Source of the DNA: Spiroplasma apis B31
GTDB taxonomy: Bacteria > Bacillota_I > Bacilli_A > Mycoplasmatales > Mycoplasmataceae
Assembly: GCF_000500935.1 (NCBI RefSeq)
Contig: NC_022998.1
Coordinates: 372,001-436,000, forward strand
Reading direction: 5' to 3'
Length of the DNA stretch: 64,000 nt
In this document: piece after piece, positions 1 to 64,000 of the stretch
Position numbering within the stretch: the stretch's first letter is position 1
Layout of the letters: every line of letters begins with the position of its first letter
Notes under the pieces: generated by a model
Told to the model about the DNA's origin: nothing
The model's input: only the letters and a program-made list of their open reading frames with translations
The model's database searches: none
Program-made: the position numbers and the translations under genes

Positions 1-2
1 AA

Positions 3-1685
3 AACTCATTAAGTGTATACTATAGAGGTAATGGATACGAAAATTCTCAATTATTAGATTCAAAGAATTATTACACAGACTTTTTTGGATTACAACTTGG
101 TTGACAAGAATGAATTTACTTTCAGTTAGCACTTTTTGTAGCATTAGGACTATTTACTTTTATTTCCAATTTTATTGCTGGTATTATGGGTAAAAATATA
201 GAAATAGAACTAAGAAATAAAGCACTTGAAAAACTTGTTAAACAAGATATGAGTTATTATTCTGATAAAAAAATAGGAGAAATTCTTACAAAAATAGTCT
301 CAGATACACAAATTATTGGTGACCAAGCGCAACAAGTTCCTGTTACATTGTTATCAGCTATATTTACATTTTTTGGTTCTCTTGGAATGTTATTAACAAT
401 AGATTTAAAATTAACAGGAATTTTAGTAGCATTGATGTTAATAATATTAATAACAATGTTTTCAACTTTTGGAATAGTAAAAAAACTTATGTTTAAAGTT
501 CGAGACTCTATAACAAATATAAACGGTGATGTTACAGATAGAATTGCAACTATTAGACTAATAAAAGCTTCTGGTACTGAAGTTTATGAAACTGAAAGAT
601 TTAAGCGAATTCACAATGATTATTATAAAAAATCTTTTAGTCTTATCTCTATGCAGTCGACTATTATTACTGTTATGATTGCTGGTATTTCTTCAATCCA
701 AATGGTTGTTGTAATCTCGGCGGCACTATTATACAATGACCAAACTCAATTACTTTCGATTATACTTTCATCATTTATAAGTGGTGTTGGTACAATGGTT
801 GGTCCTATTATGCAACTAGCTAGAGTTACTGCTGGGGTTGTGCAAGCATCGACAGCTTCGTTCAGAATTGATGAAATTATTAGATCTAAATCTATATTAG
901 ATCCACATTATGAACCAGAAGAAGGTATGCAAATAGATAAAATTAGTGGAGACATTATTTTACAAGATGTTGAATTTAGATATCCAGAAAAACCAGATAA
1001 AATCATATTACCAAAGTTCACATTCAAATTTGAACATGGAAAGAGTTATGCTTTTGTTGGGGAAACAGGAAGTGGTAAATCCACAATATCTAAACTATTG
1101 TTAAGATTTTACGACCCTAGTGAAGGTAAGGTTTTAATAAACAATAATATAGATTTAAAAGAAGTTAAACTTTCTACTTACTTAGATAAAGTTGGTTATG
1201 TTGAACAAGAACCACAAATATTATTTGGAACTGTTCTAGACAATATCAAATATGGAAATTTCAATGCAACTGAAGAGGAAGCTATTGAAGCATCTAAAAA
1301 GGCTGAGTTACATGAGTTAGTAATGACTTGACCAGACGGTTATAACACTATTTTAGGTGAACGAGGGTTTATGTTATCTGGTGGTCAAAAACAACGTTTA
1401 GTAATTGCTAGAATGATTTTAAAAGATCCAGAGTTATTAATTTTAGATGAGGCAACAAGTGCCCTAGATAATATTGTTGAAAAAGAAATACAAAATGAAC
1501 TAGATAAACTTATGAAAAATAGAACAACCGTATCAATCGCTCATAGGTTAAGTACTATAAAAAATTGCGACCAAATAATTGTTTTAGCCAGAGATGTAGG
1601 AGTTGTACAAATAGGTACATTCAACGAGCTAAAAACTAAAGAAGGACACTTCAAAAAACTTTACGAAGCTGGATTAATGGAATAA
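3..1685 (+). CDS. ABC exporter, fused permease and ATPase (5' end missing)
   Basis: This is the C-terminal part of a half-size ABC exporter of the MsbA/LmrA type. The reading frame is open from the window edge, so the true start lies outside. The visible part has several hydrophobic membrane segments, then a nucleotide-binding domain with Walker A (GETGSGKST, near base 1060), the signature LSGGQKQR (near 1374) and Walker B ([12 protein letters not shown], near 1436). Trp codons written TGA occur at 102, 111 and 1329, and reading through the last joins permease to ATPase. It should work as a dimer in the cell membrane and move a hydrophobic compound, lipid or peptide using ATP. The substrate cannot be told from sequence. 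The neighbouring partner subunit, if any, is outside the window. A terminator follows directly. Confidence 0.9.
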
Positions 1686-1708
1686 AAATGGCTATGCCAT
1701 TTTTTTAT
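1684..1708 (+). terminator. Rho-independent terminator after ABC exporter
   Basis: The stem AAAAATGGC pairs with GCCATTTTT around a TAT loop and is followed by a T run. The hairpin begins inside the stop codon of the exporter gene and ends just before the trmFO promoter. Confidence 0.8.
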
Positions 1709-1709
1709 T

Positions 1710-1725
1710 TGCTATAATTAAGTAA
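1710..1725 (+). promoter_or_regulatory. Extended -10 promoter, predicted leaderless trmFO
   Basis: TGCTATAAT (1710-1718) is a perfect extended -10 element. The ATG of trmFO begins at 1725, six bases after the -10 box, which is where transcription would be expected to start. No Shine-Dalgarno sequence can fit between them. No good -35 box is seen, as is common with extended -10 promoters. Confidence 0.6.
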
Positions 1726-3050
1726 TGAAAAAGAGAATTAATATTATTGGTGCTGGTCTTGCGGGCTGTGAAGCTGCTTGACAACTAGCAAAAAGAAAAA
1801 TTGACGTAAGATTATTTGAAATAAAAAGAGTGCAAAAAAATCCAGTGCAAAAACTCGATTCTTTTGCAGAGCTTGTTTGTTCGAATACACTTAGATCATT
1901 AGATAATAAGAATGCTGTTGGTACTTTAAAAGAAGAAATGAAACTATTGGACTCATTGATTTTAGAAGCGGCTTATTATGCTCAAATACCAGCTGGAGGA
2001 AGTCTTGCTGTTGACAGAGAAAAGTTTTCAAACTACATAACAAATAAACTTGAAACAAATAAATATATCGAAATACTGGATGAGGAAAAAGTCACTTGGG
2101 ATGATGATGAGATAACATTAATTGCATCCGGACCACTAACTACCGATAATCTCCAGAATGAAATTATAAAGTTACTTGGTAAAGAGTATTTTTATTTTTA
2201 TGATGCAGTTGCTCCGATAATAAAAAAAGATACTATAAATATGGACATTTGTTTTAGAAAAAATCGTTATGATAAAGGAGAAACGGAAGATTATATAAAC
2301 TGTCCGATGTCTGAAGAAGAATATAAAAAATTTTATGATGAGTTGGTAAATGCTCAGTTGGCTGAAAAGCACTTAGATAAAGAAAAGAATTTAAAGTTTT
2401 TTGAAGGGTGTATGCCAGTCGAAGTTATGGCAAAAAGAGGTTTCAACACTCTTAGATTTGGTCCTCTAAAGCCAGCGGGATTGAGTAATATCGATGGGAG
2501 CAAAAATTTTGCAGTTGTGCAATTAAGACAGGATAATGCAAAAGATGATTTGTATAATATGGTCGGATTTCAAACTAATTTAACTTGAAAAGAACAGAAA
2601 AGAGTTTTTCAACTAATTCCAGGCTTGGAAAAAGCTGAATTTGTTCGTTATGGAGTTATGCATTTAAATAATTTTATTAACTCTCCTGCATTATTGAATA
2701 ACTACAATCAATTGAAAACTAATAAAAATATATTCTTTGCAGGACAAATTACAGGGGTTGAGGGATATGTAGAGTCTTGTAGTAGTGGCATTATAGCTGC
2801 AATTAATATTTATAAAATGATTAATGATGAACCGCTTTGTTCTTTCCCGAAAGATACAGTTATGGGTGCTCTACAAAACTATATAATAACAACTAGTGAA
2901 AAAAACTTTCAACCTATGAAAGCAAACTGAAGTTTAGTCGAAAATATGGTGATTGATAATAAACTTAAAAAAGAGGAAAAGAGAGAATTATACTCACAAA
3001 GAGCAATTTCTAGTATGAAAGAATTTATAAAGAAAAATAATATTTTGTAA
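1725..3050 (+). CDS. trmFO: tRNA (uracil-54-C5)-methyltransferase, folate-dependent
   Basis: TrmFO (also called Gid) makes 5-methyluridine at position 54 of the tRNA T-loop, using methylenetetrahydrofolate and FAD. The 441-residue product has the N-terminal FAD-binding motif [15 protein letters not shown] (residues 5-19), followed by family-typical stretches such as [12 protein letters not shown] and [15 protein letters not shown], and a C-terminal FAD-contact region [15 protein letters not shown]. The length matches the usual family size of about 440. Three Trp codons are TGA (for example at 2586 and 2928). The ATG at 1725 is the only sensible start because the FAD motif follows within five residues. 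It has no ribosome-binding site and sits at the predicted transcript start. Confidence 0.95.
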
Positions 3051-3147
3051 ATTTGGGTAATAATTTCATTTATTAGTTTATTTATACAAAATAATTGTAT
3101 TGAACACAACTTTGGTCTAAAATTATCAAGTCTATTTAGAGGTGAAA

Positions 3148-4743
3148 ATGAAAAATTTTGAAAAGGAAAGTTTGTTTTGATATGGTTTGCATATCATTGC
3201 AAAGAATAACGCAGAATTAAAATATTATATTGTTACACAAAAAGACTTAATATCTAGTTTATATCCTTTAACATATTTTGGAGTCATACAATATACCCTT
3301 TATAGAGGTATAAAAATCAGTGAAATTCCATTAGAAGAAACTAAGGAATATGCTGAATATATTATTGAAAATATTGAAAAATTACATAAAGTAAGATATA
3401 GATTTGTTAAAGAAAAACCGAAAAAATTAGTAATTAAAGATGAAGAAACTGAAAATTTAGTTTATGAACTGATTTCAGGCCTACTTTTACCTTATATCAA
3501 TAACTATTGTTTTAGAAAACCAAAAGATTTGATTAAAATATCAAAAGCCTATGTAAGAGAAGCTTTGTTTAATTATGAATACGACATTAATCATGAATCT
3601 GATGATGGAAAACTTAAGACTAGTGCATTATATCCATTTTTGTTTACATTGAATCTAATAAAAAATGGTGAAAAACAAGGATTATTTCAAAGAGTCCATA
3701 AATATTACCAAAGAGATAATTTGATTAGAAAATATAAATCTGGCAGAGACTGAAAACCAAAAGAAGTTGAATATCTTCAAGAAACAATTGAATTGATTGA
3801 AAATGATGAAGAGTGAAGTTTATTTTTAAGTAATTTTACAGCATCTAAATGAGATGATTTTGACATGAAAGAGCGTTTCAAAGCACTTTTTCAGTTAACT
3901 AAGGTTACAACAATTTTAATGAAAGATGAAATAACAGCTGTTACAATGCTTTCGGATGGTGGAGAGGTATTTGAGATGCTAGAAAATTATTTACCCTATT
4001 TTTTATACTTAGACAAAATTCAAGCAAACAACAAAATATTGGATGACTATACATCAGAATCTAAAGCTGTATTATCACCGTTTTCTCATCAACATATGAA
4101 CTACAAAATTTTGAAAACATACATTAGATCAAAGGGAACAAGACATATACAAGTAGATTTCAATAAATTAGTTACAATTCACGAAATTGTTTGATATGTT
4201 TTTTCTGAAATTAGAACAATGCTTTTGGTTCATGAGTATTTACCTAAAGTTATTGATAATCATGTTCAACAGAAACGAAAGCTTTATGTCGAAATCTTAG
4301 AATTATTTACAGAGGTTAAGGAAAATAAATTTAAAGAAAGAATAAACTTTGAAAATATGAATGAAGGGACATTCTTTATGAGTGAGGATGAATTGATCGA
4401 AGCCTCACAAATTGAATTTGATAACTCTAAACAATTACAAGAAAATGTTCTTTTGCATAAACTTGGAAAAGTATTAACATTTTTATTATCAATCGAACCA
4501 GAAACTGCAAGATCTTTTGATTACAATTTGGAAGAATTGATAAAGTATGTCATTATACTTTTTGGACCACATCCATTAGGACACACCGTACAAACAACTA
4601 CTCTAATTGAAAATATCTTTGCAAATTTCAAAAAACTATGTTTAAATTATGAAGGTGAAAAATTAAAGAGTGATGAATTAACTTTGAAGTTTCAATCATC
4701 ACTTGAATTACCACTAAAATTATTAAATTGAAAAAAAGACTAA
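3148..4743 (+). CDS. Unknown protein, 531 residues
   Basis: I do not recognise a family. The product is a mostly soluble, charged, alpha-helical protein without signal peptide or clear membrane segments. TGA must be read as Trp several times (3178, 3751, 3814, 3850, 4192, 4729) for the frame to stay open, and there is no TAA or TAG until 4741. The start at 3148 follows AGAGGTGAAA, a fair ribosome-binding site. It stands alone between trmFO and tRNA-Arg. The long open frame with consistent codon use supports a real gene; function is unassigned. Confidence 0.8.
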
Positions 4744-4795
4744 AAAAGATAGCAAAAATAACTTTCTTTTGTTATTATATTTTTGTCTTGTTGAT

Positions 4796-4872
4796 GCCCA
4801 CGTAGCTCAGTAGGATAGAGCATGCGCCTTCTAAGCGTAGGGTCAGAAGTTCGAATCTTCTCGTGGGCGCCA
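4796..4872 (+). tRNA. tRNA-Arg(UCU)
   Basis: The acceptor stem GCCCACG (4796-4802) pairs with CGTGGGC (4862-4868), then a G discriminator and an encoded CCA. The anticodon loop CTTCTAA gives anticodon UCU, reading AGA, by far the favoured Arg codon in this genome. The T arm contains GTTCGAATC. The CCA end is written in the DNA. Confidence 0.97.
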
Positions 4873-4882
4873 TTATGAATTC

Positions 4883-4910
4883 AAAACACCTTTGGTGTTT
4901 TTTTTGTTTT
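4883..4910 (+). terminator. Rho-independent terminator after tRNA-Arg
   Basis: AAAACACC and GGTGTTTT form a stem around TTT, followed by a T-rich tract. Confidence 0.8.
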
Positions 4911-4940
4911 AAAATAAAATACTTTGTTAAGTAAAAATAC

Positions 4941-4968
4941 TTGACAACCTAATTTATTAATATATTAT
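4941..4968 (+). promoter_or_regulatory. Promoter of the rpsP-rplS operon
   Basis: A consensus -35 box TTGACA (4941-4946) is followed after 16 bases by the -10 box TATTAT (4963-4968). AAGGAGG lies just before the rpsP start, so this is the likely main promoter of the five-gene translation operon. Confidence 0.75.
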
Positions 4969-5002
4969 TATTAATGTATTTATATAGAGTAAGGAGGAAC
5001 TT

Positions 5003-5347
5003 ATGGTAAAACTAAGATTAAAAAGAGCTGGTAAAAAAAGAGCTGCTTTTTACAGAATTGTAGCCTCAGATTCACGTGTTAAACGTGATGGTGAATACAT
5101 CGAGTTAATAGGAACATACAACCCAATAAATGGTGTTGTAGATCTTAAAAAAGAAGTAGCACTAAAATGAATGCAACAAGGAGCACAACCAACCGATACT
5201 GTTAGAAACATTCTTTCAAAAGAAGGTGTAATGACAGACTTGCACAATGCAAAATTGGAACAAAAGAAAGCTGCACCAAAAAAAGAAAAAGTTGCTAAAA
5301 AAACAGTGGCTAAAACTAAAGTAGCTAAAAAAGACGAGAGTAAATAA
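5003..5347 (+). CDS. rpsP: 30S ribosomal protein S16
   Basis: S16 binds 16S rRNA in the small subunit body. The 114-residue product begins [20 protein letters not shown] and contains GTYNP, both family hallmarks. It has a basic, Lys/Ala-rich C-terminal tail of about 30 residues ([18 protein letters not shown]) beyond the usual core of about 80 residues. A strong AAGGAGG ribosome-binding site precedes the start. It is first in the rpsP-unknown-rimM-trmD-rplS operon, the classical Firmicute order. Its stop TAA shares one base with the next ATG. Confidence 0.97.
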
Positions 5348-5595
5348 TGAAAATTGTATATGAGATCTTGAATGATTTTATTTCGGATCTTTTACCCACA
5401 GATATTATCTATATTCTAAAAGAGAAAATTGAAACTAAGAAAACCTACGAATTCATTTTAGTTATCGAAGATAAAATTGAAATGAATTTAAGAGAAACTA
5501 TTTTGGGAATAATTAAATCTTTACAAGATTCGATGAATCTGAATCTCTCGATTCAAGAGAAAAAAGTTGAAATTGAGGTCGAGTTTTATGAGTAA
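5347..5595 (+). CDS. Small protein in the khpA position, no GXXG loop
   Basis: This 82-residue protein sits exactly where khpA (ylqC, a KH-domain RNA-binding protein) lies in Firmicute rpsP operons. It overlaps rpsP by one base and rimM by eight bases, so translational coupling is likely. The size and the predicted alternation of strands and helices fit a single KH domain. However, the GXXG loop that contacts RNA in KhpA (GKVIGKQG) cannot be found; the matching stretch reads EMNLRETILG. It is either a strongly diverged KH protein or an unrelated replacement. The name khpA is not given because sequence similarity alone does not support it. Confidence 0.75.
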   Translation: MKIVYEILNDFISDLLPTDIIYILKEKIETKKTYEFILVIEDKIEMNLRETILGIIKSLQDSMNLNLSIQEKKVEIEVEFYE

Positions 5596-6094
5596 CCTTG
5601 AAGAAAAACTAATTAGTGTTGGAAAAATTATTTCAACACATGGTATTAAAGGTGAACTTAAGATATGAATTAATAGTGACTTATCAATAAAGAAGGATTT
5701 ACTCAATAAAAAGATTTTCTTGAAAGATAAGTCAAATAGTATTGAAGTTTATTGTGTTGAAAAGTTTTATATTTCAAATAACAAGCATATTTTAAAATTA
5801 AAAGACATCAACAATATCAATACGGCATTAACTTATAAAGACTGAGAAGTTTACTTTTTAAAAGAAGATGATTTATTTGAACTATATACATCATTGATAG
5901 ATTTTCATGTGCTATTTGAAAATATTAGTTATGGAAAAGTTATTGATGTTATGTATAATGGAGCACAGGATTTGGTTAAAGTTTTGAATAATGATAATCA
6001 ATCTATATGAGTTCCTTGTGTAGACAGGTTTGTCGAAAAAGTTGATTACGAGTCAAAAACAATTACTTTAAAGAATATAACGGAGCTTATCTAA
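5588..6094 (+). CDS. rimM: 16S rRNA processing factor RimM
   Basis: RimM helps mature the 3' domain of 16S rRNA and binds S19. The 168-residue product has the N-terminal family pattern VGKIISTHGIKGELKI (about residues 10-26) and a C-terminal PRC-barrel region around GKVIDVMYNGAQDLVKV, ending WVPCVDRFVEKVD. TGA encodes Trp at three or more positions, which breaks the gene into pieces if the standard code is used. The start overlaps the end of the preceding gene by eight bases, and the stop TAA directly abuts the trmD ATG, so the genes are probably translationally coupled. Confidence 0.92.
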
Positions 6095-6826
6095 ATGAAG
6101 TTTTCAATAATAACCTTATTTCCCAATTTGATTAAATCTTATATATCTGAATCTATTATAAAAAGAGCTTTAGATAAAACAAAGATAGAGATTGAAGTAG
6201 TTGATTTAAGAAATTACACAAACTATAATCACAATCAAGTAGATGACTATCAATTTGGTGGTGGAAAAGGTATGGTTTTAATGGTGGAACCAGTTGTAAA
6301 TGCGATTGAAGCTTGTAAAACTGAGGATTCATTAGTAATTTTAACAAGCCCTCAAGGTAAAACTTGGAAACAAGAATTTGCTAGAAACTATGTAGAAAAG
6401 CATAAACATCTAATAATAGTTTGTGGGCATTACGAAGGTTTTGATGAACGAGTTCTTGACTACGTTGATATAGAAGTTTCTATAGGAGATTATGTATTAA
6501 CTGGTGGAGAACTAGCTAGTCTTGTATTGATTGATTCAATATCTCGAGTGGTTTCGGGTGTTATTTCTGAAGAGTCACACATTAATGATAGTTTTGAAAA
6601 TAATCTATTAGATCATCCAGTTTATACTAAACCCGTGGATTTTAGGGGCAAAAAAGTCCCAGATGTACTGCTTAGCGGCCATCATGCAAACATTCAAAAG
6701 TTTCGTCAAGAAGGCAGATTAAGAAATACTTATATTAAACGACCAGACCTATTAAAGGATGAAAATTTATCAAAAACAGATATCGAATTTATCGATAATC
6801 TAAAAAATACGAAAGGAGAAAATTAG
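6095..6826 (+). CDS. trmD: tRNA (guanine-37-N1)-methyltransferase
   Basis: TrmD uses S-adenosylmethionine to methylate G37 next to the anticodon and so prevents frameshifting. The 243-residue product has the hallmark opening FSIITLFP, the segment [11 protein letters not shown], and the trefoil-knot SAM-binding region with [13 protein letters not shown] and [12 protein letters not shown]. The conserved [16 protein letters not shown] segment is also present. Length is normal for the family. The gene follows rimM without spacing and is two bases upstream of rplS. Confidence 0.97.
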
Positions 6827-6828
6827 TT

Positions 6829-7236
6829 ATGAACATGTTATCAAAAAACACAAAATCTTTAATTGATGAACAATTAAACTCTAATTTACCAGAATTCACA
6901 TCTGGTGACACAATAAGAGTTAATGTAAAAATTAAAGAAGGTGAAAAGTATCGTATTCAAGCATTTGAAGGTGTTGTAATTAAAACTCAAGGAAGTGGAA
7001 TATCTTTCTCAGTTTGTGTAAGAAAAAACTCTAACGGTGTTTTTGTGGAAAGAACTTTTCCAGTTCATTCACCAATTATTGATTCTATAGACGTTTTAAA
7101 ACGTGGACGTGTGAGAAGAGCAAGAATTTACTATATAAGAAAATTATCAGGAAAAGCTGCTCGTATTAAAGAAGTTGTTACTTCTAAAACAAAAGATGCT
7201 GCATTAAAAAACTCTATGAAAAAAGCAGTTAAGTAA
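6829..7236 (+). CDS. rplS: 50S ribosomal protein L19
   Basis: L19 sits at the interface of the ribosomal subunits. The 135-residue product contains the family segments [26 protein letters not shown] and [24 protein letters not shown] ribosome-binding site GAAAGGAG overlaps the end of trmD. It is the last gene of the operon and is followed by a terminator. The C-terminus has a basic extension of about 20 residues. Confidence 0.97.
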
Positions 7237-7244
7237 TTAACTAT

Positions 7245-7269
7245 AAAAACCATGATAAATGGTTTTTTT
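7245..7269 (+). terminator. Rho-independent terminator after rplS
   Basis: AAAAACCAT and ATGGTTTTT pair around a short loop and run into T residues. It closes the rpsP operon. Confidence 0.8.
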
Positions 7270-7338
7270 CTTTTTTAAGTATGTTATTTCTTAATCGATA
7301 TTAGTATTGTATAATATGTTGTGTTAGTAGGTGGTTTG

Positions 7339-8088
7339 ATGAGTGCAAATTTTTACGATAATCTAATTTTAATGATTGAACAGAATATCAAGAACAGAGA
7401 TTTTGAGAAAGCACTGGAATTAATAAAAGAAGAACTAAGTGTACCCTACATACCTAGCGATATAGAAAGTAAATTGCAAAACTATTTGAAAGATCTTGAG
7501 AGCGAACTATCTTCAAAACTAAATAACGATGGTTCTATTTGAACATTAAATAAAATATCTTCTGTAATGAAGCAAGTATTAGACCAAGAAATTCAATTAC
7601 TAGCTTTCGACGCTTTGCGTAGTTTTAATGCAAGAATGATACTGCCTGATATTAAAGATTATTTAGTTTCTGACCTTGTTAAGGATGAGTTCAAAACTTT
7701 TCTAATTTTGGTTTTATTAGAACAAAAACTAGATGTAGATTTAGTTGTAAAAAAAGGTGCTAAGTCATTTAATATAAACCCCGCTACTTTTGATGTTTCA
7801 AAATTTAATCAGGTTATCAACGAGGTCGATATAAAATTAAATAATTTGGTTTATGATAAAAATCCAACATTATTTAATATTTGTAAACATATTGCAGAAT
7901 CATATCTTTACAGTATATTTCCCAACTTTGAGTTTGAAGGTTATGGAATCAATGAAATTTTGGTGTGCGTAATTATGACTGCAAAAAATTCATTAGGAAT
8001 AAATAACGAATTAAAAGATTTCGAAAATATTGATTACAATTATGAAAAAGCAATGATATTATTAAACGAGTTTGATAATTTATTTTAG
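7339..8088 (+). CDS. Unknown helical protein, possibly DUF3196 type
   Basis: The 249-residue product is all-helical by appearance. It begins with a TPR-like stretch (FYDNLILMIEQNIKNRDFEKALELIKEEL) and lacks signal and membrane segments. The pattern and the place upstream of obg recall the small mollicute DUF3196 family, but this is from memory of the family and not firmly shown. A GTG at 7321 would add six residues; ATG at 7339 is preferred because TAGGTGG lies just before it. A -10 box TATAAT is at 7310-7315. One TGA Trp codon (7540) must be read through. It is followed after nine bases by the next gene, so the two are likely cotranscribed with obg and nadE. Confidence 0.8.
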
Positions 8089-8097
8089 GAGAAAAAC

Positions 8098-8445
8098 ATG
8101 AAAAAAACAACATTTAACGAAGAAGACTTCATAAAGTTTCACGACACAAAAAATATAATGATGCAATTATTTGGAATAACTTGTTCAGTTTGTGGAATCG
8201 ATGAAATAGGATATGTGGCATCAAATTCACCAAAATCATTGGGGGATTTGGCTTTTGACGCTTTAGAAAATAATCCAAGCATTTCTGATGAAGAACTAGA
8301 TAAACTGATGGAAGATCCAATAGAAGCATGACAAGAAGTTGATGATTACAATGCATCTATTGGGATGCCAACTTTTGCTTGCGATAATTGTTATCAACAA
8401 TTAATAGATGGAGAGATACAAATTTCTTCAATTGAAGAGGAATAA
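8098..8445 (+). CDS. Small protein with two CxxC pairs
   Basis: The 115-residue product has two CxxC pairs, CSVC near residue 29 and CDNC near residue 98, a spacing that could bind one zinc in a ribbon-like fold. The segment between is acidic (SISDEELDKLMEDPIEAW). One TGA Trp codon at 8329 joins the two halves. AGGAGAAAA precedes the start. It lies in a tight row with the preceding unknown gene and obg, three bases before obg. No enzyme or known family is recognised. Confidence 0.8.
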
Positions 8446-8448
8446 AGA

Positions 8449-9741
8449 ATGAAGTTTGTAGATTTAGCTTATTTTAATATCAAATCTGGAAAAGGTGGCG
8501 ATGGTGCCGTCTCTTTTCGTCATGAATTATATGTTGCAAACGGGGGACCAAACGGTGGTGATGGTGGAAAAGGTGGCGATGTGATTTTTGTTGCAGATGA
8601 AGGAAAGTCTTCACTATTAGATTTGAAATTGCAAAAGTATTATATTGCTGAAGATGGTTACAAGGGTGATATTAAAAATATGCATGGGAAAAATGGTAAA
8701 GATATAGTAGTTAGAGTTCCGGTTGGAACTGTTTTGTTCAATGCAGATACAAACGAAATAATAGCAGACTTCGACCATAATGAGCAAAGACAAGTATTAG
8801 CTTTAGGTGGAAAGGGTGGCCGTGGAAATGCAAGATTTGCTAACTCACGTAATAAGGCACCAACAATTTTTGAAGCCGGTGACCCAGGAGTTAATATAAA
8901 TATCAAAGCAGAATTAAAAGTCTTAGCAGATGTTGGTTTTGTTGGCTTACCAAATGCTGGTAAATCAACGTTGCTTAGAGCAATTTCAAACTCCCGACCA
9001 CAAGTAGCTGATTATCCATTTACAACATTGAACCCACAGCTAGGGGTTACAAGAGATAAAAAAGGTAGAACCTTCACAGTGGCTGATTTACCAGGTCTTA
9101 TTGAAGGCGCTAGTCTTGGTAAAGGGTTAGGTCATGAATTTTTGAGACATATTGAAAGATGTAAAATTATTTGTCATGTGATTGATATGTCTGGTAATTA
9201 TGCTTCTGAAGATGTCATAAAAAATTACGAATTGATAAAAAAGGAGCTTCTAAATTACAACCTAAATCTTGAAAAGAGACCTGAGATCATAGTTGCAAAC
9301 AAAATGGATATTGAAGAAGCTGAAATCAATCTGCTTTATTTTAAAGAAAAGTATAAAGACAAAACTATAATTGAAGTTTCGGGTTTGAATAAGTATAATA
9401 TCGATAAATTATTAATGGAAATCGGTTCTTTGTTAGAAGTTGTTAAAGATGAACCCTTGTGGTTAATTCCCGATGAAAAAAAAGCTGACTTTAAACTTTA
9501 TACCTTTGAAGGAGATACCAAAGACGTTAAGGTTAAAAACTTAGGTAATGGAAAATGAATGATTGAAGGTGAAGATGTTTATAAAATATACCAAAAAACT
9601 CCTATCTCCACTCACGATAATTTATTATTATTCAATGAAAAGTTAAAGCGTATCGGGGCCTATGATTTACTCAGAGAAAAAGGCGCTAAAAAGGGTGACT
9701 TGGTTAAAATTTATGATATTGAATTAGAATGGATGGATTAA
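8449..9741 (+). CDS. obg: Obg GTPase (CgtA), ribosome assembly
   Basis: Obg is an essential GTPase that acts in late 50S assembly and stress responses. The 430-residue product has the Gly-rich N-terminal Obg fold (SGKGGDGAVSFRHE, NGGPNGGDGGKGGDV), then a G domain with GLPNAGKST (about residues 166-174), DLPGLIEGA (about 212) and NKMD (about 283), and a C-terminal OCT domain from about residue 345. One TGA Trp codon at 9556 lies in the OCT domain and must be read as Trp to obtain full length. Confidence 0.97.
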
Positions 9742-9744
9742 ATT

Positions 9745-10479
9745 ATGTATTTAGAAAAGTATTTAAATGAAGTAGTTGATTGACTTAGAATGACCGTTAA
9801 AAATACAGGAGTTTCTGGTTTAGTTGTTGGAATTAGTGGTGGTATAGATAGTGCAGTTGTTGCAGCATTAGCTAAAAAAGCTTTTCCAGATAACTATTTG
9901 ACAGTGTGAATGCCATGTAATTCATCGGTGTTGGATGAAAATTGTAAAAATGAGTTGATAGAAAAACTCGACCTAAATTGTATAGACGTAAATTTGACAA
10001 ATACTTTTGAGACTATCAAATTAGCTCTTAATGCTAGTGGGGTTGAACAAAGTAATTTAGCATTAGCAAATTCAAAAGCAAGACTAAGAATGACAACACT
10101 TTATTCAATAGCACAAACCAAAAATTATTTGGTTTTGGGTACTGATAATGCCGATGAATGACATATAGGTTACTTCACTAAATTCGGAGATGGTGGGGTT
10201 GATTTGTTACCAATAATTCATCTTTTGAAGAGGGAAGTTAAGGAAGCTGCTAAAATATTAGGAGTTCCAGAAAGTATCATAAATAGAGCTCCAACAGCTA
10301 GTTTATGAGAAAATCAAACAGATGAAGAAGAAATAGGCTTTGGTTATGATTTAATAGACGATTATTTACTTGGCAAACCTGTTCCAATGGATGTTGAGGA
10401 ACGAATAAAATATCTACATAAAATATCTAGTCATAAGAGAACTAGTGCACCCGTTCCTCCAACTTTAAAACGACCTTAA
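9745..10479 (+). CDS. nadE: NH3-dependent NAD+ synthetase
   Basis: NadE amidates nicotinate adenine dinucleotide to NAD+ using ATP and ammonia. The 244-residue product carries the PP-loop [12 protein letters not shown] (about residues 30-41), the family segments [13 protein letters not shown] and [28 protein letters not shown], and [19 protein letters not shown] near the C-terminus. It has no glutaminase domain, so it uses free ammonia. It starts three bases after obg. With pncA at 14198 it supports NAD salvage from nicotinamide. Confidence 0.96.
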
Positions 10480-10500
10480 TTGTGCGTAACAAAATATATT

Positions 10501-10528
10501 TTGGTAAATTGATAGACTAAGTTATAAT
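10501..10528 (+). promoter_or_regulatory. Promoter of the acidic unknown gene
   Basis: TTGGTA (10501-10506) and TATAAT (10523-10528) are separated by 16 bases. A GAGGAG ribosome-binding site lies between the promoter and the ATG at 10565. Confidence 0.65.
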
Positions 10529-10564
10529 TTTATTAGATAATAAAACATATGAGGAGAATTATAT

Positions 10565-11056
10565 ATGACAGAAACCCAAGCAAATGAAATTAGCAAGTAT
10601 ATCGACAGTTTACCTGACGAAACAGCTGATAAAATGTTTGAAGAATTAATTGCTGGAATGAGTTTGTACTTTGCAGTCGTTTTATTCGGAGAAGAAATAG
10701 AAAATGTTTATGAAAAACTAAAAGAAAGCGGTAGCTCTTTAGAAGATATCGCAAAAGAAGTTAAAGCTAATGAAGTTGGCGAAGATGAAATTTATGCAGC
10801 ATTAATGGGAGCATTAGAGGATGAAAATAATGCAGAGGACTTCGCAGAAGATTGCGTTGAATCAATCGCATTTAATCCTGAATATCCAGAAGAAATAATT
10901 AATAAATTAAAAGAGTTAGAAATAGAAGCATCAGACTTTTCAGCTAACTTAATCGTTACTTTTAAAGATCAATTCATTGATTTCTTTGTTAATGACCTAG
11001 ACGTTATTGAATGAAAAAACGATATTATTGATGCATTAGTAGCTAGTTGAGAATAA
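10565..11056 (+). CDS. Unknown acidic protein, 163 residues
   Basis: The product is very rich in Glu and Asp and has no signal peptide; it looks soluble and alpha-helical. It starts MTETQANEISKYIDSLPDE. Two TGA Trp codons near the end (11012, 11048) must be read through to reach the TAA at 11054. It has its own promoter and terminator, so it is a single-gene unit. I do not recognise a family; the strong promoter and ribosome-binding site suggest it is well expressed. Confidence 0.8.
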
Positions 11057-11085
11057 AAAATTTCCATATTTATGGAATTTTTTTA
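11056..11085 (+). terminator. Rho-independent terminator
   Basis: A stem with TTCCATA and TATGGAA flanked by A and T runs starts in the stop codon of the acidic protein gene. Confidence 0.8.
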
Positions 11086-11220
11086 TTTAATGTTGATAAC
11101 TTTGAAAACTATTTTTTTTGATAGAATTTATAGAAATATGAACTTCAATTATGTTAATATTTTATTGATTGTAGATAGGGTAGTTTGCAATTATGGGCTT
11201 TAATATAAAGGTGATCGTAT

Positions 11221-11484
11221 ATGTGATTAGCTAGCAGTACTGTTTTTAAAGTATTAAATTTCGAAGTTCAATTATGGGTTATTTTGTTAATTTTCGCTAT
11301 AATTGGTTTAACTTCTTTAATTTTATATATTTTCGTTTTATTGAAAAAAAATAGAAAGTATTTATACGAAAAAACTGAAGTAACCGCTAAGGATTTTAAA
11401 AGATTAGAAAAGTTTGAACAACTAAGAAATGACTTTGAAATTGAGTTGGCTAAAATAAAAAAATATATGAAATCTCAAAAATAA
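11221..11484 (+). CDS. Small single-span membrane protein
   Basis: The 87-residue product begins MWLASSTVFKVLNFEV, with Trp2 encoded by TGA. One membrane helix spans about residues 22-41 (LLIFAIIGLTSLILYIFVLL), followed by a charged cytoplasmic coiled-coil tail. AAAGGTGAT lies before the ATG at 11221. Starting downstream would cut into the hydrophobic part. The next gene, also a membrane protein, follows 30 bases later with its own GGGGG site, so the two probably form an operon. Role unknown. Confidence 0.75.
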
Positions 11485-11514
11485 TTTATTACAGCTCATA
11501 AAAGGGGGTTTTTT

Positions 11515-13107
11515 ATGAGTTTATTCAATGTTTTTAAATCTACTGTAGACAAAGAAAGTAAGAACCAACATAATAATGTTGGTGCTTTTGACGTTAATTC
11601 AAATAATGGATATGGATTTAATCAAAACATTCAACAATTTAATAACTCAACGCCTCAGTTTAATAGTACTTTTAATAATGAACTTGCTAATTACCAAAAT
11701 GGCCTTGTAAATCAAAAAAATATGACCGATGGTTATTATTTACCAAGAAATAACACTTCGAGAGAAAAAGAAGTTGACACATATAATAAACAGTTCAATG
11801 CATCGCAACAATATGCAAATGTCAACCAAATGACACCTCCAAGCAACTACCAAAATGCTAATATACAGAATCTAAATTACGAACCTTATAACTACTACCA
11901 ACCAAGACAAGATGTTTATGGAGGTCAAATACCACCAAGACCAGTTGAAGAAAACTATAACTTTTATAATAATGAAGCAAGCATTTTACAAAAAAATGAT
12001 TACAATCCAAATAATTATGCTCAAAATGTACCTTATCAAAATAGATATGTTCAAGATGATATCTACCATAATCAATTACAACCTAATTTAATTTATGGTG
12101 CTCAACCCCAATTTCAACCTAATTTTCCTGAACAAATAAGATACGATAGTCAACATTATGCAGCCAATAATATGAATTATGGTTATAAAGAATTCACAAA
12201 TAATAGACAATTTTATAACCAAAATAATCAATACGTATATAATCAAAATTATAACAATAACATGCAACCCTCAAATAACTATAATCAGTACAATGATTTA
12301 AGTTATAAAGCAAGAATGAAAAAAGCTAACATCATACCAGCGGCAATTGGCCGTGAAATAAGAAGTGAGAAGCTACGAATCTTTGCTTTATTTTTATTAG
12401 GAACTATTGGCATAATTGTCACATCATTTATGTTAGCTATTTATTACAAAACAATTGGTGTAAAAGACTCAAAATGACTTGGATTTAACTATGAAAAAGT
12501 TATGTATCCGTTCTTTTCGATTTTTTTTCTTATCATATCGATATGTTTCTTTGGTATAAGTACATCTGATTACACTCTGCTTCATTCTAATGTCAAGAAA
12601 TATGAACAGGGATTACTTTATGGAATCGAAAAAGTGCCTTATTTTATAACTAGAAATTATCGTTCTTTATTATCAAGAAGTATTTATATTAATTGAATTG
12701 CATTCTCAACTTATATTTGTGGTTCAATAAGTTTGGGTATTTTATACGGTTTCCAAGCTATGCATGATAGTGATAAACCATTACATTTCTTTTTCTGGGA
12801 AATCGGTAAAGTTACAAAATCATTTTCATCAGATATCACTGTTAATATAATTGTTTTATTGGTAATGCTATCTGCACATATTTTGAATATAATCACATCA
12901 AGATCTAGAAAGAATAATATTATTTCATATTATGGATATGAAATAATTCCACAACAAGAAATAACTAAAATCAAAAAAAGAGCTAATAGAAGATGCTTAA
13001 TTATATTTTGTGTTACAATGGCCTTAATATTATTTGTAATCGTTATTCCTTGATTGATATTTAGAAAGAAAAAAGGGTTATCACTTAAACCATGAGCAGC
13101 AAAATAG
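11515..13107 (+). CDS. Membrane protein with Asn/Gln/Tyr-rich N-terminal tail
   Basis: The 530-residue product has two parts. Residues 1 to about 265 are low-complexity and dominated by Asn, Gln, Tyr and Pro, with no signal peptide, so this part is likely cytoplasmic. Residues from about 285 onward hold several hydrophobic helices (FALFLLGTIGIIVTSFMLAIYY, FFSIFFLIISICFFGIS, VNIIVLLVMLSAHIL, CLIIFCVTMALILFVIVIP). Four or more TGA Trp codons lie in the second part. The end overlaps hemW by 16 bases. It may belong to a mollicute-specific membrane family (MSC_0882-like), but that rests on general layout only. Confidence 0.8.
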
Positions 13108-14198
13108 AAAATAGACAAATTGAAAGCTTATATGTTCATATACCATTTTGTGAACATATTTGCTTTTTTTGTGATTTTGTAAAGGTTATTAAACCAAAAG
13201 AGGAAAAAGCGATTTTTAATTACTTAGAGAATTTAGAATCTGAAATAAATAGTTATGGCGAGAAACTAAAATTTATTAAAACCATCTATATTGGTGGTGG
13301 AACACCAAGTTGCTTAAACGAGGAGCAAACAATTAAGTTATGTGAGATATTAAAACCACTTGTCAAAGAGACTGAATTTGAATATACTATTGAGATTAAC
13401 CCTGAATCCCTAACAGAATCGAAACTAGAGATTTATAAGAACTATCATATAAATCGTCTAAGTATAGGAGTTCAAACATTTGACAATAAGTTATTAAAAA
13501 AAATAGGTAGAATCCACGATAATAAAATGGCGATAGAAAAGTTTAAGTTAGCAAGAAGTTTTGGCTTTAGCAATATTAGTATTGATTTGATGTACAACTT
13601 ATTTGATCAAACGAAAGAACATATTGAAAATGATTTAAACTATATTGAATCTTTAAGACCAGAACATATATCTTGGTATTCATTGATAATGAAAGAAGAT
13701 TCAGCATGAGGAAAAAAACAACTTAAATTACCAGACAATGATGAATTATTTGACGATATTGTTAATGAAGGTTTAGTTAAATTAGGTTATAAAAGATATG
13801 AGATTTCTAATTACGCATTAAATGGAGCATATTCTAAACACAATACAAGCTATTGAAATAACTCCCTTTTTGTTGGTGTTGGAGTAGGTGCTACGGGTTT
13901 TGAACAAATTGATGGCGATTATTATTTAACTTCCAACAAGGGGAAAGTAGATAAGTATTCCAAAAACTATGAAAAACTTACTACCGATGATTATTATTTT
14001 CAAATCCTAATGATGGGTTTAAGAATGATTGACGGCATTGATATTACTGTTAACAAAAACATTGATGCTTATAATCATTTTTATGATTTAATACAAAAGA
14101 AAGTAAAAGAAAATCTTTTAGAAATTGTAGATAACAAATTAAGATGCACAACGAAAGGATTTAATATTTTAAACGAGATATTAATAGATTTTTTATAA
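13092..14198 (+). CDS. hemW: HemW-like radical SAM protein
   Basis: The 368-residue product has the radical SAM iron-sulfur site CxxxCxxC at Cys20, Cys24 and Cys27 within VHIPFCEHICFFCDF, then IYIGGGTPSCL, NPESLT, RLSIGVQTFD and SIDLMYNLFDQT, all typical of HemW/HemN-like proteins. HemW is known as a heme chaperone; true HemN has longer N-terminal features that are absent here. Mollicutes generally lack heme synthesis, so the substrate here is open. The start overlaps the preceding gene by 16 bases, and the TAA overlaps the next ATG by one base (TAATG). Confidence 0.88.
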
Positions 14199-14701
14199 TG
14201 AAAAAAGTATTGCTTGTAGTAGATTATCAATTTGATTTCGCTGATCCTAACGGAAAATTATATGTTGATGGTGGTGAAACTTTAAAAAAAGGAATTTTAG
14301 AAAGAATAGCATATTACAAATCTTCCAACGATTACATTGTTTTTTCAGGTGACTTCCATCCAAATAATCATGTATCTTTTGATTTATGAGGTAAGCATTG
14401 TTTGGCTGACCAAAATGGTTCAAACTTTTATGTTGATGCTAGTGATGCAGACTTGATAATTAAAAAAGGGACTGATCGCTTCTCGGATAGTTATTCCGCT
14501 TTTTATGTTTCTGAAAATGTTGAATCAACTTTGAATGATTGACTTATTGAAAGAAATGTAAACTTCATCGAAATTTGTGGTTTGGCGCTCGATGTTTGTG
14601 TTAAAGAAACATATTTAGATGCGAAAAAGTTCGGATATAATTCAATAGTTAATGAGAACTTATGTAAACCCTTAGATAAAAACTTCAAATTTATTCCATA
14701 A
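14198..14701 (+). CDS. pncA: Nicotinamidase
   Basis: PncA hydrolyses nicotinamide to nicotinate, the first step of NAD salvage. The 167-residue product has the isochorismatase-like fold with the catalytic Asp9 in VVDYQFDF, Lys89 or 90 in IIKKGTD and the nucleophile Cys134 in GLALDVCVKET. Metal-binding residues lie in GDFHPNNHVSF. Two TGA Trp codons split the gene under the standard code. It is coupled to hemW by a one-base overlap. Together with nadE in this window it covers the two ends of the nicotinamide to NAD route. Confidence 0.92.
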
Positions 14702-14754
14702 AAATATTGTTAACATATCTGTAAAGTCACGATAGTAATTATAGGGGGCTTATT

Positions 14755-15519
14755 ATGGAGAAAAATATAAATACGTATGAAAATTTATCAAGTAGTTATA
14801 TATTTTTACATTTATTAACAACAAATAATAAGACAAATCCAATACCACTAACACTTGATTTTTTAAACGAACCGCAAACTAGGATAGAAAAAAAATATGA
14901 TTTATTATTGTTAGATGCTATCAAGAATGTCTGTTTTAAAAAGGTGAGTAAAGCAATTAACGAAGATTTTGAAAATAGTTTCATATTAAAAGGTTTACTT
15001 TATATAATTAAAAAACAAACGGTTAACATATTTGAAAAGCATTTTGAAGGTTTGGACCTTATAGCAGAGTTCGTGAGATTAAAAGCAGCTTGTAAACTGT
15101 TCACTAATCAAATACGCTATGACCCTAATCTTTGATTAACAATTGATAAAAAAGAAAGGCATAATTTGCATAACAAAAAAAATAAAGATAATTTTGATTG
15201 AAACATGGCACTATTATTACTTGATTTTGATATATTGAAAGATATGGGAATTGTTTTCATTGAAAAAGAAAAACAAGTATTAAAGGATCTTCTAGAAATT
15301 AAAATGATTGATTCGTTTGAAGATACGAATGAGCGGTTGATGAACAATCAAGGTTCTTATTTACCAATAAAAATGTTTCTCTTGGAAAAAGAGTTATTAA
15401 CGAAAGAAAAAAATTTAACAAGAAAAAGAAAAAAAATGGACAAGATTATTTTTTCTACTTTTATGCAAATGATTTGTTTATTCATTAGAAAAAATATAAA
15501 AAAAGCATATTTGAACTAA
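14755..15519 (+). CDS. Unknown helical protein, 254 residues
   Basis: A soluble, Lys/Leu/Ile-rich, probably helical protein without signal peptide. It begins MEKNINTYENLSSSYIFLHLL. TGA Trp codons at 15133 and 15199 join its pieces. TAGGGGG precedes the start at 14755. The C-terminus is strongly basic (RKRKKMDKI). It lies between pncA and the RpiR regulator with its own terminator. No family is recognised. Confidence 0.75.
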
Positions 15520-15525
15520 ATTTAC

Positions 15526-15579
15526 AAATACTTACTATTGAAAAAACTCTAAGTTTTAAAAAAAAGTAGGTATTTTTTT
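15526..15579 (+). terminator. Likely terminator with long loop
   Basis: AAATACTTACT pairs with AGTAGGTATTT across a loop of about 28 bases, with one G-T pair, and is followed by a T run. The long loop lowers confidence. Confidence 0.5.
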
Positions 15580-15616
15580 ATATTTAGTTAATATATGTTT
15601 GCAAGGAAGTGGTTTG

Positions 15617-16429
15617 ATGGAGTTAAGAAGTGTATTTAAACTTATTAAAATTAGCATGCCTGATATGAATCAACATAATAAAACGATAGCTAAATATTTA
15701 TTAGAAAATTTAGATAACAGTGAAAAAATAAACTTAAAAGAAATATCTGAAGGTACTGGTCAAAGCAAAGCTACTATCTTTAGGTTTTGCAGAAACCTTG
15801 GCTTTCAAGGATTTGCAGAGTTTAGAAAAGTGGTTAACGACTTAAATAATAACTATATATATTCCAATCATGAAATAGTAATCCGTAATTTATACAGAAA
15901 AGATTTAGATGAATTTTATGATTTTTATTTCTCAATTTTAAAATTTCAAAGACAATCTATCAAGTCGCTGATTTATGAAAACAAAATTGAAGCTTCGTCT
16001 ATTCTTATTAAAAATGCGAAAAAAATAATCATAGCAGCTTCTAATATTAATTACAACCAAGCTATTGATTTTAAAAATAAATTGGTTGCTCTTGGATTAA
16101 ATTGTTTTTTAGAACAAGATTACAGAACTTTAATTTCCTTAGGGAATATTTCTAATGAAGATGACCTGTTTATTACTATTTCTCTATCAAACTTGAATAA
16201 ATCCGTTCTTTCTATTGGTAAGTTGGCCAAAAGTAACAATGCAAAATGACTTCATATAGGTACAAAGAAAAACTCACTCGAAGATCCAAATATAGATATG
16301 ATGTTAACTTTTGAATCTAATGAAAGTCAGCTTTGAAATTTATATAGTTTGAGAGGTGAGGGATTATTTCAAATCTTGAATCTTGTATTTGCCTCATTGT
16401 TAAACCACTTACCTGAGAAGCACGATTAA
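15617..16429 (+). CDS. RpiR/MurR-family transcriptional regulator
   Basis: The 270-residue product has an N-terminal helix-turn-helix (about residues 20-75: KTIAKYLLENLDNSEKINLKEISEGTGQSKATIFRFCRNLGFQGFAEF) characteristic of RpiR regulators, followed by a SIS sugar-phosphate binding domain (KKIIIAASNINYNQAIDFKNKLVALG). Such proteins sense a phosphosugar and control its uptake or breakdown. The target genes are not obvious nearby. An upstream TTG would add six residues; ATG at 15617 is preferred with AAGGAAGTGG in front. TGA Trp codons at 16247 and 16334 are read through. Confidence 0.88.
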
Positions 16430-16452
16430 ATATATTATTTAAAACAATTATT

Positions 16453-16503
16453 AATAAAGGAACTAAATTTTACAGGTTTGATTAAGCAACCTTTATTTTT
16501 TTA
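16453..16503 (+). terminator. Terminator-like hairpin after the RpiR gene
   Basis: AATAAAGG pairs with CCTTTATT, enclosing a second small stem (AGGTT/AACCT), and a T run follows. It separates the regulator from the aminopeptidase-like gene. Confidence 0.6.
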
Positions 16504-16555
16504 AAAGAACTAATCAATCCTCATTTTGCTCAACTTTTGAGTCAAGGAGAAAATT

Positions 16556-17914
16556 ATGAAAATATTTATTGTTAAAGATTTGCCATCAGATATAGAAAAA
16601 GTTATTCTTCAAAAAGATGCGGATTCAAAGGAATTTGTTTTTTATAAAAAGAATAATCTTAATTATTTCAATTTGAGTTATTTAAAAAATAAAACATTAT
16701 CTGAAAAATATAATGTTATTAATGATCTAGTAATGGATATTAGTTCTAATGTTGTGCTGGATTTTAATTTGATAGCAGACAAAGATTTAAATTCTACTTT
16801 TGCGGTACTATTTAATTTGGTTTATTCAAATTATGGGAAAAGATATTCAAAGAAAACCATAAACAAGAATAAACCTAAAAACTTTTGATTTTATAAAAGC
16901 AACTTTACTGAAGAGAACTTTGTTTATTTTAATTTTTTAAAAGTCTGCTATGAAGCTCAAAATTTAGCCTGTAATTTAGCAGACAGTGTTTTAAATTTAG
17001 AAGGAGATACAGATATTTTTTACAAAACCCTCCAAAAACTTTGTATTTTAAATAAAAATCTTTCATTAAGGACCTATAATGAAAAACAGTTATTAGATTA
17101 TGGAATGGCTAGTTTGTTAGCCATAAACAAAGAATCTAGGGTTCTTGTAATTGAATACAATGGTGACACTTGTTCTAAGGAAAAGATTGTTATAATCGGC
17201 AAAGGAATTACTTCGAGTGACGAATCTATAAACATATATAATATTGACGAATTTATATTAAGGTTAGATAAAAGTGGTGCTACTAATGCATTTGCTGTAA
17301 TCGATGCTTGTAGTAAATTATCTTTGAAACTAAATATTGTTTGTTTAATTCCAATAATGCAGAAAATTAATAACATAAACTCTATACAGTCGGGTGATAT
17401 TGTTATTGCACACAATAAAAAAACTATTCAAATTGAAGATAATAATTTAAAAGGAAGAATAGTGCTAGCTGATCTAATTTCGTTTGCATGCACCGAATAC
17501 AAGCCAAGGGAAATAATTACAATCGCCACTTTAGGAAGCTCTATGAAAACCGTTTTAGGAAAGCATATAACAGGGTGTTTCACTAATAATATTAAAAGAG
17601 CAAGAATTTATGAGAAGTATTTTAACTTAGTTGGTGAGGATTTATGGATTTTACCAATTCATTGAAGTACTAAAAACTCAATTAAAAATTCTGTTCTAGC
17701 AGACTATACAAGTAGTCCAAAAGATATAGATAGTAATAATCCATCTATTATAGCGGCTTTTTTAAATGAGTTTGTTCCAAAGAATGTTATCTTTATACAT
17801 TTAGATATTTCAGGAACTCATTCTATAGAAAATAGAGCAACCGGAAGCTCAGTTAGAGGATTAATTAATACCTTTTACAATGATTCTTTGAATAATAACC
17901 CTAATTTCGATTAA
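16556..17914 (+). CDS. M17 leucyl-aminopeptidase homologue, active site lost
   Basis: The 452-residue product has the shape and landmarks of M17 leucyl aminopeptidases: GKG (Lys216), a GRIVLADL segment, IATLG, GKHITGCF and HLDISGTH. Compared with E. coli PepA, Lys270, Asp293 and Arg356 are kept (Lys216, Asp238, Arg301), but Asp275 is Ser221, Lys282 is Tyr228, Asp352 is Asn297 and Glu354 is Lys299. With most metal ligands and the catalytic Lys gone it should not act as a dizinc peptidase. The frame is fully open once TGA is read as Trp. PepA also has DNA-binding roles, so a structural or regulatory use is possible. AAGGAG precedes the ATG. Confidence 0.85.
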
Positions 17915-17945
17915 TATATAATATCATCTATAAGTTATTGAATAA

Positions 17946-17972
17946 AACAAGAAGGCATAAGCCTTTTTTTTG
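17946..17972 (+). terminator. Rho-independent terminator
   Basis: AAGGC and GCCTT pair around ATAA, followed by eight T residues. Confidence 0.8.
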
Positions 17973-18027
17973 TGATTTTATGCAAGAATATTTGGCTGGT
18001 TTTCTTATTGTTTTAGCTAGATTGGTG

Positions 18028-18044
18028 AAAAAAAAAAAAAAAAA
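18028..18044 (+). repeat. Run of 17 adenines upstream of the clpB promoter
   Basis: An uninterrupted A tract of 17 bases ends one base before the first CIRCE-like element and 14 bases before the clpB -35 box. It could act as an UP element or change length by slippage. Confidence 0.9.
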
Positions 18045-18071
18045 TTAGCACTTAATTGTTGACAATGCTAA
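18045..18071 (+). promoter_or_regulatory. CIRCE-like operator (distal, imperfect)
   Basis: TTAGCACTT, nine bases, CAATGCTAA. The outer six bases of each arm match the CIRCE consensus exactly; the inner three do not pair fully. The -35 box TTGACA (18059-18064) lies inside it, so HrcA binding here would block RNA polymerase. Confidence 0.7.
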
Positions 18072-18087
18072 AACAAAATGTCAATAT
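18059..18087 (+). promoter_or_regulatory. clpB promoter
   Basis: TTGACA (18059-18064) is a consensus -35 box, followed after 17 bases by CAATAT (18082-18087) as the likely -10 box; TATATT at 18085-18090 is an alternative with 20-base spacing. Confidence 0.65.
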
Positions 18088-18095
18088 ATTAATGA

Positions 18096-18122
18096 TTAGC
18101 AATATCACTATAAGAGTGCTAA
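18096..18122 (+). promoter_or_regulatory. CIRCE operator (proximal) for HrcA
   Basis: TTAGCAATA, nine bases, GAGTGCTAA. The right arm is a perfect CIRCE half-site, the left arm matches for six of nine. It lies downstream of the promoter and just before AGGAGG of clpB. Confidence 0.85.
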
Positions 18123-18138
18123 TCAGGAGGAATAGATT

Positions 18139-20286
18139 ATGGATTTTACACAAAGACCAGACCCTTTAAATGATCCTGAAATACTAAGTAAATATACTAG
18201 GGATTTGACAAAGGACGCGAAAGAAGGAAAAATTGACCCTATTATAGGTAGAGATGATGAAATAATGAGAGTCATCAGAATATTAAGTAGAAAAACAAAA
18301 AATAACCCAGTTTTAATAGGTGAGCCTGGTGTAGGTAAAACAGCTATTGCAGAGGGGCTTGCTCAAAGAATTAATAAAGGAGATGTTCCAAGTGTACTTA
18401 AAAATAAACGTATCCTAGAATTAGATATGGGTAGTGTTATGGCTGGTGCAAGCTTCCTTGGTGACTATGAAGCAAGAATTAAAGGAATTGTGAATGCCAT
18501 TCAAAAAGAAAATGGTGAAATCATACTATTTATTGATGAATTACATCTTATAGTTGGTGCAGGTAAAACTGGTGGAGGCGGTGGAATGGATGTCTCTAAC
18601 CTTCTTAAACCATCACTTGCCAGAGGTGGATTAAAAGCCATTGGAGCAACAACGCTTAAAGAATACCGAGAATATATAGAAAAAGATGCAGCTCTTGAGA
18701 GAAGGTTTCAAAAAGTGTATGTTTCAGAACCTACAGTGGAGGAAACAATTTCAATATTAAGAGGATTAAAAGAGAAGTTTGAAACTTATCATGGTGTACG
18801 TATTCACGATAACGCCTTAGTAGCAGCTGCTCAATTGAGTAATAGATATATCTCAGATAGATTTTTACCAGACAAAGCAATCGATTTAGTCGATGAAGCT
18901 AGCGCAACAATCAAAACAGAACTTGCGTCTGTTCCAACTGAACTTTATCAAATAAATAGACGAGTAGTTCAATTAGAAATAGAAAGAGCTGCATTATCTA
19001 AAGAGACTGATGAAAAGTCTCTTGAAAGAGCAGCTATTAACGAAAAAGAATTATTCGCTTTAAAAGAAAAACAAAAATTATTAAATGATAAATGAGAAGA
19101 AGAAAAGAAAGCTCATGAAAAAATTAATCAGCTACGCTCAACAATGGGTCAACTAAAATTAGAACTTGAACAAGCTCAATCAGAAGGTAAGTACCAAAGA
19201 GCTGGTGAAATTCAATATTCACTTTTACCTGTGATTGAGAAACAATTGAAACAAGCTATTGTTGAAGATGAAAGCAAGTTACTTTCTGAGGAAGTAACAG
19301 AAAAAGAAATAGCATCTATTATTGCTAAGTGAACTGGAATAGCTACTGAAAATCTAATGGAATCTGAAAAAGAAAAACTATTAGGCTTGCCTACAAGTTT
19401 AAGAAAAATGGTAAAAGGACAAAATCAAGCAATAGAAGCTGTTGCAGATGCAATATTAAGAAGTAGAAGTGGAATTAAAGATCCAAGTAAGCCTATAGGA
19501 AGTTTCTTGTTTTTAGGACCTACTGGTGTTGGAAAAACCGAAGTGGCTAGAAGCTTAGCTAAGTTGTTATTTGGTAGTGAGAAAAAAATGATAAGACTTG
19601 ATATGAGTGAATATATGGAAAAACAATCTGTTTCTAAATTGATTGGTTCTCCACCAGGATATGTTGGGTACGAAGAGGGTGGTAGATTAACAGAAGCTGT
19701 TAGAAGAACACCTTATTCAATAGTATTATTTGATGAAGTTGAAAAGGCACACCCTGATGTATTTAATGTATTACTACAAGTTTTAGATGATGGGCGTATA
19801 ACTGACTCACTAGGTAAAACTATTGATTTTAAAAATACAATAATAATTATGACTTCAAATATTGGTTCAGAATATCTTATGTCAACAGAAAACGAACTAG
19901 TAGACGAAAAGGTCATTGAAGGAGAATTAAGAAAATTCTTTAGACCAGAATTTTTAAATAGAATTGATAATGTAATAAGATTTAATCCATTATCAAAAGA
20001 CATCATTAGAGAAATTATAGAAAAAACTTTAAGTGAACTCAAAGATAGAGTTTATGAAAATAATGAATATATTATAAACTTCACTGAGGAATCTATCAAA
20101 AAAATCGCTGATGAAGGTTATATTAGAGAATATGGTGCTAGACCACTTAAGAGATACATAGAAAAGAATATCGAGACAGTAATAGCAAGAGCAATTGTAT
20201 CAAATGACATACAACCAAAAAGAAACTATGTTATAGATGTACAAGATGGTAGATTTGTTATCTCTACATCAAATAAATTAAATTAG
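18139..20286 (+). CDS. clpB: ClpB disaggregase without N-terminal domain
   Basis: ClpB rescues aggregated proteins together with DnaK. The 715-residue product starts directly at the linker to the first AAA+ module ([27 protein letters not shown]) and lacks the Clp_N domain of about 150 residues found in most bacterial ClpB. Walker A motifs are GEPGVGKT (about residue 61) and GPTGVGKTE (about 460), with the coiled-coil middle domain between (about 270-390). The short form is usual in mycoplasmas. TGA Trp codons at 19093 and 19330 lie in the middle domain. AGGAGG precedes the start. The stop codon is part of the next CIRCE element. Confidence 0.97.
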
Positions 20287-20309
20287 CACTTGAATATTTA
20301 GAGTGCTAT
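20283..20309 (+). promoter_or_regulatory. CIRCE operator overlapping the clpB stop codon
   Basis: TTAGCACTT, nine bases, GAGTGCTAT. The TAG stop codon of clpB is bases 2-4 of the left arm. Eight or more positions of each arm match CIRCE. It is placed to control hrcA-grpE-dnaK-dnaJ; a weak promoter (TTGTTA, 17 bases, TTAAAT) may lie just upstream within the end of clpB. Confidence 0.85.
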
Positions 20310-20344
20310 TGATAAACTTAAAGAGAATTGTTAAGGAGGTTAAT

Positions 20345-21364
20345 ATGTTAACTGAAAGACAAGAACAAATTCTACAATCCATTATCGAAGAATATATTAA
20401 ATCAGCTTCTCCTGTTGGATCAAAAAGAATTCAAGAAGTACTATCAATTAACATATCTTCTGCAACAATTAGAAATGAATCGGCATTTCTGGAAGAACAA
20501 GGTTACTTAGAAAAAGCACACACTTCTTCTGGTAGAGTTCCTTCTACAAAGGGTTATAGATATTATGTTGATCACCTCATGAAGTCGAATGATATGGAAG
20601 AAGTAAAACTTCAAATAGAAAATATTTTTAAAACAAGAGGTTCTACTATTGATCAAGTTCTAGAAAAAACTTCATTGATATTAAGTGAAATGACAAAGTT
20701 AGCAACTGTTGTAGCAACATCTAGAAACACAACAGAAGTTGTATTATCTAAAGTAGAATTAGTACCATTGTCTGGTTCTAGTTCAATAGTAGTCTTCGTT
20801 TTGTCTAATGGTCAAATCGAAAATAAGATTGTTAACTTAGATAAAGTAACTTTGAAAGAGTTAAAAATATCAATTGATCTTTTTAATGAAAGACTTGTTA
20901 ACTCAAAAATCTCAGAGATAGAATTTAAATCAAAAGCTATCATTCCAGTTTTAAAACAACAGGTTAAAAAGTATGAATTCATTCTCCAAACTTTTATCAA
21001 TGCACTTTTACATACAGGTACTTCACAATCTAAAACAAGTGGTGTTAAGTATCTACTTGAGAATCCTGAATTCAATGACCCAATAAAAATAAAAAAAATT
21101 ATAGAGTTTATAGAGAGTACTTCGCCATTTGCATGGTTTAATTCTCAAAATAAAAACGCCAACAAGGCATCAGTAGCAATTGGTTTTGAGACGGGTCTAG
21201 GAAACGATGATATAGCAGTTGTTGGTACTAACTTCCCCACAGAAGGTGGGGGAAAAGGTACTCTGGCTTTAATTGGACCTAAAAGGATTCAATATGATAA
21301 AGTTTCTGATCTTTTAGAATGGATTAGCAAAAAAATAGAAGACAAATTCAAAGAAGGAGAATAA
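20345..21364 (+). CDS. hrcA: Heat-inducible transcription repressor HrcA
   Basis: HrcA binds CIRCE and represses chaperone genes, and needs GroE or related chaperones for activity in Firmicutes. The 339-residue product starts MLTERQEQILQSIIEEYIKSASPVGS with the winged-helix DNA-binding segment (about residues 1-75: SSATIRNESAFLEEQGYLEKAHTSSGRVPSTKGYRYYV) followed by the GAF-like dimer region. An upstream GTG at 20303 lies inside the CIRCE element; ATG at 20345 with AAGGAGG is preferred. It opens the hrcA-grpE-dnaK-dnaJ operon, so it likely represses itself. Confidence 0.96.
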   Translation: MLTERQEQILQSIIEEYIKSASPVGSKRIQEVLSINISSATIRNESAFLEEQGYLEKAHTSSGRVPSTKGYRYYVDHLMKSNDMEEVKLQIENIFKTRGSTIDQVLEKTSLILSEMTKLATVVATSRNTTEVVLSKVELVPLSGSSSIVVFVLSNGQIENKIVNLDKVTLKELKISIDLFNERLVNSKISEIEFKSKAIIPVLKQQVKKYEFILQTFINALLHTGTSQSKTSGVKYLLENPEFNDPIKIKKIIEFIESTSPFAWFNSQNKNANKASVAIGFETGLGNDDIAVVGTNFPTEGGGKGTLALIGPKRIQYDKVSDLLEWISKKIEDKFKEGE

Positions 21365-21368
21365 TACG

Positions 21369-23740
<2,372 letters not shown>

Positions 23741-23744
23741 TTTT

Positions 23745-23773
23745 AAAAAACAACTTCGCAAAAGTTGTTTTTT
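23745..23773 (+). terminator. Hairpin between dnaK and dnaJ
   Basis: AAAAAACAACTT and AAGTTGTTTTTT pair around five bases. It has the form of a terminator but lies inside the operon, so it may attenuate or separate dnaJ from dnaK, or mark the processing site. Confidence 0.7.
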
Positions 23774-23796
23774 AAAGATAGGAAGTGAGGCCCAAT

Positions 23797-24936
23797 ATGC
23801 CTAAAAAAAGAGATTACTATGAAATTCTAGGGGTTTCTAAAACAGCTACTGAAGATGAAATTAAAAAAGCTTACCGAAAGTTAGCTAAAAAATATCATCC
23901 AGATGTAAGTAAAGAAGAAAATGCCGAAGAGTTATTTAAAGAAGCTACAGAAGCAGCAGAAGTGCTTCTTGATGAGCAAAAAAGAAAAACATATGATCAG
24001 TTTGGTCACGATGGAGTTCAAGGAATGGGTGCCGGATTTGGCGGTGGTTTCTCAGGATTTAGTGACTTCTTCTCAAATATGGGTGGTGGCAACGACTTCT
24101 TTTCAGATATTTTCTCTAATATTTTTGGTAGAGGCTCACGCAGTTCAGGATTTAGCTCACGCAATTCTAAAAAAGCCCGTGGTCAAGATGTAGTTGTTGA
24201 TTTGACTTTAACATTAAACGAGTTGTTATTTGGTGTAGACAAAGAAGTAGAATTACAACTTGTATGTAAATGTGATGAATGTAATGGTGTTGGGGCCCAA
24301 TCATCAAGCGATATTATCACTTGTGAGGTATGTAATGGTCACGGAGTGGTCACAATCCTGCAAGACATGGGTATAGCTAAATTTCAAACACAACAAACTT
24401 GTCCTAAGTGTAAAGGAAAAGGGAAATCAATTAAAAACCCATGTAAGAGTTGTAAGGGAGAGGGAGCTCGCTTAAAACGCGAAAAAATCAAGTTACCTAT
24501 ACCTAAAGGTTTAACTCCGGGTCAACAAATTGTTTTAAGAAATGTTGGAAATTACAGTGTTGAGGGTGGAGAAAAAGGTCATCTTTACGCTAATATAGAT
24601 TTATCTGTAACAGGTGATATAAAAATAGTTAATAACTATGATATTAAAGCAAAACTAAACGTTTCATATTTGGATGCTTTACTTGGCAATACTATAAAAG
24701 TTGATAGTTTAGATGGTCAATTGGATGTGAAAATAGCAAAAGGATCAAAAAACTTTGATACACTAATTTTGAAAAATCACGGGTTATTCAAAGGTGTTAA
24801 ATCATCAAGTCGTGGTAATTTGATTTTAGAAATCAACATTGTTATACCAAAAGAAGTTTCTAAAGAAGAAAAAGAACTTTTAGAAGATATCCAAAAAATA
24901 TCTCAGTTCAAGTCTTCCAATAATATCAAAAATTAA
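23797..24936 (+). CDS. dnaJ: Co-chaperone DnaJ (Hsp40)
   Basis: DnaJ delivers substrates to DnaK and stimulates its ATPase. The 379-residue product has a J domain with HPD (KKYHPDVSK, about residue 34), a Gly/Phe-rich stretch ([21 protein letters not shown]), four zinc-finger repeats ([32 protein letters not shown]) and the C-terminal client-binding domains. The upstream GTG at 23785 would add four residues; ATG at 23797 is preferred with AGGAAGTGAGG before it. Full length for a type I DnaJ. Confidence 0.97.
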
Positions 24937-24966
24937 AAATATATCCGTTATGGATATATTTTTTTA
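24936..24966 (+). terminator. Rho-independent terminator after dnaJ
   Basis: AAATATATCC and GGATATATTT form a strong stem and a T run follows. It closes the chaperone operon. Confidence 0.85.
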
Positions 24967-25104
24967 ACTCTCTTAACAAACATTTATTTGGCACTATTAA
25001 TTTATTTTATTTATAGAGTGGTTTTTTAAATCATTCAAAATTTTTGAGTAAATTTACTAAAGTTTATCCTATTTACTAATGGACTAAAATATAAATATGT
25101 ATTG

Positions 25105-25110
25105 TATAAT
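25105..25110 (+). promoter_or_regulatory. -10 box for the coiled-coil gene
   Basis: TATAAT precedes the ribosome-binding site AAAGGAG and the ATG at 25131. No clear -35 box is seen. Confidence 0.5.
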
Positions 25111-25130
25111 AATAAAAGGAGACAAAAACT

Positions 25131-27663
<2,533 letters not shown>

Positions 27664-27721
27664 ACAATAAAAATGATTTAAAGTAAGATAAAATTACTTT
27701 GTAGAATAAAGGGGTAAACAC

Positions 27722-28363
27722 ATGAATTATTCACCAAATTTATTTTCTTCAAGCATGATGACTTCAATCATTATTGGGGTAGTAGCTGTTATTATAATAG
27801 TTTTTGTTATTGTTTCATCGATAACAAGTAAAAAAGCGCAAAAAAAAGAGCAAGCAAATAGAAAAAGAGTAGTAAAAGATGAAATAAAATTCTATTTAGC
27901 AAAAACACAAAGTTTGAAAAATATCAAATTAGAATATGAAAAAGTATACGCAAGAAAAGGACCAGAGTATAAATATCGTGATGTATTTGATGTTGTTGTT
28001 CAAATGTATGAGCCAAAAACAAATAAATTAATGTATACAAGAGCATATGAAGTTGAGGGAATTACTACTAAAGCTAGTAAAAAATCATACACAACTTCAT
28101 GACAAGTTAATACAGAATTGGATCTAGAAGATACAAAAAGACGTATTGCAATTGCTGAGAAAAAAATAAAACTTTCTAAAGAAGAAAGAAAATTAATGAA
28201 AATTGAAGACTCTAAAAAAGCAAAAGAACAAAAACTAAAAGAAAAAGAAGAAATGCAAGCTTTACGCGAAGAAAAAGCTAAACAACGTAAAGATAATACA
28301 AACAAAATTGATGATGTTGTGAAAGCAACTACAGTTAAGTTTGTGCCTAAAAGAAACAAATAA
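27722..28363 (+). CDS. Membrane-anchored charged protein, 213 residues
   Basis: An N-terminal hydrophobic helix (about residues 12-34, MTSIIIGVVAVIIIVFVIVSS) is followed by a basic stretch, a middle domain (about residues 50-130) with several predicted strands, and a Lys/Glu-rich coiled-coil tail. The single helix probably anchors the rest in the cytoplasm. A TGA Trp codon at 28100 joins the two halves. AAAGGGG precedes the start. No family is recognised. Confidence 0.75.
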
Positions 28364-28394
28364 CATATTTTCGTAATGAAAGTATGTTATTTTT
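28362..28394 (+). terminator. Weak terminator-like hairpin
   Basis: AACATA and TATGTT pair across 15 bases and a T-rich stretch follows. Confidence 0.4.
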
Positions 28395-28424
28395 CATTAT
28401 CATTAACTATAGGAGGAAATTTTA

Positions 28425-30515
28425 ATGCAATTAAAGGGCCTAGTAACAAAAGAAGATTTTAAAAGATATCTCACAACTTGTAATAAAGTTGCTTGAATTT
28501 ATCATAGTTTGGAAAACTTTAATAGCTTTTTAAAACTTAAAAAAAATAAAGTTTATGAATGCTATTTGAATGATGAAATAAACAATGAAGATGATTTTGA
28601 GAATTCTAGTGGGTTTGATCCATTAAGTCTATATGAACACTTATTAAAAGGTGATAATCTGTCTGATGAAGAAATAGAACAAAGAGATTTGATTTTGAAA
28701 GAGATGGAAAGCATTAACGGACTAGAGTTATTGCCGATGGATGCTGAAACTATCATTGATGGTAATCAAATTGGTCAAGCTGCAAGAGAGTATTTCATTG
28801 AAAAACTATATAAAGAAAATATTGCAGAAAATACTTCTTATTCATACTTTGATTTTCAATCATTAGGATACAAAGATACAATCCAAAAAACAAGAGATTT
28901 ATTAAATGACTCAAATTGTAAAATGCTTTTCGAACCTTCATTCGAGGCATGTGATGGCAATTTACGAGTAAGATGTGACATTTTGATCAACAAGGGAAAC
29001 AATCGAGTCGAAATTATAGAGGTTAAAGCATCCTCAAAATGTAAAACAGAACATATTTTCGATTTATTTTATCAATATTATGTATTAACTCAAGCTGGTT
29101 ATTTTGTTGACAAAGTAAGTTTATGTTTGATAAACAAAGACTATTATAGAGGTGTAGGATTAGTTGATAAAGAAGAGATTGATAAGAGTGTTGAAGAAGA
29201 AATTATTAGTTATGATGATAATATAAAGCCGATACTCGATAATATAGTTATGGATGAAAAATATGAGGAAGTAAGTGACATAGATTATGATTTACTTTTT
29301 AACATTGTGGACAGATTCTATGATAAGAAATATAAATCATCTTTTATAGAATTTTTTTGGAATTTTATTGATGAGACAGACGTTGAAGATTTGTTTTCTG
29401 AAATCTCAAACTCTTTTGAAAATGAGAAGATATTAGCAAATATCAAGTGTGGTAAATACAGTATAGACTACAAAAACGCTAACTTCAAAGAAAAAGAGGT
29501 CTATTGTCACCATGTTATTCGTTGAATTGACAAAAATAAAACAACTTTATTTGATATAACGCGCTTTAAACAAAAAGCTGCTGAAATCTTTTTCACCAAA
29601 AATGTAGTGTATATGGAAGATATTGAAGATCCATGAGACAAAAAATGGGTTGATTCAAAAGGAAAAAAATATTTTAATAACGTCATTTGCAGAATCATTA
29701 AAATGACAAATAAGTATGCTAAGACCAAAACAATAAATTCATTTGATATTATAGACCTAACAAGGTATGAGATACTTTTAGATTTATTAAGTCATTATTA
29801 TGAATATCCGATTTATATGTATGACTTTGAAACCTCAAAATGAGCAATGCCTAATTTTAATGAATCAAAAACTTACCAACAAATTCCTTTTCAATATTCT
29901 ATACATGTAATTTTGGATGATAAATTTGATTTTAAAAAACCTAATAAAACAATGAAACACTTTAATCATATTGAAGATTTTCAGAGAGACCCACGACCTA
30001 ATTTTGTAAAAAAATTCATCAAAGACTCTTTTTCTTATGGTCCCGGTAAGTATGTAGCGTATAATAAACACTTTGAAAGAATGGTTTTAAAATCATTGAT
30101 TTTCCAATATCCTAAATATTCTAAACCCTTAAAATATATTAGACAAAACACTATTGATTTATTAGACTTTTTTAATTTAAGGCAAGACAATTGACTAATT
30201 TATCATCCAGATTTCAAGGGAAGTTCTTCTATAAAAAGAACCCAACCAGTGCTAGATGATAAATTAAGTTATAAAGATTTGAGAATAAATAAAGGAGACA
30301 AAGCTAGCCAGGTTTTTAGACAATTTATCGATGGCTCTTTTAGTCAAGAAAAATGAGACAAACTTTTTAAACCAGATATGCTTGCTTATTGTGATAGAGA
30401 CACATTAGCTATGGTAGTTGTTTTACAAAAAATTATAGAATATGTTAAAGACTACGATAAGGATTACCTATTAGAAATTGAAAAAATATTAGAGAAGAGG
30501 AGATTAAGTGAATAA
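28425..30515 (+). CDS. DUF2779-type protein with two nuclease-like domains
   Basis: The 696-residue product combines an N-terminal PD-(D/E)xK nuclease-like domain with a C-terminal RNase H-like exonuclease domain. The first shows Asp185 (RCDIL), Glu199-x-Lys201 (IIEVKAS) and Gln217 (YQYYVLTQ), as in Cas4/RecB-type nucleases. The second shows Asp467-x-Glu469 (YMYDFETS), QIPFQYSIHV, VAYNKHFERMVL and Asp657/659 (CDRDTLAMV), matching the DEDD pattern described for DUF2779 proteins. Several Trp are TGA (28494, 29523, 29634, 29838). AGGAGG precedes ATG 28425. It overlaps fmt by eight bases. Role, probably nucleic-acid processing, is unknown. Confidence 0.85.
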
Positions 30516-31461
30516 ATATCGAGTAATATTTTGTGGAACTCCAGAAATAGCTGTCAGTATTTTGAAAGGGCTAGAGACATTAAATATAGAAATTGTTGGT
30601 GTAATTACACAACCAGATAAACTTATTGGAAGAAAAAAAGAGTTATCTTTTTCTCCGGTTAAATCATATTCAATTGAAAAGGGTTATAAACTTCTACAGC
30701 CAGCAAAAGTAATAGATGTTTATGATGAAATAGTTGCCTTGAATGCGGATTATTTAATAACTTGCGCTTTTGGGCAATTTATTCCTTCAAAAGTTTTAGA
30801 ATTATTTAAAAACTCCATTAACGTACATGCCTCATTATTGCCAAAATATAGAGGCGGAAGTCCAATTCAATATGCTATTATGAAAGGCGAAAAGAAAACC
30901 GGTATTTCCTTAATGAAAATGATAAAAAAAATGGATGCTGGTGAAGTCTATGTTCAAGAAGAAATTGAGATTGACTCAAATGATGATTCAGGAATACTAT
31001 TCAACAAAATGGCTATATTAGGTAAAAAAATGATCGAAGAACATTTATTTAACATTTTAGAAGGCAAAATCAAAGGAATGGAACAAGATGAGAAAAAAGT
31101 TACATTTGCCTATAACTTAACAAATGAACAAGAGAAAATCAATTGAGATGATACATCCGAAAATATCTGCAATTTTATAAGAGCTTTAAGCCCTAAACCG
31201 ATAGCATTTACATTCCTAGGTAATGAAAGGTTAAGAATTAAATCCGCGCGATTGTTAGATGAAAATGATATATTTCCAATGCCATTAAAAATTTTTCAAC
31301 CAGGTGAAATAGCTTCAGTAAATAATAAGGGTATTGTAGTAGCTTCGAATAATGGATTTATCATAATTCTTGAACTACAAATAGCTGGTAAAAAAATGGT
31401 TGTGGCAAGTAGCTACAACCAACCTAATTCACCATTCAAAATGGGTTTAATTTTAGGTTAA
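30508..31461 (+). CDS. fmt: Methionyl-tRNA formyltransferase
   Basis: Fmt adds a formyl group to initiator Met-tRNA. The 317-residue product begins with GTG, preceded by GAGGAG, and carries VIFCGTPEIAVSIL, ITQPDKLIGRKKELSFSPVK, CAFGQFIP and the signature NVHASLLPKYRGGSPIQYAI, followed by TGISLMKMIKKMDAGEV and a C-terminal domain. TGA Trp at 31144. Its start overlaps the DUF2779 gene by eight bases. Normal length for the family. Confidence 0.96.
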
Positions 31462-31486
31462 TATTTTAAAGTTTAATCTTTTTAGA

Positions 31487-31492
31487 TATAAT
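31487..31492 (+). promoter_or_regulatory. -10 box for efp
   Basis: TATAAT lies 31 bases before the efp ATG, and GAGGAG lies just before it. No clear -35 box. Confidence 0.5.
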
Positions 31493-31523
31493 TAATGTAG
31501 ATTTTGATATATGAGGAGATACT

Positions 31524-32081
31524 ATGCAAGTAAATGATTTAAGACCAGGAAGCACGTTTTTATATGAAGGTAATATTTTTGTTGTTTTAGAAAATTCATT
31601 TTCTAAAACAGGAAGACAACAAGGTAAAGTAACTGTCAAGGTTAAAAACCTAAGATCAGGGGCTAGAGTTGAACTAACATTCACCGGTGGTGATAAAGTC
31701 GATAAAGCTATGATTGAAAAGAAAGATATGCAATTCCTTTACAATGATGGAACCAATTGTGTATTGATGGACACAGAAACTTATGACCAAGTTGAAATAC
31801 CTTCTAAAAAATTAACTTGAGAGTTAAAATTCTTAACAGACGGAACAATGGTTAAATTAACAGAATATGAAGGAGAAGTGCTAGGTATTTCTATTCCTGA
31901 AAAACTAGAACTTACTATTATTGAAGCTGAACCAGCCGTAAAGGGTGATACAACTAGTGGTGCCCAAAAAAAGGCAAAACTTGAAACAGGTTTAGAAATA
32001 CAAGTTCCGCTATTTATTAAAAATGGAGAAAAAATAATTGTTAATACTAATGACGGTAAATATTCAGGAAGAGCTAATTAG
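31524..32081 (+). CDS. efp: Elongation factor P
   Basis: EF-P relieves ribosome stalling at Pro stretches. The 185-residue product begins MQVNDLRPGSTFLYEGNIFVVLE and has the three beta-barrel domains with KVTVKVKNLRSGARVELTF and AKLETGLEIQVPLFIKNGEKI. In the tip loop the usual KPGKG is replaced by KTGRQQGK, so the position that is normally modified Lys holds Arg31. One TGA Trp codon at 31818. It is followed by an Asp23-like gene, as in many Firmicutes. Confidence 0.96.
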
Positions 32082-32100
32082 CAACTAAGGGGTAAAATTG

Positions 32101-32394
32101 ATGTATATTGTAATGGAAAGAAATACAAGAGGAAATCTTGAAATAGATGAAAAAATACTTAAAAAAATTATTGAGTATGTTGTAACGAATAATGTAAACA
32201 CTCCAGTTAAAGTAGAAGCTCGTGTTAACTTGCATTACGATAATATATTGTTCATTTTAGTAAAAATTTACACAGACTCAATTGACAAATTATCAACAAG
32301 TGAGAAAAAGTTAAGCTCCCTAATATTTGACTCAATGGATAAAACTTTATCAATAAGACCTAAAAACGTGGCTTTTGCCTATATAAAACGTTAA
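32101..32394 (+). CDS. Asp23/Gls24-like small protein
   Basis: The 97-residue product contains GNLEIDEKILKKIIEYVV, VKVEARVNLHYDNILFILVKIYTDS and a C-terminal helix, the pattern of Asp23/Gls24 (YqhY-like) proteins. In Firmicutes these genes often follow efp, which supports the call. TTG at 32098 is an alternative start one codon upstream; ATG 32101 is preferred with AAGGGG in front. The role of the family is unclear; YqhY is tied to lipid synthesis in Bacillus. Confidence 0.65.
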   Translation: MYIVMERNTRGNLEIDEKILKKIIEYVVTNNVNTPVKVEARVNLHYDNILFILVKIYTDSIDKLSTSEKKLSSLIFDSMDKTLSIRPKNVAFAYIKR

Positions 32395-32404
32395 TTTTCT
32401 ATTT

Positions 32405-32429
32405 AAAACAAGCTTAGCTTGTTTTTTTT
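32405..32429 (+). terminator. Rho-independent terminator
   Basis: AAAACAAGC and GCTTGTTTT pair around TTA, followed by T residues. Confidence 0.85.
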
Positions 32430-32481
32430 CTTTTCTAAAAAATTTTTATTTTATAAAAGAAAAATACAAATCTCCAAAAGA

Positions 32482-32510
32482 GTTGATTTTAGTCTTTAAA
32501 TTCACTATAA
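32482..32510 (+). promoter_or_regulatory. Promoter of the first surface operon
   Basis: TTGATT (32482-32487), 17 bases, TATAAC (32505-32510). Transcripts from here would have a 5' leader of about 160 bases before the ATG at 32680. Confidence 0.65.
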
Positions 32511-32541
32511 CAAAGGTAATGAAGTAGATTACTGAAAAGGT

Positions 32542-32601
32542 TAACTAATCAAGACTACTTTGTTTGGTAATTAAACATGTAGTTATCAATAAGATTAGTT
32601 A
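32542..32601 (+). promoter_or_regulatory. Long nested hairpin in the leader of the surface operon
   Basis: Three nested stems can form: TAACTAATC (32542-32550) with GATTAGTTA (32593-32601), GACTAC (32553-32558) with GTAGTT (32579-32584, one G-U pair), and TGTTT (32561-32565) with AAACA (32573-32577). This gives 20 pairs in one 60-base element. It does not run into a T tract, so it is not a terminator. It may be a regulatory leader; no known riboswitch class is recognised. Confidence 0.6.
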
Positions 32602-32679
32602 CTGATATTTGTTAGATTCAAGGTAATCATTCATTTGTAAGGTTATAAATTGAATATCAATATTTAAAGGAGTTTATTT

Positions 32680-34782
32680 ATGAAAAAGCTATTATTATTT
32701 ATAAGCATGATGACATTCTCTTCTTCTGCAGCTGTCACACCTTGTATTTATGTTGCTAATACAACAGACAATAATTTCAAAAACGAAAATATCACACCTG
32801 ATTCAGAAAAAGAAGATGAGAAATCAAAGGAATTAGAAGAAAGCAACCAAGGTTATCAAAAAATACAAGACCTTAAATTGTATACTGATATTGGTTTGAT
32901 AAGTGATTTTAGTGAAGAAGAGATCTTAACTAGCTTTAAGAAAGCAAATCCGGGAGTAAAAGAGAAAGTATATTTGAACTCAATGACTTTAAATAGCGGA
33001 AAAATAACTATAAAAAACTACTCTGGCTTTATTAATATAAAGTTTAGATGTTCTTCTCTTAAAAAAATAATCAACGTTTCATCTATTGGAAGTGTAGAAA
33101 ACATCAAGTCAGAAACCATATTTAATAAACTAATTAAAATGAATAAAAACTTAAGAAATGTAGATATAAATCAAGATTTAAGTCTAGAACTATCTAATAT
33201 ATATGAAGGTGTGTTATCTGCAAAAGGTTACAGTGACAAAGTAAATATAGATTTTAAACCAACTTCATTGGATGGTGTTATTTTAGAAAGAACATTGGAA
33301 TCAAGTATTGGTAGCTTGGATGATAATGTGATCATTAGTAAAGTAATTGAAAAAAATGAAATTCTTAAAAACTATAAAAACCAAGTAATGTTAAACCAAG
33401 ACTCAAAAACTTTAAATAATGTTTCTTTGTACTTAAAAGACATAACTTTCGAAAAGGGTTCTAAATCAGTAATTAATTATTCAATTGATGATATAGCAGC
33501 TATTATCCCGGTAACTAATATAGGAGAAGTGGATAAAGTTGATGAATCAACAATTTTAAGTAAACTAAAAGAAAAAAATCCTTTATTAGATAAATATCTA
33601 CAAGAAAAAAACAAGAGTTTAGTTCTTGAAAAAGAAATCGAGTTAGATAACTCAACATTTCATATTTCCGATTTCGCTTTAAAGGGTAAAATAAACGTAG
33701 TTTATAAATGTAATAAACTAAGCGGAATATTAAAAACAACTGATATTGGTGGAATTGATGACTATGATGATTCAAACGCTAAAGATAAAATTTTGGCAAA
33801 TTTAAAACAAGCTAATCCGTTACTAAAATACATGAAAAGTGATTTTGATATAAATATTTCCAATATTGTTAAAGACAAATTTACTAAGTTAGACTCTAAA
33901 ATTAACACTAGATTTGACCTAAGAATCAAAAATATGACTGGTAACGAAAAAATGAACTTCAAGATTATTAGAAAAGATATTAAAAACATGATACCAAGGG
34001 ATAATCTTAATAAGGTATTTTGAAGAAATAGACAAGATATTATAAACAAAATTAAAGATGTGAATGGTAAAAACTTCGATGAAAATAACCTTAATATAGG
34101 TAATCCAACTTATTCAGAAATAAAACTATCAGCGTTAGATAATTCCTTAAAATATTTTGGAGAAGTTATTGTTAAATTTGTAACAATCTTTTATAAAGAG
34201 GATAACTATAATTTTTCTGATTTTAAAAATACAACTCCTCAAGGTACTAGCTCAAAAACTAAATCAAGAATTTCTTCCTCACCAACTATAGGCTCAAGTC
34301 ATAGAAACGACGATGACGGAGATCAAACTTTCATTGGTGAATATGAATTTCCTTTAACATTAAACGATGTTAAAAGTTTAGCTAAAAAAACTAGCTTGAA
34401 ATTTAAATACTCAATTCAAACTGAAAAAATAAATTCTTCAAAACAAATAGACACTAATCAATATAAACAAGCTCGTAATGAAGTTTTGAGTGTTCCTTTG
34501 AATGATATAAATGGTAATAAAAAAGAATACAAAATGCAAGAATTCAATCCAATAAAAATTCCGTATAGAAAAAGAGCTTGGTACGGTGTTTGTACAAGTA
34601 ATTATGATTCATTAAATTTGAAAACAACTTTTAAAGTTAATTTTTGAAAAGAAAACGGGTCTGACAATAATGAAAAAATAAAGTTTCAAGTACTTGTTTC
34701 TAATCAACTTGATGACTTTACTACATGTGATGATATCGATATTAGTTATAAAATAACTATCGAATCAATAGATATGAGTTAA
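32680..34782 (+). CDS. Secreted repeat protein, surface
   Basis: The 700-residue product begins with an N-terminal signal segment (MKKLLLFISMMTFSSSAAV) and VTPC at Cys22. Repeats of about 70 residues follow near residues 70, 136, 210, 280, 355 and possibly 441, with the core pattern IG, a few acidic residues, then I(L/F)xK(L/I)xxxNPLL, for example IGEVDKVDESTILSKLKEKN. The repeats recall mollicute surface lipoprotein repeats of the lipoprotein-17 type. A Ser/Thr/Asp-rich linker lies at about residues 520-550. TGA Trp at 34021 and 34645. AAAGGAG precedes the start; it is one base ahead of the permease gene, so it belongs to the operon. Confidence 0.8.
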
Positions 34783-34783
34783 T

Positions 34784-37700
34784 ATGAAAAAATCTAACTT
34801 AAGTTGACTAGTAATCAAGTCTGGTTTTAAAAACTCATTTAAAAACCCCTTGCAATTAATTGGGCTTAGTTTTTTAATAGCCATTAGTTTAATTGCTTGT
34901 CTTTTTATGAATGTTGCTTACCAACGGATTGAAAAAAATTATCATAATTTATCAACTCAATCTAATCTAAGAGATTTTATTGTTGATTCTCAAAAAAGCC
35001 CTAAAATATCATTTAACGAAAATGATATTATCGGTGGGGAGACAATTTTAAATTACTCAAATCAAGATTTATATCAACAGTATTTATTAAATGTAATATC
35101 TAACAAAGGTAAAAAGTTTGAAGAAGGTGAAATAAAAGGTAAGAACTTTTTTGATTGATCAAGAACAGAAAGTAGACTATTTACTAATATAAAGAATGGT
35201 GTGACAGAACTTAATATCAAGGGTGTTACCAAAACAAGTATAGTTAAAGTTAATGAACAAAAGGAGTTAGAGGAGCATATAAACGTTGATAAACTAGTGG
35301 TTTATTCAGGTCAAAATTTCTCTAATGATAAAAGTTTAGCTTTGCATCAAATAATAATTCAAGATACATTTGCTAAGAAAAACAATATTTTCTTAGGAGA
35401 TATTATCAGATTAGTACCAGACCAATATGGAAATCAATTATTGGTGAAAAAAGATGTTCATGATTTACCATTCGGAATTGGTAAGGATATAAATGACCCT
35501 ATAAATGGGATAGAAAAATCAGTTTATAAAAGTATAATGTGATTCCAAGTTATCGGAACAGGTTCATCAATTGATTTTGTGTATCCATCTATCAATAATA
35601 CAAAATCATTACCCAATAATTCTAAGGAGATGATTGCCTACCTATCTCCAGAAGTTTTTGGATTAACTTTGGAAAGTATTTCAGAAGAATATTATCTTTA
35701 TAGTTATAATTTTTCAAAAGCTAAACTAGTTGCAAACTCAGAAAGTGAACGTGAAATATATTTTTCAGGTTCTTTTATAGATAGAGAAAAAAACACCATT
35801 GAACAAATTTCTGCTTTTAATAATCAATGAGTTAAGAGTGGTAATATTTCAACTGACAATTTGAAACTTTTTTATTCAAATAAAGACCCTTCGTATAAAT
35901 TTTTCTCAAGAGTAACAATCTTGAATAATGTTTTATATATTTATAAAGTATTATCAACTGTTACAACGGTTATTATTAGTTTGGTTTGTTTGTTTGTTAC
36001 TGTTTTACTTATCAAAAAGCAACTCGCAGATACAAAAAGTAAGATGGGAACATTTAAAGCTTTGGGTTGCAGCAATATGAACCTAATAAATTTTTTCTTG
36101 ATTACACCAATCATAGTCGCTTTGGGTGGTTTTATAATTGCTTATTTAATGATGGTTGGACTCCAAGAAGTATTTGTAAATGCCTTTTCGAGTTATTTCA
36201 ATATAAGTTATGGAAAATTTACTTATTGTGCCGAATATGCCCCAGTAATCTTATTGGGGGCAATAGTGATTTTGGTTTTAATTTCTTTTTATAACGCATT
36301 TCTTGTTTTGAATAATAAAGCCATCGTTTTACTTGTTGGAGATTCATCACAAAAACTTTCTTGACTTGATAGGTTTTATAAAGGATTCTATAAAAAATCA
36401 AGTAAAAGCGCAAAACTACATGCTGCGCTAATGATTAGTTCTAAGGTTAAAGTGTTAGGTTCAACGTTGATTCTACTTATCTCGACAATCTTGATTTCAT
36501 TTTCTGTAATGTTACCAACAATAGTTTCAAATAATAAAAAAGAATCATTTAAAGGTTTAAATTATCAAGATATTGTTGAATATACAAACCCAATTGCAAA
36601 TAACCCATCGACTTTTTTGAAAACATATAACCCGAACAAAAAAGATGACTGAAGTTATTTAAATGGTAAGAATATTGTTGAAGACTTTAGTGAGTCAAAT
36701 AAGAAAAAACAAAAATATATAACATCTTATCCTTTGATCGATATCGAAGGCAAACCAACTTATGATTTCAATAAAATATTAAAAGATTTAATAGTTGGTG
36801 ATGTTAGTCGAAATTATTATTCATATAATATACCAATTGTTGAAAGTAACCCTGATTCTGAACTGGTGTTAAACGAATTATCAAAAAATAATTACGCTAA
36901 CTGAAAAAACTTATCAATCAGGTATTTAGAACTCTTGGACAATATTTCTATACCAGATTCTAATAATTTCCCTGGACCTTATAAAGCAATAGCGTCGATA
37001 CTTAATCAATGAAGTGACTATTCTGAATTAGTGAATATTGTTTATGAAAAATCAAATGAAGTAAAAGATACTATTGATCCAAAATATAAAAAACTAGCAG
37101 GTATTGCACTTTCTCAAAAGTTGATAAACTTTTATAAAAAAAGCATAAATGCATTACCTTTAAAAGTTAACTCTAACTTTATAAAAGATGGCGCATTGAG
37201 TGCAGAGTTGCTAGAAAAAATTGATTACAATACTCAAATTCTGACTATTGACGATTTTGATGTTATCAATAAGGAAGTTAAAACACCATTCAAATTTGCA
37301 TCTACTGAAGATGTTGGTTTGTTGATTGATAATGCAAACACTAAATGAACAAAACTCTTGAAAGATTTCTTAAACGATTTCTCCTCAAAAACTAGTGAGT
37401 TATCATTTCAGGGAAAACCTATTTCAAATACAGATTTTGAGAATCTAAATATCGATGAGTTACAAGAAATCAATACATATTTGGTACTCTGATATTGAAT
37501 TCATTTTGAAGGTAAGATAGGAACCTCTTTTATTCAATCTATATATCAAAAAGAAACAAGTCAAGTTCAAGACAATATGAAAAAAGCACTTCTAAAAAAT
37601 GAAGATTACAACATCACCTATAATGTTGTTCCTTTTGATAAGGAAAACGACGAGTTAGGAACTATGTTGCATGGTGTTTTTGAAGTTGGTAATAGTAAAA

Positions 37701-39220
37701 ATAATATAAATATTCTTGGTTTAGAACCTTCAACTAAGGCAGTCTCACTAATAGATTCACAAAATAGAGACATCAAAGAAAACTTATTTAAAAATCTTAA
37801 TGATAATTATAAGGAGTACATACCAATAATTGTTAATCAAACTTTTGCTAAAAAACTCTCAGTTAATGTGAAAGATAATTTAGAAATAACTATAAATCAA
37901 AAGTTAATCACAAATAATTCAAATGAACCTATTTCACTTGAAGCGGTAAAAATGGGTATTCAAAATAAGAATGGTGATAATCAATATTTAACAGAGTATA
38001 ACAAAAATTATTATGCATATAACGAGACAGATACTGGGTGGAGTACTAATGAATCTATAAAAACAGCAACTATTAGTGATAAAAGTATAGCTCCAAAATC
38101 ACTATCTGAAATTAGTAATCAAACCGAAATACAAGAAGCTGCTTCTAAATCAAATATAAAATCATCGCTATTAAGTAGCCAAAAGAAATTTGTTGTAGTT
38201 GGTATACAAGATGGATATGGTGAACCTAAATCATGAATTTCTAATGAAAATGCCAATAAAATCCTTGGATATGATGAAGCTGAAAAGTTCTTTTTCAATA
38301 ATTTCTTCATAAATGAATGATATAAAAAAGATGCTTTGAAAAACTTTGACAATATCGATATATTTGAAGATCTAACTCCTGAAAAATGAATTAATTGACT
38401 AACTTATTTCGATGATAATGTTATTTCTTGAAGAAACGGTATCTATAACACAGACGCTAAAAATCCTTATGATGACTTTTGTAAAACTTTCTTGAATTTA
38501 CCAGAAGACTATAATGACAAAAACGGTTATAAAGAAGGGGCTTCAATTCTTTGAAAAATCTTTAAAAACCAATACCCCGTTTTCAATTACAAGTATACTT
38601 TGAATAACGGTTTCAATGATGAAAGGATAAATACTTCAAGAACACAAGAGTTTGGTGATTATAGTACTCAGGGACTTATTGGAAAAGAAACTACCATCTA
38701 TAACAATGATGGTACTAAAACATCAAGTTTTAAAGAGGGTTATCAGAAACCCGGTGTTCTAGAAACTATCTCCTTAAATGATCAAAAAGCAAAATTAGAC
38801 CAACTTGGAATTTTACTTGAAATGATGACTTACATTCTTAGTTTTATATCATTATTCATTTCGACAATTATAATTCTCTTAACAACTATTTTAATAATTA
38901 ACGAAAACTCACAATTTATTGCAACTATGAAAGTACTAGGTTATACAAATAGATACGTAGTTGGACAAGTTTTGTGATTATACTTAGCACCTTTAACATT
39001 CACAATATTTACTGGATTTGCGATTGCTTGGTTCTCAATTTACTCGGTGATAAATGCAATTTCAAGTAATTCCTTTATTGTAATACCATTTAACTTTTAT
39101 TATCTATGACCAATTTTAGTAATTGTGATAGTAATGTCTATTTATTTGTTTACCGTTCTATTTGGGTATAGACAAATTTCAAGGGTTAATCCAACATTAG
39201 TGTTGCAGATAAATAATTAG
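34784..39220 (+). CDS. Giant FtsX/MacB-type ABC permease, 1478 residues
   Basis: One open frame with about 18 TGA Trp codons and no TAA or TAG before 39218. It has an N-terminal membrane helix (about residues 22-45), a large outside domain, a first FtsX-type domain near residues 385-520 (contains TVIISLVCLFVTVLLIKKQLADTK and KMGTFKALGCSN), a second membrane helix near 550-575, a second outside domain of about 760 residues and a C-terminal FtsX domain from about 1340 (ATMKVLGYTNRYVVGQVLW). The ATMKVLGYT and TFKALGCS segments are typical coupling regions. No ATPase is encoded beside it. It is flanked by a secreted protein and a lipoprotein in one operon. Confidence 0.85.
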
Positions 39221-39229
39221 GAGGAAATT

Positions 39230-41191
39230 ATGAAAAAAATATTATTACTTTTTACATCAATGACTTTGATTGCTACACCACTAAATATTGTGACTAGTTG
39301 TGGTACAAAAAATGACTATAATGGTCTCTTTGGTGATGAAAATGAGAAAAATGACGGAAGCTATATAAAGGAATCATCAAAAAAAGTAGTTGACAAGTTT
39401 AATGCTGAGTCTTCTAAGTTATTTACTGTCAATTCTAAAGTAGAGGGTGTATCAGAAGCTGGTTTAAAAGCAACTCTTTTGGAGGAATTGAAAGAAAAAA
39501 TTATTCTAGAAGATAATAAGTTTCATTTAGAAATTGTTGAAGATAACTCATTCACTAAGCCTATAATGAAAGGTTATGAAGCAAATGGTACAACAAAAAA
39601 AGAAATAAAAATTGAATATGGGAAAGCTAGAGTTAATTTATACTATTTAGATACACTCCTAAAAACTAATTCAATCCAATGATCAACTGGGTATTTTGAT
39701 ATCTATATGAGTATGATAAATCTAATAAATGGTAATAGTTTAGAGACTGTTGGTAATTACAACTCGGCAAAAGTTGATTTAGCTATATTTTCTTTCAATA
39801 TTGGTGGGTCAGTAACTAAGATAACTCTTGGAACATTGTATAGTTTCATTGAGTTACTCGATAGATTGTCATCATTCGAAATACCATTGGTGGATGAAAT
39901 TATGAAACCGATAAAAAGCATTTCTAATATGAATTTGAATAATTTAACAGAAGTTGATCCATCTTCTGTGGCCGGTAAAAATAAATATGAGTCTTTCGAA
40001 AATGAATTCAAAGACCACTTGAAGCAATTTGTTAAAAAATTAGGCGATCTATTGATATCTTTTGGCCTTCCTGAAGAGATCGAAATACCTAATATAAAAG
40101 GGGATAACAAAACTAAAGTAAAAATTAAAGACCTTCTAAATATTAATCTGATAGATACTCTTGGTTTAGATTTATCTTCATTAGGTAATGAAGATATGAA
40201 ACTAGAAATTGGAAATACTAATGGAAAGAATAATTTGAGTCTTATGAATGTACTAATTAGTGCCGCACCTAATATGTGTGAACTATTGAAATACTTATTT
40301 TCAACCGATAATTATAAAAAAAGTCATAATTTTGTATATAACATGATAAGTTATTTTTTTAATGATATGAGTGATGCATTAAAACTTATAAATAAAAAAA
40401 ATAACGAAGATAATTTGAGTGTAGCAAGAGCTAAGACAAATATTGATAGTTTATTATTTAATGCACTGATAGGTTTTAATAAAAATAAAAGGGGTGTTAA
40501 TGGAAACTGGTACCTTAAACTTGAATATTCATATAAATTACAAGGTCTTGAGACATTCAAAATAATTAATGATTACTTAGATAGTTTATTAAATAAGGTT
40601 CTTCTTAATCCTACAAATATTGCTTTAAACATCTTTAATTCTATAATCACCCCTAAGAAATCAGGCGCTACTAATATTGAAGACTCAATTTTATCACCTA
40701 ACATGAATGTGAACTTTATTGAAGATGTCGATGCAATAAAATTAATCGATGAATCTGATCTAAGTGATTTCATTAAAGGAATAATTAAACCATTTGCAGG
40801 AACAATTAGAGAAAAAGTCTTGTCAACCGCTAATGAAGCTTTAAACAAAATAATTCCTGAGTTAAAAATGTCTACACTACTAAATAAAAGTTTAAAACAA
40901 ATATTAGTGTCATTAGGAGTTCCCCAAACTGATTTAGATAACTCTAACGTTGAATTATTAAAAGGAGAGTATTCTTTCTTGTTTTATTCAAAAGAAAATG
41001 AAAACTGAGTCCCAACCAATTATGGTCTTTCAACTTCTGATTTCCAGAAATACAATAGTTTTAAACTGAAATTTAGAAATTGTCAATTTAAAGTATCTTA
41101 CATGATAGATGGAGAAGTATCATACACAACAATGACAAAAGATGATATTACTTTTGATTTAATTTTCTCTGATGAAGATGGAAAAAAATAA
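39230..41191 (+). CDS. Surface lipoprotein, possible MOLPALP family
   Basis: The 653-residue product starts with a lipoprotein signal peptide MKKILLLFTSMTLIATPLNI and lipobox VTSC (Cys24). The mature part is helical, with Leu/Ile/Asn/Lys-rich stretches and no membrane segments. The layout resembles the large mollicute paralogous lipoproteins named MOLPALP in annotations, and the minus-strand gene at 52709-55030 is similar in plan. TGA Trp at 39680 and 41006. AGGAGG precedes the start, nine bases after the permease stop. It is the last gene of the surface operon. Confidence 0.8.
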
Positions 41192-41197
41192 AACTTT

Positions 41198-41227
41198 AAA
41201 AACTCTCTTTATAAAGAGAGTTTTTTA
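41198..41227 (+). terminator. Strong terminator of the first surface operon
   Basis: AAAACTCTCTTTAT and its complement form a near-perfect palindrome with a T run after it. Confidence 0.9.
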
Positions 41228-41358
41228 TTTTAAAATTAAAGAAACTTAAATAACTATGTTCAATTTATGTTGGTTATAAGAATTCATTTAGTATAAAATA
41301 ATATAATAAGCTATAGCTTCAAACCTAACTTAACACGGAAAATCGACCTAAAATAGTG

Positions 41359-41364
41359 TATAAT
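41359..41364 (+). promoter_or_regulatory. -10 box for the gene at 41399
   Basis: TATAAT lies 34 bases before the ATG; no convincing -35 box with normal spacing. AGGAGG precedes the start. Confidence 0.5.
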
Positions 41365-41398
41365 AATATTGTTTATAAATAATTAGGAGGAATAAGGC

Positions 41399-43207
41399 AT
41401 GGCAGCAACAAAAAAATCGGCATCAAAAAAAACTAATAATTCAGAATCTGTAGAAAGTTTTGGATATATATTTCAACCATTTAGTCCAAAGTCTTTAGCT
41501 CTTATTCATAAATATAATTTACAAACTGATGAGAGTTATAAAAAATTAATAACTTCATTTGAAAGAATTGATTCTTTACCTGATGAAGATCCAAGAAAAA
41601 TAAATTTGGTACAACTATGAGAAGCTGAATTTAACAGACTGTTTAAATTCTTTTGAGAAAATTATACAAGAGGTCAAAAAAAATCTACAGATGGAATTTC
41701 TGGTTGAAAAGAACGTCTAGATGTTAAACCACTTGCTACGTCTCCTGCTGAAAAAAGAAAAGACTTTATGTCTAGACTTTCTCCAGGAGCAAACAATTCT
41801 GGAAGATTAACAAAAGAAGAAATTATGAGTAGAGCTGGTTATCAATCAAAAGTAACTAGTGAACAATTCAATTTTACAGCAACTCCTAAAACTGGTAAAA
41901 ACTTACACGAAATCGAGAATATTTTAAATGATGTAACTATGCAAGTTGAAGAAGAAGAAAAAATCATCGAGCCCGAAAGCATTTTGGATAATTCATTTAA
42001 AAACAATCAAAATGTCGAAGAAAACAAATTTGTTGATGAAGAGACCGAGATAATGACGCAAGAAGCTAAGCCAGATCCGAATTTATTAGCATTTGTTAAT
42101 GGTAGTTTAGATAGTGAAAATAAATCAGAAGAGACAAAAACTGAGTCAAAAGTAACTGAAAATAATGCTAATGGTTATGTTGCTAATGAAAATATGTCAA
42201 GAGAAGAGTTTAACATTAGAAATAATATTGAAGCTGTGGAACCAATTAGAGATGAAAATGAAAAAGATCTCTCAGCACTAGAACTTGGAATTGATTTCTT
42301 TCAAAACTATTCTGAAATTCAACCAAATTCTATTCATACACTAAAAAAGAAAAATCAGCCTATCGCATATAATGAAAAGGATGAACTTATAAAACCTGAT
42401 AAAAGAAACATTATCCCAAAAGATGGATTTGAAGTTTTTATTAATACCGAAAGAAATTCTATTGATGGGAAACAAAATTTTGATATCAAAACAGGTGAAT
42501 CATCAAAACCTTATCACGAAATAAAACCAATTGGTCATTACAACATGAATTATGATTATATGAAAAGACCTTCAATGCAAGAGTTACTTGAGTCAAATAG
42601 ACGAGAAGGTAAAGCTATTGATGAAATGACTGAAAAAATTGAATATCTTCGTGAACTTCGTAACGAGAGACGTCATAGAATTAATATGATGAAAGTTGAG
42701 AGAGCAAACAGTTACATAGTAGCGCGTGCTAGAAGACTTGCTGAGGAACGTGAATTAAGAAGAATTAAAAAACGTGACGAGTTAAACTTAAAAGCAATTG
42801 AAAAAGCAGATCGATTAAGAAGGATGCAAGAACGCCAAAAACTTATTGAGTTAATGCGTGAGCGACAAATGAGAAGATCTGAAGAAAAAAGAGTTGCAAC
42901 CGTCTTAAAACTTGAACGTGATAGAAGAGTAGAACGAGACGCTAAATATAGATCAGAAATCGCATCTATAGATGCTGAAATAAGACGTGAACAAGAGTTA
43001 ATTAAAAACACTGAGTTAAAAATGAAAGCTTACTTTACAAGAGTTCACGATGAAAAGTTATTTGATGAATCATTAAAATTAGCTAAAAAAGCTAAGAAAC
43101 TTTCAAGATTAGATGATGAAGAAGAAAGACTATTACAAATTGAGGAAAGAAAAAGAAGAGAAAAAGTTGAAAGAATTAGCAAAAAATTCAACGAAAATCT
43201 TAAATAG
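41399..43207 (+). CDS. Arg/Glu-rich coiled-coil protein, 602 residues
   Basis: The product begins MAATKKSASKKTNNSES, then a globular segment with several Trp encoded by TGA (41618, 41657, 41705) up to about residue 120, an acidic disordered stretch (about 150-260) and a long Arg/Glu/Leu coiled coil from about residue 380 to the end (RELRNERRHRINMMKVERA, RRIKKRDELNLKAIEKADR). No signal or membrane segment. It is followed by a terminator and another charged coiled-coil gene. Function unknown; a cytoskeletal or nucleic-acid binding role is possible only as a guess. Confidence 0.8.
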
Positions 43208-43211
43208 AAAA

Positions 43212-43247
43212 AGATGGGTAAAAGTTTTAAACAAACCCATTTTTTTA
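43212..43247 (+). terminator. Rho-independent terminator
   Basis: ATGGGT and ACCCAT pair across 15 bases, then a T run. Confidence 0.65.
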
Positions 43248-43409
43248 TAACATACTTATGAAATTAACAAGAATGTAATTATTTTTTTATTAGTTTATAA
43301 TTAGAATAATATTAATCTAAAAATGAAGTATATATTTAAAGGCAACATTCTAAAAAAATCATTTTTAAATTATCTTTACAAAAGAAAGAACTAACCGAGG
43401 TATAAAAGT

Positions 43410-44636
43410 ATGATAGTCATTGATAAGAAAAGTAGTCCCAAGGACTTCACATTAATAACAGAAAAAACTAAATTAAGAATCAAAGGTTTGATTGAGAAAA
43501 AACTTACTACACAAACCATCGCTTTATTTGCGCAAGAGTATGAGTTATATGAACCTGCAATTAGATCAGAAATTATGGAGTTTATTTTATTCTTAATTTC
43601 TAAAGAAGAAGCTGAAATTAAATCTAAAGATACCCAACACTTAGATACAAGAACCAGATTACTCTTAGAAATGAGAAAAATGGAATTCAGTGAAAAAAAA
43701 TCAAACATCAAAAAAATCCAAGAAGTTCTAATAAAAAAAGAGGTTGACGAAGAACGTAAAAAAGCCGCAAAATTAGCAGCTGAAAAAGCAAAACTTAATA
43801 AACCTGAAATACCAAAGATAAATGATAAATTAGAAAAAATGTTGCGAGAAGCTCGTGAACGTGAACTACAACGCGAAAAAGAAGAAAAGTTAGCAAAACA
43901 AAAAAAAGAAAAAGAAGCTTTACTTAAAAAAGAAGCTGCAAAAAAACTTGCAGAACAAAAAAGAAAAGAAAATCAGAAAAAAAGAGAAGAGCTTCAAAAG
44001 AATAAAGTTAATAATTCCAATATAAAAGATAAAAACTCTTCTAACGACCTAAAAACTTTAAATAAAGATAATAAAGCTGAATCTGTTGAGAAAAAAACCT
44101 CAAGTACTACAACAAAAGCTAAAAATGATAATAAGAAGCCTTTGAGTTACGAAGAAAAGCTATTTGCTGCAAAGAATAATCAATTCACTCCAGTGGAAAG
44201 AGATTATGAAAAAGAACAAAGAGAAAAAGAGAAGTTGTGAAAAGAACTTTACGGTAATCCAAGAGATCAAAAATCTGGTGATAAGCCAACTACAACTTCT
44301 AAAGAAACTTGAATAAAAGAAATCGATAAAACACCAACAATTGAAGAACTAGTACTTGAAGACTATAGTCTTTATGGCCACAGATACCCAATTGATGAAT
44401 TAATTAATCCAATAAATAAATACTACATTTTTTGAAATTCAATAAAAAATAAATACCATGTTTCCAATATAACAAGTTGATTGAAAGAAACAACTCCTAA
44501 AATGCATAAGAAATTATGAAAAAAACGTAAGAAACTACAAAAAAAGGTAGACAAAAAAATGGGCGTTCCTAAAAAAGTTGCTCCTAATAAATCAAATAAT
44601 AAAGTCGAGACTAAAGAAAGTCAAAAACAAGATTAA
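43410..44636 (+). CDS. Lys/Glu-rich coiled-coil protein, 408 residues
   Basis: Residues 1 to about 70 form a helical domain (KLRIKGLIEKKLTTQTIALFAQEYELYEPAIRSEIMEFILFL), followed by a very charged coiled coil (about 100-200), a Lys/Asn/Ser-rich linker, and a C-terminal region rich in Trp encoded by TGA (for example 44238, 44310, 44433) ending KVETKESQKQD. No signal peptide. GAGGT lies before the start at 43410. A -10 box TATAAT is at about 43295, giving a leader of about 105 bases. No family recognised. Confidence 0.8.
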
Positions 44637-44648
44637 AATTAAATACAC

Positions 44649-44675
44649 AAAAAAAGCACACAATTGCTTTTTTTA
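44649..44675 (+). terminator. Rho-independent terminator
   Basis: AAAAAGCA and TGCTTTTT pair around CACAAT, followed by T residues. Confidence 0.8.
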
Positions 44676-44697
44676 TTTTGAAGCACATAAATATATG

Positions 44698-44703
44698 TAT
44701 AAT
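44698..44703 (+). promoter_or_regulatory. -10 box for the gene at 44725
   Basis: TATAAT, followed by TTGGAGG and the ATG 22 bases downstream. Confidence 0.5.
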
Positions 44704-44724
44704 TATACTAACTTGGAGGTAGTT

Positions 44725-46080
44725 ATGTTTTATACAGCAACAGAAGCAATAAACTTGGCTTATAAAACTATTGGTTATCTTTCAGCGGAGATAGTAGCCT
44801 TTAATCACGATAAATCTATAAAAGAACTTATAACACTAGACATTAAAGAGTTTTATCGCTTTATTTATAAAAATAACTTAAATACTGAGGCAGAAGTTTT
44901 TAATGCATTTGAAAATTTTAATTGAACTTATAAAAAAGCTTCTGATGATATTTTAATTGCCGACAATATTAAAAGTCTTTTACGAAATTATTATTTAACA
45001 AAACCAGCAAAAAACTATTATTTAGATTATAAGTACGTTAATAAAGAATTAAATAAAATTTATAATCAATCTCTTAACAATACATTTATAATTGAAAAAA
45101 CTAGCATTGATTGAAATAAAACCATTAAACTAATTGAATCAAATTTTTTAATGTGGGTCTATAATAATAATTTCAAACAAGATGAAAATTTAAAAAACAA
45201 TTTATTAGCGCTCTTAAAAAACATGAATGAAGATGAAGAAATAAATTATCATAGTAAATATAAAATTTTGATCAAAGAGTTAAATTCAATAAACAAGTTC
45301 ATGTCAAGTATGGACAATAATAATCTAGAAAAAACAACTTATAACTTAATTAAATACGAAAAGTTTAAAGAAACAATAGCACTAAAAAATTTATTACAAG
45401 GCCAACCAATAGATATTTACTTAAAATACGAAAATATCGTGAGTTCCATAGAGTTCCTACCTGACGACGCAAGATATTGAAATTTTGGTGTTACAATTGA
45501 CACTCTTATCAGAGTGTTTTTTACAACTCTTATTTTTAAGCTTATTAAATCAGAAACAACTTCTATTTGAGGTCCTACATTAGAGATGATTAGATCAAAT
45601 GGGGGATGGGAAATAGATACTGGAAAGATACCATTAAGAAATATGCTTATTGCAATAACACAAGATCATAAAACAATTAATAAAATGATACCTATGGATG
45701 AAAAAAAGTTGATTCTGAACTTACCCATTTTAATCTATGCTTTATTAGAAGAATACTTTGTCATTCTAAAAAAGAATAACACGGATTCTAAACCACAAAT
45801 AAAAACTAAATTGGAGCTATTTGAGGCTATATTTTATACATATTTCAATAAACTAGCGAAATTGATAATTTACTATCAACAAGAACTGGAAAATAATCTA
45901 TTAATGAAACCAAAAGAAACTTTATCTGAGGTTGATATGACACTAATATCAAAGCTCCTTACATTTGATGATAAAAATGAAATAATCAAAACACTAAGAG
46001 AAATTAACTCTAACTTACACGATTATACTGATAAAGATATTTTACAAGTACTAAATTTTCTTTATAATATAAAAGGTTAA
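44725..46080 (+). CDS. Unknown protein, 451 residues
   Basis: A soluble, helical protein rich in Asn, Lys, Ile and Leu, with no signal peptide or membrane segment. It begins MFYTATEAINLAYKTIGYLSAE. Trp codons written TGA at 44923, 45109, 45478 and 45568 must be read through. TTGGAGG precedes the ATG. The Cys-rich gene at 46116 follows 35 bases later, probably in the same transcript. I do not recognise either. Confidence 0.75.
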
Positions 46081-46115
46081 TAACTTTCAAACAAAGAAAA
46101 GTTAAAAGGAGCGTT

Positions 46116-46745
46116 ATGGAATGTTGTAATTGTGATACAAAATATATTCAAAGTTGTAATTGCGTGATTCTATCGGATTTATGTGATATTGAACTATGTT
46201 GTTGATGCTGCTTGCATTCTATTATTCAAAACTTTAAGAAAACAACAAATTACGAAGAAAAATTAAACACATATATTAATGATCTAATAAAAAGCAACGA
46301 GCATGGAAAATATATTAAAAAATTATTCAAACAATTATCAAAGGATATGGAAATAAATCAAAAATCTTATAATAAATTATTATCAAAAAATTATTTAAAC
46401 TCTATCGATAAGAATTTAGGGTCTCTAAATTTAGCGAGAGAAGTTGATAATGATTTTGGATTTAAGATTAGAGCTCAGTTAAATGAATGAGAATATTTAA
46501 TAGAACTAATTAACTTATATATAGATTTTGGACCAGAAGAAATCAAAAAAGAAATTCACATAGAGTTTCAAAACTGAATATCTTTTTTATTTAAGTTAAT
46601 TGGTGACATTGCGGTTCTATTTATACGTACAACCGTAGTTGATGAAAATGCAAGTTATATTGCAACTACCAAGGAAAAACTTATTGATATAGAGGAAAAC
46701 CTTCACAAAACGGAGCTAAACTTAGGTGCTAAAACTATTATATAA
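46116..46745 (+). CDS. Protein with ten cysteines in its first 32 residues
   Basis: The 209-residue product begins MECCNCDTKYIQSCNCV and has Cys at 3, 4, 6, 14, 16, 23, 28, 29, 31 and 32, with Trp30 (TGA) inside a CCWCC cluster. The rest is helical and charged, with no Cys-rich pattern. There is no signal peptide, so the cluster is likely cytoplasmic and could bind zinc or iron-sulfur; this is inference. AAAGGAG precedes ATG 46116. Mollicute cytoplasmic proteins are generally poor in Cys, which makes this stand out. Family unknown. Confidence 0.75.
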
Positions 46746-46756
46746 TCGTATTATTT

Positions 46757-46765
46757 TGATATAAT
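46757..46765 (+). promoter_or_regulatory. Extended -10 promoter of tig
   Basis: TGATATAAT is an extended -10 element; AAAGGAG follows and the ATG is at 46800. Confidence 0.6.
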
Positions 46766-46799
46766 TAATTTTGTCAATATTATAAAGGAGAATAATAAT

Positions 46800-48089
46800 A
46801 TGAAATTTAGTGCGAAAAAATCTGCACAAAATGTGCAAGGTATATGAACTGTAACAATTGATGGAGAAGAATGAAAAAAGGCAGTTGCTAAAGGTAAAAA
46901 TAAAGCGGCAGCAAAAATTCAAATACCTGGTTTCAGAGTTGGGAAAGCACCCAAAGAGAAAATTGAACAATATTTAACACCAGTTAAGTACTTAAATGCA
47001 GCAGTTCAATCAGTTTTATCAAAGGCTTGAGACTTTGCTAAAGAGCAAAAAACTGACATTCAACCTTTTAATTCACCGGTTCCAACACCAAAAAAAGTAT
47101 CTGAAACTTCTTGTGAACTTGAATTTGTATTTGATTTAAGACCAGAAATAGAGATTAGTGAATACAAAGGTTTAAAATCAAAAGACCTAGTTAAAGAGAA
47201 AATTGAAGTAACAAATGAAGACTTAGAAAAAGCAATCGATCAATACAGAGAAAAATTTGTTATGGAAAAAGAAAGAGGACCAGAAGATAAAATCAAAAAA
47301 GGGGACAATGTAAAGTTTGACTTCGAAGGATTTATTGATGGAGTAAGTTTCAAAGGTGGAAAAGGTACCGATTTCCAATTAATAATTGGTTCTGGTAATA
47401 TGATTCCTGGTTTTGAAGATGCTATGATTGGTAAAAAGTTAGGTAAAACAAAAATAAAAGTAACTTTCCCTGTTGACTACACAAAGGAATTATCTGGTAA
47501 AGAAGCGGAATTTGAATTAAATATTAAATCTATCAAAGAAAGAATTCTACCAAATAAAGACGATGAGTTGGCAAAGGATTTAAATCTACCAAACATTAAA
47601 ACTTACAAAGAGTTAGAAGATAGTATCAAAAAACAAATTTTAGAACAAAAAACTAATATTCAAAAGAATACTTTTGTAAATAAAATCATTGATAAAATCA
47701 TTGAAAAATCAAATATTCAATTACCAAAGTCAGTAGTTGACAAAGAAATTGATAACTTATTTAAAGAGTTTGAAAGTAAAGTTTTAAGTCAAAAACTTAC
47801 AATGAAAGACTATAAAAAACAAACAGGTTTAACTGATGCTGACATTAGAGAAGAATTATTTGATGATGCAAAACGTAAAATTTGTAGTTATTTAGTAACT
47901 GATAAAGTGCGTAATACCGAAAAATTTGAAGCTACTAAAGAAGAACTAGATGCTAAGTATCAAATGCTAGCAAGTCAATTTAATCTTGAGTTAGATTACA
48001 TCAAAAATGTTATCTTACCCGAAGAACAAGTTAAAGAAGAAATTATAAGAGAAAAATTAGTTACTTTCTTATATGAAAATAATGGATAA
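46800..48089 (+). CDS. tig: Trigger factor
   Basis: Trigger factor is the ribosome-bound chaperone with prolyl isomerase activity. The 429-residue product has the N-terminal ribosome-binding domain with the signature GFRVGKAPKEKIEQ (about residues 45-58), the FKBP-type domain (KKGDNVKFDFEGFIDGVSFKGG, GSGNMIPGFEDAMIG) and the C-terminal arm domain. TGA Trp codons lie near the N-terminus (for example 46845, 46872). Normal length for the family. It precedes lon, separated by a terminator and a CIRCE element; clpX and clpP are not beside it. Confidence 0.96.
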
Positions 48090-48116
48090 AATACATAAAA
48101 AAATGTATTTTTTTTA
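48088..48116 (+). terminator. Rho-independent terminator after tig
   Basis: AAATACAT and ATGTATTT pair around an A-rich loop, then T residues. Confidence 0.75.
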
Positions 48117-48120
48117 TTTT

Positions 48121-48147
48121 TTAGCACTTAAACCTTGCAAGTGCTAA
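48121..48147 (+). promoter_or_regulatory. Perfect CIRCE operator upstream of lon
   Basis: TTAGCACTT, nine bases, AAGTGCTAA: the two arms are exact complements. Candidate promoter elements TTGCAA (48135-48140) and TATAAT (48160-48165) overlap or follow it, spaced 19 bases. Confidence 0.92.
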
Positions 48148-48191
48148 AATTTGTGATAATATAATTTTGTACCGAAATAGGAGGAAGAAAG

Positions 48192-50573
48192 ATGAATATT
48201 AGTAAAAAATTACCGTTACTTGTAACACGTGGAAGTTATGTATATCCAACATTTGAACAAGTTTTGGAAATTGGTAGAGATAAAACTACCTTGGCGGTTA
48301 AAGAAGCTGTAGCTAATCACGAAGGACTAATCCTAATCGTATCGCAAAAAAAACCACTTGAAGATGATCCTAAAATTGAAGATTTATTCACATTTGGAGT
48401 ATTAGCGAAGGTTAGCGTTAAAAAAGAATGAAAAGATGGTACTTTAACTGTTAATATTAAAGCAATTTCAAGAACAGAAATTAAATCAATCGAATTAAAT
48501 GATTATTACACTGCAGAATACGAGGAAAAAGAATTAAACAAAAACGAAGATAAAACTGCATTAGATAAAATAACAAAATATATCAAAGTTATGATTACTT
48601 CTCAAGATGAATTTCCTTCTGAAATGGAAGACATACTAAAAGACACTGGTCCACACATAAATCCGAGTTATTTAGTTGATAGTGCAGCACATTTAATGCC
48701 TTTCATGCCAATAGAAAAAAAACAAGCTATATTAGAAGAATTGGACCCAGTTAAGAGAATTACAATTATTAATGACTTTTTAGATGAAAAACGTCAATCT
48801 GCTGACATCGAGACTTCTATTAGCAAGAAAATAAAATCAAGAGTTGATGAACAACAAAGAGAATTTTATTTAAGAGAAAAATTAAAGGCTATTAAAGACG
48901 AATTAGGAGATATGGATGGTGAAGGAGATGATATGAAAAAATATCGCTCACGCCTTGATAATGAACCATTTCCTGAAAACATTAAAAAAAGAATTTTACA
49001 AGAAATTGATCGTTATGAGGGACTTCCCGCAGCTTCTAGTGAGGCTAACATAATTAGGTCATATATTGATTGAATGATGCAAACTCCATGATGAGAAAAA
49101 TCAGAAGAAAAAACTGATTTGAAGTTTGCGAGAAACATACTTGATAAATACCACTACGGTTTAGAAAAAGTAAAAGAAAGAATTATCGAATATCTTGCTG
49201 TTAAACAAAATACAAATAAAGTTAAAGGACAAATCATTACTCTAGTTGGACCTCCGGGTGTTGGTAAAACAAGTTTAGCAAAATCTATTGCTGAATCAAT
49301 GGGTAGAGGTTTTGTAAAGATTGCTTTAGGTGGTATTAAAGACGAATCAGAAATAAGAGGGCACAGAAAAACTTATATAGGTGCTATGCCAGGTAGAATC
49401 ATTCAAGGTATGAAAAAAGCAGGAGTTAAAAACCCAGTTTTCTTACTAGATGAAATTGATAAAATGGCTAGTGATTATAGAGGTGACCCTGCTTCTGCAA
49501 TGTTAGAAGTTTTAGACCCTGAACAAAACTCAAAATTCTCTGATCACTATTTAGAAGAAGAATATGATTTAAGTGATGTTGTATTTATTGCAACAGCAAA
49601 CTATCCTGATAATATTCCTGAAGCTCTTTACGACAGAATGGAAATTATTGAGTTATCTAGTTACACAGAAATAGAAAAATTAAAAATAGCAGATGAATAT
49701 TTGGTACCTAAAGTATTAGATGATCATGCTGTTACAAAAGAGCAATTAAACTTTACTAAGGAAAGTTTAAGTGAAATAATCAAGCATTATACTCGTGAAG
49801 CAGGAGTACGTCAATTGGAAAGATGAATCGCTTCTATTACAAGAAAATTTGTAGTAAAAATGCTAAATAAAGAACTAGAAAAACTTGAAGTAACTCCTCA
49901 AGTAGTTAACGAGTTATTGAAAAAACGAATATTTGAGCACACTGAAAAAGAAAAACAACCACAAGTTGGGGTAGTAACTGGTTTAGCTTACACTCAATTC
50001 GGGGGAGATATTCTTCCAATTGAAGTAAATCATTTCCCTGGTAAAGGTGGATTAATTTTAACTGGTAAATTAGGTGATGTTATGAAGGAATCTGCAACAA
50101 TCGCTTATGACTTTGTAAAGGCAAATTATAAAGCCTTTGATATCCCTAAAGAAGTTTTCACAGAAAACGATATCCATATCCACGTTCCAGAAGGAGCTGT
50201 TCCAAAAGATGGACCAAGTGCTGGTATTACAATAACATCAGCAATTGTGTCAGCCTTAACAAATAAACCGGTTCCAAAAGATATTGGTATGACTGGTGAA
50301 ATAACTCTAAGAGGATTAGTTTTCCCAATTGGAGGATTAAGAGAAAAATCAATTTCTGCTCATAGAAGTGGTTTGAAAAAAATATTGATACCATTTAAAA
50401 ACACTAAGGATATAGATGATATTCCAGAGGAAGTTAGAAATGAATTAGAAATTGTTCCTGTTGAAAAATATGAGCAAGTTTATGAACACGTTTTTGGTGT
50501 AAAAGCAAAAGAGTTCACAACTGAATTACCAATTGCAACAATTTCAAACAAACCAGATGAAGCATCACATTAA
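48192..50573 (+). CDS. lon: ATP-dependent protease Lon
   Basis: Lon degrades misfolded and regulatory proteins. The 793-residue product has the N-terminal substrate domain, AAA+ module with Walker [18 protein letters not shown] (about residue 352) and Walker [10 protein letters not shown], sensor segments such as [14 protein letters not shown], and the C-terminal Ser-Lys protease with catalytic Ser676 in [14 protein letters not shown] Trp codons at 48429, 49071, 49089, 49092 and 49824. AGGAGG precedes the start. The CIRCE element just upstream puts it in the HrcA regulon, as known for some mycoplasma lon genes. Confidence 0.98.
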
Positions 50574-50576
50574 TTA

Positions 50577-50604
50577 GAAAAACCAAGAAATTGGTTTTTT
50601 TATT
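50577..50604 (+). terminator. Rho-independent terminator after lon
   Basis: AAAAACCAA and TTGGTTTTT pair around GAAA, then T residues. Confidence 0.85.
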
Positions 50605-50637
50605 TTGGTATGATACATATAGTGTATGGAGGTAAAT

Positions 50638-51876
50638 ATGGTTAAGTCGCTTAGTTTCTTGTTGAGACCAAACTCTTTGGATAATATAGTTGGTCAGACA
50701 CATTTATTAAATAAAAAAAACGGAATAATTTATAAAATGAAAGAAAAAAATTTCATAACTAACATCATTTTTTATGGACCACCAGGTATCGGAAAAACCT
50801 CTATGGCTATCTCATTAGCTAATGACTTGAACTTAGAATATATTTGTTTTAATGCTGCTAATGACAAAAAAGATAAACTTTTAAAAATTGTGGAAAATTC
50901 AAAAAACAAAAAAATAGTTTTATTAATTGATGAAATACATAGAATGAATCGTAACATCCAAGATTTTTTATTAGAGTTTATTGAGTCACGTGAGATTACT
51001 GTATTTTTAACAACGACCGAAAATCCCTTTTTTGTCATCAATCCAGCTATTCGAAGCAGATGTACTATAATGAAATTAAATAATATCACTTTGGAAGAAA
51101 TGCAAGATGGCTTAGTAAAGATATTAAAGAACAACCATATAGACTTGCAATTTGAAAAAGATGCATTTGAACATTTGTGTAATTATGCAAATGGCGATTT
51201 AAGAGTCGCTATTAATGCAATAGAAATCATCTTTAATTTATACAAAGATCAAAAAATAGATGTTGAAATTATAAATGCAATATTTAATAAGTCTTACATT
51301 AGAGGTAGTGGTGTTGGTGATGAATTCCACGATTTAAAGAGTGCGCTACAAAAATCAATAAGAGGAAGTGATGTTAATGCCGCACTACATTATTGATCTA
51401 GACTTATGGAATTAGGTGACTACGAAACCTTGATGAGAAGAATGATAATTATTGCCTATGAAGATGTTGGTTTGGCAAATCCAGCTATAGCTACTAGGGT
51501 TTACCAAGCATGTGAGGTTTTTAGAAAAGTTGGTATGCCAGAAGGAAGATTAGTTTTGGGAATGGCTATTATTGAAATGGCTTTAAGTGAAAAGTCTAAC
51601 TCATCGTATTTAGCCATTAATGAAGCACTAGATGATGTAGATAAAGGTAATACACCACCAATTCCTAATTTTTTAAGAGATACTAGTTATAAAAACGCAA
51701 AAGAGCTAGGTTATGGTTTAGGGTATAAATATCCTCATAATTTTGAAAATGATTGAGTAGAACAACAATATCTTCCTAATGAAATAAAAAACCGTGAGTA
51801 TTTTAAATTCAAACCACACTCAGCTTATGAGAAAAAATTAAAAGAAATTTATTATAAATTTACTAATAAAAAATAA
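50638..51876 (+). CDS. rarA: Replication-associated recombination protein RarA
   Basis: RarA (MgsA) is a AAA+ ATPase of the clamp-loader family that acts at stalled replication forks. The 412-residue product begins VKSLSFLLRPNSLDNIVGQTHLL, has Walker A GPPGIGKTSMAISLA (about residue 45), Walker B VLLIDEIHRMNRNIQDFLL and the family segments FLTTTENPFFVINPAIRSRC, YIRGSGVGDEFHDLKSALQKSIRGSDVNAALHYW and MIIIAYEDVGLANP. ATG at 50638 fits the GGAGG site; the ATG at 50626 overlaps that site. TGA Trp codons at 51394 and 51754. Confidence 0.93.
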
Positions 51877-51902
51877 TAAAATAAGTAAAGGAGGCATTTA
51901 AG

Positions 51903-52682
51903 ATGAAAACCAGTTTAGAAATAGTAGAAGATTTAGCCAAGAATGGTTATAATTGAATGCCAAATTACAAGAACATACTAGAAAAAGTTTGAAGTAATAT
52001 GGAAACGTACTTCAACGAAAATGAAGAAGTACTTTCTGCTCTTTGAGCGAGCTTTAAAAGATATGATGATGATATGTTAGGAGTTGTTTTTATAACCACA
52101 AAAAGAACTTTTACATTGGAAGTTCTTGATAATGATAGTAACACACAAATAAGGTATTTGCCTTTTGATTCATATCGACTGGAAAAAATTCAACTACAAC
52201 TAGCAAAGACTCCAAAAGGACTTAATTACGTTTCATTACAAAGCGATAGTTTTGGTAATGGAATAACTTTTGCAACACCTAACAAAGATGTTGCCAAACA
52301 CTTCATTGACACCTTGAGAGGTTCCACAAATGGAGTGATAGAAATTTTACCTGAATCTGATGATCCATTATTGGCTAATAATGAAAAAGAACAAGTAATT
52401 GACGAAGATTTAGAAAAGGCAAAAGAAATAGTTCCACATAAACATGAAAAAAAACACGAAGAGTTAAAACCTATAGAAGAAAACCCAAATTGAAGAAAAG
52501 CACCTCCATTGAATTCACAAAAAGAGGTAGAAATAAAAATTGTTCCTCCAAAAAAAGAAAAGAAACCAAAAATTAGAAAAGAAGGATATGCATCTAAGTG
52601 GAAATCAAAACTATGATTATGTTGATTTTTATTACCCGTTGGATTAATTTCAATAATTATATCAATGATGATTCTCATTTAA
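51903..52682 (+). CDS. Bacterial PH-like domain protein with C-terminal anchor
   Basis: The 259-residue product has a beta-rich N-terminal domain (about residues 50-145) with VVFITTKRTFTLEV, QIRYLPFDSYRLEKIQL and GNGITFATPNKDVAKHFIDTL, which has the look of a bacterial PH domain, then an acidic and Lys/Pro-rich linker, and a C-terminal membrane helix (about 238-259, LCWFLLPVGLISIIISMMILI). It would face the cytoplasm as a tail-anchored protein. Several Trp are TGA. AGGAGG precedes ATG 51903. The domain call is moderate; function unknown. Confidence 0.7.
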
Positions 52683-52712
52683 AAAAACTTGTACAAAAGT
52701 ACAAGTTTTTAA
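52681..52712. terminator. Bidirectional terminator between convergent genes
   Basis: AAAAACTTGTAC and GTACAAGTTTTT pair around AAAA with A and T runs on both sides. The stem overlaps the stop codon region of both the plus-strand gene (ends 52682) and the minus-strand gene (ends 52709). Confidence 0.9.
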
Positions 52713-55030
52713 TTTATTTTTAAAATCGATTCTAGTTCCCAAGCTTCCATATAATTCATTTGTTTAATTTTAACTGCATATTTGGTTACTTTTTTTGTTC
52801 TTGGATCGGTATATATAATATTGTAATTGATCTTTGCATCATTATTATTTTCAAATCCATCATGTTCTATTCCATCGATTATGAAGTTGTTTTCACTTAA
52901 ATATGATTTAAAATTGTCGTTGATATAATTTCGTTTATTCTCTTGCATTAACTTTAATGAATCAATAGCATCGTTTACGATTTTTTTCACATTTTCATCT
53001 GCAAAAATCTTTTCTGCTCCACCCAAAATAGAGTTGCCTTCAAATGTATTATTTTTTTGCCTATAACCTAAAAGGTACATTGCAGCTTTAGTTCCTTTTA
53101 AATCACCATCAGGACTTGTATATATTAGTCCTTTATATTGAGTTGTGTACATCGCTGCTTCTAAAGAAGATAGGCCAGTTTTAAAAATCTTATCATTCTC
53201 TTTTAATTCGATAGTTTTTTCTGTAAGCAATTTGCAAATACTTTCAATTCCTTCTTTGATTTTATCGGCACTTTTTTGAGTTTTCTCATTATTTAGTGCA
53301 TATGTAGAAAATTCTTCATACAATTTTTTAAGGTAATCGGATATAGTCATGCCATCCATTATGGTAGCGTTAAATAAATTGCTTAGATTAAAGTTTTTAT
53401 TATTTATTTCTAAATTTAATAACTCTTTGAATAATGTTGAATCTTCGTCATAAAGAGCACTAAAAGGTTTAACCATTTTTTCATTATTTTGACTATAATC
53501 TAAATTTATAGAAGATGATAATGATTTTATAAGCGGGAATAAACCACTAGTATTAGTATTCTGAGTAATATTATCAACCACTTGGGTTATAAGATAACCA
53601 GGATTTAAACTTTTTAATCCTTCTGCTAGTTTTGGGTCAAGTAAACTACCAACTAACCCATTTCCTAGACCAGTTATTAATATACCTAATGGTGATTGAA
53701 CTCCTTGTTTTTTTATTTTTTCTAGTAAATTAGAAATACTCAATAAATCTCATTTTTTACCTTTTATCTCTATATCGCTTCCACCTGAGTAAATAATTAA
53801 ATTTAATAGCTTCTGCATTTGAATTCCATTTGGGTTATCAACGTTACTTGTTGCGATTGCTAAGTTTTTAATCACTTTATTAAATGAAAAACTCTCAAAA
53901 GGTTTATTTCGTAAGTTTTCTAGATAAACGCTATTACTTTCATTTGTAGCATATAAATGTTTTGAATCAGTTGGGGTGTAATCTTCAAAATCAATAGAAC
54001 CAATTATTTGTAAAAACCCACCGATTATGAAAAATAAATCATCGATATGAGAAATAATATTTAGAAATTTTACATCATTTATATTTTTAATTAACTCTAA
54101 AGCTGAATCGCTTATATTATTTAGAAAATCATTATCACCTACAATATTTTTATATTTATTTGACTCTATTTTTCCTTTACCTGTTAAATCAACAAGTATG
54201 TTGTTTATTCTTATTACTATTGAGTTTTGTATGTCTTTATTTGTTAATTTTTCTCTTTGTGGAAAATCATTGAACATTTCGTTATTTATGTAGTTTTCAA
54301 ACTCTCTGAAATTTCTAAATATTTTGAATAATCCTGTTATTACACTTAAAATAATATTCCCAATCTCTTTATTTTCGATTGCTTTTAAAAATGGTACATT
54401 CAAAAAGTTATCCATTATTCCTTTTAATAGCCCAGATTTAGATAAAAAGGTAATTGCTTTAGCAAGTGAACCTGCATTCTTACTTATGTTAGTCAAAATA
54501 TCATCAGGAATAGGGAGGTTAACATTACCATCTTTTACTATAAGATTAGCTAAAATTGGAAGTGCTCCTTCTAAAAAACCAGCTAAGCGAGTATTTATAC
54601 CACCACTAGATTTAATAGCGGTTAGGAAAATTAATCCATAATCAATAACTTTATCTATGGAAGTATTAGCATTCTTACCTCCAAGTGTTAAATTTGAATT
54701 TTCTCCCAATTTTTTTATGCTATCTGTGTTAAATGAACTTTTGAAATAAGATTTACTTAATGACTCCATAGTTGTTTGTTTTGTTTCACCAAAAGCAGTA
54801 TTCATATCTTTCGCTTTACTAGGTAGAAGAATACTTTGTAAATAGTCATTGTCTAATCCAGAAGAATCATTAACTACAGCACTTCGTAGAAGTGTACTAG
54901 AAACATTAACAAGATTTGATATTTTGTTGGCAATATATTGTTTTTCATAATTAACCAATGTACACCCTGTAACTGAAACTGTTGATGTTCCAATTGATAT
55001 ACATGACAATATAATAAGTAATTTTTTCAT
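52709..55030 (-). CDS. Large surface lipoprotein, possible MOLPALP family
   Basis: One 773-residue frame once the TGA at 53752-53750 is read as Trp (IEIKGKK-W-DLL). It begins with a lipoprotein signal peptide MKKLLIILSCISIGTSTVS and lipobox SVTGC (Cys23). The mature part is helical, Leu/Ile/Asn/Lys-rich, without membrane segments. The plan is close to the lipoprotein at 39230-41191. AAAGAGGTTG precedes the ATG on the minus strand, and an AT-rich divergent promoter region separates it from the permease gene at 55157. Confidence 0.8.
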
Positions 55031-55156
55031 TTCAACCTCTTTTAAAACAATTTTAATATTTATATTATAATATTTTTATTTAATATAAAACTTTAATAAT
55101 TTAAAAATGTATTTATAATAATCATATGTAAATACTAAAAAATATAAGGGGAATAT
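55031..55156. promoter_or_regulatory. AT-rich divergent promoter region
   Basis: This 126-base spacer between the lipoprotein (minus) and the permease (plus) holds a minus-strand -10 box TATAAT (complement of 55064-55069) and a plus-strand TATAAT (55114-55119). No clear -35 boxes or operators are seen. Confidence 0.45.
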
Positions 55157-58100
55157 ATGTTTAAGAAAAGAAAATCTACACTAGCATTATATTTAAAACA
55201 AGGTTTCAAAGGAATATTTAAATTTAGAATACAATTTTTAATAATAATAATTTTAGGATTTATATCAACTTTTGTTCTAACTATTTCACTTTCTCTATCA
55301 CAGAGATTAACAAATGAGTATGACAAAGTTATGAATAAAATGGACCGTTTTGATTATATTTCTAGTAAAGATGTCGGTGTTAAGGCCAATGGTAAAAAAG
55401 ATGCGAAATTTGTACCAATGATGGACTTCATTAATTTTCAATCATTAACAAAAACTTTTGGTGATGGTAGTTCATATAATAGTCTTGATTCTGGAGTAAA
55501 TTACAATTTCAATATAAGTAATTTTGACTTCGGTATGTATGAAAACGATGAGAATGTTAAAAGTCTAATCAATGATTATAAATCAACTTATAGAGAAACT
55601 TTTTTAACAAAAGGTTTTTCTGATAATGAAATAATTAAAAATAATTATTTTGGAATGGTTAAATCAGAAGATTTTTTAGAGAGTTTTTTTGATTATAAAT
55701 ATGATGGTTTGAATGGTAATACAATATACCCACCAAATCAAGATGGTTGAACTAATCATATAGATGGTAGTTGAATGTACCGTGAATTTGATAACAAACC
55801 AGAACCAATAAAAAATTATTTTATGAATTCTTCAGAAGAACTTAAAAGATTGTTATTAAATGATCTATTTAAATATGATGGCAAAGATGGTATTGGTAGT
55901 GATAAAAAAACCGCACCATATTTGATAAACTCTCCATTTTTCCAATTAAAGCAAAAATCTTTAATCAAGTTTGAAGACTTTTCTGTGAATGGTTACAATG
56001 AAGAAAATTTGAATCCCTATGATATTTATCTATATACTTCTTTAAAAACTGTTTTAAGTCAAATATTTTATATGTCTTGTGATTATATAAAATATTATGT
56101 TAACCAAGCAATTTCAACTGCTGAAGAAAATACTTTAGAAAGTGTCGAAGAAAATTTTAATCAAAAATATAAAGAAGCTGCTGGTTTTGGGTGAAAAGAC
56201 AATAACGATACCATTGCGAATGTGCTTTTTGCATTTATATTTGGTAGACCTTATAATGTAGAAAAAAGCAAAAATAGCACAAAAATTAATAAAATGGTAG
56301 TTAATAGAGATAACAAACCATGAATACAAACTTTAAATCTAAATGAATTGACTGTTTTAAATTACAAGGGTTTAGTGTTACAAGAGGCAAAAGATCTTTA
56401 TGAATTTGGTGCGAGAGGTTCGCTTAATCAATTTTTAGTTCAATTAGATTTAGAAGGTAGAGTTGCTGGAAGTGTTGGAACAACAAATCAATCTATAATA
56501 CTTAAAAATGAAAGCCCAAATGAAACTTTAAATGAGGTATTGTCATATGATACAAGTTTTAATAGTTTTACAGATAGAAATATGATCACAAGAAGTAAAG
56601 TAAGTACACCAAAACTTTATTACTTGCGTAATTAATTGATTGGGCAAGCTAGTGATTTAAATATTGAAGAAAGAGCTGAGTTTCTTTTTCAAGATAATTT
56701 AACTGAAATAAGATATCGTATGGTAGTTTTGGATCCTCTTTGAAGTGAACGATTAACAATTTACCAAGGAAGAAAACCAAGAGATAAAAATGAAGTTATT
56801 ATAAATAGTCAATTTGCAAAAGCACAACACATAAAATTAGGACAAAATCTAACTATTGGTGGTGGTGAATTTATTGTAAGTGGTTTAGCATCAGATCCTC
56901 TTAGTTATTTTCCAATTAGTGATACTCTAGAAGCGATACCTAATAGTGCTAAAACAGCGATTGTTTATGGAAATGATGCGACTTTTGAAAGTGTTATTTC
57001 AAAAGATTTTCAAAAACAAATTACTAAAACTTTGTACACCTTAGTAACAAACAAATCAAACGAAAAAAATTTGGATAAAAACATGTCTAGATTCGTAGCT
57101 AGCAAATTCAATAACCCATCTGAAATCGTTAGAAGTTTATCAACTTTAAACAAATTGAGCAACGATGAGGATGTAAAATTCAATAGCTCTGAAAGCAGTG
57201 AGGAATTCACTAAATTTGCAAGTTCACCATTTGCCTATAATTGAGAACTAACTCCAAAAGTTGTAGAAATATTCAAGTTATGTTCTATAATTTTAAGCAG
57301 TGTTGTTATTATAATTGCCTTAGTTGCAACTGGTATTACAGTTAAAAAGACTATTGAAATGAATTCAAGTGAAATAGGAATTTTAAAATCATTAGGTGCA
57401 AAAGCTAGTGAAATTTCATTATCATATGTTTGATATGGGATCTTTATAATGATTTTTGTTATACCAGTAGCTTGATTAACTGCTGCATTTACCCAAGAAA
57501 CCATTGCCCGACTCTTTTTAAGTTATATGGGTGGTGTATATTGACAAGTTATTTTTAATTGACAATCATTCTTGATTGCATTTCTATTGTTTGGATTGTT
57601 GGTTGGATTAGTGTCATACCTAGTAGCTTACATTTTAACTAGAAAACCAGCCCTTACAATTATGGATAAAAAAGACGTTGTCAAACGTATAAAATTTCTT
57701 GATAATCTTAAATTTAAACTTACAAAAAGAACTAAGTTCACAACAAGATTTAGTATTGAGTTAGCTGCTTCTGGATTTTCAAAAACCTTATTGACAGGCG
57801 CTATGGTGTTTCTATCAGCGTTTATAGTTTCTGGTTGTTTAACACTTCTTGGTGTCGTTGATGTTGCACTAAGCAATTATTACAAAAATGTAAAATACGC
57901 GAATAATATTCAAAATGTTGAGTCAATTGGTAATGCACCGATGTCAAAAACATCTTTATCTGCTTGGCAGGGAGTGGAAGAATATGATAAATATTTATAT
58001 GATTCAAAAGGTATTTTTGGAGATGAAGTAAAATCTATTTCAGAAGCACCATCAAATTTAGGTGGAGTTTCAGATACTTCTGTATTACCACATTTAACCC

Positions 58101-60442
58101 TAAATGTTAAGGATGGTAAATTAGAATCTGAATGACTTTATCAAACTTTATCAAACTCCATCAATAACAACCAAAATGAAGACAATAACAGCCTAGTATC
58201 AATTATTGGTAGCATATTTGGTAATAATATCAATCAACTTTTAGGAAAAGGTATATCTCTTGGAGAAATACAAAAAACATTAGATTGAATTATTCACTCT
58301 AATGAATTCAAAAGTGATGAATTTATGGCGAGAAAAGAAAAGGTAAAAACTGCATCAGATTTATTGTCTAGTACATTTCCACCAATAATTGCTCAACTTA
58401 TGAATACTAGCGCAAAAGGAGAAGGTACTTGAAAAGAGCAAATTCTAGATGTTATTGTTTCTCAAACACCTTCATACATTAAAAACTTCTTTAACAAGTC
58501 AGAAAACAGACAAAATCAATTCGAATTTGGTTGAACAATTAACAATTATATTCCAACTGTAGATAATCTATATACAAAAATTAATGCTGAGACTAATAAT
58601 AATAAATTATCTATTATTGGTCTTCAATCAACACAAAATGCATACAACTTTTCTAATATTAAAAATAATATATTTTTAAGTGAGTATAAAGCAAGAAAAT
58701 TGCAAGATGTCATCTATGGCAAAGAAAATCAAAATATTTATATTGATAATTTTAAAGTTTACGATAAAGATAACGGGGAATTAACAATCCCAACTATTAC
58801 AAATAGTCAAGCAAAATTAATATATCCTTTTAAAGATGATTTATTAGATAAACTAACTTTCAATGCAGATCGTTTAGTATTGTCTGAAGATCAAACCAAT
58901 ATACCTAATGAAGCTTGAATGTATGATGATAGAGATTATCAAAAATTCTTAAATCATGACATAAAAGAGGATAAAGGTTGACTCAGAGCTAGTGCTCTTT
59001 CAGCTAATAAGATGACTTATGCACCTATTTTCAATTACAATAATGGTACTAAAAAAGGGTTCGAAAAATATGATGGTGTTATTCCTAACTCTTTGGTTAA
59101 AGATTCTTATGGATTCTTTAATTTACAAAGTGAATATGACGAAAATGAACATGAAACTCTTAAAGCTGAGATAAGACCTTATTATCAATATGACAATATA
59201 ACATTATTCATACCTAAATCAAAAGCAACTAGATTTGAAGCTATTAAAAATTTAGGAAATAAAGATACTTCTGAATGGTTTGGTTATATAGATAAAAATG
59301 CTGTTCCAAAAGACACAGTTAAACAGTGGGAAAATATCGATCCCGCAACAAAAAGCAATGATTATGTTTGAATAAGACCATACTCTTTGTATTACGATGT
59401 AAGGGGTAAATATGAGAAACCAAAAGCAAACCTTACAGGTATCGAATTATCACAATTAACAGATTCTTACAAAAACTTTTTGTGACAATCATTTAAATCT
59501 CAAAATAATCCATTTGCCATCGCAAACAAAACTATGGATTGAAACAAAATATCTGGGGGTAATATAAAAAAAATTAACCTTAAATCAGTTGGAGACCTTA
59601 AAGTTTATGGTAATAACTTAATCATCGCTGATCAAAATATCGTTAACTTAGTACATGGATATTCTATTGACAAGTACTTGCCATTCAATTATCAATATGA
59701 GGATAAAAACTCACAAAATAATGGTAGTTACACAGAAAATGGAGTAAAAGTTAATACATATGACTATGTTAATCCTAATAATCTTATAAATAATGAGAGT
59801 TCAAACAATTTAATATATGGAACAAACGATAAACAAAGAAGCATAAGACCGAATCTTTGATACAATGGAGTTTATTCTAATGCAAAAGAACCTTATTTCT
59901 TAACAACTCAAGCATCTTTCTCAAGAAATCCAAAAATTGGTGAAGATACTATAAACGGTGATAGCACTTATAAACTATGGGTTGAAACGACAGATACCGA
60001 GTTCTTATCACAACAACAAGCACTTATTGACCAAATATCTAAACTGATTATTTCAATAGGTACCTTATTTATATCTATGATAATTATTATTTCTTCGTTA
60101 GCAACAACATTGATTGCTGATCTTTATGTAAACCAATACAAAAAGTTCATGATCATAATGAAATCGCTTGGATACTCTAACTGAAAAATAATCAAATACT
60201 CGTTTGGATTTGTAAGTTTATTCTCTATGATTACTTATGTAATGGGTGTTTTAACAAGTTATTTAGTGATATTCGGAATAACAACATATATAAATAATAA
60301 TTTCATTGCAATTCCATTTGGTTACACTTGGTGGGCACCGTTTGTCTCAACAATATTAGTCGTTGGTATGTTTATTTTATCAACAATTATAACAACCAGA
60401 AAGATTCGTAAGGAACCTCCAAGTTCATTAATGACGGGATAA
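55157..60442 (+). pseudogene. Giant FtsX/MacB-type ABC permease, split by one TAA
   Basis: A 1761-codon frame is open except for TAA at 56633-56635 (codon 493), which follows PKLYYLRN and precedes LIGQASDLNIEERAEF. All other internal stops are TGA. Domains: N-terminal membrane helix (residues 20-45), outside domain, first FtsX region near 708-830 (MNSSEIGILKSLGAKASEI), another helix near 870-905, second outside domain, and C-terminal FtsX region from about 1625 (MIIMKSLGYSNWKIIKYSFG). The 3' part keeps frame, codon use and TGA Trp codons, so the break is recent or is a sequence error. The first 492 residues alone would have only one membrane helix. No ribosome-binding site is seen at 56636 for restart. 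Confidence 0.8.
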
Positions 60443-60465
60443 AATAATTAATATAAAAAATATTT

Positions 60466-60495
60466 TAAAAACTACTTATTAAGTAGTTTTTTTTT
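60466..60495 (+). terminator. Rho-independent terminator after the permease
   Basis: AAAAACTACTT and AAGTAGTTTTT pair around a short loop, then a long T run. Confidence 0.85.
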
Positions 60496-60552
60496 ATGAA
60501 AATTATATGCTTTTAATAAAGTTGTGATAATATAACTTTTAAGGTGATTAGT

Positions 60553-61206
60553 GTGAAAAAGTATAATCTAAATTTAACATTGAAATTTATACTCCTTTTA
60601 GGAATTATTTTTAATATTTTAGTTATTTTACTTTTAAGTGATCTTCCTTATATTTTTGCGATTTATATTTTTGCAATTGGTTTCATTTGATTTATTCAAA
60701 TTATGTTTTGAATATTAATTTTTAAAAGATTCAAGCTACTAAAGGTTTACAAAAACACATATATAGAATATAAAAAATCTTTGAACGAAGTCATCTTGTT
60801 GTTGTTAAACCTATTGCTATGATTTACATTATTCTTTATGAATATCAAAGACTCTTATAATAATTACAGTAAGGTCTTGATTAATAGATTACCAGTAAAT
60901 ATCTCTTTGATTGTCTATTTTTTAATTAGAATTAAATTATATGAATATTACAAAAACTTTGAATTGAAAGAAATTTGAACTTATGAATTTAATTTTGCAA
61001 TTGAAAAGAATTTTAAAGACTATAAAAATGAAAACCATAGTCATTTTTTAAGTACATACATTCATTTTTTGTTATTGAAAGAAATTTTTATTTTGCGTTT
61101 CAATATTTTTAAAGGTAATAACATCTACAAATATTTTTTTACTAGCATAACCAAATTAAATAACATCTCTAGGGGTGACAAATTTAAACCTTCATATATT
61201 AATTAA
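60553..61206 (+). CDS. Integral membrane protein, 217 residues
   Basis: This gene is hidden by four TGA Trp codons (in GFIWFIQ, MFWILI, LLLWFTL and KEIWTYE). It starts with GTG at 60553, preceded by AAGGTGAT, and ends TAA at 61204. The product begins VKKYNLNLTLKFILLLGIIFNIL and has about four membrane helices in its first 130 residues, then a Lys/Asn/Phe-rich tail. The ABC transporter gene starts 31 bases later, so the two are probably cotranscribed. It may be an accessory subunit; no family recognised. Confidence 0.75.
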
Positions 61207-61237
61207 CAAGAAAAAAATATTTCGAAGGAGGTTTAAT

Positions 61238-63007
61238 ATGCTTAATAAAGTAATCGAAGTAAAAAACTTAAATAAAAAATTCAAATCAGGCTATGGTATA
61301 TTTGATATTAATTTCACAGTTGAATATGGAAAAGTTTTTGGTTATTTAGGACCTAACGGTGCTGGTAAATCCACTACAATAAGAAGTTTGATGGGATTTA
61401 TAAAAGCAGATAGTGGGAGCTCAAATATAACATATAAAAATAAAAATGAAGAGTTAATTAATGATATTGTTTCATATGATTCTTGAGTTGATTCAAACAA
61501 AGTACAAAGAAATCTAGGTTATGTTCCTGGAGAAATATCATTCCCAATTCATATGACAGGAATTGATTTGTTAAAACAAATATTTAGATTAAGAAACATG
61601 TCAGATTGAAATGATGTTAGAAAACTTATTGACTATTGAGAGTTTAATCCCAATATGAAAATCAAAAAAATGTCTAAGGGAATGAAACAAAAAGTAGCAT
61701 TAGTTATTGCATGAATGCATAATCCAGACATAATTGTTTTGGATGAACCAACAACTGGACTTGATCCTTTAATGCAAGACAAGTTTGTTAAGTTAGTTCA
61801 AAAATCCAAAGAAGAAGGTAAAGCAATCATTTTATCATCACATATTTTCTCAGAAATAGAAAAGACATGTGATTATGTTGCAATAATAAAAAGAGGAAAA
61901 ATAGTTTCTACTGTTGATGTCAAAGATATTCAATATAATGAAGAAAAAACTTATGAAATAAAATTCAAAAATGAAGTAGATGAACAAAAAATAATCTCTC
62001 ATAAATGAAAAGTAAAAAGTTTTGAAAATAATATAATGTTTGTTGTCGTAGAAAATAAGGATATCAATGATTTTATCCAAACTATTTCACATAATGATAT
62101 TGAGTTTATCAAAGAGCATCCTTTAGATCTTGAACAATATTTTATGAAATATTACCAAAATGAAATTGAAAAGGACGTTATTGAGAAATTAGATAATATA
62201 GAACTAAAGTCGGGTGCCAAAAAATCATTTGTTTCATTCGAACTTATAAAAGATACTTCAAGAAAATCATTTTGGCTATGATTCTTTATGACTATAATAC
62301 CAACTATAATGTCTATTGTTGTGTTTTCGGTTATGTTTAACAATCAGTCGGTTTTAGATAAGGTTGCAAGCGGGGTTAGTTGAGAAATTATTATAAATGG
62401 GGCAATTACATCTTTGATTACAAGCACAACAGGAATTGCGTATTTATTGATTTTAGTATATCTTCTTGTAACTGGTAATTCCTTAGTAGCGGGTGAAGTT
62501 GAAAAAGGGACAATGGTAAATTTACTTACAACTAACCAATCTAGAAAAAGTGTTCTATTAACAAAAATGTTAACTTACATATCATTTTTAGTTCTAAGTA
62601 TATTTATTCTGTTCATAACTTCTATTAGTACAATTGGAATTTTAGGAAAAGGTTCAGAAATTAATTTCGGATTAATAGGGATGTATTTCATTGGTTTATT
62701 TCTAATAATTTTATTGATGTCTTCAATCAGTTTTCTTTCAAGTTGTTATTTTAATAAATCAGCTTACTCTTTAGCAACAGCTGGAGGAATAGCTATTATA
62801 TTTTATGTATTATATTTCGTAAGTAAAATTAATGAATCAGTAGAATTTTTAAAATACTTCTCATTGAATACTCTATTTACAATTGATTACACTGAAGTTG
62901 GTCAAGTTGGAAAGTATCTTGGACAATATTTATCTATGTTTATCCTTTCAATTGGTTTATATACTACTTCTTACTTCGTTTTCACTAAAAAAGACTTACC
63001 ATTATAA
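61238..63007 (+). CDS. ABC-2 transporter with ATPase fused to permease
   Basis: A 589-residue frame that joins a nucleotide-binding domain and an ABC-2 permease. The ATPase part (residues 1 to about 300) has Walker A GPNGAGKST (about 38), signature MSKGMKQKVAL (about 145, in place of LSGGQ) and Walker B IIVLDEPTTGLDP (about 165), followed by the switch His in SSHIF. The permease part starts near residue 345 (FWLWFFMTIIPTIMSIVVF) and has about six helices, with GEVEKGTMVNLLTTNQSRKSVLLTKML typical of ABC-2. TGA Trp codons at several sites join the pieces. ATG 61238 is preferred for its AAGGAGG. Substrate unknown. Confidence 0.88.
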
Positions 63008-63028
63008 TATGGTTATCAAATATTTAGA

Positions 63029-63066
63029 TAAAAGTTATTTGTAATTACCACAAATAACTTTTTTCT
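63029..63066 (+). terminator. Rho-independent terminator after the ABC-2 gene
   Basis: AAAAGTTATTTG and CAAATAACTTTT pair across nine bases, then T residues. Confidence 0.85.
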
Positions 63067-63600
63067 TTTTTTACAATAAATATTTATTCATTATATTTAT
63101 CTTATATTAGTTATTTTTATCAAGTTTTAACTATTTGTAAGTTAATTTAATCGATGTAATGTAAAAAAATTCTAATATTTTAAAATATGCAACAAGTTTA
63201 GATATATTAATAGATTATATTTAAGACTTAAAATTTAAATAAAAATATTTTTTAAACAAAATATCAATTTACCATTTAACGCAATGTTTAAATGATTTAA
63301 TTAATTATTGGTTCCTGCAATTGTTAACAATTTACATTAAACTGTCTCAATCAATGTTATGGCTAGGTAATAAATAAACATGTGTAAATTGGGAAATATA
63401 AACTCTAAACTAGTAATAGGTAAATATGATTTATCGATTATACAAGATGTCTTTATACTTGGCATAATATGTTTATAAGTTACTAAATGGGTATCTTTAG
63501 AATTTATGATAAATGTATAAATATAAAATAGATATCATTTCAATTTAGTTTATCGTCAAAATCTTATCGTCATAACCACATAAAACTTACTTTATATATT
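63067..63600. other. Gene-free AT-rich stretch
   Basis: No open frame of useful length was found on either strand, even with TGA read as Trp. It contains a 14-base perfect palindrome AATTGTTAACAATT (63319-63332) and a direct repeat TTATCGTCA (63550-63558 and 63564-63572). No RNA gene is recognised. Confidence 0.6.
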
Positions 63601-63601
63601 A

Positions 63602-63610
63602 TGTTATAAT
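63602..63610 (+). promoter_or_regulatory. Extended -10 promoter
   Basis: TGTTATAAT is a consensus extended -10 element 24 bases before the ATG at 63634, with AAGGAG between them. Confidence 0.65.
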
Positions 63611-63633
63611 TACCTTTGAATAAGGAGAAAAGT

Positions 63634-64000
63634 ATGAGTGAAAAAATTTATCAAATAAATTCAAATCAAATCGGCGTTGTTAATTTTGATAAACCTTGAT
63701 TTCTATGTCACTTTGAAATTGAGGGCGAAAAACCTGTTCAAGTATTTTTCCCAAGTCTAGAGCTAGGTGTAAAAAAAATCGCATTATTTTTTGAAGAAAC
63801 TGTTATTAGTAAATGATTAAAACTAGGACCAATGGGTATTGAAAAAATAGAACGACTAAGAAAATACTTATTAACAACTTGATTCAATCCCGGAGTAGAA
63901 ACTATGAGAGAAGCTATGTATGAACAATATGGTTTTCCTGAGTTTAGAGATAAAACTGGTGAACAACTGATTTATGACGGCTATAATTTCATGGCGGTTG
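63634..64000 (+). CDS. Unknown protein, 3' end missing
   Basis: The frame runs from ATG 63634 to the window edge (122 codons seen). It begins MSEKIYQINSNQIGVVNFDK and has no signal peptide; the start looks beta-rich, then helical (GPMGIEKIERLRKYLLTTW). Trp codons written TGA occur several times (for example in KPWFLCHF and SKWLKLG). AAGGAG lies before the start. No family recognised. Confidence 0.7.

Follow-up and report, generated by a model that had tools for sequence, protein, structure and literature searches.

A three-gene surface unit with a giant FtsX-type permease in Spiroplasma apis and an unlinked ATPase as its candidate motor

Three adjoining genes of Spiroplasma apis B31, a honeybee-associated bacterium, encode, with a probability that we put at roughly 0.6, one ABC machine of type VII (the MacB/LolCDE/FtsEX superfamily), in which a giant permease would act together with dedicated extracellular partners and an orphan ATPase would serve as shared motor. 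The genes are located in a window of 64,000 nucleotides (C1:372001-436000, where C1 is the single chromosome of 1,160,554 bp), which was read under genetic code 4. Giant FtsX permeases are already known in mollicutes, and the new part is the shared orphan ATPase together with the clade-specific partners; a literature search turned up no paper on such operons in Spiroplasma. The analysis confirms the finding as a real one and lends support to the idea behind it, a surface machine whose partners are dedicated to it and whose ATPase gene lies at another site.

The three genes and their products

The preliminary description of this window had reported three open reading frames spaced by 1 and 9 bases, with no ATPase next to the permease, and all of this was recovered. 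The three ORFs are intact under code 4 (Table 1), a single base separates 34782 from 34784 and nine bases separate 39220 from 39230, and no ATPase gene is found beside the gene 2 permease at the locus. Only two terminator-like hairpins exist on the plus strand in 32000-41700 and they flank the three-gene unit, which is only supportive of its boundaries, since the total hairpin count is near chance.

Table 1. Features of the two permease regions (positions in the window; chromosome positions in brackets)
Feature	Position	Strand	Length or basis
Gene 1, predicted secreted or N-terminally anchored repeat ectodomain, putative permease partner (A_up family)	32680..34782	+	700 aa
Six degenerate repeats in gene 1 (aa 63-504)	32866..34191	+	repeat-unit scoring against shuffles
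Gene 2, predicted giant single-chain type VII ABC permease, 2 x (1+3) TM	34784..39220	+	1478 aa
FtsX module 1, N-terminal half, coupling-helix motif GTFKALG	35966..36313 (C1:407966-408313)	+	motif comparison
FtsX module 2, C-terminal half, coupling-helix motif ATMKVLGYTN	38834..39193 (C1:410834-411193)	+	motif comparison
Gene 3, predicted lipoprotein (A_dn family), invariant S23-C24	39230..41191	+	653 aa
Terminator-like hairpin upstream of the three-gene unit	32405..32425	+	hairpin scan
Terminator-like hairpin, bidirectional, directly 3' of gene 3	41198..41225	.	hairpin scan
Second giant permease, clade B, one frame with in-frame TAA at 56633-56635 (492 + 1268 aa)	55157..60442	+	translation
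Putative divergent partner lipoprotein of the clade B permease, MOLPALP-like, 773 aa	52709..55030	-	profile match

Gene 2 contains two FtsX domains (PF02687; 73.5 bits against a cut-off of 25.5) and no fused NBD in the domain search, while the NCBIfam FtsX models stay far below their cut-offs (FtsX_actino, 15.8 bits against 250). Eight hydrophobic segments were detected (23 / 392, 434, 488, 563 / 1354, 1396, 1441), not ten as in the BceAB/YbbAP type, a count given by hydropathy only. By the same method the outside domains span roughly residues 42-391 and 582-1353, i.e. about 350 and 770 aa, in line with the earlier claim of two outside domains of hundreds of residues. TM1, a large outside domain and then TM2-4 make up each half, and this 1+3 pattern occurs twice in the permeases of all six clades described below.

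The C-terminal module (module 2) was modelled by AF2 from nine orthologues, and the low-confidence model (mean pLDDT 59, pTM 0.39) was used for the membrane part only; models of the permease ectodomains are of poor quality. In the comparison by VIA, type VII (MacB superfamily) proteins occupy all of the top 40 places in the list, with Z from 15.8 to 9.5 and most of them aligned over ~150-190 residues, and below them Z drops to 7.7 for type IV exporters. The top match is YtrEF (Z 15.8; 191 residues, 4.0 A), and others include 5xu1 from S. pneumoniae (15.5), YbbP (15.1), MacB (15.0), BceB, HrtB, FtsX and LolC/E. In Foldseek, the best single matches of module 2 are LolCDE chains, some of them with lipoprotein (E 0.008), and LolF is the best match in the PDB profile search, though a weak one (E 0.0024). 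Sequence and model together show that gene 2 consists of two MacB/LolC-type halves in one chain, the equivalent of LolC-LolE or of a MacB dimer. Such a single-chain arrangement of two MacB/LolC-type halves has been solved for YbbP of E. coli YbbAP-TesA (PMC12646458).

Gene 1 had been described as a repeat protein, and six units of 63-87 aa bear this out, with a mean pairwise score of 35.2 against 4.3 (sd 2.3) for shuffled units. Weaker gene 1 paralogues and scattered repeat matches are also present elsewhere in the profile search of 60 family genomes, therefore the repeat itself is not private to the three-gene operon. C638 and C683 in the C-terminal part are invariant among orthologues. The possibility that gene 1 is a lipoprotein was rejected because Cys26 (Cys of VTPC) is present in S. 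apis alone among nine orthologues, and the product is a secreted or N-terminally anchored ectodomain. No HlyD/MacA-type family matches it in Pfam or NCBIfam.

Gene 3, by its lipobox, in which S23-C24 is invariant among orthologues, is a true lipoprotein. Pfam contains no family for it and no match to a GDSL-type lipid hydrolase, and NCBIfam gives short lipoprotein signal models only. Its AF2 model (pLDDT 76, pTM 0.69) has no match in PDB with E<=0.001 by Foldseek and none above Z 4.7 by VIA; a TULIP or P116 fold is absent from these match lists, which excludes nothing for a model of 653 residues.

The 60 family genomes were searched with profiles of both flanking genes, and matches over 700 bits were counted as full-length. 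Full-length homologues of both genes occur in exactly the same 10 of 60 genomes, at 11 loci each, and they flank the permease wherever the locus was read. Nine loci are complete triads, with gaps of 0-29 bases before the permease and -14 to 64 bases after it, so that the lack of a conserved neighbourhood in related genomes, which the preliminary description had named as grounds for giving up its idea, is not what is found. In one genome (G117), 4.5 kb lie between gene 1 and gene 3, an interval that by its size would hold the permease. In another (G014), stops or frameshifts interrupt each of the three genes, indicating that the unit decays together. By this distribution, the three genes are inherited as one unit.

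Permease clades and their lipoprotein partners

Five giant permeases are encoded by S. apis, with A (gene 2) and B in the window, C at C1:306416, E at 758452 and F at 989617, in addition to a small FtsX permease, D (437 aa, 10-TM), that has its own ATPase. In 19 same-genus genomes, 96 giant permeases were found (3-7 per Spiroplasma genome), and BLAST clustering divided them into six groups: A (10), B (22), C (17), E (15), F (19, one per genome) and G (13). In a tree of the C-terminal modules, every group forms a single clade except G, which is uncertain.

A co-directional lipoprotein gene within 100 bp exists for 9 of 10 permeases in clade A, 17 of 17 in clade C and 9 of 15 in clade E, but for none in clades B (0 of 22), F (0 of 19) and G (0 of 13). 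In clade B, 15 of 22 loci (12 by a strict automatic rule) have instead a lipoprotein-like gene, 770-890 aa long, in divergent orientation. In two more genomes with a clade E permease, a lipoprotein gene of the family found upstream in the others lies on the downstream side, which indicates that the pair of permease and partner outlived a change of gene order. The proposal that a lipoprotein gene always adjoins a giant FtsX permease fails in clades F, present in 19 of 19 genomes, and G; these rule out a lipoprotein beside every giant permease, and a partner is thus not a general requirement.

In total, a co-directional lipoprotein gene lies within 100 bp of 35 of 96 giant permeases, compared with 22 of 176 ordinary polytopic membrane genes (12.5%) in the same loci (Fisher p = 8e-6, where loci of related genomes are not independent), and lipoprotein genes account for 10% (122 of 1200) of the genes in the surveyed loci. 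The partner families (A_up, A_dn, C_up, C_dn, E_up and B_molpalp) are coherent within their clades, in that every pair finds each other, and by profile comparison those of different clades share at most the signal peptide or a short stretch. Judged from these comparisons, four permease clades have their own, mutually unrelated lipoprotein partners and two (F and G) none, and the pairing of permease and lipoprotein is specific, not general. One unrelated lipoprotein family per partnered clade is easier to reconcile with a dedicated partner than with lipoproteins as a general substrate.

The second region of the window had been taken to repeat the pairing of a large lipoprotein with a giant permease. 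The two genes do adjoin, but they are divergent and form no operon, and the permease frame is broken by a TAA (Table 1). This clade B permease is intact in relatives (1646-1920 aa), and its interruption in S. apis could reflect recent decay into a pseudogene, separate translation of the two halves or an error in sequencing. The divergent gene product reaches 54 bits against MOLPALP (TIGR04547; cut-off 65) and 11 of 14 orthologues match at E<=0.001, which suggests a MOLPALP-like protein that is no formal member of the family.

A candidate ATPase encoded elsewhere

Among the ABC ATPases of S. apis, a MacB/DevA/LolD-type ATPase at C1:17560-18591, outside the window, has no permease nearby, and its relatives in PDB are MJ0796, BceA, MacB and LolD. 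This is the one candidate that came out of the search for an orphan LolD/MacB-like ATPase suggested in the preliminary description. It lies near the origin, about 390 kb from gene 2, between genes that by reading of their sequences are FtsH- and Hsp33-like on one side and Dus- and LysS-like on the other. A single orthologue (71-81% identical) is present in 18 of 18 same-genus genomes, and 141 of 148 genomes of the order contain an orthologue.

In genomes of other families, the orthologue is mostly found in the company of a permease. Among 20 inspected, 15 have it directly beside an FtsX permease, mostly a giant one (>1000 aa), and one more has the permease two genes away. In the window's own family the ATPase is an orphan in nearly all genomes inspected, with a giant permease two genes away in G076. 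Several outgroups show an FtsH-like gene followed by permease and ATPase, surroundings that match those in Spiroplasma. Most simply, the ATPase has kept its place near the origin, has lost its old permease neighbour and may now serve permeases encoded elsewhere. One of the 15 outgroup genomes with an adjacent FtsX permease, which we take to be Mycoplasma genitalium (G029; the giant permease/ATPase genes presumably being MG_064/065 and MG_467/468), encodes giant permeases of 1331 and 1783 aa that have the same 8-TM giant architecture and ATPase genes next to them; unlike in S. apis, the orthologous ATPase is directly adjacent there, and the unit contains no clade A partner families.

The permeases of outgroups and, in both modules, those of all six Spiroplasma groups keep the coupling-helix motif K.LGY in slightly varying form, which would contact the ATPase. 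From homology and synteny we infer that the orphan ATPase may pair with all six permease clades. A second MacB-type ATPase (C1:551325-552044), 36% identical to the orphan, adjoins its own permease of 437 aa with 10 TM. The ABC-2 exporter genes that follow loci B and E were also considered as the missing ATPase, and were rejected as ABC-2/BcrA-type genes with their own membrane parts.

Proposed machine and alternative readings

In type VII systems, a bundle of stalk helices closes when the cytoplasmic dimer binds ATP, which sets the outside domains in motion, and nothing need cross the membrane (PMC5985334, PMC12646458). In the machine proposed here, two copies of the orphan ATPase would bind the coupling helices of the permease, and ATP binding and hydrolysis would close and open the stalks, moving the two giant ectodomains on the surface of the wall-less cell. 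The lipoprotein and the repeat protein would be mounted on these ectodomains and form a dedicated effector assembly outside the cell, like EnvC on FtsX or TesA on YbbP, and the same ATPase may drive the cell's remaining giant permeases, of which several come with a partner of their own. Mollicutes have no peptidoglycan and no outer membrane, which on general knowledge excludes the usual tasks of the superfamily. By analogy, hydrophobic cargo might be the task of the effectors (lipids or sterols, as for YbbAP-TesA or P116, PMC10023570), a weak favourite and a guess. Surface-protein handling and dealing with host molecules are other tasks that can be named.

Among the closest known systems is YbbAP-TesA of E. 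coli (PMC12646458). Its type VII permease, too, is one pseudosymmetric chain that bears two MacB/LolC-type ectodomains, the ATPase is separate, and the 2:1:1 complex includes a dedicated extracytoplasmic partner, which is encoded alongside in a divergent operon; the partner gene of clade B is likewise divergent. However, YbbP has 10 TM instead of 8 and far smaller ectodomains, its partner is a soluble hydrolase instead of a lipoprotein, and its ATPase gene is adjacent instead of unlinked. FtsEX with EnvC, PcsB or RipC provides the analogy for the proposed mode of action, i.e. mechanotransmission via FtsX to a dedicated outside partner and not transport, although FtsX has 4 TM in ~300 aa, needs to dimerise and has peptidoglycan as its target, whereas gene 2 encodes 1478 aa with 8 TM. 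LolCDE chains are the best Foldseek matches of module 2 and the candidate ATPase is LolD-like, but LolC and LolE are separate chains of 4 TM each, encoded in an operon together with LolD, and serve general lipoprotein export to the outer membrane, in contrast to a single 8-TM chain and an unlinked ATPase here. In MacAB-TolC, the ATPase is fused to the permease and a MacA/HlyD-family adaptor is present, and neither is the case here.

The likeness to LolCDE raises the alternative that the permease extracts, displays or releases lipoproteins and that the adjoining lipoprotein is its substrate. The superfamily includes LolCDE, the structure matches and the weak match to LolF point the same way, and lipoprotein genes accompany the permeases of clades A, C and E and, in divergent orientation, those of clade B. 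However, each partnered clade keeps one specific, unrelated family out of many lipoproteins, which would be needless for a general extractor, clades F and G have no lipoprotein partner, and a mollicute has no outer membrane for delivery, so that we regard this alternative as improbable. Of the surface machine in the preliminary description, an oversized permease with its own adjoining surface proteins in a conserved neighbourhood therefore stands, while the extraction or display of lipoproteins in general does not agree with clade-specific, unrelated partners. It is similarly improbable that the lipoprotein is merely co-transcribed with an unrelated permease because surface genes cluster in variable islands. 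Lipoprotein genes are common in these loci and 12.5% of the ordinary polytopic membrane genes there have a co-directional one within 100 bp, but the proportion is significantly higher for giant permeases and reaches 17 of 17 in clade C and 9 of 10 in clade A; moreover, the partner is orthologous within its clade, co-occurs exactly and survives the change of order in clade E.

A pump for efflux or secretion, resembling MacAB or the bacteriocin exporters, in which gene 1 would be the adaptor and the lipoprotein an accessory, would agree with the order of adaptor and permease as in macA-macB, with an ATPase close to DevA and MacB and with a gene 1 product that is N-terminally anchored or secreted. 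This is very unlikely, since gene 1 is made of degenerate repeats with no HlyD/MacA-type match in Pfam or NCBIfam, there is no outer membrane duct, and the NBD is neither fused nor adjacent. The motor itself may be questioned, as the orphan gene is about 390 kb away and a second MacB-type ATPase exists. A different ATPase, or a permease without any, is unlikely nevertheless: the second ATPase has its own adjacent permease and limited identity to the orphan, both FtsX coupling motifs are conserved in the giant permeases, and the orthologue of the orphan adjoins a giant permease in most outgroup families.

The type VII machine with dedicated partners is the reading that we prefer, and a wider version of it, to which we give slightly less than an even chance, is a modular surface platform, in which one unlinked ATPase would serve 3-7 exchangeable giant permeases per cell, several of them with their own unrelated lipoprotein effectors. 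FtsX-like permeases are kept even in the minimal mollicute cell JCVI-syn3.0 (MMSYN1_0034, 0399, 0531 and 0639; PMC6629657). The widespread unknowns of mollicutes include giant FtsX-type permeases and large lipoproteins, and a candidate for a common motor, together with clade-specific partners, turns unrelated "hypothetical" genes into a testable system. Since these wall-less bacteria lack the usual tasks of the superfamily, which concern peptidoglycan and the outer membrane, the task here must differ. If the platform is true, it would be one motor with many tool heads, which are gained, lost and duplicated as units.

Clade B giant permease and its surroundings

In the window, the giant permease of clade B, one of the six groups of Spiroplasma giant permeases, is split by an in-frame TAA within what is otherwise a single open frame, whereas it is unbroken in relatives and its divergent lipoprotein partner is intact. 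On its 3' side lie two genes, one for a protein with 3 TM segments and one for an ABC-2 exporter whose ATPase and membrane part are fused; they separate the permease from the gene that comes immediately after it in relatives. An ABC-2 exporter pair likewise adjoins the clade E giant permease at locus E. Three consecutive lipoprotein genes (612-622 aa) follow this region just past the window end.

Coordinates of the features described (window positions, or C1 for the chromosome)
Feature	Locus	Position
Small ORF		window 46116-46745
Lipoprotein partner, clade B		window 52709-55030 (-)
Clade B permease		window 55157-60442 (+)
In-frame TAA		window 56633-56635
3-TM protein and fused ABC-2 exporter		window 60544-63007
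Three lipoprotein genes	L032	C1:437365-443378
ABC-2 exporter pair	locus E	C1:756915-758331
Orphan ATPase region	L217	C1:9000-27000
Clade F permease	L031	C1:989617-993501
Clade A unit, G003, first copy	L106	G003:C1:291888
Clade A unit, G003, second copy	L108	G003:C1:303608

Small ORF, orphan ATPase and unit duplication

The small ORF encodes a product of 209 aa whose N terminus is rich in cysteine; a family search gave no confident match, and it may be spurious. The N-terminal extension of the orphan MacB/LolD-type ATPase varies in length (L217, L222-L226): it is about 110 aa long in S. apis, and in certain other genera of the same family, where the proteins reach 489-587 aa, it runs to several hundred residues. 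In the related genome G003, the three-gene unit (clade A) is a tandem duplicate, with copies about 12 kb apart.

Clade F giant permease

Orthologues of the clade F permease are found as a single copy in all genomes of the genus (19 of 19), none of which has a lipoprotein partner for it, and they often lie close to a FakA-like gene and to one for a small protein rich in Cys. The clade F permease may be the core member of the giant-permease set.
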